Shown piece after piece: positions 1-52,262 of a stretch of DNA of 52,262 nucleotides. Numbering within the stretch: position 1 is the stretch's first letter; every line of letters starts with the position of its first letter. The position numbers were made by a program, and so were the translations under genes. Source of the stretch: Actinomycetales bacterium Actino_02 (lineage in GTDB: Bacteria; Actinomycetota; Actinomycetes; Propionibacteriales; Propionibacteriaceae); NCBI GenBank assembly GCA_001603275.1, contig LUYM01000007.1:1-52262 (forward strand), written 5' to 3'. The notes below the pieces were generated by a model. It worked only from the letters and a program-made list of their open reading frames with translations. It was not told where the DNA came from and searched no databases.

Positions 1-292
1 GCCGCCGTACCCGCAGCAGCTGCCGCCGGGGTACCCGCAGGGCACCTTCCCGCCGGCGAGCCAGTACCCGCCGGCCGGCTATCCGGGAGCGCCGGGGCCC
101 TACCAGGGCTTCCCGCCGGCCGGTTACCCGCAGCCGGGCTACCCGCCTATGCCGCCCGGGCCGCAGCAGCCGGCCCCGCAGCCGCCGGTTCAGCAGCCGC
201 CGGTTCAGCCGTTCCCGCCGCAGCCGGGACCTGGCCAGACCTTCGACCCCACACGTCCGGATTCAGGGAGTCAGCCGAAGAAGGAGGACTGA
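1..292 (+). CDS. 3' end of a gene with a Pro/Gly/Tyr/Gln-rich tail, probably ftsH (partial)
   Basis: The window opens inside a reading frame (codons begin at base 2) that ends with TGA at 290-292. The visible ~96 residues are low-complexity, with many PPxGYP and PQPP repeats and a polar end rich in Asp, Ser and Lys. No catalytic domain is in view. Actinobacterial FtsH (membrane AAA protease) often ends in such a disordered proline-rich tail, and ftsH commonly lies directly upstream of folE in this phylum, so FtsH is the best guess. It overlaps the folE start by one base (TGATG), which suggests translational coupling. Another proline-rich membrane protein cannot be excluded. Confidence 0.55.
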
Positions 293-852
293 TGGCCGTC
301 GACCAGCCGCGAGTTGAGGCAGCCATTCGCGAGTTGCTGCTCGGGATCGGTGAGGACCCGGATCGTGACGGGTTGGTCGACACCCCGGCCCGGGTGGCCA
401 AGGCCTACGCGTCCATCTTCGAGGGGATGGACGCAGACCCGGCCCAGATCCTGTCGACCACCTTCGATCTCGGCCACGACGAGCTGGTGCTGGTGCGTGA
501 CATCGAGGTCTGGAGCACCTGCGAGCATCACCTGCTGCCGTTCACCGGCAAGGCCCATGTGGGCTACATCCCGTCCAAGGGGAAGATCACCGGGTTGAGC
601 AAGCTGGCCCGGCTGGTGGATGCCTACGCCAAGCGTCCGCAGGTGCAGGAGCGGCTCACCTCGCAGGTGGCCGACGCCCTGGTTGAACACCTCAAGCCGC
701 GCGGGGCCATCGTGGTCATCGAGTGTGAGCACCTGTGCATGACCATGCGCGGGGTCCGTAAGCCCGGCGCCAAGACCGTGACCAGCGCCGTCCGCGGCGT
801 GATGGCCAACCCGGCCACCCGCGCCGAGGTGATGGGCCTGATCATCGGCTGA
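292..852 (+). CDS. folE: GTP cyclohydrolase I
   Basis: This 186-residue protein has the normal length for GTP cyclohydrolase I, which converts GTP to 7,8-dihydroneopterin triphosphate, the first step of folate synthesis in the cytoplasm. The zinc site is visible as CEHH at residues 77-80 (C77, H80) plus C149 in the ECEHLC segment. [17 protein letters not shown] near 91-107 and the [11 protein letters not shown] stretch near 150-160 are family hallmarks. The ATG at 292 shares its A with the upstream stop and has AAGGAGG just before it. The other pathway genes (folP, folB, folK) follow only after an unrelated two-gene insertion. Confidence 0.97.
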
Positions 853-862
853 CCCCGGGGAC

Positions 863-989
863 GGCTGACCCCGGGGACGGTTCCATTACCGTCCAACCTA
901 GTCAGGGCTGACCCCGGGGACGGTTCCATTACCGTCCAACCTAGTCAGCCGCCGGTACCGGGGACGGTTCCATTACCGTCCAGCTTCAG
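863..989. repeat. Tandem hairpin repeat (GGGGACGGTTCC family), two full 43-bp copies and one partial
   Basis: Two identical 43-bp units lie head to tail at 863-905 and 906-948. A third, partial and diverged copy covers about 957-989, and a truncated start precedes the first at 848-862. Each unit holds an inverted repeat GGACGGT-TCCATT-ACCGTCC (first copy: stem 875-881 and 888-894). A single copy in the opposite orientation lies at 2418-2439, on the other side of the MerR/reductase pair. The hairpins directly follow folE and could also act as a transcription terminator or mRNA end. They resemble REP-type repetitive palindromes. Confidence 0.85.
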
Positions 990-1366
990 GCCGTTCCGGC
1001 GTCCTGGCGCTCGAACTCCTCGCGGTACCAGGCGATCTTCGAGTTCAGTCGTTCCTGCTGAGCTCGCAGCTCCTCAAGGCGTTGTTGGACCGATGCTGCG
1101 TGCTCCTCGAGTAGAGCGATTCGGTCAGGAAGGCTGCTGTCTTCTGTGCACAGCTGGCCGTATCGCCGCAGGAGCTCGATCGGCATCCCGGTGTCGCGCA
1201 GGCAGCGCAGGAAGCCGAGGGTGCCGAGATTGTCCTCGGTGTAGACGCGATGGCCTCCGGCGCTGCGTGCCACCGCATTCAGAATCCCTTCTCGCTCGTA
1301 GTAGCGAAGGGTGTCCAGCGAGAATCCGGACGCCTGGGCGGCCTCGGCCGGTGTGTAGGTGCGCAT
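986..1366 (-). CDS. MerR-family transcriptional regulator
   Basis: This 126-residue protein starts MRTYTPAEAAQASGFSLDTL and carries the MerR winged helix at about residues 1-70 (DTLRYYEREGIL, GGHRVYTEDNL). A coiled-coil dimerisation helix follows at about 75-120 (LLEEHAASVQQRLEELRAQQ). The frame stays open far upstream, but homology begins at the ATG at 1364-1366, so that start is used. The gene diverges from an aldo/keto reductase, and a perfect 20-bp palindrome lies between the two starts. MerR proteins twist such over-long promoter spacers when their effector binds, so this gene very likely controls the reductase. There is no metal-binding Cys signature, and the effector is unknown. Confidence 0.9.
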   Translation of the reverse strand: MRTYTPAEAAQASGFSLDTLRYYEREGILNAVARSAGGHRVYTEDNLGTLGFLRCLRDTGMPIELLRRYGQLCTEDSSLPDRIALLEEHAASVQQRLEELRAQQERLNSKIAWYREEFERQDAGTA

Positions 1367-1383
1367 GCTGCACAGGCTAGACC

Positions 1384-1414
1384 TTGACCTGGAGCGCGCT
1401 CCAGGTTGCACGGT
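1384..1414 (+). promoter_or_regulatory. MerR-type promoter/operator of the aldo/keto reductase
   Basis: A -35 box TTGACC (1384-1389) runs into the perfect palindrome ACCTGGAGCGCGCTCCAGGT (1387-1406). A plausible -10 (CACGGT, about 1409-1414) sits 19 bp from the -35. The over-long spacer filled by a dyad is the classic layout for MerR activators. Transcription would start near 1421, the A of the reductase ATG, so the mRNA is probably leaderless. Confidence 0.8.
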
Positions 1415-1420
1415 GGGTTC

Positions 1421-2386
1421 ATGACAACCGCTGATGCACGGCCGGACGCACCGGCCAGCGCCCTGGTACTGGGCGCAATGATGTTCGGAGTCACCGTCGA
1501 TGAGGACACCTCCGTCGCGATCTTGGAGAGATTCGTGGCGCGCGGCGGGAGCTGGATCGACACCGCCGACTGCTACAGCTTCTGGGCCAGCGCTTCGGGG
1601 CGAGGCGGCGATTCGGAGCGGCTGATCGGACGTTGGCTGGCCGGCCGGGGCGACCTCCGGCGGCAGGTGCGGATCTCCACCAAGCTCGGGGCTGAACCGC
1701 TGTGGGCCGGATCCTGGCCGGCCCGGCGAGAGGGGCTCTCGGCGCGGGCGGTCCGGGAAGCCTTCGACGGCAGCCTCGAGCGCCTCGGCGTGGAGGCGGT
1801 CGATCTGCTGTGGCTGCATCAAGAAGACCGGACGGTGCAGATCGAGGAGACGGTGGACGCCGTGGGTGAACTCACCCGGCGTGGCGCAGTGCAGCGAGTG
1901 GGAGCGTCCAACCATCCGGCGTGGCGGGTCGAGCGGGCACGGACGCACGCGAAGGCGTCCGGCGTGCTGCCCATCGACGCGCTGCAGCTCAACTCGACCT
2001 ACCTGCGGCTGCGCCCCGGCACCACCGCACCCGGAGTGGTGCACCGGTTCGGGGTTCTGAACGACGAGCAACTCGACCTGGCAACGTCCGAGGGGCTGGA
2101 ACGGTGGGCCTACACCCCGCTGCTCTCCGGCGCGTACGACAACCCCGAGAAGCCGATTCCTGAGGTGTACGACCACCTGGGCAATCAACGGCGACTCGCG
2201 GTTCTCGGTCAGGTCGCGGAGGAGTTGGACGCGACGCGCGGACAGGTGGTGTTGGCCTGGCTGGTTCGACACGGCATCCGGCCGATCCTGGGTGGCAGCA
2301 AGCTGTACCAGCTGGAGCAGGCGATGGACGGGGTCGCCCTCGAACTGAGCGACGACCAGCTGCTGCGGTTGGACGCCGCCTGCTGA
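1421..2386 (+). CDS. Aldo/keto reductase
   Basis: This 321-residue NADPH-dependent oxidoreductase has a TIM-barrel fold. The catalytic tetrad is readable as D47 and Y52 (IDTADCY), K88 (STKLG) and H133 (LLWLHQED). The C-terminal cofactor region includes PILGGSKLYQLEQAMDG. A TTG at 1406 could extend the frame, but it lies inside the MerR dyad, so the ATG at 1421 (MTTADARPDA) is preferred. Its substrate is unknown; induction by a MerR regulator suggests detoxification of an aldehyde, ketone or redox-active compound. The pair interrupts an otherwise conserved folate operon and is bounded on both sides by inverted copies of a hairpin repeat. Confidence 0.92.
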   Translation: MTTADARPDAPASALVLGAMMFGVTVDEDTSVAILERFVARGGSWIDTADCYSFWASASGRGGDSERLIGRWLAGRGDLRRQVRISTKLGAEPLWAGSWPARREGLSARAVREAFDGSLERLGVEAVDLLWLHQEDRTVQIEETVDAVGELTRRGAVQRVGASNHPAWRVERARTHAKASGVLPIDALQLNSTYLRLRPGTTAPGVVHRFGVLNDEQLDLATSEGLERWAYTPLLSGAYDNPEKPIPEVYDHLGNQRRLAVLGQVAEELDATRGQVVLAWLVRHGIRPILGGSKLYQLEQAMDGVALELSDDQLLRLDAAC

Positions 2387-2417
2387 ACCGTCCCCGCTGT
2401 TTGCGGCTGGCTAGGGC

Positions 2418-2439
2418 GGACGGTAATGGAACCGTCCCC
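2418..2439 (-). repeat. Single inverted copy of the GGGGACGGTTCC hairpin repeat
   Basis: Stem GGACGGT (2418-2424), loop AATGGA, stem ACCGTCC (2431-2437), followed by CC. This is the reverse complement of the hairpin repeated at 863-989. A short fragment (AACCGTCCCC) also lies at about 2386-2395. The position is just downstream of the reductase and upstream of the folP promoter. Confidence 0.85.
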
Positions 2440-2488
2440 GAGGATCGGAGCGGGCTGGTCGGAGTCGAGGGCGGCGGGCCGGATTGGT

Positions 2489-2500
2489 TAGGCTCTGCGG
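2489..2500 (+). promoter_or_regulatory. -10 element for leaderless folP
   Basis: TAGGCT at 2489-2494 ends six bases before the GTG at 2501, and there is no Shine-Dalgarno sequence. This implies that folP-folB-folK have their own leaderless promoter, which would explain how the operon tolerates the upstream insertion. Confidence 0.6.
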
Positions 2501-3355
2501 GTGATTCGACTGCCGCAGCCCGGGCGAACCCTGGTGATGGGCATCCTCAATGTCACCGCGGACTCCTTCTCCGACGGTGGCGAGTTCTTGAATGTGGATG
2601 CCGCAGTCGCCCACGGCCGGCAGCTGGCCGCTGACGGTGCTGATCTGGTCGACGTGGGTGGTGAGTCCACGCGTCCGGGCGCGCAGCGGGTGCCGGCCGA
2701 GGTGGAGGCGGCCCGGGTGTTGCCGGTCGTCGAGCGGCTCAGTGCGTCCGGGGTGCCGGTGTCGGTGGACACCATGCGTGCCGAGGTTGCCGCGGCCGCG
2801 GTGCGAGCCGGCGCGGTGCTGATCAACGATGTCTCCGGTGGTCTGGCCGATCCGCAGATGCTGGACGCCGTCGCGGCCGCCGAGGTTCCGTACCTGGCCA
2901 TGCACTGGCGCGGTCCGTCCGACCAGATGCAGGACTTGGCTCACTATGACGACGTCGTGGCCGAGGTCACCGCGGAGTTGTCCGACCGGGTCGACGCCGC
3001 GGTGGCGGCCGGCATCCGCCGCGACCGGCTGGTGATCGACCCGGGCCTCGGTTTCGCCAAGACGGCCGACCACAACTGGGCGCTGCTCACTCATCTGGAC
3101 GACCTGGCCGAACTCGGCCTGCCGCTGCTGATCGGCGCCTCCCGCAAGCGCTTCCTCGGCGAACTGCTCGCCGATCCGGATGGTCTCCGGCCGCCCAAGC
3201 AGCGTGACGACGCCACGGTGGCGATCACCACCCTGCTGGCCGCGGCCGGCGTCTGGGGGGTGCGGACGCATCAGGTGCGCGCCCAGCGGGACGCTATTGC
3301 GGTCGCCGGCCGACTGGGTTCGCTGAGCAACCCGACCCGGCTTGCCGGACGGTAG
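2501..3355 (+). CDS. folP: Dihydropteroate synthase
   Basis: This 284-residue TIM-barrel enzyme joins 6-hydroxymethyl-7,8-dihydropterin pyrophosphate to p-aminobenzoate; it is the sulfonamide target. Motifs seen are GILNVTADSFSDGG (14-27), DVGGESTRPG (51-60), SVDT (88-91), LINDVSGG (107-114) and IGASRKRFLG towards the C-terminus. The GTG at 2501 is chosen because the first strand (RLPQPGRTLVMGILN) follows directly and a -10 hexamer sits six bases upstream. It is followed by folB and folK in the usual order. Confidence 0.97.
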   Translation: MIRLPQPGRTLVMGILNVTADSFSDGGEFLNVDAAVAHGRQLAADGADLVDVGGESTRPGAQRVPAEVEAARVLPVVERLSASGVPVSVDTMRAEVAAAAVRAGAVLINDVSGGLADPQMLDAVAAAEVPYLAMHWRGPSDQMQDLAHYDDVVAEVTAELSDRVDAAVAAGIRRDRLVIDPGLGFAKTADHNWALLTHLDDLAELGLPLLIGASRKRFLGELLADPDGLRPPKQRDDATVAITTLLAAAGVWGVRTHQVRAQRDAIAVAGRLGSLSNPTRLAGR

Positions 3356-3384
3356 TAGGGTCGCGCCGAAGGGGGATATCGCCC

Positions 3385-3747
3385 ATGGACAAGCTGGACC
3401 GGATTGCCCTGCGGGGCATCGAGGCCGTTGCGCGCCATGGCGTGTACCCGCAGGAGAAGGTGAACCCGCAACCGTTCCGAGCCGACCTCACCGTCTGGCT
3501 GGAGCCGCGTCCCGACAGTGATGATCTGGCGACCACGGTCGACTATTCCGAACTGGTCAGCCTGACAGCGGCGGTGCTGAACGGCGACTCGGTCGACCTG
3601 ATCGAGACGTTGGCGGAGCGGATTGCCGCCGGCTGCCTGGCGCGTCCGGGAGTTGCCGAGGTGGAGGTGACCGTGCACAAGCCGGACGCTCCGCTGTCGG
3701 TCCCGGTTGCGGATGTCGCCGTGACGATCAACCGGAGGAAGTCATGA
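3385..3747 (+). CDS. folB: Dihydroneopterin aldolase
   Basis: This 120-residue enzyme has the family's usual size. It converts 7,8-dihydroneopterin to 6-hydroxymethyl-7,8-dihydropterin and glycolaldehyde. The active-site Glu is E24 in HGVYPQEK, a second conserved Glu is in DLIETLAE (about 71-78), and the catalytic Lys is K99 in VTVHKPDAP. The ATG at 3385 is supported by alignment of the first strand (LDRIALRGIEAVARHG). The gene overlaps folK by four bases (ATGA), indicating coupled translation. Confidence 0.96.
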   Translation: MDKLDRIALRGIEAVARHGVYPQEKVNPQPFRADLTVWLEPRPDSDDLATTVDYSELVSLTAAVLNGDSVDLIETLAERIAAGCLARPGVAEVEVTVHKPDAPLSVPVADVAVTINRRKS

Positions 3748-4283
3748 CGATCGATTTCGATGTGGACACCCTGAGCGGGATGGTGCCGCTGCGGCAAGCG
3801 GTGTTCTCGCTCGGGTCGAACCTGGGCGATCGGATGGAGTACCTGCAAGGAGCGGTGGACGCGCTGAGGGCCACTCCGGGGCTGGAGATCGCCAGCATCT
3901 CCGGGGTCTATGAGACCAAGCCGGTCGGCCTCCTCGATCAGCCGGACTTCCTGAATGTCGTAGTGGTTGCCGACTCGACGTTGGCTTCGATGGTGATGCT
4001 GGAGCGCGCCCTTGCCATCGAAGAGGTGTTCAATCGCGTCCGCGAGGTCCCGGGCGGGCCGCGCACCGTCGACGTGGACGTGATCTGTGTCGGTGATCGC
4101 CGGATCAACACCGAGGCGTTGACGCTGCCGCACCCGCGGGCGCATCAGCGCGCGTTCGTCCTCGTCCCATGGCTGGAGGCAGACCCGTCGGCGACCCTGG
4201 TCGGCCATGGGCGGGTGGCCGATCTGGTTCAGGCCGCCGACCGCAGCGGGGTGGTCCGGCGCGACGACCTCCGGATCGAGTGA
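3744..4283 (+). CDS. folK: 2-amino-4-hydroxy-6-hydroxymethyldihydropteridine pyrophosphokinase
   Basis: This 179-residue protein (HPPK) transfers pyrophosphate from ATP to the pterin that FolP then uses. Visible motifs are the N-terminal FSLGSNLGDR (21-30) and the signature GGPRTVDVDVI, whose Asp residues bind the two Mg ions, followed by LPHPRAHQRAFVLVPW. About 18 extra residues precede the usual first strand, so a start nearer MVPLRQAVFSLG is possible, but the ATGA overlap with folB favours 3744. It ends in TGATG, overlapping the next gene by one base. Confidence 0.95.
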   Translation: MTIDFDVDTLSGMVPLRQAVFSLGSNLGDRMEYLQGAVDALRATPGLEIASISGVYETKPVGLLDQPDFLNVVVVADSTLASMVMLERALAIEEVFNRVREVPGGPRTVDVDVICVGDRRINTEALTLPHPRAHQRAFVLVPWLEADPSATLVGHGRVADLVQAADRSGVVRRDDLRIE

Positions 4284-4801
4284 TGGCGCAACCGGGTCCG
4301 GAGCCGACACTGCGTCCTACCGGCTGGCAGACCATCGGCGTCGCTTTCGTCGTCGGAGCCGGCTTGGGCTGGCTACTGTTCAGCGTCCTCGACCTGCTCG
4401 ATCTGCCGTTGCCACAGTTGCCGCTGGCAGTCGTGGCGACCACGGCGGTGCTGGCGGCCTTCACCACGATTCAGGCCTGGGCCACCCACCGAACCGTCCA
4501 GGTGCGACGCGAGCCGCTCGAGCCACAACACGCCCTGCGATTGGTCATCCTCGGTAAAGCCAGCCTCTTGGTCGGCGCCGCGCTGGCCGGAGGATATGCG
4601 GCGATTGCCGGATATTCGGTTTCGCGCTGGGATGCCGTATTGCCTCGGGAACGGGTGATCAGTTCCGTGGTTGCGGTGATCGTGAGCGCCGGATTGGCCG
4701 TTGCCGGTGCCTTCTTGGAACGGGCGTGTCGGATACCGCCGTCCGGAGACGATGACGCCACGCCGTCGGGTAATCCCGACCACAGCGAGGACGCTGGCTA
4801 G
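4283..4801 (+). CDS. DUF3180 family membrane protein
   Basis: This 172-residue protein has four predicted membrane segments (about residues 15-36, 42-62, 88-110 and 122-142) and an acidic, disordered C-terminal tail. DUF3180 proteins typically lie directly after folK in actinobacteria. Their function is unknown. Here the gene overlaps folK by one base, so it belongs to the same transcript. Its stop codon TAG also forms the first bases of the -10 box for the next gene. Confidence 0.88.
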   Translation: MAQPGPEPTLRPTGWQTIGVAFVVGAGLGWLLFSVLDLLDLPLPQLPLAVVATTAVLAAFTTIQAWATHRTVQVRREPLEPQHALRLVILGKASLLVGAALAGGYAAIAGYSVSRWDAVLPRERVISSVVAVIVSAGLAVAGAFLERACRIPPSGDDDATPSGNPDHSEDAG

Positions 4802-4811
4802 ACTCAGCCGC
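4799..4811 (+). promoter_or_regulatory. -10 element for a leaderless gene, overlapping a stop codon
   Basis: TAGACT (4799-4804) begins with the stop codon of the DUF3180 gene and ends seven bases before the GTG at 4812. No Shine-Dalgarno sequence is present, so leaderless initiation is inferred. Confidence 0.55.
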
Positions 4812-5393
4812 GTGAAATCAGCCGCAGGGCGGAGAAAAGCGATTAGCTCCCTGCGTCGCAGGCAGGCTGAAGTAGTGCTGGTCTCGGCGGCGCTCGTTGG
4901 CATCGCAACTGCATTCTTCGGATATTGGGGCGCGGTCGCCGGTATGGCGGTCGCCATCAGCGCGGGGGTGTTCGCCACCACCCGGGCTTGGGGCGAGGTC
5001 CGTGAGACTCGTGCGGAACTGCTCGCTGATCAGGCGGCCGATGCCTTCCGTTCCGCGGACGAGGTGGCCTCGTTCCGGCAACGCACCGACCACACCATCG
5101 ACGAACTCATCGAACGCAACCAGCAACTGCACAGCGGGCTGGACGAGGTGAAGGCCGAGGCTGGCCGGTTGCAGCTGGAGGCCGCTCAGTTGCGCGGTGA
5201 CAAGGCCGCTCTTCGTGCCGAGCTGGGCCGAAGGATGGGCCTGCAGGAGGCGCAGATCCTCGCGCTGCCGACCCGCGGACGCGACGCCACCCTGGCCGAC
5301 CTGTGGGACGCCCAGGGCTTCCCGACCGTGGTTCTGTTGCGAGCGCTGGCCAATCCGCCGGGCGACGTCGAGGACGAGTTGCGCCAGGCCTGA
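4812..5393 (+). CDS. Membrane-anchored coiled-coil protein of unknown function
   Basis: This 193-residue protein starts with a short basic stretch (KSAAGRRKAISSLRRRQ). Two closely spaced hydrophobic segments follow at about 19-36 and 39-55, then a long coiled coil at about 60-150 (DEVKAEAGRLQLEAAQLRGD). A small C-terminal section is rich in Leu and Asp. The frame is open further upstream into DUF3180, but the GTG at 4812 sits seven bases after a TANNNT hexamer and gives the sensible topology. I do not recognise the family. The layout suggests a membrane-tethered cytoplasmic rod. A short inverted repeat at its stop may terminate transcription. Confidence 0.75.
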   Translation: MKSAAGRRKAISSLRRRQAEVVLVSAALVGIATAFFGYWGAVAGMAVAISAGVFATTRAWGEVRETRAELLADQAADAFRSADEVASFRQRTDHTIDELIERNQQLHSGLDEVKAEAGRLQLEAAQLRGDKAALRAELGRRMGLQEAQILALPTRGRDATLADLWDAQGFPTVVLLRALANPPGDVEDELRQA

Positions 5394-5410
5394 GCTGATC
5401 CTGTCAGGCC
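5387..5410 (+). terminator. Weak terminator-like hairpin
   Basis: GGCCTGA (5387-5393) pairs with TCAGGCC (5404-5410) across a 10-base loop and overlaps the stop codon of the coiled-coil gene. There is no T-run, so termination is only possible. Confidence 0.35.
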
Positions 5411-5704
5411 CACCCTTCTCGCCTTTGGCGACCCCACTCGCCCGGATGGCGAGCATCCGTTTCGCAATGTGGAGTTTTCTGCGGGGCCGATGGAGTGGTG
5501 CACCGTTTTGGCAGTTCCGGGCCGCCACAGCAGGCATCCGGTAGGTGAGTCGCGAGCGATCTCTGCGCTCGTTGGATTTTTGATCAATTCGCTCCGAGGA
5601 ATCCACTCACCAACTTGCAGTTTCTCGCCCCGGGTATATGCTTCAAGACGCAGATTAGGGGAGCCAATAGCACGTCAGTGCTATGGCATATCGAAAGGAA
5701 CCAC
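5394..5704 (+). promoter_or_regulatory. lsr2 upstream region: promoter and 5'-UTR hairpin
   Basis: This 311-bp stretch holds no convincing gene. A promoter is visible as -35 TTGCAG (5615-5620), a 16-bp spacer and -10 TATGCT (5637-5642). Transcription would begin near 5649 and leave a ~56-nt leader. The leader contains a perfect inverted repeat ATAGCAC-GTCA-GTGCTAT (5667-5684), and AAAGGAA lies about 5-10 bases before the lsr2 ATG. The region is less GC-rich than its surroundings, as expected for a site bound by Lsr2 itself. Autoregulation is inferred, not shown. Confidence 0.65.
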
Positions 5705-6028
5705 ATGGCCAAGCGAGTTCAGGTGATCCACACCGACGACCTCGACGGCTCCGCAGCCGCCGAGACGATCGCTTTCTCGCTCGACGGAGTGAGCTACTCC
5801 ATCGATCTCTCCACCGCCAACGCCAACAAGCTTCGCGATGCTTTCGCCCCCTACATCGCAGCCGGACAGCGCGAGCGCACCGCTCGTCGAACCGGTGGCA
5901 AGCGCAAGGCTGGCGGCACCGCCGCCACCGACATTCGGGCCTGGGCGGTATCGGAGGGAATGCAGGTCTCGGCTCGCGGTCGGGTATCGGCCGAGGTGCG
6001 CGAGGCCTACGAGCGCGCTCACAGCTGA
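5705..6028 (+). CDS. lsr2: Lsr2, H-NS-like nucleoid-associated protein
   Basis: This 107-residue protein matches Lsr2, the actinobacterial nucleoid bridger that silences AT-rich and foreign DNA. The N-terminal oligomerisation domain (residues 1-55, MAKRVQVIHTDDLDGS) is followed by a basic linker (RRTGGKRKAGG). The C-terminal DNA-binding helix pair follows, with the minor-groove AT-hook-like RGR at 91-93. An upstream in-frame start at 5615 lies inside the promoter; the ATG at 5705 has a good ribosome site and matches the family N-terminus. It stands alone between a coiled-coil gene and clpC, as a single-gene unit ending in a strong hairpin. Confidence 0.96.
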   Translation: MAKRVQVIHTDDLDGSAAAETIAFSLDGVSYSIDLSTANANKLRDAFAPYIAAGQRERTARRTGGKRKAGGTAATDIRAWAVSEGMQVSARGRVSAEVREAYERAHS

Positions 6029-6043
6029 GTTGAACCCCGGTTT

Positions 6044-6069
6044 GCCCCCGGCCGGATTGAGCCGGGGGC
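6044..6069 (+). terminator. lsr2 terminator hairpin
   Basis: Perfect 9-bp stem GCCCCCGGC (6044-6052) and GCCGGGGGC (6061-6069) with an 8-base loop, 16 bases after the lsr2 stop. No T-run follows, which is common for actinobacterial terminators. Confidence 0.7.
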
Positions 6070-6105
6070 GAACACGGGATTTCCTGGCCCCGTCGCATCG
6101 TTGAC

Positions 6106-6165
6106 TAAGCTGATGGTGCCATCGGCGACGGGATGGCCTGGTTGGACCGTTGCCGGGAAAAGGAG
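6106..6165 (+). promoter_or_regulatory. clpC promoter -10 and ribosome-binding site
   Basis: TAAGCT at 6106-6111 is a fair -10 element, with no clear -35. AAAAGGAG (6158-6165) is a strong Shine-Dalgarno sequence about nine bases before the ATG at 6175 and fixes that start over the upstream in-frame ATG at 6133. Confidence 0.5.
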
Positions 6166-6174
6166 TTCTCCACA

Positions 6175-8673
6175 ATGTTCGACCGCTTCACCGACCGTGC
6201 GCGCAGAGTGATCGTCCTTGCTCAGGACGAGGCACGCATGCTCAACCACAACTACATCGGAACCGAACACTTGCTGCTGGGCCTGATCCATGAGGGTGAG
6301 GGTGTGGCAGCCAAGGCGCTGGAGTCGATGGGGATTTCGCTCGAAGCCGTCCGTGAGCAGGTCGAGGAGATCATCGGGCAGGGCCAGCAGGCTCCGACCG
6401 GTCACATCCCGTTCACTCCGCGCGCCAAGAAGGTGCTGGAGTTCTCGATGCGCGAGGCCCTGCAGATCAACCACCCCTACATCGGCACTGAGCACATCCT
6501 GCTCGGCCTGATCCGTGAGGGTGAAGGCGTCGCGGCCCAGGTGCTGATCAAGCTCGGCGCCGACCTGAACCGCGTGCGCAACACCGTTCTCCAGCTGCTC
6601 AGCGGCTACCAGGGCAAGGAGGCGGCCACTGCCGGCGCTCCCGAGTCCGGCCCAGCCGCTTCAGCCCAGACGATCCTTGACCAGTTCGGACGCAACCTCA
6701 CCCAGGCGGCGCGGGAGAACAAGCTCGATCCGGTGATCGGACGGGCCAAGGAGATCGAGCGCGTGATGACCGTGCTCTCCCGGCGCACCAAGAACAACCC
6801 GGTGCTGATCGGTGAGCCCGGCGTCGGAAAGACTGCAGTCGTTGAGGGGCTGAGCCAGCAGATCGTCCGCGGCGACGTCCCGGAAACTCTGCGCGACAAG
6901 CAGATTTACACCCTCGACCTGGGTGCGCTGGTGGCCGGCTCCCGGTACCGCGGTGACTTCGAAGAGCGGCTGAAGAAGGTGCTCAAGGAGATCAAGACCC
7001 GCGGTGACGTGGTGCTGTTCATCGACGAGATTCACACCCTGGTCGGTGCCGGTGCAGCCGAGGGCGCCATCGACGCGGCGTCCATCCTGAAGCCGATGCT
7101 GGCTCGCGGTGAGCTGCAGACCATCGGTGCCACCACCCTGGACGAGTACCGCAAGTACATCGAGAAGGACGCTGCGCTGGAGCGTCGGTTCCAGCCGATC
7201 CAGGTGGCGGAGCCGTCCATCGCGCTGACCATCGACATCCTGCGCGGCCTGCGTGATCGCTACGAGGCGCATCACCGGATCACCATCACCGATGCTGCCC
7301 TGACCGCGGCCGCTCAGCTGGCCGACCGCTACATCTCCGACCGGTTCCTGCCAGACAAGGCCATCGACCTGATCGACGAGGCCGGCGCCCGGCTGCGGAT
7401 CAAGCGGATGACCGCCCCGCCGGATCTGCGCGAGTTCGACGAGAAGATCGCCGCGGTGCGCCTGCAGAAGGAAGCCGCCATCGACGCGCAGGACTTCGAG
7501 CTGGCTGCCGGGCTGCGCGACGACGAGCGCAAGCTCAACATCGCCCGCGCCGAGCGCGAGGAAGCCTGGAAGACCGGCGACTCGGACGTCCCGGCCGAGG
7601 TCGGCGAGGAAGAGATCGCCGAGGTGCTGTCCGGCGCCACCGGCATCCCGGTCTTCAAGCTCACCGAGGAGGAGTCGGCCCGACTGCTCAAGATGGAAGA
7701 GGAGATCGGCAAGCGCTACATCGGCCAGCACGATGCGGTGAAGGCGCTGTCCCGCTCGATCCGACGCACCCGCGCCGGGCTGAAGGACCCCAAGCGGCCC
7801 AGCGGTTCGTTCATCTTCGCCGGCCCGTCCGGTGTCGGTAAGACCGAGCTGACCAAAGCGCTGACCGAGTTCCTGTTCGGCGATGAGGACGCACTGATCA
7901 CCCTCGACATGAGCGAGTACTCCGAGAAGCACACCGCGTCTCGGATGTTCGGTTCGCCTCCCGGCTACGTCGGCTACGAAGAGGGCGGCCAGCTCACCGA
8001 GAAGGTGCGTCGCAAGCCGTTCAGCGTGGTGCTGTTCGACGAGATCGAAAAGGCGCACCCGGATATCTTCAATTCGCTGCTGCAGATCCTCGACGAAGGT
8101 CGTCTGACCGACGCACAGGGCCGGGTTGTCGATTTCAAGAACACGGTGATTGTGATGACCACCAACTTGGGCACCCGGGATATCTCGAAGTCGGTGAATC
8201 TGGGCTTCAGCCAGAATTCCGACGAGGTCGGCAGCTACGAGAAGATGAAGGCCAAGGTCTCCGACGAGCTCAAGCAGCACTTCCGTCCCGAATTCCTGAA
8301 CCGAGTGGACGAGACCGTGGTCTTCCACCAGCTCACCGGCTCGGACATCGAACGGATCGTCGACCTGATGGTCGCCCAGATCGAGACCCGGCTGAAGGAT
8401 CGCGACATGGGCATCGAGCTGACTCCGGCGGCCAAGGCGCTGATCGCCAAGCGTGGCTTCGATCCGATGCTGGGCGCGCGTCCGCTGCGGCGGGCGATCC
8501 AGCGCGACATCGAAGACCAGCTGGCCGAGAAGATCCTGTTCGCAGAGGTCCTGCCCGGCGAGATCGTCCTGGTTGATGTAGCGCCGGAGGGTTCTGAGTT
8601 CCCGTTCACCTTCACCGGTCAGCCCAAGCAGCCGGTGCCGGATTCGCCCACGGCGGAGATCATCCAGCCCTGA
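6175..8673 (+). CDS. clpC: ClpC, ATP-dependent unfoldase of the Clp protease
   Basis: This 832-residue Hsp100 protein unfolds substrates and feeds them to ClpP in the cytoplasm. It has two Clp_N repeats (about 1-145) and a first AAA domain with Walker A GEPGVGKT (213-220) and Walker B FIDEIH (282-287). A UVR-type coiled middle domain lies at about 418-455. The second AAA domain has Walker A GPSGVGKT (550-557) and a C-terminal D2-small domain ([14 protein letters not shown]). Length and domains are normal for actinobacterial ClpC. A perfect bidirectional hairpin follows. In related species ClgR often controls this gene; I did not find a convincing site. Confidence 0.97.
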
Positions 8674-8685
8674 GCCTGACATGGA

Positions 8686-8715
8686 AGTGGCCCGGTTCCT
8701 CGGAACCGGGCCACT
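8686..8715. terminator. Bidirectional terminator between clpC and the ROK gene
   Basis: Perfect 12-bp stem AGTGGCCCGGTT (8686-8697) and AACCGGGCCACT (8704-8715) with loop CCTCGG, placed 12 bases after the clpC stop and 21 bases before the end of the converging ROK gene. Confidence 0.85.
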
Positions 8716-8736
8716 GCTATGTTGCGTCCATCTCAA

Positions 8737-9894
8737 TCAGGCATGGCAGAGGCTGGCTGCGAGCTGCACGGCGCCGACGATCTCCGCACGGCGGCCGAGG
8801 GCTGCTGGTGCGACCTCCAGCACCTGGGACGTGGACGGTTGGGCGAACCTCCGCAGGGAGGCGCGGACGCCCTCGAGTAATGCCGTTCCCGAGGCTCCCA
8901 GTTCGCCGCCGATCACCAGGAGGGTGGGGTTTGTCAGGTCGCACAGGTTGGCCAGAACCGTTCCAAGGGTCCGCCCAACCTCGTTGAGGATGCGGGTCGC
9001 GATCGGGTCGTCCAGCGTGCTCATGTCGAGGCGGTCCGGGTCGAGCTGCGGATGGGTGTGCAGAATCTGCGCTCGAACCGTTGGTACCGAAACCACGGCC
9101 TCCAGACAGCCACGGTTGCCGCATCGGCATAGTTCTGGACGTCCGGGAATGATGATGTGGCCGATCTCGCCGGCGAAACCGGCGCCGCCGAGGTACAGCT
9201 CTCCATTGCTGACCAGGCCGGCGCCGATGCCGTGGGCGGCCTTGATGTACAGGAAGTCGCGATGCCCCCGTCCTGCGCCAAAGTGGAGCTCACCGAGGGC
9301 TCCGATGCTGGCGTCGTTGCAGACCACAGCCGGAATGCCCAGCCGATCCTCCAACTCTCGGGCAGGGAGCATGCCCGACCAGTTCGACAGTGTGGTGGTG
9401 GAGCAGACGAGTCCGGTCGTTGCTTCGATCGGTCCGGGGATGCCAGCCGCGACGCAGGCCAATTGATCAACTCCATGCGTAGCGGCCAAATCACGCAGTG
9501 TCTGGGCAGCGACATCGAGGCCGCGCTCCGGCGCTTGATCGACGTTCATCGTGACGACGGTTTCGGCCAGCACAACACCGGCATCATCGCCGAGCGCCAC
9601 GCGCAGATGCTGATGTCCGAAGTCGATGGCTCCGGTCCGGGTGGCCGATGCCACCGAGTTGAGCAGGCTGGCCGGGCGTCCGCTTCCCGAGCCGGGACCT
9701 TTCGTCGGCGCCGGAGACTCAGTGATGCGTCCCTCAGCCAGCAATCGGGCTACGGCGTGGCCGATCGTGCTGCTGGGCAGCCCGGTTCGTTCGGCCAGCG
9801 ATGCTCGAGTCAGGTCGCGGTCGCTGCTGATGATCCGGAAGATCTCCTCACGGGTGCGGTCTCTGAGCGACAGGCGCGCCGCCGGCTGCGACAT
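8737..9894 (-). CDS. ROK-family transcriptional regulator
   Basis: This 385-residue regulator has an N-terminal winged helix at about 10-70 (TRASLAERTGLPSSTIGHAVARLL) and a ROK sugar-kinase-like domain. The ROK zinc motif is intact: GHIIIPGRPELCRCGNRGCLE, a GH...CxCGxxGCxE pattern. The start is taken at ATG 9894 (MSQPAARLSLRD) rather than an ATG twelve codons upstream, because TAAGCT (complement of 9902-9907) lies exactly seven bases ahead and suggests a leaderless message. It diverges from a sugar ABC importer and probably represses it. XylR/NagC-type regulators of this class sense sugars or sugar phosphates, but the ligand here is unknown. Confidence 0.92.
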   Translation of the reverse strand: MSQPAARLSLRDRTREEIFRIISSDRDLTRASLAERTGLPSSTIGHAVARLLAEGRITESPAPTKGPGSGSGRPASLLNSVASATRTGAIDFGHQHLRVALGDDAGVVLAETVVTMNVDQAPERGLDVAAQTLRDLAATHGVDQLACVAAGIPGPIEATTGLVCSTTTLSNWSGMLPARELEDRLGIPAVVCNDASIGALGELHFGAGRGHRDFLYIKAAHGIGAGLVSNGELYLGGAGFAGEIGHIIIPGRPELCRCGNRGCLEAVVSVPTVRAQILHTHPQLDPDRLDMSTLDDPIATRILNEVGRTLGTVLANLCDLTNPTLLVIGGELGASGTALLEGVRASLRRFAQPSTSQVLEVAPAALGRRAEIVGAVQLAASLCHA

Positions 9895-9963
9895 GGCGTT
9901 CAGCTTAGGCGCGCTATGCGCTTGCAGCAATGCCTCCGGGCAACCTTTCTCACCATCGTTGTA

Positions 9964-10027
9964 TGAAAACGATTGGATAACGAGCCGTAAATGACCGTTG
10001 ACAGCTCGAAAGATACGAACTTAGTCT
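9964..10027 (+). promoter_or_regulatory. Promoter of the sugar ABC operon with a cre-like operator
   Basis: -35 TTGACA (9998-10003) and -10 TAGTCT (10022-10027) are 18 bp apart, the best promoter in the window. Upstream, TGAAAACGATTGGA (9964-9977) matches the catabolite-response pattern TGNAANCGNTNNCA at all but one defined position. A ribosome site GAGGAG (10113-10118) precedes the ATG at 10124, leaving a ~90-nt leader. Confidence 0.65.
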
Positions 10028-10123
10028 GCAGTGGCCGCGATGTGACGGCCTTGGCTGGTCGAACGTGCTTCAACACTGTCGTTGAAGCCGGCGCGGGCAA
10101 CCTCGTTCTCGAAGAGGAGTTGT

Positions 10124-11701
10124 ATGACCGATCAGCCTGCCGATTCGGGTGCCTCGAGCGACCTGGGCGACGTTCCGGCGATCCTGGAGATGGTTCACAT
10201 CACCAAGGACTTCCCGGGCGTCCGCGCGCTCGATGACGTCTCCATGACCGTCCGCCGTGGTGAGATCCATGCAATCTGCGGCGAGAACGGAGCGGGCAAG
10301 TCCACCTTGATGAAGGTGCTGTCCGGCGTCCACCCGTTTGGCACCTACGAGGGTCGGATCATCTTCGACGGCGAGGAGATGCAGTTCAACGGCATCAAGT
10401 CCTCCGAGCACGTCGGGATCGTGATCATCCACCAGGAGCTGGCGCTGATCCCCGAACTCTCGGTGACCGAGAACATCTTCATCGGCAACGAGGTGACCAG
10501 GCACGGCGTCATCGACTGGGAGGTGTCGCGCGAGCGGGCAGTGCAGCTGCTGGGCCGAGTCGGCCTGGATGTCGATCCGGACACCGCCATCAAGAACCTG
10601 GGCGTCGGCCAGCAGCAGCTCATCGAGATTGCCAAGGCGCTGTCCAAGGACGTCCGGCTGCTGATCCTCGACGAGCCCACCTCCGCGCTGAACGAGGAGG
10701 ACTCGGAGAACCTGCTGAACATCCTGCGGCAGCTGAAGACGCAGGGCCTCACCTCGATCATGATCTCCCACAAGCTGAACGAGATCGCCGAGATCGCCGA
10801 CTCCATCACCATCATCCGTGACGGCCGGACGATCGAGTCCCTCGACGTCGCCGACGGCACCGTGAACGAGGACCGGATCATCCGGGGCATGGTCGGACGG
10901 GCCCTGGATTCGCGGTTCCCAGAGCACACGCCCAACATCGGTGAGATCTTCTTCGAGGTTCGTGACTGGACGATTGAGCACCCTCAGATTCCGGGACGCC
11001 TGGTCTGCAATCACTCCAACTTCTACGTCCGCCGTGGCGAGATCGTCGGTTTCGCCGGGCTGATGGGCGCCGGGCGCACAGAGCTGGCCCGCTCGATCTT
11101 CGGTCGGACCTATGGCACCTACCAGGGTGGCCAGATCCTGATCAACGGGGAAGCCGTCGAGATCCCGAGTGTGCGGGCAGCCATCGCTCGCGGCATCTCC
11201 TACGTGCCCGAGGACCGCAAGGTGCTCGGCCTGAACCTGCTGGACAACGTCAAGGACACCATCGTGGCGGCCGGCATCGGCCGGATCAGCCGCAACACCG
11301 TGATCGACCTCGAAGCCGAGATCAATGCCGCCGAGGAGTACCGCAAGGCCATGAACATCAAGGCGGCGTCGATCGATGTCGGCGTCTCCACCCTCTCCGG
11401 CGGCAACCAGCAGAAGGTCGTGCTCGCCAAGTGGATGTTCACCGAGCCGTCGCTGGCAATCCTGGACGAGCCCACTCGAGGCATCGACGTCGGTGCCAAG
11501 TACGAGATCTACGGCCTGATCCATCGTCTGGCCGACGAGGGCAAGGGCGTCGTCATGATCTCCTCCGAACTGCCCGAACTCCTGGGCGTCTGTGACCGCA
11601 TCTACACCGTCTTCGAAGGACGGATCACGGGCGAACTGCTGACCGCCGAGGCGACGCAAGAGTCGCTGATGCGGCTGATGACCGACACCTCTGCGGCCTG
11701 A
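10124..11701 (+). CDS. Sugar ABC transporter, tandem ATP-binding protein (XylG/GguA type)
   Basis: This 525-residue protein contains two ABC domains in one chain, typical of CUT2 monosaccharide importers. The first has Walker A GENGAGKST (about 53-61) and the DEPTSAL segment. The second has a degenerate P-loop (GLMGAGRTEL) and an LSGGNQQKVVLAKW signature near 424, which is normal for this family. It powers import through the next gene's permease. The ATG at 10124 follows GAGGAG; the frame runs 14 codons further upstream without support. Order ATPase-permease-binding protein resembles GguA-GguB-ChvE or XylG-XylH-XylF. The family suggests xylose, arabinose, galactose or glucose, which sequence alone cannot settle. 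Confidence 0.93.
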   Translation: MTDQPADSGASSDLGDVPAILEMVHITKDFPGVRALDDVSMTVRRGEIHAICGENGAGKSTLMKVLSGVHPFGTYEGRIIFDGEEMQFNGIKSSEHVGIVIIHQELALIPELSVTENIFIGNEVTRHGVIDWEVSRERAVQLLGRVGLDVDPDTAIKNLGVGQQQLIEIAKALSKDVRLLILDEPTSALNEEDSENLLNILRQLKTQGLTSIMISHKLNEIAEIADSITIIRDGRTIESLDVADGTVNEDRIIRGMVGRALDSRFPEHTPNIGEIFFEVRDWTIEHPQIPGRLVCNHSNFYVRRGEIVGFAGLMGAGRTELARSIFGRTYGTYQGGQILINGEAVEIPSVRAAIARGISYVPEDRKVLGLNLLDNVKDTIVAAGIGRISRNTVIDLEAEINAAEEYRKAMNIKAASIDVGVSTLSGGNQQKVVLAKWMFTEPSLAILDEPTRGIDVGAKYEIYGLIHRLADEGKGVVMISSELPELLGVCDRIYTVFEGRITGELLTAEATQESLMRLMTDTSAA

Positions 11702-11745
11702 CCCCGCTCTCACCATCTCCCCATCGCCGATCGAGGAAGCACGAC

Positions 11746-13272
11746 ATGACTGCTACGAAAGCCAGTGAGACCACTCCTGGGAAGGGCCTGCCTGCGCGCG
11801 GTGCCAAACCCGCCTCCGGCGGTGGAATCAAGCAGATTCTCGGCAGTGACCCGCGCCAGTTCGGAATGCTCGGCGCCCTGATCGTCCTGGCCCTGTTCTT
11901 CCAGTGGCTCTCCGGCGGAAAGATGCTCACGCCGTCCAACGCCCAGAACATCCTGAACGGCAACTCCTACGTGCTGGTCCTGGCCATCGGCATGCTGTTC
12001 GTGATCATCACCGGCCAGATCGACCTCTCGGTCGGCTCGGTCGCGGCCGTGGTCGGCATCTGTACGGCGCTGTCGATCAACTTCTGGGCCTTCCCATGGT
12101 GGCTGGGGATCCTGTTCGGCCTGATGGTCGGCATCCTGATCGGGATGTGGCAGGGATCGTGGCTCGCCTTCGTGGGTGTCCCTGGCTTCATCACCACCTT
12201 GGCCGGCTACATGCTGTTCCGTGGTCTGTACCAGTACGTCGGCAAGGCTTCCTCGCAGCCGGCCCCGGACGAGATCCGCTTCATCGGCGGCGGCTACCTG
12301 CCCGAGTGGGGCCCCAACACCGGCCTGAACAACTCCACCTTGGTGCTCGGTGTGGCCGCGCTGGCCATCCTGATCGTGCTGGACGTCCGCAAGCGGGCCC
12401 GCGTGATCAAGGCCGGCGGCACGCCGATCCCGCTGTGGGCGGCCATCGCCCGTCTCGCCGTGATCGGGGTGGCGCTCGGCTACCTGACCTGGCTGTTCGG
12501 CAGCGGACGGCAGGGCACCTCCTTCCCGGTGACCGGCCTGATCCTGGTGGTCCTCGGCCTGGCCTACAACTTCCTGGCGTCTCGCACCACCATCGGCCGC
12601 GGCGTCTACGCCGTCGGCGGCAACAAGGCGGCTGCGGCCCTGACCGGCATCAGCGTCAAGCGGACCTACTTCCTGGTCATGACCAACGTCTCGTTCCTGG
12701 CAGCTGTCGCCGGAATCATGTACTTCGGTCGCTCCACCTCGACCGGGCCGTCCGATGGTGTCGGCTGGGAGCTGGACGCCATCGCGGCCGTGTTCATCGG
12801 CGGCGCGGCCGTCTCGGGCGGCATCGGAACCGTCACTGGTTCACTGATCGGTGGTCTGGTCATGGCGGTGCTGAACAACGGCCTGTACCTGATGGGTGTC
12901 GGCTCCGACATGACCCAGATGATCAAGGGTCTGGTCCTGCTGATCGCGGTCGCCTTCGACCTCTACAGCAAGTCTCAGGGCAAGCCGTCCATCATTGGGG
13001 CGCTAGCCAGAGGCTTCAACCCCAAGGCCGTGGAGAACGAGCTTCAACCGGGCGCAGGACCCAACCGTGAACTCGGCAACCCGCTGTGGGCCGTGCTCAG
13101 CTTCCTGGTGTTCCCGGTGGGCATCGTCTTGTGGGCGGTGTGGCGCAAGGACCGTCCGGGTAGTGCCAAGCAGGCTCGCAACGGCGTCTTCGCCGCATTG
13201 ATCGTCGGCCTCTTCATCTCGGTGATCGCGCTCTTCATGGCGCTCGCTCAGACAACCGGCCTCGTCAGCTGA
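11746..13272 (+). CDS. Sugar ABC transporter permease (XylH/GguB type)
   Basis: This 508-residue inner-membrane protein is longer than a minimal ribose permease and matches the XylH/GguB group. About ten or more hydrophobic segments are visible, including the conserved permease stretches GQIDLSVGSVAAVVGI and VGIMYFGRSTSTGP-like sequence preceding the GGAAVSGG segment. The C-terminal hundred residues add two further membrane helices beyond the core. GAGGAAG precedes the ATG at 11746. It forms the membrane channel for the preceding ATPase and the following lipoprotein. Confidence 0.92.
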   Translation: MTATKASETTPGKGLPARGAKPASGGGIKQILGSDPRQFGMLGALIVLALFFQWLSGGKMLTPSNAQNILNGNSYVLVLAIGMLFVIITGQIDLSVGSVAAVVGICTALSINFWAFPWWLGILFGLMVGILIGMWQGSWLAFVGVPGFITTLAGYMLFRGLYQYVGKASSQPAPDEIRFIGGGYLPEWGPNTGLNNSTLVLGVAALAILIVLDVRKRARVIKAGGTPIPLWAAIARLAVIGVALGYLTWLFGSGRQGTSFPVTGLILVVLGLAYNFLASRTTIGRGVYAVGGNKAAAALTGISVKRTYFLVMTNVSFLAAVAGIMYFGRSTSTGPSDGVGWELDAIAAVFIGGAAVSGGIGTVTGSLIGGLVMAVLNNGLYLMGVGSDMTQMIKGLVLLIAVAFDLYSKSQGKPSIIGALARGFNPKAVENELQPGAGPNRELGNPLWAVLSFLVFPVGIVLWAVWRKDRPGSAKQARNGVFAALIVGLFISVIALFMALAQTTGLVS

Positions 13273-13338
13273 CCCAGCCAGGGCAGCGGAATCTCAGTTC
13301 GCAGTACATCTATCCATCCACCAACGAAGGTAGGACAC

Positions 13339-14505
13339 ATGAAGAGAATCGCAACTGCGGTTGTCGCTCTCGGTGCATCGGCCATGCTGGCACTCTCCGG
13401 ATGCGCCAGCAGCGACCGCGGCCCGGCGAGCACGTCGGCTGCTCCGTCAACGTCGACTTCGGCCTCCGCGAGCACCCCGGCCAACGCCAACCAGATCACC
13501 TTGGGCACCGGTTTCGCAGCCGGCTCGAAGATCGGCGTTTCGCTGCCTCAGAAGACCTCTGAGAACTGGGTTCTGGCCGAGGGCCTGTTCACCGAACAGC
13601 TGAAGGCCGCCGGGTTCGACCCGATCGTCCAGTTCGCCAACGGTGGCGCACCTGAGCAGCAGAACCAGATCTCGGCCATGATCGAGCAGGGCGTCAAGCT
13701 CCTGATCGTCGGCGCCGTTGACGGCTCCCAGCTGACCAGCCAGCTTGCGGCCGCCAAGGCTGCCGGCATCCCGGTCATCGCCTACGACCGTCTGCTCACC
13801 AACACCGACGCCGTCGACATGTACATGGCTTACGACAACTTCAAGGTCGGCGTGCTGCAGGGCACCGCTCTCCTTGAGGGCCTTGGCAAGTCCGCCAAGA
13901 AGTCGCCGTGGAACATCGAACTGATCTCCGGCTCGCCCGACGATGCCAACTCCAAGCCGTTCTTCGAGGGCGCCATGAGCATCCTGCAGCCGAAGATCGA
14001 CGACGGCACCCTGAAGGTCGTCTCCGGCCAGGTCACCCAGCAGCAGACCGCTACCGCGGGCTGGAAGGCTGAGAACGCCCAGAAGCGCATGGACGCCATC
14101 CTGTCGGCCAACTACCAGGGCGATGTCTCCCTGGACGGCGTGCTCTCCCCGAACGACACCCTGGCCCGCGCGGCGCTGACCGCGGTCAAGTCCGCTGGCA
14201 AGCCGAACCCGGTCATCACCGGTCAGGACTCCGAGGTTGAGTCCGTGAAGCTGGTTCAGCAGGGCGTCCAGTACTCCACCATCGACAAGGACACCAAGAA
14301 GTTCGTCACCAAGGTCGTCGAGTACGTGACCGACATTGCCGCCGGCAAGCCGGTTGAGGTCAACGACACCAAGAGCTACAACAACGGTGTCAAGGTCGTT
14401 CCGGCCTACCTGCTGACCCCGGTCATCGTGACCAAGGACAACGTCTGCACCGAGTACGCGCCGGATACCGCCGCGGGCAAGGCTGCTGCGGAGGTCTGCA
14501 AGTAG
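13339..14505 (+). CDS. Sugar ABC transporter substrate-binding lipoprotein (ChvE/XylF type)
   Basis: This 388-residue lipoprotein has a signal peptide (MKRIATAVVALGASAMLAL) with lipobox LSGC and lipidated C22. A Ser/Thr/Ala-rich tether (23-50) precedes a two-lobe periplasmic-binding-protein fold of peripla_BP_4 type. Segments such as KIGVSLPQKTSENWV and VDGSQLTSQLAAAKAAGIPVIAYDRLLTNTD recall ChvE and XylF. It delivers sugar to the permease at the outer face of the membrane. A good Shine-Dalgarno (GAAGGTAGGA) lies upstream, and a strong 13-bp hairpin ends the operon. Codon use is strongly biased, consistent with high expression. Confidence 0.93.
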   Translation: MKRIATAVVALGASAMLALSGCASSDRGPASTSAAPSTSTSASASTPANANQITLGTGFAAGSKIGVSLPQKTSENWVLAEGLFTEQLKAAGFDPIVQFANGGAPEQQNQISAMIEQGVKLLIVGAVDGSQLTSQLAAAKAAGIPVIAYDRLLTNTDAVDMYMAYDNFKVGVLQGTALLEGLGKSAKKSPWNIELISGSPDDANSKPFFEGAMSILQPKIDDGTLKVVSGQVTQQQTATAGWKAENAQKRMDAILSANYQGDVSLDGVLSPNDTLARAALTAVKSAGKPNPVITGQDSEVESVKLVQQGVQYSTIDKDTKKFVTKVVEYVTDIAAGKPVEVNDTKSYNNGVKVVPAYLLTPVIVTKDNVCTEYAPDTAAGKAAAEVCK

Positions 14506-14518
14506 TTTCACAAACGAG

Positions 14519-14548
14519 CAGTGGCCCGGGCTTCGGCCCGGGCCACTG
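14519..14548. terminator. Strong bidirectional terminator
   Basis: Perfect 13-bp stem CAGTGGCCCGGGC (14519-14531) and GCCCGGGCCACTG (14536-14548) with a TTCG tetraloop. CAAAC and GTTTG just outside add further pairs. It separates the sugar operon from the converging DUF4190 gene. Confidence 0.9.
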
Positions 14549-14560
14549 TCGTGTTTGCGC

Positions 14561-15286
14561 TCAGCGGAACGATGCCATGCCGACGATCGCGAGCATCACG
14601 AAGCCGATCATCAGCAGCCAGATGACCGAGGTGATGATCCCCAGCACCCAACCGACAGTGAGCGTGCCGCTGGAGCCCCAGCGGCCCGGGTAGGCCTTCA
14701 TCTCGGCCCGGGCCTTCGAGCCCATCACCCAGGCAAACGGGGCGGTGAGCGGGAACAGGAACATCCCGATCAGGCCGAGCACGAGGACCACCGTCGAGCT
14801 GGGGTGGTCGGGTGCCATCGGATAGCCGTAGCCATAGGGCTGCTGCTGCGGAGCGAGCGACTGCCCGTAGCCCGGGTAGCCGGACGGCTCCGGGTAGCCG
14901 CCAACGGTGCTGGACGGCTGGGCGTAGCCCGAGGCCTGACCGTACGAGGTTTGCGGGTAGCTGGTCGGCTGCGAGTAGTCGGGGGTCGGCGCATAGCTGG
15001 ACGGCTGGGTGGTCTGCTGCTGCGGCGTCGGCTGCTGGTAGTTGGTCGGCTGCGCATAGGCCGCCTGCGCCTGGTAGTTCAGCCCCGGATAGCTGGTGGT
15101 GGTCGGCTCGGCGGCCGGCTTGGGCAGCTCCCACGGATCGCTGGACGACGAGAAGTCCGGCTGCGTGGAGTCGGTCAGGGCGAAGGGATCCACCGTGGTG
15201 GGTTCGTCGAACTTCGGGAACCTCAGATCGTCCGCCGGAGGCGTCGCCTCGGCGCCCGGGGTGGATTCCGCAGTGGGATCAGTCAT
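14561..15286 (-). CDS. DUF4190 domain membrane protein with long Tyr/Pro/Gln-rich N-terminus
   Basis: This 241-residue protein has a disordered N-terminal half (1-170) dominated by Pro, Tyr, Gln, Ser and Thr repeats (QPTSYPQTSYGQ-like). Two membrane helices follow at about 174-200 and 213-238, forming a DUF4190-type domain with the basic loop GSKARAEMKAYPGRW. Such proteins are frequent in actinobacteria and of unknown role. The start at ATG 15286 (MTDPTAESTPG) is preferred over an ATG 18 codons upstream because that extension looks like out-of-gene sequence. It is a single gene ending at the shared terminator. Confidence 0.85.
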   Translation of the reverse strand: MTDPTAESTPGAEATPPADDLRFPKFDEPTTVDPFALTDSTQPDFSSSSDPWELPKPAAEPTTTSYPGLNYQAQAAYAQPTNYQQPTPQQQTTQPSSYAPTPDYSQPTSYPQTSYGQASGYAQPSSTVGGYPEPSGYPGYGQSLAPQQQPYGYGYPMAPDHPSSTVVLVLGLIGMFLFPLTAPFAWVMGSKARAEMKAYPGRWGSSGTLTVGWVLGIITSVIWLLMIGFVMLAIVGMASFR

Positions 15287-15403
15287 CGTGGCCTCACAGG
15301 AGTCTCTATGTGTCTGCCTCCACGGTACCGGGCCGGGCACTCCCGCGGATCAGGTAAGCCCCTGGTTCGGCGTGGTGCGTCCCTGGTCGAGGCCGGGGCG
15401 ACC

Positions 15404-15415
15404 TAGCCTTGGCCT
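15404..15415 (+). promoter_or_regulatory. -10 element for a leaderless exported-protein gene
   Basis: TAGCCT (15404-15409) ends six bases before the ATG at 15416; there is no ribosome-binding site. Confidence 0.55.
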
Positions 15416-16039
15416 ATGGGCTCGGTGCTGCATCCGGTGGGTGGGCGGCCCGCCGCGGTCTACTGGGTTCGCCGCACCCTGGTGCTGGTGGTGCCACTGG
15501 CGATCATCGCCGGGTTGGTGTGGCTGCTCGTGCCCAAGGGTGGCGCTCCGGTTGCGGCCACCCCGGCCAGCAACTCGGCCACTCCCAGCGCCCCGATCGC
15601 CACTGTGACCCTGACTCCCGCCGACACCCCGACCACGCCCGCGACCCCGACGGCCTGTGCCGCCGAGAGCCTGTCGGCCAGTCTTGCCGGCTATGGAACG
15701 GTGAAGGTGGGCGGCACGCAGCCGTTCAAGCTCACCGTGACCAGCCAGGCCGATGCCGACTGTCTGTTCGACGCATCGGCCGGCACGGTGGAGTTGGCCG
15801 TCAGCAGCGGCTCTGATCGGATCTGGACCACCGACCACTGCGCGAAACTGCTGCCCGGCAAGACCCTCACTCTGACCAAGGGCAAGCCGGTCGAGTTGAG
15901 CATCACCTGGCCGGTGAAGCGTTCGGCCAAGGACTGCAAGACCACCAAGGACGCGCTCGGTGCGGGCACCTATGTGGCCAAGGCGACTTATCGGGACGTG
16001 ACGCTGGCCCGCAAGGTGATGTCGGTCAAGGCCAAGTAA
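15416..16039 (+). CDS. Conserved exported/membrane-anchored Cys-containing protein
   Basis: This 207-residue protein has a short cytoplasmic start, one transmembrane or uncleaved signal segment (about 20-40, LVLVVPLAIIAGLVWLLV) and a Thr/Pro/Ala-rich linker to about 82. A beta-rich outer domain follows with four cysteines (TACAAES, ADCLF, DHCAK, KDCKT) likely to form two disulfides. The SGSDRIWTTDHC and PVELSITWPVKRS segments resemble a family of actinobacterial secreted proteins of unknown function. The ATG at 15416 is supported by a -10 hexamer six bases upstream. It converges with radA, with ~130 featureless bases between them. Confidence 0.75.
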   Translation: MGSVLHPVGGRPAAVYWVRRTLVLVVPLAIIAGLVWLLVPKGGAPVAATPASNSATPSAPIATVTLTPADTPTTPATPTACAAESLSASLAGYGTVKVGGTQPFKLTVTSQADADCLFDASAGTVELAVSSGSDRIWTTDHCAKLLPGKTLTLTKGKPVELSITWPVKRSAKDCKTTKDALGAGTYVAKATYRDVTLARKVMSVKAK

Positions 16040-16171
16040 CCGGCCCCGCACCGGCCGCCTCTCGCACGACCTTGCCCGCCTGGGCTGGCGGCCGGGCCAG
16101 CGGAACCCTCGCTCAGCCGGCCGGCGGCCTCACCGGAGGGACTCTGACCGGGCCGGCGGCATCACTCCTGA

Positions 16172-17569
16172 TCAGCCGACCTGTCCGACAACGCTGAGTT
16201 GCGGACGCTCCGGATCGGCCTTCTTGCGCAGCCCCAACACCGACAGCGCATTCGCCACGGTGGTCACTTCGACAGCGCGCAGTGCGCCCACTCGTCCGCC
16301 GCAGCCCGGTGGCACCAGCGCCACCTGAAAACCGAGCCGAGCCGCCTCGGCCAGTCGGCGCTCGATGCCCGGCACCCGGCGCAACTCGCCGGACAGCCCG
16401 ATCTCGCCGATGGCGATCACCGGCCGGGCGAAGGACTGATCGCTGGCTGCCGAAGCCACCGCGATCGCCGCAGCCAGATCGGAGGCCGGATCGCTCAGCC
16501 GGGCGCCACCGACTGTGGAGACGTAGACCTCCTTGTTGTGCAGCTTCACTCCGGCCCGGCGCTGCAGGACGGCGAGCAGCATGGCGACTCGTCCGGACTC
16601 GACGCCGTGGGTGACTCGGCGCGGCACCGGGGCGGCACTGGGTGCCACTAGGGCCTGAATCTCGGTGAGCAGTGGACGCCGCCCGGCCAGCGAAATGCTC
16701 AGACAGGTGCCCGGGGCCGGCTCGGCATGTAGCGCCGTGAACAACCCGCTCGGATCGGGCACCTCGCGAATGCCGTCCTCGACCAGCTCGAAGCAGCCCA
16801 CCTCGTCAGCCGGGCCGAACCGGTTCTTCGCCGCGCGTAGCAGCCGAAGACTGCTGTGCTGCTCGCCTTCGAAGTTCAACACGACATCGACCAGGTGCTC
16901 CAGGGTGCGGGGGCCGGCCACGGTGCCTTCCTTGGTGACGTGGCCGATCAGCAGCACCGGCATGGCCCGCTGCTTGGCCACTCGGACCAGAGCGGCGGTC
17001 ACCTCCTTCACCTGGGCGACCCCGCCCGGCGTGGTGTCCACTCCCGGCACCTGGACGGTCTGCACTGAGTCGAGCACCAGCAGTTGTGGGGAGAGCTCCT
17101 CGATGTGGCCCAGGATCGCCCCCAGGTCGTTCTCGGCAGCCAGATAGAGCTCGTCCACCACGGCATGAGTGCGCTCGGCCCGCAGCCGCACCTGGGCTGC
17201 GGATTCTTCAGCGCTGGCGTACAGGGTGCGCCGACCGGCTCGGGCCCAGCGGCTGGCTACCTCGAGTAGCAGCGTGGACTTGCCGACTCCAGGCTCACCG
17301 GCCAGCAGCACCACCGAGCCGGGGGTGATCCCGCCGCCGAGCACCCGATCGAGTTCGCCTACTCCGGAGCCGACCGAGGTGGCAGCAGCCAGCGAGACTT
17401 CAGTGATCGGTTGGGCCGGGTTGGTCGGTGTGGTGGCCCGAGATGTCGCAGCGGCAGCCACCTCGGCGATGCTGCCCCAGGCCTGGCACTGCGGGCAGCG
17501 GCCCAACCACTTGGGCGTACGCCAGCCACACTCGCTGCACTGATGGGATTGCGGGACGGTCTTGGCCAT
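16172..17569 (-). CDS. radA: DNA repair protein RadA
   Basis: This 465-residue protein is a RecA-like motor that drives branch migration during recombinational repair. The N-terminal zinc finger is C11-x2-C14...C25-x2-C28, Walker A is GEPGVGKST, and the RadA-specific KNRFG motif follows in the RecA core. The C-terminal part (GGARLSDPASDLAAAIAVASA, IGEIGLSGELRRVP) is the Lon-protease-like domain. Length is normal. The ATG at 17569 is preceded by TAGCTT (complement of 17576-17581) at six bases, so the message is probably leaderless. Confidence 0.97.
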   Translation of the reverse strand: MAKTVPQSHQCSECGWRTPKWLGRCPQCQAWGSIAEVAAAATSRATTPTNPAQPITEVSLAAATSVGSGVGELDRVLGGGITPGSVVLLAGEPGVGKSTLLLEVASRWARAGRRTLYASAEESAAQVRLRAERTHAVVDELYLAAENDLGAILGHIEELSPQLLVLDSVQTVQVPGVDTTPGGVAQVKEVTAALVRVAKQRAMPVLLIGHVTKEGTVAGPRTLEHLVDVVLNFEGEQHSSLRLLRAAKNRFGPADEVGCFELVEDGIREVPDPSGLFTALHAEPAPGTCLSISLAGRRPLLTEIQALVAPSAAPVPRRVTHGVESGRVAMLLAVLQRRAGVKLHNKEVYVSTVGGARLSDPASDLAAAIAVASAASDQSFARPVIAIGEIGLSGELRRVPGIERRLAEAARLGFQVALVPPGCGGRVGALRAVEVTTVANALSVLGLRKKADPERPQLSVVGQVG

Positions 17570-17617
17570 ACCCGAAAGCTACGGCCCGGCTCTGACAGAA
17601 CCGGACCGGGGGAACAG

Positions 17618-18253
17618 CTAGATCTTGACCTTGCCGTTCGGGGTCTGGAAGGTGGCCGACAGGATTCCCGGCTGGCCGTACTCGGAGCTGAACTTGATCC
17701 GGACACCATCGACGACCTCGCCGATCTCGGTGCCGAGCCAGTCCTCAACTCGGGAGCGGGTGCCGGCGATCTCGATCCGGTCCAGCTTGATCTCGCCGTG
17801 CAGGGCGCTGGGCAGCAGCTCCGGCTCCGAGGTCCACTTGATGAAGTAGGGCAGCTGCGGGTCGGCGATCAGGCCCTTGATCCCGATCTGCTCCCACTCC
17901 AGCAGGCGTCCGTCCGGGAAGTGCCGAGAGCCACGGACGGACTGGCGATCCAGGCGCTGTTCGTAGGGGCTCAGATCGTCCACCGAGATTACCCAGCCGA
18001 GCCATCCGCCGCCCATCTCCGAACGCGCCCGGACGGCCTGGCCGAACGGCGCCTTCTCGGCTGCCGGGTGCTCCAGGACCTCGACAACTTCGAGGTACCG
18101 GTCGTCGGCGAGCGGAAGGATGTGGCTGCGGGTGCCGAAGCGAGGGTGGAAACCGCCGTCGCGGAACCGAGCACCGAGCAAGTCGCCGAGGCGCTCGGCT
18201 TCGGCTTTCAAGCCGGCGGGGCCAGCGGCGAAGGTCAGATGATCGACACGCAT
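17618..18253 (-). CDS. Glyoxalase-like (VOC) domain protein
   Basis: This 211-residue protein starts MRVDHLTFAAGPAGL and has the beta-alpha-beta-beta-beta pattern of the vicinal oxygen chelate fold. Segments GTRSHILPLADDRYLEVVEVLEHP and GWLGWVISVDDL are typical of glyoxalase-like domains found as stand-alone actinobacterial proteins. The ligand is unknown, and the metal-binding set cannot be confirmed by eye. The ATG at 18253 is chosen; the frame is open 41 codons further upstream into the promoter region of the divergent isomerase gene, which argues against a longer form. Confidence 0.82.
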   Translation of the reverse strand: MRVDHLTFAAGPAGLKAEAERLGDLLGARFRDGGFHPRFGTRSHILPLADDRYLEVVEVLEHPAAEKAPFGQAVRARSEMGGGWLGWVISVDDLSPYEQRLDRQSVRGSRHFPDGRLLEWEQIGIKGLIADPQLPYFIKWTSEPELLPSALHGEIKLDRIEIAGTRSRVEDWLGTEIGEVVDGVRIKFSSEYGQPGILSATFQTPNGKVKI

Positions 18254-18339
18254 AGGGCCATTCTGGCTGTCAAGGGGGCTGGACGCGAAATCGGCCCGAT
18301 CTGCGGTCGTCCGCACAGGACCTGCAAATGCGCCTCGCC

Positions 18340-18351
18340 TACCATGGACGG
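18340..18351 (+). promoter_or_regulatory. -10 element for a leaderless isomerase gene
   Basis: TACCAT (18340-18345) ends six bases before the GTG at 18352. This decides the start over an in-frame ATG at 18328. Confidence 0.5.
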
Positions 18352-19161
18352 GTGGCTGAACCCGTGGACAATGCATCGCCGGTGGTGCTGTCCACCTCCT
18401 CGGTCTTTCCGGAATCGACGTCCTCGGCTTTCGCCCTGGCCCGGCAGCTTGGCTACGACGGCATCGAGGTGATGGTCGGCACCGACAGCGTCTCGGCCGA
18501 CGTCGACCAGGTCGCCGACCTGTCCGCCTACCATGAGGTGCCGGTGCTGGCCATCCATGCGCCCACCCTGCTGCTGACTCAGCGCACCTGGGGGATCGAC
18601 CCGTGGGAGAAGTTGGAGCGCTCGGCGATGGCCGCGAACCGGCTGGGGGCCTCGGTGGTGGTCGTCCATCCGCCGTTTCGCTGGCAGCGGGGCTACGCCC
18701 AGGACTTCACCGCCGGCATTCGTCGCCTCACCCAGAGCACGGGGATCCGGTTCGCGGTGGAGAACATGTATCCGTGGCGAGGGCCCGGTGGCGGCGAGCT
18801 GCGGGCCTACGCGCCCAGTTGGGATTGCGCCCAGCTCGACTGCGACCACCTCACCTTGGACCTTTCCCACGCCGCGACGGCGCGGCTGTCATCGCTGGAC
18901 CTGGTCCGCGACTGGGGTGAGCGGCTCGCCCACGTCCATCTGACCGACGGCACGCACAGCTCGGCCGATGAGCACCTGATGCCCGGTGACGGCGACCAGG
19001 CGCCGGCCCGGGTGCTCGCCGAGTTGGTCAATACCGGTTATCGCGGGCAGATTGTGCTGGAGGTCGGCACTCGCGGCATGAGCCGGACGGAACGTCGCGA
19101 CGCGCTGGCCGGCTGCCTGGCTTTCGCCCGGCAGGGACTGAGTCGAGAGGGACAACGATGA
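18352..19161 (+). CDS. Sugar phosphate isomerase/epimerase family (xylose isomerase-like TIM barrel)
   Basis: This 269-residue AP-endonuclease-2/xylose-isomerase-like barrel shows its metal ligands in order: IHAP, VVHPPF, VENMYPW, LDLSHA, HVHLTDG and LEVGTRG. It probably isomerises or epimerises a sugar or hydroxy acid, but endonuclease-like or other lyase activity is possible in this fold. It overlaps the following membrane-protein gene by four bases (ATGA), so the two are co-translated; no functional link between them is obvious. Confidence 0.85.
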   Translation: MAEPVDNASPVVLSTSSVFPESTSSAFALARQLGYDGIEVMVGTDSVSADVDQVADLSAYHEVPVLAIHAPTLLLTQRTWGIDPWEKLERSAMAANRLGASVVVVHPPFRWQRGYAQDFTAGIRRLTQSTGIRFAVENMYPWRGPGGGELRAYAPSWDCAQLDCDHLTLDLSHAATARLSSLDLVRDWGERLAHVHLTDGTHSSADEHLMPGDGDQAPARVLAELVNTGYRGQIVLEVGTRGMSRTERRDALAGCLAFARQGLSREGQR

Positions 19162-19937
19162 GCGAGGCTCCGCTGAGCGCCGTGGCCGTCGAGGAGCGTC
19201 CGCGGTTTCGTCCGGGCTGGGAGCTGCTGCTGGTACTCGGCATCTCCCTGGGCCAGTCGGCCGTGTACTCCGCTCTCTCTCTGGCCGACAAGCTCACCCG
19301 CGGCACGCCGCTGAACCAGCAGACCACCACGATCACCTCGTCGGTGGCTGCCGAGCGTCCCTGGCTGGACCTGTCCTACCAGATCGCCAATCTGGTGTTT
19401 CCGCTGGTCCCGGCGATCTTGGCGCTGTATCTACTGCGGCTGACCGCTGATCGGCGCCGGATCGGCTTCGACCTGCGCCGTCCCTGGTTCGACTTCGGCT
19501 GGGGCTGGGCGCTGACCGCCGGGATCGGGATTCCGGGCCTGGCGCTGTACTTCACCGCACGGGCGATCGGCATCAACACCAATGTGGCCCCGGCCAACCT
19601 GGCCGCGAACTGGTGGACGATCCCGGTCCTGGTCGGCGTGGCCCTGATGAACGGCGTCCTCGAGGAAGTCGTGATGATCGGCTTCTGGTACACCCGCACC
19701 ACGCAACTCAACTGGCCGCTGTGGACGATCGTGCTCGGCTCGGCGCTGGTCCGCGGCAGCTACCACCTGTATCAGGGCTTCGGCGGGTTCATCGGCAATG
19801 TGGTGATGGGTGCGGTCTTCGGCCTTGTCTATCTGAAGACGAAGCGAATCGGGCCGTTGGTGGTCGCTCACGTGATCTTGGACCTGTTTTCTTTCGTCGG
19901 CTACTCGCTGATCGCCCCGTACGTTTCCTGGCTGTAG
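19158..19937 (+). CDS. CPBP-family intramembrane protein (possible protease)
   Basis: This 259-residue protein has about seven or eight hydrophobic segments. The CPBP/CAAX-protease motifs appear as LEEVVMIGFWYTR (motif 1), RGSYHLYQG (motif 2 His) and HVILDLFSF (motif 3 His/Asp). Motif 1 normally reads EExxxR; here the Arg position is Ile, although an Arg follows six residues later. Family members are intramembrane metalloproteases or bacteriocin-immunity proteins. The ATG overlaps the isomerase stop. A 300-bp repeat-bearing gap follows. Confidence 0.82.
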   Translation: MSEAPLSAVAVEERPRFRPGWELLLVLGISLGQSAVYSALSLADKLTRGTPLNQQTTTITSSVAAERPWLDLSYQIANLVFPLVPAILALYLLRLTADRRRIGFDLRRPWFDFGWGWALTAGIGIPGLALYFTARAIGINTNVAPANLAANWWTIPVLVGVALMNGVLEEVVMIGFWYTRTTQLNWPLWTIVLGSALVRGSYHLYQGFGGFIGNVVMGAVFGLVYLKTKRIGPLVVAHVILDLFSFVGYSLIAPYVSWL

Positions 19938-19998
19938 TCGGCGCTGCCCAAGGCCTGGCGAGGGGCTGTCTCGGCTCTTCACGCACCGCGGCTGGAGG

Positions 19999-20168
19999 TC
20001 AAACCCGATTTCGGTCCCGATCTGCGGGGCTCGGCGGGGACGTCCGTGGTCAAACCTGGTTTTGGTACCCGATCCGGCGATTCGCAGACCTCTATTGGGT
20101 ACCAAAACCGGGTTCGAGCGAGAGCAGCTCATCAGACAGGCCCAGATTGGGACCAAACTCGGGTTTGA
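19999..20168. repeat. Nested inverted-repeat element, copy 1 (four arms, ~170 bp)
   Basis: Four ~21-bp arms lie at 19999-20018, 20050-20070, 20097-20117 and 20149-20168. The first two read TCAAACC...GGT(A)CCC and the last two read the reverse complement. The inner pair shares GGTACCC/GGGTACC and closes a 26-base loop. The outer pair instead shares GGTCCCxATCTG/CAGATxGGGACC. The gaps between outer and inner arms are 31 bases on each side. Inner arms carry their own palindrome AAACCnGGTTT. The element fills most of the 300-bp gap 19938-20237 between the CPBP and DUF2500 genes, where no gene is seen. A second element with the same geometry lies at 38767-38939. Confidence 0.85.
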
Positions 20169-20237
20169 GCTGGCGGGGGCACCCATTGCACCGCAAAGGC
20201 AGCACCTTCCGGCTTGCTTGCTGGCTAGGCTGCGGTC

Positions 20238-20681
20238 ATGGATATGGGAATGGGCGGCTTCGACTCGGGCTTCGCCATGATGCAGGGCATCTTCTTTCTG
20301 TTCTTCATCGTCGTGGCCGCGCTGATCATCTTCTCCATCGTGAAGTCGGTCGGCCAGAAGGTGAAGAACGCCCAGTCGCCGGAGGTGAGCGCTGTCGCCG
20401 AAATCCGGGACAAGCGGATCGAGACCAGCGGCGGCGGGACGTCCATGATCGGCACCGGCATGGCTGGCAGCCCTGACGGCATCGGCATCGGCACCGGCTT
20501 CACGACGACGAACAACCCGATCCATCAGCAGCACTACGTCACCTTCGAACAATCGGACGGGACCCGCTTCGAACTCGAGGTGCCGGCCAGCGAGTACGGC
20601 CTGCTGATGGTCGGCGATCGCGGCACCGTGTCGATGAAGGGCACCCAGTACTTAGGTTTCTCCAGAGAAATCCTTCGCTGA
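20238..20681 (+). CDS. DUF2500 family membrane protein
   Basis: This 147-residue protein begins with a Met/Gly-rich leader and one transmembrane helix (about 16-38, GIFFLFFIVVAALIIFSIV). A soluble domain ends HYVTFEQSDGTRFELEVPASEYGL...GDRGTVSMKGTQYLGF, the pattern of DUF2500. The function is unknown; the domain is a small beta fold facing one side of the membrane. TAGGCT (20226-20231) sits six bases before the ATG, so the message is probably leaderless. Confidence 0.85.
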   Translation: MDMGMGGFDSGFAMMQGIFFLFFIVVAALIIFSIVKSVGQKVKNAQSPEVSAVAEIRDKRIETSGGGTSMIGTGMAGSPDGIGIGTGFTTTNNPIHQQHYVTFEQSDGTRFELEVPASEYGLLMVGDRGTVSMKGTQYLGFSREILR

Positions 20682-22558
<1,877 letters not shown>

Positions 22559-22583
22559 TCGTCCCGGCCGCCGAGGAGCTGCC

Positions 22584-23330
22584 ATGACCCAGGCGACGCC
22601 GTTCTGGCTGACCGTCTTCGCCGACTTTCCGTCGCCCGAGTTCGAGGCCGGGGTCGAGTTCTGGCGGGCTGCCACCGGGCATCGGCTGTCGTCGCGCCGT
22701 GGCCAGTTCGATGAGTTCGCCAGCCTGCTGCCTCCTACCGGAGACGAGTACCTGCGGGTGCAGCGGCTCGGTGACGGCCCGACCCGAGTTCATTTGGATC
22801 TGCACGTGGCGGATCCGTGGACGGCCGCCGAAACCGCCGAGGCGCTGGGCGCTGAGCTGCTGGCCGACTTCGGCCACGGCTATCTGGTGATGCGCTCCCC
22901 GGCCGACCAGGTGTTTTGCCTGGTCACCCAGTCGCTGGGTGCGGTGCCGGAGCCGATGGACTGGCCTGAGGGCCATTTCAGCCGGGTCACCGAGGTCTGC
23001 CTGGACGTCCCGGCAGTGCACTATCCGGCCGAAGTGACGTTCTGGAAGTCGCTGCTGGGCGGGGAGTGGGTGGCACGTGGCGGCGACGATCCGCTGGTTC
23101 GCCGTGCAGCCGGCGACTGGGCGCTCGGCCTGCTGCTGCAGCCGGCCGTCATCGCCACCGAAGCGTCCGGACATCTGCACGTGAGCACCGACGATCGCAG
23201 CGCCGAAGTCGAGCGGCTGACCGCGCTCGGCGCCAGAGCCCGGGCCACCCGCAGTGGCTGGACCGTGATGGAGGCGCCTGGCGGGCTGAGCCTGTGCGTC
23301 CTGGATCTGGGCGACGGCCGCACCCCGTGA
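22584..23330 (+). CDS. VOC (glyoxalase/bleomycin-resistance-like) two-module protein
   Basis: This 248-residue protein has two VOC modules (about 1-118 and 125-246). The first begins FWLTVFADFPSPEFEAGVEFWRAATGH and includes RVHLDLHVADPWTAAE. The second begins FSRVTEVCLDVPA and includes GHLHVSTDD. The pattern is typical of dioxygenase/lyase-like or ligand-binding members. The substrate is unknown. GAGGAGC precedes the ATG by about six bases. Its stop overlaps the next start by GTGA. Confidence 0.82.
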   Translation: MTQATPFWLTVFADFPSPEFEAGVEFWRAATGHRLSSRRGQFDEFASLLPPTGDEYLRVQRLGDGPTRVHLDLHVADPWTAAETAEALGAELLADFGHGYLVMRSPADQVFCLVTQSLGAVPEPMDWPEGHFSRVTEVCLDVPAVHYPAEVTFWKSLLGGEWVARGGDDPLVRRAAGDWALGLLLQPAVIATEASGHLHVSTDDRSAEVERLTALGARARATRSGWTVMEAPGGLSLCVLDLGDGRTP

Positions 23331-24193
23331 GCGGGCCGGTCGGCTGGTTCGTCGGGCTGGCCACCCTCGACGTCGTCCAGCGGGTGGACGGCTTCCCCAC
23401 GCCAAATCAGAAGGTCGTGGCCACCGACACCTGGCTGGCCGCCGGCGGCCCGGCCACCAATGCCGCCATCGCCTTCGCCGCGCTGGGTGGGCGCCCGGTG
23501 CTGTGGACCGCGCTCGGTGTCGGCAGTGCCGCGGACGTGGTCCGCGCCGACCTGGTCGGTGCCGGAGTCGAGCTGATCGACGCGGCCCCGCCGGGCTTCG
23601 AGCTGGCGGCGTCCTCGGTGCTGGTGGATGCCGCCACGGGGGAGCGGATCGTGGTCTCGGGCTCGGCGGATCGGCCGGACTTCCCGGCCGTGACCGTCCC
23701 TGACCTGGGTGATGCTCAGGTGCTGTTGGTCGACGGCCACCACCCGCCGCTGGCGCTGCCGGCAGCTCGAGCCGCAGCCACCCGGAGGCTGCCGATCGTG
23801 GTCGACGCCGGCTCCCACAAACCGGTCTTCAATGAGCTTTTTCCGCTGGCCAGTGACGTGTTGTGCTCGGCGGACTACGTCCACCCAACCGGCGTGGAGG
23901 CGTCCGCACTGCTCGAGTTCGGCCCGCAGCTGGTCGCGGTCAGCCATGGGTCCCAGCCGCTGCAGTGGTGGACGGCCACCGGTGCCGGCCAGGTCGTCCC
24001 AGAACCGGTCGAGGCCACAGACACCCTCGGTGCCGGCGACGTCCTGCACGGTGCCTACGCCTACGCGCTGGCCACCGGAATGCCGCGTCGGGCGGGGCTG
24101 GAGTTCGCGGTCTCGGCGGCCACCAGGCGGGTATCGACCGCCGGTCCATTCGCCTGGCGGGCTGCGTTGGCCGGCCTGGCGAATGGCGGCTGA
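23327..24193 (+). CDS. PfkB-family carbohydrate kinase
   Basis: This 288-residue ribokinase-fold protein has a GG motif near the N-terminus (AAGGPATNAAIAFAALGG) and the catalytic signature DTLGAGDVLHGAYAYAL near the C-terminus, in which the Asp acts as base. Family members phosphorylate ribose, fructose, nucleosides or related alcohols; the substrate is not evident. The GTG at 23327 overlaps the preceding stop by four bases and starts the first strand (VGWFVGLATLDVVQRVD). The frame is open 87 codons upstream only because it shadows the VOC gene. Confidence 0.88.
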   Translation: MSGPVGWFVGLATLDVVQRVDGFPTPNQKVVATDTWLAAGGPATNAAIAFAALGGRPVLWTALGVGSAADVVRADLVGAGVELIDAAPPGFELAASSVLVDAATGERIVVSGSADRPDFPAVTVPDLGDAQVLLVDGHHPPLALPAARAAATRRLPIVVDAGSHKPVFNELFPLASDVLCSADYVHPTGVEASALLEFGPQLVAVSHGSQPLQWWTATGAGQVVPEPVEATDTLGAGDVLHGAYAYALATGMPRRAGLEFAVSAATRRVSTAGPFAWRAALAGLANGG

Positions 24194-24280
24194 GCCGGCC
24201 TCGGCGGCCTCGTCGATCATCGTTGGCTGATCGTGGTCAGATCTTCATGCGAACCCCTCCACGCCGGCCGGGCCAAGCAC

Positions 24281-24322
24281 TATGGTTGGTCGATCGGCTC
24301 CGACCCGGGGGCCGCGGGAGGA
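24281..24322 (+). promoter_or_regulatory. Candidate -10 and ribosome-binding site of the BldC-like gene
   Basis: TATGGT (24281-24286) is a plausible -10, and GGGAGGA (24316-24322) is a strong Shine-Dalgarno about nine bases before the ATG at 24332. This rules out the longer frame starting at 24233. Confidence 0.45.
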
Positions 24323-24331
24323 AGCATCGCG

Positions 24332-24535
24332 ATGAACGACCAGGTCACCCCGCTTGGAACCGTGAAGTTTCTCAAGGTGTCCGAGGTCGCAACCGCGTTG
24401 CGGGTGTCGCGAATGTCGGTCTACCGGCTCATTCACTCCGGCGATCTGGAGGCGGTGCGGTTCGGCCGCAACTTCCGGGTGCCGCAGCCGGCGATGGACG
24501 CCTACCTGCGGGGCGCCTACTACAACGCCAGCTGA
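24332..24535 (+). CDS. BldC-like helix-turn-helix DNA-binding protein
   Basis: This 67-residue protein is a single MerR-like winged helix: FLKVSEVATALRVSRMSVYRL followed by IHSGDLEAVRFGRNFRVPQPAMDAYL. It matches the small BldC/excisionase group; BldC controls development in Streptomyces by cooperative binding to direct repeats. Here it stands directly before the bS22 gene, an arrangement common in actinobacteria. An excisionase role is unlikely because no integrase is nearby. Confidence 0.88.
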   Translation: MNDQVTPLGTVKFLKVSEVATALRVSRMSVYRLIHSGDLEAVRFGRNFRVPQPAMDAYLRGAYYNAS

Positions 24536-24560
24536 TTTCGCTGTCCAGGCACAACCCCGG

Positions 24561-24566
24561 TAAGAT
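24561..24566 (+). promoter_or_regulatory. Candidate -10 upstream of the bS22 gene
   Basis: TAAGAT at 24561-24566 fits TANNNT. Transcription would start near 24573 and give a leader of about 100 nt with GAGAGG (24659-24664) before the GTG at 24672. Confidence 0.45.
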
Positions 24567-24671
24567 CGCTGTGCTCTGGCTGGAGTGTCCAGTCGTCTGC
24601 CCGTGGGTTGCCCGTCAACCCGCATCGATAACTTTCCGGTATTTCCAGCCGGTTTGCTGAGAGGTCTGCCA

Positions 24672-24773
24672 GTGGGTTCGGTCATCAAGAAGCGTCGCAA
24701 GCGGATGGCGAAGAAGAAGCACCGCAAGCTGCTCAAGAAGACGCGCATTCAGCGCCGCCGCGCCGGCAAGTAG
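24672..24773 (+). CDS. bS22-type ribosomal protein (AURKAIP1/COX24 domain)
   Basis: This 33-residue, extremely basic protein ([20 protein letters not shown]...) matches the tiny AURKAIP1/COX24-domain protein that binds near the decoding centre of the actinobacterial 30S subunit and is called bS22 in mycobacteria. Its length equals the known form. The GTG at 24672 after GAGAGG is chosen; a frame extending to 24585 adds 29 residues unlike the family. A hairpin follows the stop immediately. Confidence 0.88.
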
Positions 24774-25082
24774 TTGCCGTTCGCCCGAGCGGCACTGATC
24801 AGCCGAGCCCGGGAATGCTGTCATCCATGACGGTTGTCGCCTCCGTTCGAGGCAGCAACCGTCATGTGCGCTGCCCGCGCATGGTGGCCGAGTCGCTCAC
24901 TCTGCGGCGGCCCGTGGCCGGGCAGCCGTGGTAACGATCGGCGGTTTCGCCGGCCGAGGCGTGGTGCCGTCGCGTGAGCCGTCCGCGACGATGGGGTGCC
25001 CATCTATGTGGTGGCGCGGGCCAGCGGCGTCCCAGCCGGGTGCGCTGCGTATTGTGGGGGCACGAGCGAGCAAGGAGACGCG
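24774..25082. other. 309-bp intergenic region with two hairpins
   Basis: The first hairpin, GCCGTTC (24776-24782) with GAGCGGC (24787-24793), follows the bS22 stop and is a likely terminator. The second is large: CATGACGGTTG (24826-24836) pairs perfectly with CAACCGTCATG (24856-24866), and GCCTC/GAGGC pair inside the loop. A short reading frame (ATG 24828) runs through it but looks fortuitous. The remaining ~200 bases show no clear feature except AAGGAG just before the phosphatase gene. Confidence 0.6.
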
Positions 25083-25724
25083 ATGAACGTCGTCCATCTG
25101 GTCCGGCACGGCCAGGTACACAACCCCGAAGGCATCCTCTACGGACGCCTGCCCGGCTATGGCCTGTCCGCACTCGGCCAGCAGATGGCTCAGCGCTTGG
25201 GCGAGTACTTTGCGGACGCGCCGCTGGTGCATCTGGTCAGCTCGCCGCTGCAGCGGGCTCAGGAGACGATGGCCCCGATCGCGGCCGGGCATCCCGAACT
25301 GTCGGTGACTCTCGACGAGCGGGTGATCGAGGCGGCCAACATCTTCGAAGGCCGCTCGTTCGGCCGCTACAACCAGCGGCTGCTGCGTCCGTCCAGCCTG
25401 TGGCAGCTGCGCAATCCGCTACGGCCCAGCTGGGGGGAGCCCTACCAGCAGATTCTGGCCCGGATGCGGACGGCGCTGCTCGACGCAGCCGGCCATGCCG
25501 TGGAAGGGGAGGCGCTGATCGTCTCCCACGAACTGCCGATCTGGATGGCCCGCAGCTGGGCCGAAGGGTGGCCGTTGGTGCACGATCCGCGCAAGCGGCA
25601 GGCCCGGCTGGCCAGCGTGACCACCTTCACTTTCGAGGGTGACCAGCTCACCGGCGTCCGCTACGCCGAACCGGCTGGAGACCTGGTGCCGCCGAAGAAG
25701 CGGCGGTTCCGTCCGGGCGCCTGA
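25083..25724 (+). CDS. Histidine phosphatase family protein
   Basis: This 213-residue protein has the phosphoglycerate-mutase-like fold. The N-terminal catalytic motif is VHLVRHGQV (about 4-12), followed by SSPLQRAQETMAP, and the second active-site His lies in IVSHELPIWM. The arrangement suits a general phosphatase rather than a true mutase; the substrate is unknown. The ATG at 25083 follows AAGGAG by six bases. It points the same way as the GH3 lipoprotein gene 43 bases downstream. Confidence 0.9.
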   Translation: MNVVHLVRHGQVHNPEGILYGRLPGYGLSALGQQMAQRLGEYFADAPLVHLVSSPLQRAQETMAPIAAGHPELSVTLDERVIEAANIFEGRSFGRYNQRLLRPSSLWQLRNPLRPSWGEPYQQILARMRTALLDAAGHAVEGEALIVSHELPIWMARSWAEGWPLVHDPRKRQARLASVTTFTFEGDQLTGVRYAEPAGDLVPPKKRRFRPGA

Positions 25725-25767
25725 GCGTCGGCTTGTGAGTGACCTGCGCAGGGCGGAGAGTGGCCTG

Positions 25768-26970
25768 GTGAACAGAGTTCTTGCGGTCGTGGCCTGCTGC
25801 CTGGCGTTGACGGGCTGCGCTGTTGCGGTTCCCGAGCCGAGCCGATCCGCGTCGCCAGAGGCGTCGCGAACCTCGAGCCGGCCGCCGAGCGCCTCGGCCT
25901 CGCCCACCGCCAGCACGTCCACCAGCCCGACCGCAGCACCCCAGCAGCGCTGCCTGACGACGGCTGCTGCGCTCAGTCCCCAGGCGCAGGTCGGTCAGCT
26001 GATCATGGTTGGGGTGAACGGCCCACTGACCGCGGACGAGCGGGCAATGATCACCAGCCAGCAGCTCGGCTCGGTGGTACTGCTCGGCACGCAGGCCGGC
26101 GGAGTGAAGCAGCTGGCCGCCACCACCGCCCAGCTCTCCGGCCTGAAGACCGCGGTGCCGGTGGTCACCGCCGCCGATCAGGAGGGCGGTCTGGTTCAGC
26201 GGCTGACCGGACCGGGCTTCTCCACGATCCCGAACGCCAATCAGCAAGCCAAGCTCAGCGACGCCGAGCTGCGCACCGCAGCCCAGAAGTGGGGCAGCCA
26301 GCTGGCAGCAGCCGGCGTCCGCTGGAACCTGGCGCCGGTGGCCGACGTGGTCCCCAAGGCCAAGCTGAAGACCAACCAGCCGATCGGGGTGCTGCATCGC
26401 GGCTACGGGACAGATCCGGCAGTGGTTGCCGAGAAGACCCAGGCGGTCATCGACGGGTTGAAGGCAGCCGGGGTGGCCGCCTCGGTCAAGCACTTTCCCG
26501 GGCTGGGTGAGGTGGTCGGCAACACCGACTTCGCCAGCGGAATCGTCGACTCGGTGACCACTTCCGAGAGCGCATCGCTGGCTCCGTTCCGGGCCGCGGC
26601 ACAGGCCGGAGTCGCCTCGGTGATGATCTCCTCGGCGCGCTACCCCAGAATCGACTCGAAGAACCAGGCGGTGTTTTCGGCGAAGGTGATCGGCCTAGTC
26701 CGCGGCTGGGGCTACACCGGAGTGGTGATCAGTGACGACCTGGGTGCGGCTGCGTCGGTGCGCAAGATTCCGGCTGGACAGCGGGCCGTCCGCTTCGTCC
26801 AGGCCGGCGGAGACGTGGTGATCGATGCCGATCCGTCCCTGGCTCCGGCCATGACCAAGGCGCTGCTGGCCAAGGCCGCCAAGGATCCGACCTTCGCGGC
26901 CCGGGTCACCGAGTCGGCGGCCCGGGTGCTCGCCCTGAAGCAGGACCTGGGCGTGTTCCGCTGCGGCTGA
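25768..26970 (+). CDS. Glycoside hydrolase family 3 lipoprotein (NagZ/LpqI-like)
   Basis: This 400-residue lipoprotein has a signal peptide ending in lipobox LTGC (C17), then a Ser/Pro/Thr-rich linker (about 20-58) and a GH3 N-terminal TIM barrel. Visible motifs are ADQEGG, KHFPGLG and the nucleophile region VVISDDLGA. LpqI-type GH3 enzymes remove N-acetylglucosamine from peptidoglycan fragments at the cell surface. The canonical NagZ loop KHFPGHGxxxxDSH, which supplies the acid/base His, reads KHFPGLGEVVGNTDFASG here, so that His is absent. The GTG at 25768 (GGAG nine bases upstream) gives a clean signal peptide; a GTG at 25735 is an alternative. Confidence 0.85.
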   Translation: MNRVLAVVACCLALTGCAVAVPEPSRSASPEASRTSSRPPSASASPTASTSTSPTAAPQQRCLTTAAALSPQAQVGQLIMVGVNGPLTADERAMITSQQLGSVVLLGTQAGGVKQLAATTAQLSGLKTAVPVVTAADQEGGLVQRLTGPGFSTIPNANQQAKLSDAELRTAAQKWGSQLAAAGVRWNLAPVADVVPKAKLKTNQPIGVLHRGYGTDPAVVAEKTQAVIDGLKAAGVAASVKHFPGLGEVVGNTDFASGIVDSVTTSESASLAPFRAAAQAGVASVMISSARYPRIDSKNQAVFSAKVIGLVRGWGYTGVVISDDLGAAASVRKIPAGQRAVRFVQAGGDVVIDADPSLAPAMTKALLAKAAKDPTFAARVTESAARVLALKQDLGVFRCG

Positions 26971-26971
26971 G

Positions 26972-27847
26972 CTACTTCTCGACCTTCAGATCGGCCAGCG
27001 CTGCACGTACCTCCGGCAACCGGTCGGCGCTGGTGTTGGGCACCGAGGCGTAGAACAGGCTGTACTCCGAGCCGTCCACCTGCACCACGGCCAGCAGCAC
27101 AGTCTCGCTGGTGGCGTTCAGGCCGGGGATCGAGAAGCTGAGCTCGGATTCGATCAGCCAGCCGTCATGGCCGTCCACCGGATGGGCCTTGCTGCTGGTG
27201 TCGTTGCGCTGCACGTTGGTGTTGTCGTAGTAGATGCCGACCACGCACTTCAGGATCAGTTCCGCGGCGCTCTTGGTGCTCGGGAAACCTTCGCCGGACA
27301 GCAGTGGGGCCACCATGATGCTGGACACCCAGGAGTGGCCGGACTGGCCGTCGTAGTCCTCCTGGTCCATGGCCGATTGCTCGGCGCCGAAGTCGCCGTA
27401 GGGGACGCGATTGTCCACCGTGGGTGCGCTCCACGGGTCGCCGAGTTCCGGGAAGGACAGGTTGCCGGCGCGGACTCGTCCATCGCTCTGGGTGGGGGCG
27501 GCGCTGGCGGTGCTGTCGGTGGCCGGCTGCGGGCAGATGTCGGCGCTGGACTCGCCACCGGGGACTCGCGGGGACGGGTTCGCACCCGGGATCGAGCCAC
27601 CTGTACCGAACATGGCCCAGGCGAACAGGCCGATGACCACGACTGCAGCGATGCCGACGATCCAGCCCACGGTGGAGCGCGAACTGCGAACCGTCGGGCC
27701 GGCCGGTACCGGGCTGCTCGGCAGTTGTGGTGCCGGGGTCGTCTGCGGATAGGGCGTGATCGCCTCGGTCCAGGCAGTGCCCGTCCAATAGCGGTACATG
27801 CCGGGCTGCCCGCCCGGATCCGGATACCAACCAGCCTGACTTGCCAT
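26972..27847 (-). CDS. DUF2510 domain membrane-anchored protein
   Basis: This 291-residue protein begins with a DUF2510 motif (GWYPDPGGQPGMYRYWTGTAWTE, about 6-28). A Pro-rich linker, one transmembrane helix (about 59-82, STVGWIVGIAAVVVIGLFAWAMFG) and an outer domain follow. The outer domain resembles lipoprotein-like lipid- or protein-binding folds but is not recognised. DUF2510 is a short cytoplasmic motif on many actinobacterial membrane proteins. TAGGAT (complement of 27855-27860) lies seven bases before the ATG. It converges with the GH3 gene, with one base between stops. Confidence 0.85.
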   Translation of the reverse strand: MASQAGWYPDPGGQPGMYRYWTGTAWTEAITPYPQTTPAPQLPSSPVPAGPTVRSSRSTVGWIVGIAAVVVIGLFAWAMFGTGGSIPGANPSPRVPGGESSADICPQPATDSTASAAPTQSDGRVRAGNLSFPELGDPWSAPTVDNRVPYGDFGAEQSAMDQEDYDGQSGHSWVSSIMVAPLLSGEGFPSTKSAAELILKCVVGIYYDNTNVQRNDTSSKAHPVDGHDGWLIESELSFSIPGLNATSETVLLAVVQVDGSEYSLFYASVPNTSADRLPEVRAALADLKVEK

Positions 27848-27929
27848 GGCGCAGATCCTAGTCGGAGAGCCTGTGAGTGCTCCTGTGTTCGGCGAGAACC
27901 TCTGGCTGGGTGGGAATGTTCGGCGGGTT

Positions 27930-28040
27930 GGGACGTAACAGGAACCGTCCCCTTTTGTCCCGGGCGAGAAGTGCTCTGCTGGGGTGGGGGTGCTGGACGG
28001 GCTGGGACGTAACAGGAACCGTCCCCTTTTGTCCCGGGGG
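27930..28040. repeat. Two copies of the GGGACG...CGTCCC repeat after pstB
   Basis: Copies at 27930-27964 and 28004-28040 share more than 30 identical bases, with GGGACG and CGTCCC able to pair over a 10-base loop and an outer GTCCC beyond a T4 run. Their starts are 74 bp apart, and the flanking sequence is also similar, so a ~74-bp block was duplicated in tandem. On the reverse strand the core reads GGGGACGGTTCC, as in the repeat after folE. The second copy ends four bases from the pstB stop. Confidence 0.85.
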
Positions 28041-28044
28041 AGGA

Positions 28045-28824
28045 TCAGCCGAAGCGGCCGGAGATGTAATCCTCGGTGGCCTGGACGTCGGGGGCCGAGA
28101 AGATCTTGTCGGTGGGGCCGACCTCGATCAGCTTGCCCGGGGCGCCGGTGCCGGCGATGTTGAAGAAGGCGGTGGTGTCGGAGACTCGGGCGGCCTGCTG
28201 CATGTTGTGGGTGACGATCACGATCGTGTACTTCTGCTTCAGCTCAGCGATCAGATCCTCGATGGCCAAGGTGGAGATCGGGTCCAGGGCCGAGCACGGC
28301 TCGTCCATCAGCAGCACCTCCGGCGACATCGCGATCGCCCGGGCGATGCACAGCCGCTGCTGCTGACCGCCGGACAGGCCCGAGCCGGGCAGCTCGAGCC
28401 GGTTCTTGACCTCTTCCCACAGGTTCGCGCCGCGCAGCGAGCTCTCGACAAGGGCGTCCTGGTCCTCCTTGGGCATCCGCTTGTTGTTCAGCCGGATGCC
28501 GGCCAGCACGTTCTCCTTGATCGACATCGTCGGGAACGGGTTGGGCCGCTGGAAGACCATGCCGACCTGACGACGCACCCGCACCGGGTCAACGCCGGGG
28601 CCGTACAGGTTCTCCCCGTCCAGGAGCACCTCGCCCTCGACATGGGCACCCGGAATCACCTCGTGCATCCGGTTCAGGGTGCGCAGGAACGTCGATTTGC
28701 CGCAGCCGGACGGGCCGATGAAGGCGGTCACCGAGCGCGGCTCGATGGTAATGGTGACGTCCTCGACGGCGCGGAAGCTGCCGTAGTAGACGTTCAGGTC
28801 GGTGGTCTCAATTCGCTTCGACAT
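28045..28824 (-). CDS. pstB: Phosphate ABC transporter ATP-binding protein
   Basis: This 259-residue ATPase of the high-affinity phosphate importer shows Walker [10 protein letters not shown] (about 33-41), signature [16 protein letters not shown] and Walker [16 protein letters not shown]. The N-terminal [19 protein letters not shown] is characteristic of PstB. It energises PstCA at the inner face of the membrane. It follows pstA by 11 bases and ends the operon; no phoU is in the window. A pair of hairpin repeats lies directly after the stop. Confidence 0.97.
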
Positions 28825-28835
28825 CAGTCGGCCTT

Positions 28836-29897
28836 TCAGCGAGTCTTCGGGGCGAATCGGCGGGCGATCAGCCGGCCGATCAGGTTCAGCAGCATGACGA
28901 TCAGGATCAGGGTGAGCGCACCGGCCCAGGCGCGATCCCAGTAGGCCTGGACGTCCGTGCCCGGGTGGGCGTAAGAGTCGAAGACGAACACCGGCAGGGT
29001 CATCATCGGGTTGGCGAACAGATTGTTGTTCAGGCTGGCGGTGAAGCCGGCGGCGATCAGCAGCGGGGCAGTCTCACCGATCACGCGGGCGATCGCCAAG
29101 ATCACCCCCGACACCAGGCCGGAGATCGCGGTGGGCAACACGACCTTGACGATGGTCAGCCACTTCGGAACGCCCAGGGCGTAGGCGGCTTCACGCAGTT
29201 CGTTGGGCACCAGCCGCAGCAGCTCCTCGCTGGAGCGGACCACGACCGGGATCATCAGCACCGACAGTGCGATGCTGCCGGAGAAGCCGGAGCGGGTGCC
29301 CGGGCCGACCAGCAGGCCCATCAACGCGTAGGCGAACAGGCCGGCCACGATCGACGGGACGCCGGTCATCACGTCCACGAAGAAGGTGATCGCCTTCGAC
29401 AGCCGGTTTCGGATGCCGTATTCGGCCAGGTAGATCGCGGTGAGCAGCCCGATCGGCACCGAGATCAGGGTGGCCATACCGGTCACATAGAGCGTTCCGT
29501 AGATGGCATGGACGGCGCCGCCGCCCTTGCCGACGACATTGCGCATCGACTGGGTGAAGAAGCCGATGTCGAAGCGGGCCATTCCCTTGCTGAGGACCTC
29601 GAAGATCACCGAGGCCAGCGGAAGCAATGCCAACAGGAAGGCGCCCACGATCAGGTGCCGGGCCCGGCGGTCGGCGGCCTGCCGCGGCCCTTCGATGACC
29701 CGAGCCGCAATCTCCATGGCGACCAGGAAGATCAGATAGGCCAGCAGGACGGCCAGTCCCAGGTTGCCGCCTCCGAAGATCACCGCCAGGGCGAAGCCGA
29801 GGATCGCGCCGGCGACGGCGGCGACCGGGGTGGCGAACTTGGGCAGTCGGCCCGAGGTCAGGCTGCCCTGGGTGATCGCGTGGCTGAGGGCTGTCAT
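28836..29897 (-). CDS. pstA: Phosphate ABC transporter permease PstA
   Basis: This 353-residue inner-membrane permease has six or more helices. Two or three lie in a longer-than-usual N-terminal part, which is common in actinobacteria. The coupling segment [29 protein letters not shown] and [12 protein letters not shown] are typical of PstA. The start at ATG 29897 ([11 protein letters not shown]) is chosen because it overlaps the pstC stop by one base (TGATG); an upstream in-frame ATG would lie inside pstC. Confidence 0.96.
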
Positions 29898-30874
29898 CAG
29901 TTCGCTCCGGAGTATTGGGCGCGGCGGGCGACGATCCACCGGGCGATCGAGTTCACCGCGAGAGTGATCAGGAACAGCACCAGGCCGGCCGCGATCAGTT
30001 GGCTGGTCTTCAGGCCGAAGGCTTCGGCGAAGTTCTGGGCGATCGTGGCGGCGATGGTGTTCGGGTTCTGGCTGGTGAGCAGCTCGAGGGTGATGTTGCG
30101 ACTACCGGACAAGACCATGGTCACCGCCATCGTCTCGCCGAGCGCTCGGCCCAGGCCGAGCATGACGGCGGCGATCATGCCGGGGCGGGCGAACGGCAGC
30201 ACCGCCATCTTGATCATCTCCCAGCGAGTGGCCCCGAGGGCCAAGGCGGCCTCCTCATGTAGCCGAGGCGCCTGCAGGAAGACCTCGCGGCACAGGCTGG
30301 TGATGATCGGCAGGATCATCGTGGCCAACACCACGGCGACGGTGAGGATCGTCCGTCCAGTGCCGGAGACCTGGCCGGCGAACAGTGGGATGAAGCCGAG
30401 GCTCGAGTTCAGAGTTGTGAACAGCGGAAGCATCGCCGGGGCCAGGACTACCGAACCCCACAGACCGAAGACCACCGAAGGCACCGCAGCCAGCAGATCG
30501 ATCAGGTAGCCCAGCGGCTGAGCCAACTTCCGCGGAGCGTAGTGCGAGATGAACAAGGCGATCCCGATCGCGACCGGTACGGCGATCAGTAGTGCCAGCA
30601 GTGCGGCCCAGACGGTGCCGAAGGCGAACGGCAGGACCCAGGACACGAATTCGCCGTAACCCTGAGTGGCCAGCTTGGCCGGGTCGGCGAACAGGGCCGG
30701 CCCACCCTGGATGAGGAGGAAGCTGGCCACCAGGGCCAGGATCACCAGGATCAGGATGCCCGCGCCCGTGGCCAGGCCACGGAACACCGCTTCGCCGGGA
30801 CGCTTGGGATCCGGCCCAGGTTTCGGCTGGGCTGCGGCCGAGCCGACTGGCGTCGAACTGAGCTTGGCGGTCAT
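29897..30874 (-). CDS. pstC: Phosphate ABC transporter permease PstC
   Basis: This 325-residue permease pairs with PstA. A Pro-rich cytoplasmic N-terminus (1-27) leads into six helices. The EAALALGATRWEMIKMAVLPFARPGMIAAVMLGLGRALGETMAVTMV stretch contains the permease coupling loop and a conserved membrane segment. It is separated from pstS by 89 bases that contain a strong hairpin, so it may be expressed less than pstS. Confidence 0.96.
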   Translation of the reverse strand: MTAKLSSTPVGSAAAQPKPGPDPKRPGEAVFRGLATGAGILILVILALVASFLLIQGGPALFADPAKLATQGYGEFVSWVLPFAFGTVWAALLALLIAVPVAIGIALFISHYAPRKLAQPLGYLIDLLAAVPSVVFGLWGSVVLAPAMLPLFTTLNSSLGFIPLFAGQVSGTGRTILTVAVVLATMILPIITSLCREVFLQAPRLHEEAALALGATRWEMIKMAVLPFARPGMIAAVMLGLGRALGETMAVTMVLSGSRNITLELLTSQNPNTIAATIAQNFAEAFGLKTSQLIAAGLVLFLITLAVNSIARWIVARRAQYSGAN

Positions 30875-30910
30875 CGATGGACCCTGCTTTCAGTGCCTAG
30901 TTGCGTGACG

Positions 30911-30941
30911 GGGCGGCGCCGGGGTGCTCCCGGCGCCGCCC
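30911..30941 (-). terminator. Intercistronic hairpin between pstS and pstC
   Basis: Perfect 13-bp stem GGGCGGCGCCGGG (30911-30923) and CCCGGCGCCGCCC (30929-30941), loop of five. It sits just after the pstS stop, inside the operon. It could be a partial terminator or an RNA-end protector that leaves more pstS than pstCAB message. Confidence 0.75.
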
Positions 30942-30963
30942 ACTGTGATTCAGTCCGACTCGG

Positions 30964-32046
30964 TCACTTGACCGAATCGAGTGCGGCCTTCACCTTGGCC
31001 TGCAGGTCGGCCGACAGCGGGGCCGAACCGGCGGCCTCCGCAGCGGCCTTCTGGCCGTCCGCCGAAGCCATGTAGCCGACGTAGCTCTTCACCAGAGCGC
31101 CGACTGCCGGATCCTTGTAGGTCTGGCAGACGATGGCGTAGGAGACCAGCACTGCCGGGTAGACACCCTCAGAGGTGCGATCCAGGCTGTAGGCCAGATC
31201 GTTGGCATCGCGACCGGCGATCGTCTTGGAGTGATCCAGGATCGAGGCGGCAGCATCAGCGGTGGGCTGAAGCGGCTTGCCGTTGACGATGATGCTGGCC
31301 TTGCCGAGCTTGCCGGCCGCCGAAGCGTCCGCGTAGCCGATGGTGCCGGCGCCGCCGGTCACGGCCTGGATGACGCCCGAGGTGCCGTTAGCAGCCTCGC
31401 CACCGAAGGCGGCGGGGTAGGTGTCGGAAGCCTTCTCGGTCCAGACGGTCGGAGCCAACTTGTTCAGTGTGTCGGTGAAGTTGTTGGTGGTGCCGGAGTC
31501 ATCGCCGCGGTGCACAGCGGTGATGGCCAGGTCGGGCAGCTTCGCCTTCGGGTTGGTGGCCGCGATCGCCGGATCGTTCCACTTGGTGATCTTGCCGGCG
31601 AAGATGCCGGCAATGGTCGCCGGATCCAGAGCCAGGTCGGTCACGCCGTCGAGGTTGTAGACGACCGCGATCGGCGAGATGTACACCGGCAGATCCAAGG
31701 CATTGGAGTCAGCGGCACAACCGGCGAACTTGCCGGCGCCCATCTCCTCGTCCTTGAACGGACGGTCCGAGCCGGCGAAAGCAGCGGCACCGGCGATGAA
31801 GGCCGAGCGACCCGCGCCGGAGCCATCCGGGGAGTAGTTGACGGTGATCGAAGAGTTCTTGGTCTGGAAGTCGGCGACCCACTTTTCCTGGGCTGCCTTC
31901 TGCGAGCTGGCGCCGACGCCGGTCAGGGTCTGCGAACCAGAGGCTGATCCGGTTCCGGCGGGCGTAGCCTCGTTGGTGGCGCACCCGGTGAACGCCAGCG
32001 CTGCGGCGGTGACCAGTGCTGCTACTGCGAACGGCTTGATACTCAC
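30964..32046 (-). CDS. pstS: Phosphate-binding lipoprotein PstS
   Basis: This 360-residue lipoprotein binds phosphate outside the cell and delivers it to PstCA. It has a lipoprotein signal with lipobox FTGC (C22) and a Thr/Gly/Ser linker. The phosphate-site segments are GVGASSQKAAQEKWV, YSPDGSGAGRSAF and HRGDDSGTTNNFTD. The start is a GTG (complement of 32044-32046) with TAAGGAC a few bases upstream. A PHO box and promoter lie in the 170-bp gap shared with the divergent LacI-family gene. Confidence 0.97.
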   Translation of the reverse strand: MSIKPFAVAALVTAAALAFTGCATNEATPAGTGSASGSQTLTGVGASSQKAAQEKWVADFQTKNSSITVNYSPDGSGAGRSAFIAGAAAFAGSDRPFKDEEMGAGKFAGCAADSNALDLPVYISPIAVVYNLDGVTDLALDPATIAGIFAGKITKWNDPAIAATNPKAKLPDLAITAVHRGDDSGTTNNFTDTLNKLAPTVWTEKASDTYPAAFGGEAANGTSGVIQAVTGGAGTIGYADASAAGKLGKASIIVNGKPLQPTADAAASILDHSKTIAGRDANDLAYSLDRTSEGVYPAVLVSYAIVCQTYKDPAVGALVKSYVGYMASADGQKAAAEAAGSAPLSADLQAKVKAALDSVK

Positions 32047-32092
32047 GCTTGTCCTTAGTGTGTGGGCTCAGAGCTGGTTTGCTCTGCTCGTC

Positions 32093-32157
32093 ACGCTAGG
32101 ACGCGCGATTGACGCGACCGGGACCCCTTGGTGAACGTTAGGTGAATTGCTGTTGAA
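32093..32157 (-). promoter_or_regulatory. PHO box (three 11-bp direct repeats) and pstS promoter
   Basis: On the plus strand GGTGAA occurs at 32130-32135 and 32141-32146, with GTTGAA at 32152-32157, each spaced exactly 11 bases. On the pstS strand these read TTCACC/TTCACC/TTCAAC, the direct-repeat pattern bound by PhoP-type phosphate response regulators. A -10 element TAGCGT (complement of 32093-32098) lies downstream, giving a ~40-nt leader. Phosphate starvation control of the operon is therefore expected. Confidence 0.8.
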
Positions 32158-32202
32158 GCGATCAAACCCCGAGGCGACCCGGCGGTTGGGTCAACGGTGT
32201 TC

Positions 32203-32215
32203 TACGCTAACACCC
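32203..32215 (+). promoter_or_regulatory. -10 element for the leaderless LacI-family gene
   Basis: TACGCT (32203-32208) ends seven bases before the ATG at 32216; no ribosome site is present. The PHO box lies about 45 bp upstream and could also affect this promoter. Confidence 0.6.
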
Positions 32216-33241
32216 ATGAGCGATGTCGCTGGCGGGCTGGGGGTCAGGCCACCCACGGTTGCCGACGTGGCGCGTCTTGCCGGGGTTTCGGCAATGACGG
32301 TGTCCCGGGTGATCAATGGCCAGGCGAAGGTTGCCGCCGCGACCAAGGAGCGAGTGCTCGGCGCGATGCACTCTCTGGACTATCGGCCGAACTCGATGGC
32401 CCGTGGATTGGCCAGCGGACGATCCCGCTCCATCGGTGTGCTGACCGTCGATCCGCTGCTGTGGGGGCCGAGTGCGGCATTGCACGGCATCGAGCTGGCC
32501 GCCCGCGATCGCGGCTACACAGTGACCATCTCGCACCTGGGCGAGCCCGGGCAGGACGCCATCTCCCACGGGGCTGCGCTGCTGCGCTCCCGCTCCTCGG
32601 ACGGCATCATCTTGCTCCAGCCGCGCTCGGACGACACCACCACCAGCGACCTCAACGGCAACCTGCCGATGGTGGCCATCCACTCCAGCGTCCACGGACG
32701 CTACCCGCTGGTGAGCGTCGATCAGCGGCTCGGCGCCCGGATCGCCACCGAATACCTGCTCAGCCTGGGTCATCGGACGGTCTGGCACCTGTCCGGCCCA
32801 GACGTCTGGTTCGAGAGCCTGGAGCGCATCGACGGCTGGCGAGACACCCTCACCGAGGCCGGCGCTGCGGTGCCCCCGTTCGCCCGGGGCGATTGGTCGG
32901 CGCGCTCGGGCTACCAGGCGGCCCAGCAGATCCTGGAAGACCCCTCAGTGACAGCCATCTTCGTCGCCAACGACACGATGGCCCTCGGCGCCCTGCATGC
33001 GCTGCACGAGCGCGGCCTGAGCTGTCCTGGAGACGTCAGCCTGGTCGGCTTCGACGACATCCCCGAGGCAGAGTTCTTCTCCCCGGGCCTGACCACCTTG
33101 CGCCAGGACTTCGATGAGGTCGGACGACGCAGCGTCGAGCTGCTGATCGACATGATCGAGAACGGCCTCACCCCGGCCGAGCCGCCGCTGCTCGAGCCGA
33201 CCTTGATGGTCCGGGGCAGTGCCGCACCGCCCTCGCGCTGA
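32216..33241 (+). CDS. LacI-family transcriptional regulator
   Basis: This 341-residue repressor has an N-terminal LacI helix-turn-helix (TVADVARLAGVSAMTVSRVIN) and hinge helix (RPNSMARGLASG), then a periplasmic-binding-like effector domain (RSIGVLTVDPLLWGPS to VPLVSVDQRLGARIATEYL-like segments). The ligand is likely a sugar but is unknown. No carbohydrate genes adjoin it; its divergent neighbour is pstS. The ATG at 32216 is supported by a -10 seven bases upstream and by the domain start; a TTG at 32147 lies inside the PHO box. A small hairpin GAGCCC-CGCT-GGGCTC (33240-33255) follows. Confidence 0.9.
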   Translation: MSDVAGGLGVRPPTVADVARLAGVSAMTVSRVINGQAKVAAATKERVLGAMHSLDYRPNSMARGLASGRSRSIGVLTVDPLLWGPSAALHGIELAARDRGYTVTISHLGEPGQDAISHGAALLRSRSSDGIILLQPRSDDTTTSDLNGNLPMVAIHSSVHGRYPLVSVDQRLGARIATEYLLSLGHRTVWHLSGPDVWFESLERIDGWRDTLTEAGAAVPPFARGDWSARSGYQAAQQILEDPSVTAIFVANDTMALGALHALHERGLSCPGDVSLVGFDDIPEAEFFSPGLTTLRQDFDEVGRRSVELLIDMIENGLTPAEPPLLEPTLMVRGSAAPPSR

Positions 33242-33259
33242 GCCCCGCTGGGCTCCGGC

Positions 33260-34147
33260 TCAGAGTCGGGACTTGTGGAACTCGATCGCCTGCAGCTTCG
33301 CGTCCGGAGCCAGGTGCAGCACCATGGCCGCGGCCGGCGGGATCGGACGGCTCGGAACGCCGAGCGCATCCAGCATGGTCGGCAGCACCGGACGATGCCC
33401 GCAGATGGCCAGTGGGGTGCCGGTGTCGGCGGTCTGCTGGGCCAACCGCCGGATCAGGGTGCGCACGGCGGCCGGATCCTTGGTGCCCTGCTCCTCGGTG
33501 AGGATGCTCCAGCCCTCGACCTCCAGCCGGTGCGCCTTGGCATGCGGCTGCAGGGTGCGCAGACAACGGTTGGCACTGGAGGAGGCCAGTCGCCGGACCC
33601 CGTAGGCATCCAGCAGCGGCACCAGGGCCCGGGACTGGCGACGTCCGCGCTCGTCCAGGGGCCGGCCGACATCGCGTCCGCCCCAGTTGGCGCGCAGCAT
33701 GGCCTTGGCATGCCGGACGATCACCAGCGGGGTCGAGTCGGGCAGCTCGACGGCCTGGCGCAGGATGGCCCGTTCGTCGGGGTAGCTGACCTGGCGCAAC
33801 GCCTGGGTGATGCTCAGCCAGGCAACCTCGTCCACCTCATCGCTGGGGACGTGCGGATGCTCGCCGTCGAGCTGGCCACGCCAGTAGTGGACGGTCTTCA
33901 TTCCGGTGCTGATCGGGTAGCGGATCTTGTCCACCGGAAGCCCGAGCCGGACTCGGACCGAGGTCTCCTCGCGGGTCTCCCGGACGGCACAGGAGGCCAG
34001 GTACTCGTCCGGATCGAGCTTGCCCTTGGGCAGGCTCCAGTCGTCATATCGAGGCCGGTGTACCAGCAGCACCTCGCGCGGACCGTCCGCGCTGCGCCGG
34101 AACACCACGCTGCCCGCGGCCAGGATCTCCTTGGTCGTCTTGGCCAT
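33260..34147 (-). CDS. mutT1: MutT1-type Nudix hydrolase fused to a histidine phosphatase
   Basis: This 295-residue protein joins two enzymes. The Nudix domain (about 5-135) has a complete Nudix box at 42-64: G-x5-E-x7-REtrEE-x-S/V. The histidine phosphatase domain (about 138-295) has VIVRHAKA (R145, H146) and a second His in AICGHRPVL. Mycobacterial MutT1 has this same fusion and removes 8-oxo-dGTP and diadenosine polyphosphates. The gene starts three bases after the ppk1 stop, as in related actinobacteria where mutT1 follows ppk1, and probably shares its transcript. Confidence 0.9.
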   Translation of the reverse strand: MAKTTKEILAAGSVVFRRSADGPREVLLVHRPRYDDWSLPKGKLDPDEYLASCAVRETREETSVRVRLGLPVDKIRYPISTGMKTVHYWRGQLDGEHPHVPSDEVDEVAWLSITQALRQVSYPDERAILRQAVELPDSTPLVIVRHAKAMLRANWGGRDVGRPLDERGRRQSRALVPLLDAYGVRRLASSSANRCLRTLQPHAKAHRLEVEGWSILTEEQGTKDPAAVRTLIRRLAQQTADTGTPLAICGHRPVLPTMLDALGVPSRPIPPAAAMVLHLAPDAKLQAIEFHKSRL

Positions 34148-34150
34148 AGG

Positions 34151-36307
34151 TCAGCGTTCCACGGCCCGTCGCTGGCCCATCTGGACGATCAGGTACTCCT
34201 GGATGTCGAGCAGCGGTTCGCCATCGGCATTGGTGGTCCGCTGGGTCCAGGTATCGCCATCCAGCCACCAGGATGCGGTGCCCTCATCGAAGGCGAGCTC
34301 GAACAGCCGCTCGATCTGGGCGATGTGCCGGGGGTTGTTCAGCGCCACCACAACCTCGACGCGACGGTCGAGGTTGCGGTGCATCAGGTCGGCCGAACCG
34401 ATGCCCACCTTGGGCTGGCCGCCGTTGGCGAACCAGAACAGCCGGCTGTGCTCGAGGAAACGGCCCAGGATCGAACGGACTCGAATGTTCTCACTCAGCC
34501 CAGGAACGCCCGGCCGCACCGAGCAGATCCCGCGCACCCACAGATCCACCGGGACGCCGGCCTGGGAGGCCCGGTAGAGCACGTCGGTGACGGCCTCGTC
34601 CACGATCGAGTTGACCTTGATCTTCACCCCGGCCGGCAGCCCGGCCCTGTGGTTGGCGATCTCGGCTTCAACGCTCTCCAACAAGCCCTTTCGCACCGAG
34701 TGGGGGGCCACCAGGAGTCGCTTGTAGCTGGTCTCCTGGGTCATCCCGGACAGGTGATTGAACAACCGCGACACGTCGTCGGTGATCACGGCGTTGGAGG
34801 TGAGCAGGCCCATGTCCTCATACATCCGGGCGGTCTTCGGGTTGTAGTTGCCGGTACCGATGTGGCAGTAGCGACGCAACCCGGACGGCTCTTCGCGAAC
34901 CACCAGCGACAGCTTGCAGTGAGTCTTCAGACCGAGCATGCCGTAGACCACGTGGCAGCCGGCCTTCTCCAGCTTGCGAGCCCAGGCGATGTTGGCCTGC
35001 TCGTCGAAGCGGGCCTTGATCTCGACCAGGGCCAGCACCTGCTTGCCGGCCTGGGCGGCCTCGATCAGAGCGTCGATGATCGGCGAATCGCCGGACGTGC
35101 GGTACAGCGTCTGCTTGATGGCCAGCACGGCCGGATCGGCCGCAGCCTGCTCGATGAACCGCTGCACGGAGGTGGCGAACGAGTCGTAGGGGTGGTGCAG
35201 CAGGACGTCCCGGGTCTTCAGCGCGGCGAACAGGTCGGCTTGGCGCGCCGTCTCGACCTTCGCCAGTTCGGGATGAGTCTTGGGCAGGAAGCTGGGGTAG
35301 AGCAGGGCTTCGCGATCCAGGTCGGCGATCCCGAACAGGCCGCGCAGATCCAGTGGGCTGGGCACCTTGAAGACTTCCTTCTCGGCGATGTCCAGCTCGC
35401 TGACCAGCAGCCCGAGCATGTAGTCGTCGATGTCCTCTTCGACCTCGAGTCGGACCGGTGGGCGTCCGATCTTGCGGCGCAACAGCTCCTTCTCCAAGGC
35501 GAACAGCAGGTTCTCTGCGTCGTCCTCTTCGACCTCGACGTCTTCGTTGCGGGTGACCCGGAAGGTGGAGTGGCCCAGGATCTGCATGCCGGTGAACACC
35601 TGATCCAGATGGCTGGCGATCACATCCTCGAGCGGGACGAACCGTCCACCACCCAGCGGGACGAACCGGCTGAGGATGGTCGGCACCTTGATCCGGGCGA
35701 ACTGGCGGGCGCCGGTGGACGGGTTGCGCAGCAACACGGCCAGGTTCACGCTCAGGCCGGAGATGTAGGGGAACGGGTGCGACGGGTCGACGGCCAGCGG
35801 GGTGAGCACCGGGAAGATTCGGCTCTCGAACAGCTCGGTCATCTTGGCCCGTTCGTCGGGGCGCAGTTCCTCCCAGCGCAGGATCTCAATGCCATGTTCG
35901 GCCAGCGCCGGACGAATGTCGGTGGCGAACACCCTGGTCACCTCGGCGACCAGCTCCCGGCTGCGGGCCAGGATCGCGTCGTGCAGTTCGCGGGGCAGCA
36001 ACCCGGAATTGCTGGGGACGGCCACGCCGGCCGCCATTCGACGCTTCAGCCCGGCCACCCGGACCATGAAGAACTCGTCCAGGTTGTTGCAGAAGATCGC
36101 CAGGAACTTGGCCCGCTCCAGCAACGGCACTCGCTTCGCGTCCTTGGCCAGGTCGAGCACTCGGGCGTTGAAGGACAGCCAGCTCAGCTCGCGATCAGAG
36201 AACCGGTCTGCGGGCAATTCGGGCAGGTCAGCGGGCTCGACCGGGTTCGGCGTGGACGGCGTCTCGGGCAGCTCGAGGCCAGGCTCGTCGAGCTGACTGT
36301 CGGTCAT
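34151..36307 (-). CDS. ppk1: Polyphosphate kinase 1
   Basis: This 718-residue enzyme reversibly polymerises the gamma phosphate of ATP into inorganic polyphosphate. All four PPK1 parts are visible: the N domain ([16 protein letters not shown]), head domain, and C1/C2 domains. The phosphorylated His is H482 in [42 protein letters not shown] is also characteristic. The acidic, proline-rich N-terminal 35 residues are a variable extension. It overlaps mshD by four bases (ATGA). It lies about 2 kb from pstSCAB, grouping phosphate import and storage. Confidence 0.97.
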
Positions 36308-37188
36308 CGGTTCTCCTGTGCCGGCCTGGTGTAGAGCAGATCACGGTGATCGATCGTGAAGCCAGCGCCTTCATACATTCTTACCGGTATCTGCTCGCTG
36401 CTGTCGACGTAGAGGACAACCTCGGTCGCTCCGGCGGCGGCCAGGTGGGCCAAGCCGGCGTCCAGCAGCACGCGACCATAGCCTCGCCCGCGGACTCGGC
36501 TCGCGGTGCCGATCACGTACACCTCGCCGAGCAGGGGTTCGGCCAGCTTCGTCCAGTGGAAGCCGGCCAGCCCGTCGGCGTCGAAGGCCAGCAGCAGCCC
36601 GTCCGGATCGAACCAATCCTCGGCCATCCGCTGCGCCAGGCCGTCGGCGTCCAACGCGCCTTGTTCGGGGTGCTCGGCGAAGGCCTCGGCGTTCAGCGAC
36701 AGCAGTGCATCCTGATCGCCGGGCCGGAAGCCACGGATGGTGAGTCCGGCAGGCAGTTCCGGGGCACTGGCGCCGGCCAGGGAGCGCCGCATCACCAGCA
36801 GCGTCCGGGACGGGCGGAGGCCGAGCGCTGCAGCGAACTCGCGAGCCGCCGGCAGATCGCCGAAGGACCACAGGCCCCACTCGGTGATGTCGGCTCCGGG
36901 CAGTTCCAGGTCGGAGTCGGCCAAGCCCTCGATCAGCTGCTCGACCAGGGCACCGCCGAGCCCGCGACGCCGATAGTGCGGGTCGACCACCACCTGGGCA
37001 GTACCGAAGTCGGGTCGCCACTGCAGGTAACCGACCACGGTGCCGTCCTGCTCGGCAAGCAGATGCTCGGCCGGGGCGCCCGCGATGGCGAACCGAGCCT
37101 CCTCATTGAGCGGCGCGAATCCGTCCGCGCTCAGTGCGCGGTCGGCAAGCGCGAGGATCTGTTCGGCTTGGCTGCTGGTCAGGTTCAC
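36304..37188 (-). CDS. mshD: Mycothiol synthase
   Basis: This 294-residue protein has tandem GNAT domains (about 1-140 and 150-294). It acetylates Cys-GlcN-inositol in the last step of mycothiol synthesis. The first domain has [13 protein letters not shown]; the second has the MshD segments [18 protein letters not shown] and [16 protein letters not shown]. The start is GTG (complement of 37186-37188), with TAGCCT (complement of 37195-37200) six bases upstream, so a leaderless mRNA is likely for the mshD-ppk1-mutT1 operon. Confidence 0.95.
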
Positions 37189-37228
37189 ATGGCCAGGCTA
37201 GCCGCGCTGCGTTACGGCAGAACGGCGA

Positions 37229-37906
37229 TCAGTGCCGCGGGCCACCGTCGGGGGAGAACCGGTAGCCGACATTGCGGACGGTGCCGATCAGCGCTTCATG
37301 CTCGGGGCCGAGCTTGGCCCGCAGCCGCCGAACGTGGACGTCCACCGTGCGAGTACCGCCGTAATAGTCGTAGCCCCACACGTCAGCCAGCAGGTGCTCG
37401 CGGCTGAAGACTCGTCCGGGGTGCTGCACGAGGTACTTCAGCAGCTCGAACTCGGTGTAGGTCAGGTCGAGTGGCTCGCCCTCCAACATCACCGAGTAGG
37501 CCGCGTCGTCGATCACGATGCCGCCCGACGAGATCAAGCCGTCGTTGGCCGCTGAGGTGACCAGCAGCCGAATCCGGGCCTCGAACTCGGCGGGACCGGC
37601 GGTGTCCAGCACCATGTCGGAGATGTTCCAGTCGGAGGCGACGGCGGCCAGCCCACTCTCGGTGAGCACCAGCAGCAACGGGACGGTCGAGCCGGACGAC
37701 TGGAAGAGACGAGCCATCATCCGGGCGCCGGCCAGGTCCTTGCGTCCGTCCAGGACGACCAGGTCGCAGCGAGCCGACTCGGTCAGCGCCTGAGTGTCGG
37801 CGGCGACCTGCTGGATCGTGTGCGGGAGCAGCGCGAGGACTGGCAGTGAGCGTTCGGCAGGCGCACCGCTGGTCACTTCATTACTCACCAGGAGCAGTTG
37901 CGCCAT
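37229..37906 (-). CDS. glnR: GlnR-type orphan OmpR-family regulator
   Basis: This 225-residue protein has an atypical receiver (about 1-115) and an OmpR winged helix (about 128-222: TYTEFELLKYLVQHPGRVFSREHLLADVWGYDYYGGTRTVDVHVRRLRAKLG). It closely resembles GlnR, the nitrogen-assimilation activator that dimerises without phosphorylation. The receiver shows VVLDGRKDLAGARMM at the usual Asp position but lacks the full acidic pocket. There is no histidine kinase nearby. A strong AGGAGGTGG Shine-Dalgarno fixes the ATG at 37906. glnR upstream of mshD is conserved in mycobacteria and other actinobacteria. Confidence 0.88.
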   Translation of the reverse strand: MAQLLLVSNEVTSGAPAERSLPVLALLPHTIQQVAADTQALTESARCDLVVLDGRKDLAGARMMARLFQSSGSTVPLLLVLTESGLAAVASDWNISDMVLDTAGPAEFEARIRLLVTSAANDGLISSGGIVIDDAAYSVMLEGEPLDLTYTEFELLKYLVQHPGRVFSREHLLADVWGYDYYGGTRTVDVHVRRLRAKLGPEHEALIGTVRNVGYRFSPDGGPRH

Positions 37907-37991
37907 GCCACCTCCTCGCGTCAGGCGCGTTGCTTTCGGGTAAACCTTAGTGAACCGAGTGGTCTCAGCGCTGCGGTAGCGCTATCGCGGA

Positions 37992-38432
37992 CTAATCGTC
38001 TGTGTCGATGATCAGGGTCATTGGTCCCTGATTCACTAGCGATACCTCCATGTCGGCACCGAATTGCCCGGTCTCAACCGTCGCACCGAGGGTGCGCAGT
38101 TCTTCGACGAAGCACTCCACCAGCGGCTCGCTGATCGGGCCAGGAGCGGCTTTCGACCAGGACGGACGGCGTCCCTTGCGGGTGTCGGCGTACAAAGTGA
38201 ACTGGCTGACCACCAACAGCGGCGCGTTCAGGTCTGCGCAGGACTGCTCGTCCGGCATGATCCGCAGCTGCCAGAGCTTGGCGGCCAGCTTCGTGGCGGT
38301 CTGTTCGGTGTCGGTGTGGGTGACTCCGACCAACACCATCAGCCCCGGTTCGTCGATCCGTCCGATCACCTGGCCGGCCACGCTCACCTGGGCCGAACTG
38401 ACTCGCTGCGCCACCGCTCTCACGGCGTCCAT
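37992..38432 (-). CDS. dtd: D-aminoacyl-tRNA deacylase
   Basis: This 146-residue homodimeric enzyme hydrolyses D-amino acids from mis-charged tRNA. Both hallmark motifs are present: SQFTL (76-80) and the cross-subunit Gly-cisPro in NQGP (134-137). Length is normal. The ATG at 38432 has GAAGGTG upstream. A 520-bp repeat-bearing region without recognisable genes lies upstream of it. Confidence 0.96.
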   Translation of the reverse strand: MDAVRAVAQRVSSAQVSVAGQVIGRIDEPGLMVLVGVTHTDTEQTATKLAAKLWQLRIMPDEQSCADLNAPLLVVSQFTLYADTRKGRRPSWSKAAPGPISEPLVECFVEELRTLGATVETGQFGADMEVSLVNQGPMTLIIDTDD

Positions 38433-38953
38433 CCAAGCACCTTCATGAGCCCCACTTCACCGGCGAGGGCCCGCCTTAGCGCCGAAGGCTCGTCCCTGGA
38501 GTGAAGCTCTCGGCGACAAGGCGAGCCCTCGGCGGTTCCAGGTGGCTGTCTCTGCGGGGGTGGGGGGTGCAGTTCGGCTTGGTTCCCGGTGTCGGCTCGA
38601 TCAGGGTGAGGGGTGGCTGGGGCCGTGGTGAGCTCGACCGTCGGCGCTCTGACCGCCTCCCTGGGCCGCCCCAGGTCGCGACGCAGGTTTCGTCGTCGGC
38701 TGGCTGGTTCCGCGTTCGTGGGGCCAGCCAGGGAGGTGCGCCGTTGCTGCAGGCAGTGCGCCCGGCGCAAACCTTGTTTTCGTCCCCATCTGGATGGGTC
38801 ATCGCGCGCCGACCAACTCGAACCCGATTTCGGTACCCAATACGACACCGAGCGGAGCCGTGATGGGGTACCAAACTCGGGTTTGACCTGCGAGGGTCGG
38901 GCAGACAGCTCTGGATGGGGACGAAAACCGGGTTTGAGCGCGCAGCCAGGTGT
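38433..38953. other. 521-bp gene-poor region carrying a nested-repeat element
   Basis: Several open frames cross this stretch, but none has family resemblance, a ribosome site or a sensible start. The first ~330 bases are G/C-skewed with short imperfect hairpins, for example GGCTGG...CCAGCC around 38700-38730. The last 170 bases are the nested inverted-repeat element. It separates dtd (leftward) from the AbiEi-like gene, whose stop lies 14 bases from the element. Confidence 0.6.
38767..38939. repeat. Nested inverted-repeat element, copy 2 (four arms, ~171 bp)
   Basis: Arms lie at 38767-38787, 38818-38838, 38866-38886 and 38917-38937, with a short extension to 38939. The inner pair shares GGTACCC/GGGTACC around a 27-base loop. 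The outer pair shares TTTTCGTCCCCATC and GATGGGGACGAAAA. Gaps between outer and inner arms are 30 bases on each side. The heptamer CAGACAG occupies the same offset (16-22) in the last gap as in the copy at 19999-20168. Arms within a pair match each other better than they match the other pair. Confidence 0.85.
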
Positions 38954-39913
38954 TCAGCAGCCCAGTGCCCGTCCGACCCGGTCGACGACGACGGCCGGTG
39001 AGAGCAGGATCTCCTTGGCCAGCCAGCGGACCACGCGGTACCCCTGATCACGCAACGCTTGCTCGCGCTGCTTCTCGCGGACAAACGCATCCGGGTCGGC
39101 GTACTTCACTGCGCCGTCGCACTCGCCGATTACGCGCTGCTCTGCCCACAGACAGTCGGGATAGAAGATCCCGATCGGCGTCCTGATCGATGCCTGGAAC
39201 ACCGGTGCCGGGAGCCCGGCGCAGTGGAAATGCCCGGCCGAAAGCGACTCGGCTGCCGATTCTCGGCACGGCTCACACAGCCCGATGGCCTCGGCCAGCC
39301 CTGAGCGGCGATGGGCGCGGGCTGTCGCGAGAAGCTGATTGCGGATCGTCGAGACGAAGGCGGGATTCACGTAGTCGCGCCGCCGAACCGAGCCGACGAA
39401 CCCGGCGCACATCAGCCGGGCCGCACCATCGAGTATCGCCAACGACTCAGGAAGGGACAGCCCGGCGGCAAGGTCGATTGCCGTGCGATGGACTGTGGTG
39501 ATCGGGACTCCGGCGTCGTCGCGGGCGAGGTCACCCGGTGGCAGGGCGGCCACGTGGTGGATGCCGGTGGAACTGCGGTTGGAGCGGTAGCTATAGCCCG
39601 CGGGCAGGGTGATCGAGACGGGCAGTTCCGTCCACCCGGTCGCGGTGGGTGCAGGCAGAAACCAGGCGGCGGCCGCCGACTGATGGCTGATCGCTGCATC
39701 CGGGTTCGCGGCGACCTCTGCCCGTGCCCGAAGAAGATGCTGCGCCAGCGGGTCGTCCGACCATGCCGAACTCGACACATATACGCCGCGCCGGACCTGA
39801 ATCAGCGCGCCGCGACGCAGTTGAGTGGCGAGTGCCTTCCTGCCGACGGCGTGCTCGAGCTCGCGGGCGCGGACGGGATTGTCCGGCAGCGTCCAGACCT
39901 TCGTGGTGCCCAT
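38954..39913 (-). CDS. AbiEi-like winged-helix protein with C-terminal PD-(D/E)XK/DUF559-like nuclease fold
   Basis: This 319-residue protein has an N-terminal wing (AVGRKALATQLRRGALIQVRRGVYV, about 22-46) like the type IV antitoxin AbiEi, and a middle section with ISHQSAAAAW and TTVHRTAIDLAA. The C-terminal domain (about 215-310) resembles DUF559/Vsr nucleases: E222, D253 in FYPDCLW, E264-x-D266-x3-K270 and the helix VREKQREQALRDQGYRVVRW. This architecture is widespread and multi-copy in actinobacteria, and its role is unknown. No AbiEii-type toxin is adjacent. Its stop is 14 bases from the nested repeat. Confidence 0.78.
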   Translation of the reverse strand: MGTTKVWTLPDNPVRARELEHAVGRKALATQLRRGALIQVRRGVYVSSSAWSDDPLAQHLLRARAEVAANPDAAISHQSAAAAWFLPAPTATGWTELPVSITLPAGYSYRSNRSSTGIHHVAALPPGDLARDDAGVPITTVHRTAIDLAAGLSLPESLAILDGAARLMCAGFVGSVRRRDYVNPAFVSTIRNQLLATARAHRRSGLAEAIGLCEPCRESAAESLSAGHFHCAGLPAPVFQASIRTPIGIFYPDCLWAEQRVIGECDGAVKYADPDAFVREKQREQALRDQGYRVVRWLAKEILLSPAVVVDRVGRALGC

Positions 39914-39946
39914 GCCGTCATGGTCGAGCGTCGTCGGCTGATCAGT

Positions 39947-40489
39947 TCAGGAGTTCGGTGAGGCTGTGGACGACCGGGGCTGGAGCGGCGGCTTTCGCCG
40001 CAGTCTGTGGACAACGGCGAGGCCGGCGACCGCTGCGGCCGATGCGGCGATCCCGCCGGTGAGTGCGAAGAAGACTGCCGCTCGCGGCCCGATGGACGGC
40101 CCGCCGTCAAGGGCGATGGCGATGGCTGCGCCGCTGAGTCCGGCAGCAACGGCCGTCCATGGCAGCCAGCGAGCCAGCGGTGGTGGGTCGGACGGGACGG
40201 CGGTCACCTGACTGCGTCCGGCAACCCAGGCCAGTGCGATCAGCCCTAGCGCTCCGCCGAGGTACTGCGCCCAGCGGCAGCCCTCCCAAACGCCACCCAA
40301 TGGTGACGGGTAACTGGCGGCAAGCGCGGCGATGTGGGTCGCGCCAAAGCGTCCGGCATGGGTGAACTCGTCGATCAGGACGTGAGTGGCCGCACCGATT
40401 GTCACAGCGGCGAGGACGCCCCACCATCGCGGACGCGTTGATGGGAGCCGCCATCGGCGCCGGATCGGCAACGGCGAGAGCTCGTTCAC
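39947..40489 (-). pseudogene. DUF4184 family protein, apparently missing its N-terminus
   Basis: This 180-residue frame holds the membrane core GAATHVLIDEFTHAGRFGATHI, which matches the middle of DUF4184 proteins, and two or three further helices. Full members begin with a PFTLSHP-type motif and one or two membrane segments, about 80 residues that are absent here. The best start is a GTG at 40489 without a ribosome site. A GGGACG hairpin repeat lies just upstream (40511-40547), where the missing coding sequence would be. Either the gene was truncated by rearrangement at the repeat, or this is a short family variant. Confidence 0.6.
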
Positions 40490-40510
40490 CGCGATCGGGC
40501 CAGGTGAGTT

Positions 40511-40547
40511 GGGACGTAACAGGAACCGTCCCCGTTTTGTCCCGGGG
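40511..40547. repeat. Copy of the GGGACG...CGTCCC hairpin repeat
   Basis: The first ~22 bases are identical to the copies at 27930 and 28004, including AACAGGAACCGTCCCC. One extra G precedes the T4 run, and GTCCCGGGGG follows. It lies between the truncated DUF4184 gene and the small membrane ORF. Confidence 0.85.
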
Positions 40548-40578
40548 GTGGCTGGGGTGGGCCGGTTATGCTGCTGGG

Positions 40579-40707
40579 GTGCTCAGCCTCATTCCGCTCT
40601 CGGTGACCGGTTGGGTGATGGGCGGCGGTTGCGTCGTGCTGATTCTGCTGGCCGGCTGGGGCTTGTTCGTGATGCTCCGCGGCCGAGGAGGTAAAGATGG
40701 CCTTTGA
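40579..40707 (+). CDS. Small single-pass membrane protein (42 aa)
   Basis: A GTG at 40579 is preceded by TATGCT (40567-40572) at six bases, the same leaderless pattern seen for many genes here. The 42-residue product has one strong hydrophobic segment (about 10-34, WVMGGGCVVLILLAGWGLFV) and a basic C-terminus (RGRGGKDGL). It overlaps the nitrobindin start by 11 bases, and the sequence GGAGGTAAAG within it serves as that gene's ribosome site. I do not recognise a family. The promoter position suggests that it starts the nitrobindin-ygfZ transcript. Confidence 0.55.
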   Translation: MLSLIPLSVTGWVMGGGCVVLILLAGWGLFVMLRGRGGKDGL

Positions 40708-41194
40708 AATCCCGTCCGACCTGAACCCGGCGCTGGTCGGGCTGGCCTGGCTGCGCGGACGCTGGGAGGGCACCGGCTACCGGCAGTGGCCCGGCGAAGA
40801 GAAGGTCAGCTACGCGATCCAGATCGACTTCGCCGACAACGGCGGCGACTTCCTTCACTACCTGGCTCAGGCATTCCTGACCGATGCCGACGGCAAGCCC
40901 GAGCGAGCCCTGTTCATGGAGACCGGCTTCTGGCGTCCGCTGGCCGACGGCACGGTGGACGTGATGATGACCTCCCCGGACGGCTACGCCGAGATCTGGT
41001 TCGGCAAGCTGGCCCCCGGACGCCTGGACCTGATCACCGACGCCGTGGCCCGCACCCGCGACGCCAAGGTCGCCTACACCGCCGGACGCCGCCTCTACGG
41101 CACCGTCGAAGGCAAGCTGATGTTCTCCTTCGACCGCGCCACCGAGACCGAGGAGTTGCAGCCCTACATCTGGGCGACCCTGGAGCGCCGGTGA
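40697..41194 (+). CDS. Nitrobindin-type heme-binding FABP-like protein (peroxynitrite isomerase)
   Basis: This 165-residue beta-barrel carries the nitrobindin signature LRGRWEGTGYRQWPG (19-33), which opens a FABP/DUF1794 fold. In homologues ferric heme in this barrel isomerises peroxynitrite to nitrate. Other matching segments are METGFWRP, MMTSPDGYAEIWFG and the YTAGRRLYG strand near the C-terminus. GGAGGTAAAG lies a few bases before the ATG. The stop overlaps the ygfZ start by GTGA, a pairing seen in other actinobacteria. Confidence 0.86.
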   Translation: MAFEIPSDLNPALVGLAWLRGRWEGTGYRQWPGEEKVSYAIQIDFADNGGDFLHYLAQAFLTDADGKPERALFMETGFWRPLADGTVDVMMTSPDGYAEIWFGKLAPGRLDLITDAVARTRDAKVAYTAGRRLYGTVEGKLMFSFDRATETEELQPYIWATLERR

Positions 41195-42117
41195 GCGTCC
41201 AGGTCAGCGAGGGCATCGACGCCGGGGCCATCTGGCACTACGGCGATCCGTTCCGCGAGCAGAAGCTGCTCGCGGCCGGCAAGGCCGGCGTGGACCTGTC
41301 GCACCGTCCCATCTTCACGATCAGCGGCCCGGACCGGCTCCGCTGGCTGAACGACATCACCAGCCAGGACTTCGCCAATCTCGCGCCCGGTCAGCCGACG
41401 GTGGCCTACATCCTCAACCCCCAAGGCCACCTGAACCACGTCTTCGGGGCCACCGATGACGGCACCACGCTGTGGTGCCACACCGAACCTGGACGCCTCC
41501 CGGAACTGCTCGCTTGGCTAGGCAAGATGATCTTTGCTGCGCGAGTTGAGCTGGGCACGCCAGAGGGCTTCGTCCTGGCCATGGCACCCGGCGCGGCGCC
41601 CGCAGTGATTGCCGCCGACCGGCTCGAGGCCACCCTCGGCGACGTCAGGGCCGGCACCTGGGCCATGGATGCGCTGCGGATTGAAGCCGGCATCCCGCGG
41701 ATCTTCGTCGACACCGACGAGCGGACCATCCCCAACGAGTTGGCCAATCCCGACGGCGACCTGCTCGGCCCGGCCGTACACCTGCACAAGGGCTGCTATC
41801 CGGGCCAGGAGACCGTGGCCCGGGTCTACAACCTCGGCCGTCCGCCGCGCCGGCTGACCCGGCTGCTGCTCGACGGCTCGGACGACACGCTGCCACCGGT
41901 CGGCGCGGACGTCCTGTCCGACGGTCAGGTCGTCGGACGGATGGGCAGCTCGCAGCGGCATCACGAACTCGGGCCGATCGGGCTGGCGCTGCTCAAGCGG
42001 CAGCTGAACCCCGAGCTCGAGCTCGTCGTGGCAGGCGTCGCCGCTGCGCAGGAGCCGCTGGTGTCGGCCGACGCCGGCCTGCACTGGCGCCCGCAACCGG
42101 GCCTGGGCCGCGCCTGA
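41191..42117 (+). CDS. ygfZ: YgfZ/GcvT-like folate-binding protein
   Basis: This 308-residue protein has the GcvT aminomethyltransferase fold. The diagnostic motif K-G-C-Y-x-G-Q-E is at 200-207 (KGCYPGQE). YgfZ proteins use tetrahydrofolate to help assemble or repair certain iron-sulfur enzymes. The N-terminal GVDLSHRPIFTISGPDRLRWLNDITSQD is also typical. The GTG at 41191 overlaps the nitrobindin stop; the frame extends far upstream only as a shadow. It ends in TGATG, overlapping the hydrolase start. Confidence 0.92.
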   Translation: MSVQVSEGIDAGAIWHYGDPFREQKLLAAGKAGVDLSHRPIFTISGPDRLRWLNDITSQDFANLAPGQPTVAYILNPQGHLNHVFGATDDGTTLWCHTEPGRLPELLAWLGKMIFAARVELGTPEGFVLAMAPGAAPAVIAADRLEATLGDVRAGTWAMDALRIEAGIPRIFVDTDERTIPNELANPDGDLLGPAVHLHKGCYPGQETVARVYNLGRPPRRLTRLLLDGSDDTLPPVGADVLSDGQVVGRMGSSQRHHELGPIGLALLKRQLNPELELVVAGVAAAQEPLVSADAGLHWRPQPGLGRA

Positions 42118-42953
42118 TGGCGCGGACGAGTTCAACCTCCGGGAGAAGCGGTCGGTCACCCCGCGGCACTCAGTCCGGTCCGACCCGCCGGTGGCCGCGA
42201 CGACTGCTGTTGTTGCTGGTTGCGGCGCTGGCGTTCAGCCTCGGCTTTGCCTGGCCGATCCTGGTTCGGCCGCCGCTGGTTCCCGGTCAGGATGCGATCT
42301 CGAACCCTGCCAGCGCCAAGGCGAAGGTCACGCTGAAGACCGACGACGGCCGTTACTTGTTGGTCGAGCCGCCGGCCGGGGTCGCCGAATCGGACGTACT
42401 GGTGGTGATCTACCCCGGCGGCCTGGTCCGTCCTCAGGCCTACGAATGGCTGGCCCGGCGTGAGGCTGCCGCCGGGCGCACCACGATCGTCCCTGAGTTC
42501 TGGTTCGACCTGCCGGTGCTGCAGCCGGATCGGGCCAAGTCGATGCTGGCCAGCTACGGCCGGGGCAAGAAGGTCGTGTTGATCGGCCATTCACTGGGCG
42601 GGTCGATGGCCGCCCGGTTCGTGGCCGACCAAGACAAGTGGGGTTCGCATCCGGTCTCCGGGCTGGTTCTGCTGGCGTCCTACCCGCCCGACGACAACGA
42701 TCTCAGCGGCATTCCCGGGCTGAAGTCGCTGGTGGTCGACGCCGAGCACGATCAGGTTGTCGACAAGACCAAGCTGAACGGCGGACTCAAACGGCTACCG
42801 GACGGCACCAAGAAGGTGCAGTTGGACGGGGCCGTCCACTCCTTCTTCGGACGCTACGGCCCACAGGCCGGCGACGGCGTGCCGACGGTCCCGCGGACCG
42901 CCGCGGAAGAACAACTCGTCGGCATCATCGACGACTTCGTCGCAGCTTTGTGA
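42117..42953 (+). CDS. Membrane-anchored alpha/beta hydrolase
   Basis: This 278-residue protein has a basic N-terminus, one membrane anchor (about 29-50, LLLLLVAALAFSLGFAWPI) and an extracytoplasmic alpha/beta-hydrolase domain. The nucleophile elbow is GHSLGG (157-162, S159), the acid is probably in VVDAEHDQVVD, and the His is in DGAVHSFFGRYG. The domain resembles a dienelactone-hydrolase-like family found in Gram-positive bacteria. The substrate is unknown. The ATG overlaps the ygfZ stop by one base. Confidence 0.86.
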   Translation: MARTSSTSGRSGRSPRGTQSGPTRRWPRRLLLLLVAALAFSLGFAWPILVRPPLVPGQDAISNPASAKAKVTLKTDDGRYLLVEPPAGVAESDVLVVIYPGGLVRPQAYEWLARREAAAGRTTIVPEFWFDLPVLQPDRAKSMLASYGRGKKVVLIGHSLGGSMAARFVADQDKWGSHPVSGLVLLASYPPDDNDLSGIPGLKSLVVDAEHDQVVDKTKLNGGLKRLPDGTKKVQLDGAVHSFFGRYGPQAGDGVPTVPRTAAEEQLVGIIDDFVAAL

Positions 42954-43005
42954 CAGTCCCGAGAAATCGGTGCTGACCAGGCCCGACAGGGCCGATGATG
43001 CTGGC

Positions 43006-44388
43006 ATGGATTTTGTGTCGTTCGCAGAACAGGCCCGTCGAGTCGCTGCCGGTGAGGTGACCTCGGCGGAGCTGGTCGAGCAGTCCCTTGAGCAGATCCG
43101 CCGGCTGGATCACCGGCTCAACGCCTTCGTGGCGGTGCTGGACGAGCAGGCCCGGGCCGAGGCCGTCCAGCGGGACGCCACTCCGGCGACCGACCGCGGC
43201 CCACTGCATGGGGTGCCGATCGCGATCAAGGACGAAAACGACGTGGCCGGCCTGCCGACCGCCTACGGGGGTGCCGCCTTCAGCACCCCGGCTGCCGCCG
43301 ACAGCGAAGTGGTTCGTAAGCTGCGCGCAGCCGGCGCGGTGATCATCGGCAAGACCCGGATGCCGGAGTTCGGCATCTGGCCGTGGACCGAGACCAGCGC
43401 CAATGGGTACACCCGCAACCCCTGGAACCCGCTGCGCTCCACCGCAGGCTCGTCCGGCGGTTCGGCGGCGGCGGTGGCGTCCGGGATGGTGGCCGCGGCG
43501 ATCGGCGGGGATGGTGGTGGCTCGATCCGGCTGCCGTCGTCGTGGTGTGGCCTGTACGGGCTGAAGTGCCAGCGCGGCCGAACCAGCGCCTCACCGAATG
43601 CCCACCTGTGGCGCTCGCTGGGCGTGATCGGGCCGCTGACCAGGACCGTTGAGGACAGCGCGCTGATCTACGACGCCATCACCGGCTCCACGCCGATCGA
43701 TGCCTGGCAGGCCGAGCCGCTGCCGATCACCCTCACCCAGGCGTACCAGCGCGAACCCGGACGGCTCCGGATCGGCTACCTGACGAAGTTCGCCGGAGCG
43801 TCCGCCGATGCGGAGACCACCAAAGCCCTTCTTGATACCGCGGACGCCCTGGCCGAGCTCGGCCACCTCGTTGAGCCGGTGAATCCGAAGTTCCCGAACG
43901 TGGCGCTGACCTTCATGGCGCAGACTGCGGCCGGCGTGGCCGAAGAGGCGGCGCGGGCCGAACATCCCCAGCTCCTCGAGCGACGCACCCGCAATCTGAT
44001 GCGGCTGACCGCTCCGCTGCGCGGTTTGGCCGCCAAGGCCGAGCGGGACGGCCAGGCCGCCGGTGCCGCCTTCGCGGCCGACTATTTCGCCAGCCACGAT
44101 CTGTTGCTGATGCCGACCACGCCGACCCCGGCCGTCCCGGTCGGTCAGCTGGATGGACGTGGCGCGCTGGCCGCCACCGGTCCGGCGACGGCCACGTCGG
44201 GGTTCACCTCGATCTGGAATGTGCTGGGCAATCCGGCCGCGGCGATCCCGTCCGGCTTCAGCGCCGACGGGCTGCCACTGAGCGTCCAGCTGGTCGGCGC
44301 ACCCAACAGTGAGCCGACCCTGATCCAGGTGTCGGCCCAGCTGGAGCGGATTCGTCCGTGGGCCCAGGCGGTTCCGCCGCTGAGCTAG
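43006..44388 (+). CDS. Amidase (amidase signature family)
   Basis: This 460-residue serine amidase has the Ser-cisSer-Lys triad visible as K75 (PIAIKDEND), the cis-Ser in TAGSSGGS (146-153) and the nucleophile S173 in GGDGGGSIRLP. The family ranges from GatA to indoleacetamide and peptide-amide hydrolases; gatB/gatC are not adjacent, so this is a stand-alone amidase of unknown substrate. The ATG at 43006 is preferred to an ATG 12 codons upstream because GATGAT (a weak -10) ends six bases before it and the family starts here. Confidence 0.9.
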   Translation: MDFVSFAEQARRVAAGEVTSAELVEQSLEQIRRLDHRLNAFVAVLDEQARAEAVQRDATPATDRGPLHGVPIAIKDENDVAGLPTAYGGAAFSTPAAADSEVVRKLRAAGAVIIGKTRMPEFGIWPWTETSANGYTRNPWNPLRSTAGSSGGSAAAVASGMVAAAIGGDGGGSIRLPSSWCGLYGLKCQRGRTSASPNAHLWRSLGVIGPLTRTVEDSALIYDAITGSTPIDAWQAEPLPITLTQAYQREPGRLRIGYLTKFAGASADAETTKALLDTADALAELGHLVEPVNPKFPNVALTFMAQTAAGVAEEAARAEHPQLLERRTRNLMRLTAPLRGLAAKAERDGQAAGAAFAADYFASHDLLLMPTTPTPAVPVGQLDGRGALAATGPATATSGFTSIWNVLGNPAAAIPSGFSADGLPLSVQLVGAPNSEPTLIQVSAQLERIRPWAQAVPPLS

Positions 44389-44422
44389 TCGACGCCGGTG
44401 CGGCGACGCCGCCGAGAACCCC

Positions 44423-44454
44423 CGCAGAAAATGGGGACTGTCCCCTTTTCTGCG
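44423..44454. repeat. Palindromic GGGGACTGTCCCC element, terminator-like
   Basis: CGCAGAAAA and TTTTCTGCG flank GGGGAC-T-GTCCCC, giving a 15-bp stem with one bulged T. It lies between the converging amidase and TetR genes, 8 bases before the TetR stop, and its A/T runs make it a plausible bidirectional terminator. The core belongs to the same GGGGAC/GTCCCC group as the other hairpin repeats in the window. Confidence 0.8.
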
Positions 44455-44461
44455 GCGTGGG

Positions 44462-45067
44462 CTAGGCGGACGGCTTGTCGTCGAGGATCAGTTCAGCCAG
44501 GCCACGGACTTCGGCCTTGAGTCGGTCGGAGATCGAGTCGGGGTCGGTGTCACCTTGCTTGCGCAGGATGGCCATCATCGCGACCATCACCACAGCGAAG
44601 GCGTTGGCGGCGGTCTGGTCATCGGCCGCCCGGAGCTGGGCGAGCTCGATCACCGGACGCCGCCGCAGACTCATCTGCTGCCAGAAGCTCAGCGCGAGCT
44701 CGGAGTACTGGTGCATGAGCGACTTCACCCGCAGGAAATTGCGTGGCACTTCGATGCTGGCCGCGACGAGGTCACACAGATCGTCCACCAGATTGCCGGT
44801 TCCGTTGAGGAAGCGATCGCGCGCCTCATCGCTGACTCGGGCCTCGGTGAGGTCGAAGGCCGCGGCCAGCTTGGTGGGGTAGTAGTTGAAGAACGTGCGC
44901 TCCGAGATGCCGACTTCGGCGCAGATCTCCTCGACAGTGACCCCCTCGGGGCTGCGTTCGCTGACCAGCCGCAAGGCGATGTCGTGGATCGCTAGGCGGG
45001 TGGCAAGCTTCTTGCGCTCACGCAGGGAGTCCAGTCGCTGCCCTCGGGCACTGTCCAGGTCACGCAT
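44462..45067 (-). CDS. TetR-family transcriptional regulator
   Basis: This 201-residue repressor has an N-terminal helix-turn-helix (about 18-64: ATRLAIHDIALRLV, VTVEEICAEVGISERTFFNYYPTK) and a helical ligand domain. It lies downstream of the efflux gene on the same strand and overlaps it by eight bases, so the two are co-transcribed. The likely operator is the palindrome in the efflux promoter, giving autoregulation induced by a transported compound. Confidence 0.92.
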   Translation of the reverse strand: MRDLDSARGQRLDSLRERKKLATRLAIHDIALRLVSERSPEGVTVEEICAEVGISERTFFNYYPTKLAAAFDLTEARVSDEARDRFLNGTGNLVDDLCDLVAASIEVPRNFLRVKSLMHQYSELALSFWQQMSLRRRPVIELAQLRAADDQTAANAFAVVMVAMMAILRKQGDTDPDSISDRLKAEVRGLAELILDDKPSA

Positions 45068-47747
45068 CTGCAGACTCCGCTTCGGCTGCGGCCTCGGCGG
45101 CCGCCGACTTCTCCTCCAGTGCCGAGCGGTTGCGCAGCGGCGGCACCTTGAAGAACAAGCTCAGCGCCAGGGCGGCCAGCATCACGATCAGGCCCACCCA
45201 GTAGATGGTCACCACGGAACCGTTGAAACCGGAAAGGAACGGCTCGGTCAGTCGCCGATCGGCTCCATTCACGAAGGACGTGTCACTGGCGTCGGTATCG
45301 GTCGAGACCGAATCGTTGGTGCCGGAGTTGATGGCGTCGATCATCGTGGGCACGAGCTGGTCGATGATCGCCCGGCGCTGCACCGGATCGGAGAAGTCGA
45401 TGGTCAGCTTGTGATCGACAACGCTGAGGTGGCGCTCGTCGGCCACCGTCTGCAGGGCCTTGTCCTCTGCATCCGGGAGCAGCTCGGCAACCTTGTCGTC
45501 GATCACCTTCTCGATCCCGGAGAGTTTGCGGACGCCCTGGCCGACCTTCTCGGCGCCATCGGCCGCGCCGCTGGCACCAGTGCTGAGCAGTGAGCCCTTG
45601 TCGGCGGCGGTGGTAGCACCCGTGGCCAATGCCTGGGTGCCGGTGGCCAACTGCTGCAGACCGCCGGCCAGCTGAGAGGTGCCACCGGCCAGCTGGCTCG
45701 CCCCACCGGACAGCCCGGTCAATGATTCGGACAGGCCCGGCTTTCCGGAGGAGCCGTTCAGGGCGCCGTCCACGCCATGGACGTCGTCGCCGAGCGAGCT
45801 CAGCGCGCTGGCCAGGGCATCCCGGTCGGCGTCGAGCTTGGCGCAGGAGGCGCTGTCGCCGCCGTCGCACGCGGTGAGGTCGGACGACAGATCGTCCAGG
45901 GCCGCCTTGGCCTTGTCGTAGTGGGACGATCCGTCCCCGGCGAGTCCGGCAACTTGCTTCTCCGCATCGCTGACCTGGCCGAGCCCGCCGGCCAGCTGGC
46001 CGATGCCGTCACTGAGTTGGCCCGCGGCGGTGGCGATTTTGCCGGTGCCGGTGGCCAGTTGCTGGGCTCCGGCGCCGATCTTGCCGACGCCGTCGACGAA
46101 CGCGCCAGTGCCGTCGGCCAGCTTGCCCAGACCCGAGCTCAGCGAATCCACGCCGTCGGCGAGCTTGCCGGCGCCCTCGGCCGACTTGGTGTGCGCAGCC
46201 TCGGAGACCTTCTCGCGCAGCTTCTGCTCGACGGCGTCCTTCACCTGCTTGGTGGCGGTGTCCATGCTGTCGTCGAGCTGGGTGTGCAGCTTGTCCAGCG
46301 TCGAGGACCACATCTTGTCCATCACGGCTCGGTTAGCCGGGGCCGAGGCCACGGCCGGGTCGAGTGCGGCGTCCAGAGCGTTGGTCAGGGTGTCTCGATC
46401 GGTGAGCGAGTTGGTGATGTTCGTCGGCAATACCGTGAACAGCACCGAGAGCAGCACGGCGGTACCCAAGGTGCCGCCGATCTGCCGGAAGAAGGCCGCC
46501 GAGCTGGTCGAGACGCCGATGTCCTGGGCCGGCGCGGACGCCTGCGCGGCCAAGGTCAGGGTCTGCATCAACTGGCCGAGGCCGGCGCCGATGACGAACA
46601 TCGCGATCATCAGGTACCACGAGGGCAGATCCGCGGTGATCTGGGTCAGAATCGCGAAGCCCAAGGCGGTGGTCGCGGTGCCGGTGATCGGGAAGATCCG
46701 GTAGCGGCCGGTGCGTCCGATCAGCTGACCGACGCCGATCGAGGCGATCATCACGCCGGCCATCATCGGCAAGGTGGCCAGGCCGGACTGGGTCGGGGTC
46801 AGGCCGTTCACGATCTGCAGGTACAGCGGGATCGTCATCATGGCGCCGAACATCCCGAAGCCGACCAGCACGCTCAGCACGATGGTCATCGAGAAGGCCT
46901 TCGAGTCGAACAGGTGCAGCGGAATGATCGCGTCGGTCCCCATGGCCCGCTCGACCAGCAGGAAGCCGACCGCTCCGGCTGCACCCAGCGCGTAGCAGGC
47001 GATGGCCGCCGGCGAGGTCCAGCCCCAGTCGCGACCCTGCTCGGCGATCAGCAGCAGCGGCACCAAGGTGCCGACCACCAAAGTGGCGCCCCACCAGTCG
47101 ACCCGTGGACGAGCGTGCGGGATGTGCGGCAGGTGCAGGAAGGTGATCACGATGGCCAGCGCGACGATGCCGACCGGCACGTTCACCAGGAACACCCAGC
47201 GCCAGCCGGAGATCCAGGCGATCTCGGGAGTGCCGGCGAAGACCCCGCCGATCAGCGGGCCGACCACCGAGGCCACGCCGAAGGTGGCCATGAAGTAGCC
47301 CTGGTATTTGGCTCGCTCCCGCGGAGCCATGATGTCGCCCATGATGGCCAGCGGCAGCGCCATCAGGCCGCCGGCGCCCAGCCCTTGGAAGCCGCGGAAG
47401 GCGGCCAGCATCAGCATCGAGGTGGAGAAGCTGGACAGCAGCGAGCCGAGCACGAAGATCGAGATGCTGATGATGAACAGCGGGCGGCGTCCGAACAGGT
47501 CGGACAGCTTGCCGTACAGCGGCGTGGTCACCGTGGCGGCGATCATGTACGCGGTGGTTACCCAAGCCTGCTGGTCCAGTCCGTGCAGGTCGTCCCCGAT
47601 GGTGCGGATCGCCGTGCCGACGATCGTCTGGTCGAGGGACGACAAGAACATGCCGGCCATCAGGCCGTACACGACGAACAGAATCTGCCGATGGTTCATC
47701 AGCGGCTGGGTGGCCTCGACGTCGGGGCGAGTAGCTAACGCGGTCAT
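45060..47747 (-). CDS. MFS drug-efflux transporter (DHA2, EmrB/QacA type) with a large extracytoplasmic heptad-repeat insertion
   Basis: This 895-residue protein is nearly twice the usual DHA2 length. Thirteen membrane helices occupy residues 22-440, with DHA2 motifs LDQTIVGTAI (38-47) and GKLSDLFGRRP (79-89). A last helix is at about 845-867. Between helices 13 and 14 lies a ~400-residue hydrophilic section (441-844) dominated by heptads of the LxxGxxx type, such as QLATGTGKIATAAGQLSDG, in two blocks (524-595 and 676-745), with Cys627 and Cys635 between them. Similar Leu-x-x-Gly heptads occur in YhgE/Pip and MmpL-like proteins. The section should be outside the cell. The ATG at 47747 has GAGGC upstream. 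Confidence 0.9.
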   Translation of the reverse strand: MTALATRPDVEATQPLMNHRQILFVVYGLMAGMFLSSLDQTIVGTAIRTIGDDLHGLDQQAWVTTAYMIAATVTTPLYGKLSDLFGRRPLFIISISIFVLGSLLSSFSTSMLMLAAFRGFQGLGAGGLMALPLAIMGDIMAPRERAKYQGYFMATFGVASVVGPLIGGVFAGTPEIAWISGWRWVFLVNVPVGIVALAIVITFLHLPHIPHARPRVDWWGATLVVGTLVPLLLIAEQGRDWGWTSPAAIACYALGAAGAVGFLLVERAMGTDAIIPLHLFDSKAFSMTIVLSVLVGFGMFGAMMTIPLYLQIVNGLTPTQSGLATLPMMAGVMIASIGVGQLIGRTGRYRIFPITGTATTALGFAILTQITADLPSWYLMIAMFVIGAGLGQLMQTLTLAAQASAPAQDIGVSTSSAAFFRQIGGTLGTAVLLSVLFTVLPTNITNSLTDRDTLTNALDAALDPAVASAPANRAVMDKMWSSTLDKLHTQLDDSMDTATKQVKDAVEQKLREKVSEAAHTKSAEGAGKLADGVDSLSSGLGKLADGTGAFVDGVGKIGAGAQQLATGTGKIATAAGQLSDGIGQLAGGLGQVSDAEKQVAGLAGDGSSHYDKAKAALDDLSSDLTACDGGDSASCAKLDADRDALASALSSLGDDVHGVDGALNGSSGKPGLSESLTGLSGGASQLAGGTSQLAGGLQQLATGTQALATGATTAADKGSLLSTGASGAADGAEKVGQGVRKLSGIEKVIDDKVAELLPDAEDKALQTVADERHLSVVDHKLTIDFSDPVQRRAIIDQLVPTMIDAINSGTNDSVSTDTDASDTSFVNGADRRLTEPFLSGFNGSVVTIYWVGLIVMLAALALSLFFKVPPLRNRSALEEKSAAAEAAAEAESADA

Positions 47748-47769
47748 TCAGAGCCTCATCAAACGAACA

Positions 47770-47829
47770 GCGCCACTGCATCGTGCAGCGGCGCAGTCAT
47801 TACAGTACTGCAAGTTTGCAGGACTGCAA
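47770..47829 (-). promoter_or_regulatory. Promoter, TetR-type operator and leader hairpin of the MFS-tetR operon
   Basis: On the minus strand -35 TTGCAG (complement of 47824-47829) and -10 TACTGT (complement of 47802-47807) are 16 bp apart. The perfect palindrome CTGCAAGTTTGCAG (47808-47821) lies wholly within the spacer, ideal for a repressor. In the leader, GCGCCACTGC (47770-47779) and GCAGCGGCGC (47785-47794) form a 10-bp hairpin with one G-T pair. Confidence 0.7.
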
Positions 47830-47839
47830 AAATCTGAGG

Positions 47840-48658
47840 CTACCGATCCTCGACCGAGTACGGCAGGTCGTTGATGCCGCTCAGCTGGACGGCCAGCTGC
47901 CGGCTCAGCCGATCCTGAGCCGCTTGTTCGCGGCGGCGATGCTCGAACAGGACCGCGGAGATGAACTGCTCGGGGTAGGTGCCCCACGGCGGTGCCGGTG
48001 CCACGAACAACTCCAGCTGGGCGGCGAGCCGCAGCCCCAGCCGATGCCGGATCGCCGGCGGGAACCGGTGGGCCCGACCCAGGAACTGCCGTGCCCGCAG
48101 GGCCAGGCCGCTGGGCAGCGGACGCAGATCGGTCGTGGCCACCCAACCGGCCAACTCCATCGGCAGGTACAGCGGGGGAGCGAAGCCGGACGCTCCGCGC
48201 ACGCGGATCGCGTACGTGCCGGCCAGATAGTCGCCGACCCGCTTGCCGCGGTCGTTGAGCATCGAGACCAGGAAGGCCAAACCGCCGAACAGCATCCACA
48301 ACTCGAAGAAGCCGACCAGGGCCCGTACCGAGGTGTGCCGCAGCCGAACCGGCCCGCCGTCATCGCGGACGATCTGCAGGCCCAGCGCCAGCTTGCCCAG
48401 CGACCGTCCCCGGCTCAGCGTCTCGACCGTGATCGGAACCCCGATGAACAGCACCACGATGGCCACATAGATGACCGCCCGGGCCAGCGCCGTATCCAGG
48501 TCCGCGGTGTCCCAGACCAGCGGCACCATCATGAAGGAGACGAAGACGACGAAGACTGTGGCGGCGGCGTCGATCAGCCAGGCGGCCGCTCGAGCCAGCA
48601 CCGAGGCCGGGCTGATCTGCAGGGCAACGCCCTCTCCGGTGAGGATCTCTTCGGCCAC
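47840..48658 (-). CDS. RDD-family membrane protein
   Basis: This 272-residue protein has an RDD domain (about 17-155) with three or four membrane helices. The eponymous residues are visible in ARAAAWLIDAAATVF, GRSLGKLALGLQIVRDDGG and DRGKRVGDYLAGTYAIR. The C-terminal ~110 residues are soluble and basic. RDD proteins may transport ions or solutes; the role is unknown. The start is GTG (complement of 48656-48658), with TAGCCT (complement of 48665-48670) six bases upstream. It diverges from spoIIM, a pairing conserved in actinobacteria. Confidence 0.9.
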   Translation of the reverse strand: MAEEILTGEGVALQISPASVLARAAAWLIDAAATVFVVFVSFMMVPLVWDTADLDTALARAVIYVAIVVLFIGVPITVETLSRGRSLGKLALGLQIVRDDGGPVRLRHTSVRALVGFFELWMLFGGLAFLVSMLNDRGKRVGDYLAGTYAIRVRGASGFAPPLYLPMELAGWVATTDLRPLPSGLALRARQFLGRAHRFPPAIRHRLGLRLAAQLELFVAPAPPWGTYPEQFISAVLFEHRRREQAAQDRLSRQLAVQLSGINDLPYSVEDR

Positions 48659-48715
48659 GGGACGAGGCTATCCGCGTTCGGCCTGATTACGGCCGATTCC
48701 CACCGGATTCGCGGC

Positions 48716-48727
48716 TAGGCTGCCCGC
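48716..48727 (+). promoter_or_regulatory. -10 element for the leaderless SpoIIM-family gene
   Basis: TAGGCT (48716-48721) ends six bases before the GTG at 48728. The RDD gene has a mirror-image arrangement 70 bp away, so two leaderless promoters lie back to back. Confidence 0.6.
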
Positions 48728-49723
48728 GTGGACATCGACGTGTTCGCCAGTGCCCGGAGCGCCGGCTGGCAGCGGCTGCAAGCACTGTCGGCCCAGCGTC
48801 GGCTGACCGGGGCGGAGGCGGACGAGTTGGTCCGGCTCTACCGGCAAGGTGCCACCCACCTGTCTTTGCTGCGAACCAACGCACCCGATCCGGTGCTGGT
48901 CTCCCAGCTGTCGGTGACGCTGGTCAAGGCTCGCTCCCGGATCGCCAGCCCGCACGACCTGACCTGGTCGCAGGTGCTCGGCTTCTTCACCCGGACGATT
49001 CCGTCCGCGCTGTATCGGGTCCGTTGGTGGGCGGTGGCGACCGCGCTGCTCAGCGTGCTGGTCGCGGTGATCTCCGGCTGGTGGTCGGTCACCCACCCCG
49101 AGTTGCTCGCCGCCGTGGTGCCGCCGGTCGAGCAGCGGGAGATCGCCGAGCACGCCTTCGCGTCCTACTACTCCGAATACCCCAGTGCCAGCTTCTCCGC
49201 GCAGGTGTGGACGAACAACGCCTTCATCGCTGCGCTCTGCGTGGCCACCGGAATCACCGGGCTCTACCCGGCTCACGTGATGTTCGAGAACGCGCTCAAC
49301 GTGGGGGTGATGGGGGCGGTGATGCACGTTCAGGACGCCGACTGGGTGTTCTGGTCGCTGATCCTGCCGCACGGCCTGCTGGAGCTCAGCTGCGTCTTCG
49401 TGGCCGGAGCAGCCGGGATGCGGCTGGCCTGGGCCTGGCTGGTGCCCGGCACCCGGACCCGGCGGCAGAGCCTGGCCGAGGAGGGCCGCACCACGATGGC
49501 CGTGGTGGTCGCGCTGACCATCGCCTTGGGTGTCAGCGGTCTGGTCGAAGGCTTCGTCACCGGTTCGCACATGGATCCGTGGCTGAAGATCGGCCTGGGT
49601 GCGCTGCTGTTCGCCGGCTTTTGGGTGGTGGTCTTCGGAGTGGGACGGCGTGCGGTCCTGATCGGCACCGACCCAGGGTTGAATCAAGAGGAGCGGGCCA
49701 GCCTGGTCCCGGTGGCCGGCTGA
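48728..49723 (+). CDS. Stage II sporulation protein M (SpoIIM/DUF95) family membrane protein
   Basis: This 331-residue protein has a helical cytoplasmic N-terminus (about 1-98, AGWQRLQALSAQRRLTGAEADEL) and roughly five membrane helices. Conserved features are the NNAFIAALCVATGITGLYPA segment and VFWSLILPHGLLELSCVFVAGAAGMRLAWA with its HGxxE motif. In Bacillus SpoIIM belongs to the engulfment complex, but this actinobacterial branch occurs in non-sporulating species beside MoxR/DUF58, so sporulation is not implied. It converges with the DUF58 gene, with one base between the stops. Confidence 0.9.
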   Translation: MDIDVFASARSAGWQRLQALSAQRRLTGAEADELVRLYRQGATHLSLLRTNAPDPVLVSQLSVTLVKARSRIASPHDLTWSQVLGFFTRTIPSALYRVRWWAVATALLSVLVAVISGWWSVTHPELLAAVVPPVEQREIAEHAFASYYSEYPSASFSAQVWTNNAFIAALCVATGITGLYPAHVMFENALNVGVMGAVMHVQDADWVFWSLILPHGLLELSCVFVAGAAGMRLAWAWLVPGTRTRRQSLAEEGRTTMAVVVALTIALGVSGLVEGFVTGSHMDPWLKIGLGALLFAGFWVVVFGVGRRAVLIGTDPGLNQEERASLVPVAG

Positions 49724-49724
49724 G

Positions 49725-51032
49725 CTACAGCCGTCCGGCTGCCTTCAAGGCCAGATACCGGTCGCAAACGGCCGGTGCCAGTCCGTCCGGGTCGGCCTGG
49801 ACGACATCTACGCCGAGCCGTCCGACCCGCTGAACCAATGCCTGGGTGCCCAGCCAGAGCCGGGCGTCGGCGGCGGCGTCGTAGGCCTCGGTGGCGGTGG
49901 CCGGTGCGGTGCCGGCGGCGGCCGTGCGCGGGTCGGTGACGTGGGCGATCAGCACCTGGTGAGCCGTGCTGAGCCCGGCCAGCACGGTGCCGACCCCGTC
50001 GGCGTAGAGCGCCGGGTCCAGCCCGGTGACCAGGATCACCAGGCTGCGCTGGCGGCACAGCTGAGCGACCTGCTCGGCGATCTGGGTCCAGTCCGGCTCG
50101 CCGAGCACCGGCTCGACCTGGCTGAGACCGTCGGCGAAGGCGGCCAGCACCGAGCCCTTTCCGGTGCCGGGCAGTCGCAGCCGGATCTGCTGATCGGCGA
50201 CCAGCAGGCTGATCCGGTCGCCGGAGGCAGCGCCGAGGGCGGCCATCAGCAGGCAGGTCTCGATGCCGGCATCCAGTCGGGTCTGGTCGCTGCCGTCGCG
50301 CCCGGTCAGTCGTCCGGCCGCCCAGCGGGAGGTGTCCAGGACGATCAGGATGTGCCGGTCGCGCTCCGGGCGCCAGGTGCGCACCATGGTCTTGGTGGCC
50401 CGAGCCGAGGCCCGCCAGTCGATCGATCGGACGTCATCGCCGATCGCATACTCGCGCAACGAGTCGAACTCGGTGCCCTGGCCGCGGACGTGCACCGACG
50501 CCTGGCCGTCCATCTCGCGCAGCCGAGCCAGCCGGTAGGGCAGCTGGCTGCGGGAGCGAAACTCCGGCAGCACCCGCAGCACCCCGGGCACCGGGATCGT
50601 CTGCTGGCGGGCGGCCAGGCCGAGCGGGCCGAAGGAGCGGACGGTCACCCCGCCGGCGGCCAGGTCGCCGCGCCGGGACGGCATCAGCTGGGTCGTCTGC
50701 CGCAGCGACTCGCCACCGCGCAGCACCAGCCGGGGGCGCTCCATCGCCGGGTGTGCGCTCGGTGGCCAGGCGTCGCGCAGCTGCAGCCGGGCGGTGCGCC
50801 CGGACGGATTGGTCACGGTCAGTCGGGAGCGGGCCGGCTGGCTGAGTCGGACGCTGCTGGGCAGGTCACGGCTGAGCAGCAGCCGCTGTGGGGCCAGCGC
50901 CAGCAGCAGATCGACCCCGACCAGGGCAGCGACCAGCAGCGCCCAGCCCAGCACCGCCAGCGGGGCCGGCCAGAGCACCACCGGGATGATCCCGATCAGG
51001 GCCAGCAGCGGCACCCGTCCCGAAATGGCCAT
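49725..51032 (-). CDS. DUF58 protein
   Basis: This 435-residue protein has two N-terminal membrane helices (about 8-48), a beta-rich extracytoplasmic or linker domain and a C-terminal DUF58/VWA-like domain. The DUF58 signature is SLREYAIGDDVRSIDWRASARATKTMVRTW, followed by HILIVLDTSRW, a MIDAS-like DxSx pattern. DUF58 proteins work with MoxR ATPases in envelope or complex assembly. It starts nine bases after the moxR stop, so the two are co-transcribed. Confidence 0.92.
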   Translation of the reverse strand: MAISGRVPLLALIGIIPVVLWPAPLAVLGWALLVAALVGVDLLLALAPQRLLLSRDLPSSVRLSQPARSRLTVTNPSGRTARLQLRDAWPPSAHPAMERPRLVLRGGESLRQTTQLMPSRRGDLAAGGVTVRSFGPLGLAARQQTIPVPGVLRVLPEFRSRSQLPYRLARLREMDGQASVHVRGQGTEFDSLREYAIGDDVRSIDWRASARATKTMVRTWRPERDRHILIVLDTSRWAAGRLTGRDGSDQTRLDAGIETCLLMAALGAASGDRISLLVADQQIRLRLPGTGKGSVLAAFADGLSQVEPVLGEPDWTQIAEQVAQLCRQRSLVILVTGLDPALYADGVGTVLAGLSTAHQVLIAHVTDPRTAAAGTAPATATEAYDAAADARLWLGTQALVQRVGRLGVDVVQADPDGLAPAVCDRYLALKAAGRL

Positions 51033-51041
51033 CGCGGACTC

Positions 51042-52025
51042 TCAGCGCGGCACCGGCAGCGAGGCCAGCACGTTGGCGAGCACTCCGGCGGCGGTGGTGC
51101 CGTCCAGCTGCGCCTCGGTGCGGATCGCCAGCCGGTGTCCCAGCGTTGCCGGTGCCATGGCCTTCACGTCGTCGGGCGTGACGAAGTCGCGCCCGTTCAG
51201 CCAGGCCCAAGCGCGAGCCGTCTTCAGCAGCGCCGTGGCACCACGCGGAGAGGCGCCCAGCGAGACCGACGGTGCCGAGCGGGTGGCTCGGCACAGGTCG
51301 ACCACGTAGGCCAGCACCTGATCGTCCACCCGGACGGCGGCGACCTGGGCCCGCGCGGCGACCAGATCGGACGGCCCGGCCACCGCGGACAACCCGGCAC
51401 CGGCCAGGTTGCGCGGATCGAAACCGGACGCGTGCCGACGCAGCACCTGGACCTCGTCGTCGCGTGGCGGTAGCGGCAGGGTCAGCTTGAGCAGGAAGCG
51501 GTCCAGCTGTGCCTCGGGCAGCGGGTAGGTGCCCTCGTACTCGACCGGGTTCTGGGTGGCGATCACCATGAACGGATCCGGCAGCGGCCGCGGGGTGCCG
51601 TCCACGCTGACCTGGCCCTCTTCCATGGCCTCCAGCAGCGCGGCCTGGGTCTTCGGTGGCGTCCGGTTGATCTCGTCGGCGAGCAGCAGGTTGGTGAACA
51701 CCGGTCCGGGCCGGAAGTCGAAGCGGGCGGCCTGGGCGTCGTAGATCAGCGAACCGGTGACGTCGCCCGGCATCAGGTCGGGAGTGAACTGAACCCGTTT
51801 GGTGCCCAGCTCCAGGCTGGCTGCCAGTGAGCGGACCAGCAGCGTCTTCGCGACGCCGGGGACGCCCTCCAGCAGCACATGGCCGCCGACCAGGAGGCCC
51901 ACCAGCAGTCCGGTGACCGCGCCGTTCTGACCGACCACCGCCTTGGCCACCTCGTCGCGGACCCGGCTCAGCGCCTCCTGCGCCGGGTTCAGGGCCGGAG
52001 CGGGCGCGAAGTTCTGATCACTCAT
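51042..52025 (-). CDS. MoxR-family AAA ATPase
   Basis: This 327-residue chaperone-like ATPase has Walker A GVPGVAKT (about 54-61), Walker B LLADEINR and sensor segment VIATQNPVEYEGTYPLPEAQLDRF. The C-terminal lid includes GASPRGATALLKTARAWAWLNGRDFVTPDDV. It probably remodels the adjacent DUF58/DUF4350 system at the membrane. Its ATG (complement of 52023-52025) overlaps the end of the preceding gene by eight bases. Confidence 0.95.
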   Translation of the reverse strand: MSDQNFAPAPALNPAQEALSRVRDEVAKAVVGQNGAVTGLLVGLLVGGHVLLEGVPGVAKTLLVRSLAASLELGTKRVQFTPDLMPGDVTGSLIYDAQAARFDFRPGPVFTNLLLADEINRTPPKTQAALLEAMEEGQVSVDGTPRPLPDPFMVIATQNPVEYEGTYPLPEAQLDRFLLKLTLPLPPRDDEVQVLRRHASGFDPRNLAGAGLSAVAGPSDLVAARAQVAAVRVDDQVLAYVVDLCRATRSAPSVSLGASPRGATALLKTARAWAWLNGRDFVTPDDVKAMAPATLGHRLAIRTEAQLDGTTAAGVLANVLASLPVPR

Positions 52026-52262
52026 GGCTGGTCACCTTTGCTTCTAGATCGGTCAGTTGGGTGGCCAGGGCCACCAGGTCGGAGTCGGTCTCGGGGGAGG
52101 GTCCGTAGTAGAGCGTCCGGATCAGCGGGGACGGTTCACCGCTGGCCTGGGCCAGCCGCTCGACTACCAGCTCGGAGGTGGCCACGGTGGGCAGACCGAG
52201 CCGGGCGCCGAGCCGATGCAGGCTGGCGGCCCGCAGAGCGGCGGCGGCGTGGCCTCGGGCCT
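52018..52262 (-). CDS. C-terminal end of a DUF4350-type protein (partial)
   Basis: The last 80 residues of a frame entering from the right edge end at TGA (complement of 52018-52020). The visible part (ARGHAAAALRAASLHRLGARLG...LIRTLYYGPSP...DLVALATQLTDLE) is a basic, helical cytoplasmic tail like that of DUF4350 proteins, which sit at exactly this place before moxR in actinobacteria. The N-terminal domain is outside the window, so the assignment rests mainly on position. Confidence 0.65.
   Translation of the reverse strand, partial: ARGHAAAALRAASLHRLGARLGLPTVATSELVVERLAQASGEPSPLIRTLYYGPSPETDSDLVALATQLTDLEAKVTSHE

Follow-up and report, generated by a model that had tools for sequence, protein, structure and literature searches.

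In the window analysed here, a stretch of 52,262 nucleotides (67.7% G+C) that forms part of the 3.05-Mb draft genome of Actinomycetales bacterium Actino_02 (G000), the space between dtd and a DUF559 gene houses a nested inverted repeat, c7b, and a second copy, c7a, lies between two other genes of the window (Table 1). Each copy of the element consists of four ~24-bp arms in the order A(+), B(+), B′(−), A′(−), all pointing inwards. The window contains the exact sequence TTTTCGTCCCCATC twice, at 38777(+) and 38914(−), both within c7b. When the arms are read as 24-mers, their starts are 51, 45 and 51 bp apart in c7b and 51, 44 and 51 bp apart in c7a. A preliminary description of this DNA gave 51/48/51 and 51/47/52; the near-fixed geometry that it noted stands, while its figures belong to another register. 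It had also drawn attention to a CAGACAG heptamer at the same offset in the last spacer of both copies. The heptamer is indeed there, but the other 11 of the 13 copies now known from this and a sister species lack it on either strand, and its presence in both window copies is therefore most likely a coincidence.

Table 1. Positions of the two element copies, their arms and the genes next to c7b in the window.
Feature	Position	Strand	Remarks
Element copy c7b	38767..38937		between dtd and DUF559 gene; detector score 99
c7b outer arm A	38767..38790	+	GCAAACCTTGTTTTCGTCCCCATC
c7b inner arm B	38818..38841	+	TCGAACCCGATTTCGGTACCCAAT
c7b inner arm B′	38863..38886	-	
c7b outer arm A′	38914..38937	-	
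Element copy c7a	19999..20168		between Rce1-like (CAAX) protease gene and DUF2500 gene; detector score 108
c7a outer arm A	19999..20022	+	
c7a inner arm B	20050..20073	+	
c7a inner arm B′	20094..20117	-	
c7a outer arm A′	20145..20168	-	
c7b neighbour dtd (D-Tyr-tRNA deacylase)	37992..38432	-	Pfam PF02580
c7b neighbour DUF559 protein	38954..39913	-	Pfam PF04480

An arm pattern built from the window copies and allowing up to three mismatches produced 7 matches, as compared to 0.01 expected from shuffled sequence. We also used a detector that requires no consensus and looks for four mutually similar 22-mers at the geometry of the element. The window copies scored 108 and 99 with this procedure, while the maximum in block-shuffled controls (661 kb) was 80; reversed sequence was unsuitable as a null, since reversal preserves the architecture.

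Size and Geometry of the Repeat Family

A whole-genome pattern search brought the number of copies in G000 to seven, two in the window and five more on contigs C6, C21, C29 (two) and C30. A sister species of the same genus, G015, whose dtd is 92% identical, carries six. The existence of a second nested-repeat copy in the window is thus confirmed, and the family is larger than the preliminary description had it. In G015, which is a single contig, all 11 matches to a longer arm pattern fell inside its six copies. A short arm pattern matched 46 times (control, 16), with 21 matches inside the six copies and the remainder apparently scattered; like the longer genome-wide pattern, it missed a relic arm described below, so weak arms can escape. 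Among 84,980 species genomes, a set from which records near the window may be omitted, the arm sequences of G000 and G015 had five scattered single matches in unrelated organisms, which were taken as chance.

The detector revealed the same architecture, with different arm sequences, at the dtd and pdhA loci of further members of the genus. The inner pattern GGTTATN19ATAACC was present in 13 of 197 genomes of the family: eight of the same genus, three of a second genus (g7) and two of other genera (G040 and G115), where the matches look unrelated. The control pattern matched 3 of the 197 (G026 once, G029 five times and G180 once). Class-wide, a similar GGTTAT-type inner pattern was found in 1 of 394 genomes, in an apparently unrelated context, and its control likewise in one genome. 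In G115 (genus g8), locus L157 carries six dispersed inner-pattern matches, GGTTATTGGTGAG and variants, apparently an unrelated repeat.

Altogether, 49 copies were carried forward, 48 with detector scores of 83–117 and the decayed C30 copy, which was added by hand. The lowest score kept, 83 at L111, is barely over the shuffle maximum, and a repetitive stretch that reached 82 in 200 kb of G052 was left out of the count. Since the copies at L107 and L191 (G027 and G012) lie in 3426 bp that are 100% identical, 48 of the 49 are distinct. One of these two drafts has a second dtd, and cross-binning or recent transfer is a possible source of the identity. In the 200 kb of G008 that were scanned, an inverted repeat with GGGGCTTCGACGGGCTCAGCCAACTTG arms 52 bp apart (L206, position 11847) scored 92 and is, by eye, a different repeat. 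Since several of the compared assemblies are drafts or incomplete, an absence from them carries little weight. No carriage by phages or plasmids was found at the sensitivity of the searches run, and among the literature matches listed there was no apparent description of a four-armed element of such kind.

The 12 complete copies of G000 and G015 all have a B′–A′ start distance of 51 bp; the A–B distance is 51 bp in 10 and 52 bp in 2, and the B–B′ distance 44 bp in 10 and 45 bp in 2. In copy c30, on contig C30, the fourth arm has been lost, and this copy was excluded from pair counts. A further 28 copies of the GGTTAT type were chosen by the inner pattern, which means that their inner GGTTAT and B–B′ distance are imposed and provide no evidence. 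Their outer arms, which were left free, still bear GGTTAT at 51 bp: when offsets of 50–53 were tried, 51 was best for 26 of the 28 A arms and 25 of the 28 A′ arms, and 52 for the rest.

When these 28 copies are centred on the dyad, conservation is seen in the arms, with most spacer positions and the flanks near background. Each arm is bipartite: its left half varies by subfamily, and a short linker, itself variable, joins it to the right half, which is GGTTATSRG in most copies outside G000 and G015. Left halves include ACTTCCGTG, CGCCGAGTT, CGCGGATT, TCCGCACGAAGTC and others, and several subfamilies coexist in one genome (G026 and G129). The G000 and G015 arms have AACCCGA-type left halves and right halves that are mostly GGTCCCGATC or GGTACCCRAT. 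When spacers are compared in two orientations and the better one is kept, a weak residual likeness remains among copies (mean z 2.1), indicating that the spacers are not wholly free or that some copies have a common ancestry. Clear spacer likeness was not seen in any pair of copies: the best reach 37–39 of 74, and the orthologous pair c30/g2884 accounts for 39 of 74. What had been noticed in the two window copies, that arm likeness and spacing are kept and spacer sequence is not, therefore holds across many more copies.

Turnover of the Element at Orthologous Sites

Orthologous copies were compared in five pairs, namely c7b/g2368, c30/g2884 and three between G026 and G004. Identical positions number 325 of 480 in the arms (68%), as compared to 148 of 349 in the spacers (42%) and 104 of 300 in 30-bp flanks. 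For the third G026/G004 pair, the flanks align at 88% and 77%. The right-hand arms of the G004 dtd copy may have been read one position out of register, which lowers the arm identity of that copy. At the dtd locus, arms of differing sequence and constant geometry occupy one place in several species.

The search for copies absent from orthologous sites, proposed in the preliminary description, was carried out for the 11 distinct loci of G000 and G015. Two loci are shared, one is represented by a one-arm relic, and for eight there is no trace at the corresponding syntenic position in the other species. The eight comprise G000 copies c6, c21, c7a and c29b, whose syntenic sites in G015 contain no arm, and four G015 copies, for which no arm is present at the corresponding G000 sites. 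With two species compared, these eight differences may reflect gain, loss or transposition. At the c29a site of G015, flanked by the same genes, one relic arm persists (L280, 624–647), with a score of 24.3 as compared to a best background of 6.5 in 300 stretches. Because one arm remains there, the sequence points to loss of the element in G015. This arm escaped the genome-wide patterns, and further relics may exist. Since most loci are unshared between the sister species, no single copy seems to be needed.

Such turnover would be compatible with a non-autonomous, MITE-like mobile element, whose arms would serve as transposase sites and whose copies would spread while spacers drift. The flanks of c6 and c21 abut in G015, and at c21 a 15-bp direct repeat, CCGGTGGCGTGCACC, surrounds a ~380-bp block that is absent from G015 (L032). 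Elements of the IS21, Mu and Tn7 type have two tandem repeats at each end. The anatomy described for IS21 ends (PMC10122671) closely parallels that of the arms. However, the c21 repeat lies about 100 bp from the arms, at the end of what we take to be an msrA-like gene, and in the remaining 12 of 13 copies there is no flanking direct repeat longer than the shuffled range. At the other unshared loci, sequence is replaced rather than simply inserted, and the differing blocks have no common length. The c29a relic marks a loss, arms are better conserved in place than spacers, and no two copies closely resemble each other in their spacers. No autonomous parent with the same arms was found; in G015, no two-ended element carries them, all matches to the longer pattern being inside its six copies, with the proviso that weak arms can escape. 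The draft genome of one carrier, G009, has no rve-domain match. Absence at 8 of 11 loci is compatible with the mobile unit that was one of three options offered at the outset, much of the other evidence speaks against it, and we consider this origin rather unlikely.

The possibility that the arms are the ends of a resident IS21 was ruled out, since the end sequences of the G015 IS21 copy are unrelated to them. This copy (L275, 3009–6438; IS21 transposase and IstB by NCBIfam) has an IS30 family transposase gene inside it.

Agreement among Arms and Genomic Context

Another claim of the preliminary description was that partner arms co-vary. This can be seen in c7b, but pair-specific covariation has no statistical support. 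In G000 and G015, the likeness of partners within a copy does not exceed that of partners drawn from different copies (A–A′, p = 0.63; B–B′, p = 0.78), and nested pairing is 81.1%, the same as in shuffles (81.1%). Across species, 79.2% of positions are paired in the nested arrangement and 77.2% in the crossed one (A–B′/B–A′). Alignment of copies with a covariation test, as had been suggested, gave a strong signal across species: in the 28 GGTTAT-type copies nested covariation is 0.441, as compared to 0.168 in column shuffles. The crossed pairing scores nearly the same, 0.397, and nothing pair-specific was seen in G000 and G015. Left-half identity in the 28 copies is 0.78 for nested, 0.76 for crossed and 0.76 for direct (A–B) comparisons. 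A slight own-copy excess of nested pairing was detected in these pattern-selected copies (p = 0.019, uncorrected). In g662, g2710, g2828 and g3217, a central TTT/AAA-type exchange affects a single arm while the partner is unchanged, which breaks the pairing and fits a duplex protein site.

These results bear on the option of a structured RNA, i.e., a transcribed element that would fold into two nested helices. Its folding energy is strong (z −6.7 and −6.5), nested covariation is far above column shuffles and the small nested excess goes in the same direction. However, any long inverted repeat folds well, which explains the energies, and the nested and crossed pairings, though incompatible in one fold, score alike, which disfavors an RNA helix. 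The direct repeats A and B agree equally, there is no own-pair excess in G000 and G015, and an RNA would not demand that spacing be near-fixed while spacer sequence goes unconserved. Rfam gave no match in the window and, in 10 further loci, nothing but a neighboring tRNA. A structured RNA is thus improbable, and a base-paired helix as the source of the covariation is rejected on the crossed-pairing control together with the lack of own-pair excess. The tRNA gene mentioned (L172, 2856–2928) lies ~34 bp from an element copy in G097. Since a shared binding specificity yields four-way agreement, the arms suggest duplex sites of a trans-acting protein whose specificity would change, rather than an RNA helix. 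Those who search for RNAs may take a caution from this case: nested covariation seems overwhelming as long as the crossed pairing has not been used as a control.

None of the 49 copies is spanned by a gene predicted with a crude caller. Of these copies, 28 lie between tandem genes, 13 between convergent and 6 between divergent ones, and 2 contexts were undetermined. Neighbor functions are diverse, the commonest among 96 being dtd, DUF4184 and E1 dehydrogenase (four each, at orthologous loci), and no common regulon was seen among the neighbors beyond repeated orthologous loci. A four-armed element adjoins dtd in several members of the genus, and in G026 it takes up almost all of the space that separates dtd from the gene upstream. 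The latter arrangement, and the resemblance of the arms to protein sites, would suit an operator through which an ordinary transcription regulator acts on adjacent genes. Convergent contexts outnumber divergent ones, the neighbors are functionally unrelated and most loci are unshared between the sister species, all of which makes an operator quite improbable.

We also considered the position of the 11 loci relative to the origin (dnaA of G015 is at 2962893). They lie 78–962 kb from it on replication arms of 1631 kb, at a mean fraction of 0.27, and all 11 fall within the origin-proximal 59% of each arm. The proximity has p~0.003 by simulation (uncorrected) and p = 0.034 by the Kolmogorov–Smirnov test; by genome, the values are 0.011 for G015 alone and 0.023 for G000 alone. 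Five of the loci were placed by synteny, c29a among the 11 via dnaB, ~10 kb off its true site. G026 was left out, two of its segments that are 46 kb apart mapping to distant G015 sites. Being post hoc and based on 11 loci, the bias is suggestive, and it could stem from other traits of origin-proximal intergenic DNA.

The idea that the element forms a REPIN/REP family and is mobilised by a RAYT (Y1 transposase) draws on its being an intergenic inverted repeat and on Y1_Tnp genes in G000 (two) and G015 (one, ~3 kb from copy g2710), but it is very improbable and, as far as a general partner is concerned, largely refuted, since carriers G026, G004, G009 and G027 have no Y1_Tnp match (G004 is 89% complete, the rest at least 96%), no arm lies within ~1.5 kb of the three RAYT loci of G000 and G015, and one of these loci is flanked by a different palindrome, GGGGACWGTCCCC. 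A small palindrome separate from the element, AGAAAAGGGGACWGTCCCCTTTT, occurs at 44434 of the window and in L092 (1314, 2278), L034 (2950, 10048) and L031 (5695). In L092 of G000 it flanks a Y1 (RAYT) transposase gene on both sides; elsewhere it is dispersed, in part close to c6, and it is likely a RAYT-associated REP family.

A Candidate Four-Site Protein Platform and Its Relatives

Of the three options raised at the outset, a structured RNA, a protein-binding scaffold and a non-autonomous mobile unit, the scaffold now fits best, given the kept geometry, the conservation of the arms and their four-way agreement. We consider it probable, with some reserve, that the element works in cis as a platform, offering a sequence-specific protein four sites in double-stranded DNA. 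From the observed architecture, the conservation of arms over spacers, the four-way rather than pairwise agreement and the intergenic placement, we infer a protein, a complex and a chromosomal role as follows. A sequence-specific DNA-binding protein would occupy all four bipartite arms, and the inward arms at 51, 44–45 and 51 bp (51 bp being about five helical turns) would support a symmetrical nucleoprotein complex. A shift in the specificity of the protein would be followed by all four arms of a copy, and by the other copies of that subfamily in the genome, while spacers would drift. Rather than regulating local genes, such complexes may act in the chromosome as organisation or segregation marks biased to the origin.

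More tentatively, the elements may possibly represent an undescribed class of chromosome marks: a near-constant four-site platform, mainly origin-proximal, whose recognition sequence would be replaced repeatedly and in concert as paralogous proteins re-specify. To our knowledge, dispersed protein-binding sites generally conserve the motif and vary in arrangement. Here the reverse is seen: the layout hardly varies, whereas the motif is subject to turnover, and one genome can contain several classes of motif. If a protein family follows the motif changes, the element would lend itself to the study of concerted motif turnover in bacteria, and it might also reveal a new system of chromosome organisation.

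Multi-iteron or parS-like partition sites consist of protein sites repeated in phase and have a chromosomal function; the element differs from them in motif, symmetry and turnover. BIMEs are, like REPINs, intergenic inverted repeats with a spacer. The element shares these features with REPINs (PMC3116915), but it has four arms in ++−− order, its spacing is near-fixed and it does not depend on a RAYT gene.

In anatomy, the element comes closest to the paired direct repeats of IS21-type ends. These are described as lying 23 bp apart, and two HTH modules contact the two conserved parts of each repeat (PMC10122671). The element resembles IS21, and also Mu and Tn7, in having two direct bipartite repeats per side that face their mirror images. 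It differs from IS21 in that no transposase lies between the ends, the distance across the centre is near-constant and there is no consistent target duplication; membership is not supported.

In distribution, the closest parallel would be the sites of Noc in Bacillus and SlmA in E. coli, which are palindromic, dispersed over the chromosome and largely missing from the terminus region (PMC4331003). The loci of the element are likewise dispersed and depleted towards the terminus, suggestively so in the 11-locus uncorrected simulation above. Noc has about 70 sites (PMC4331003); the element is present as six to seven units per genome, each of which gathers four sites.
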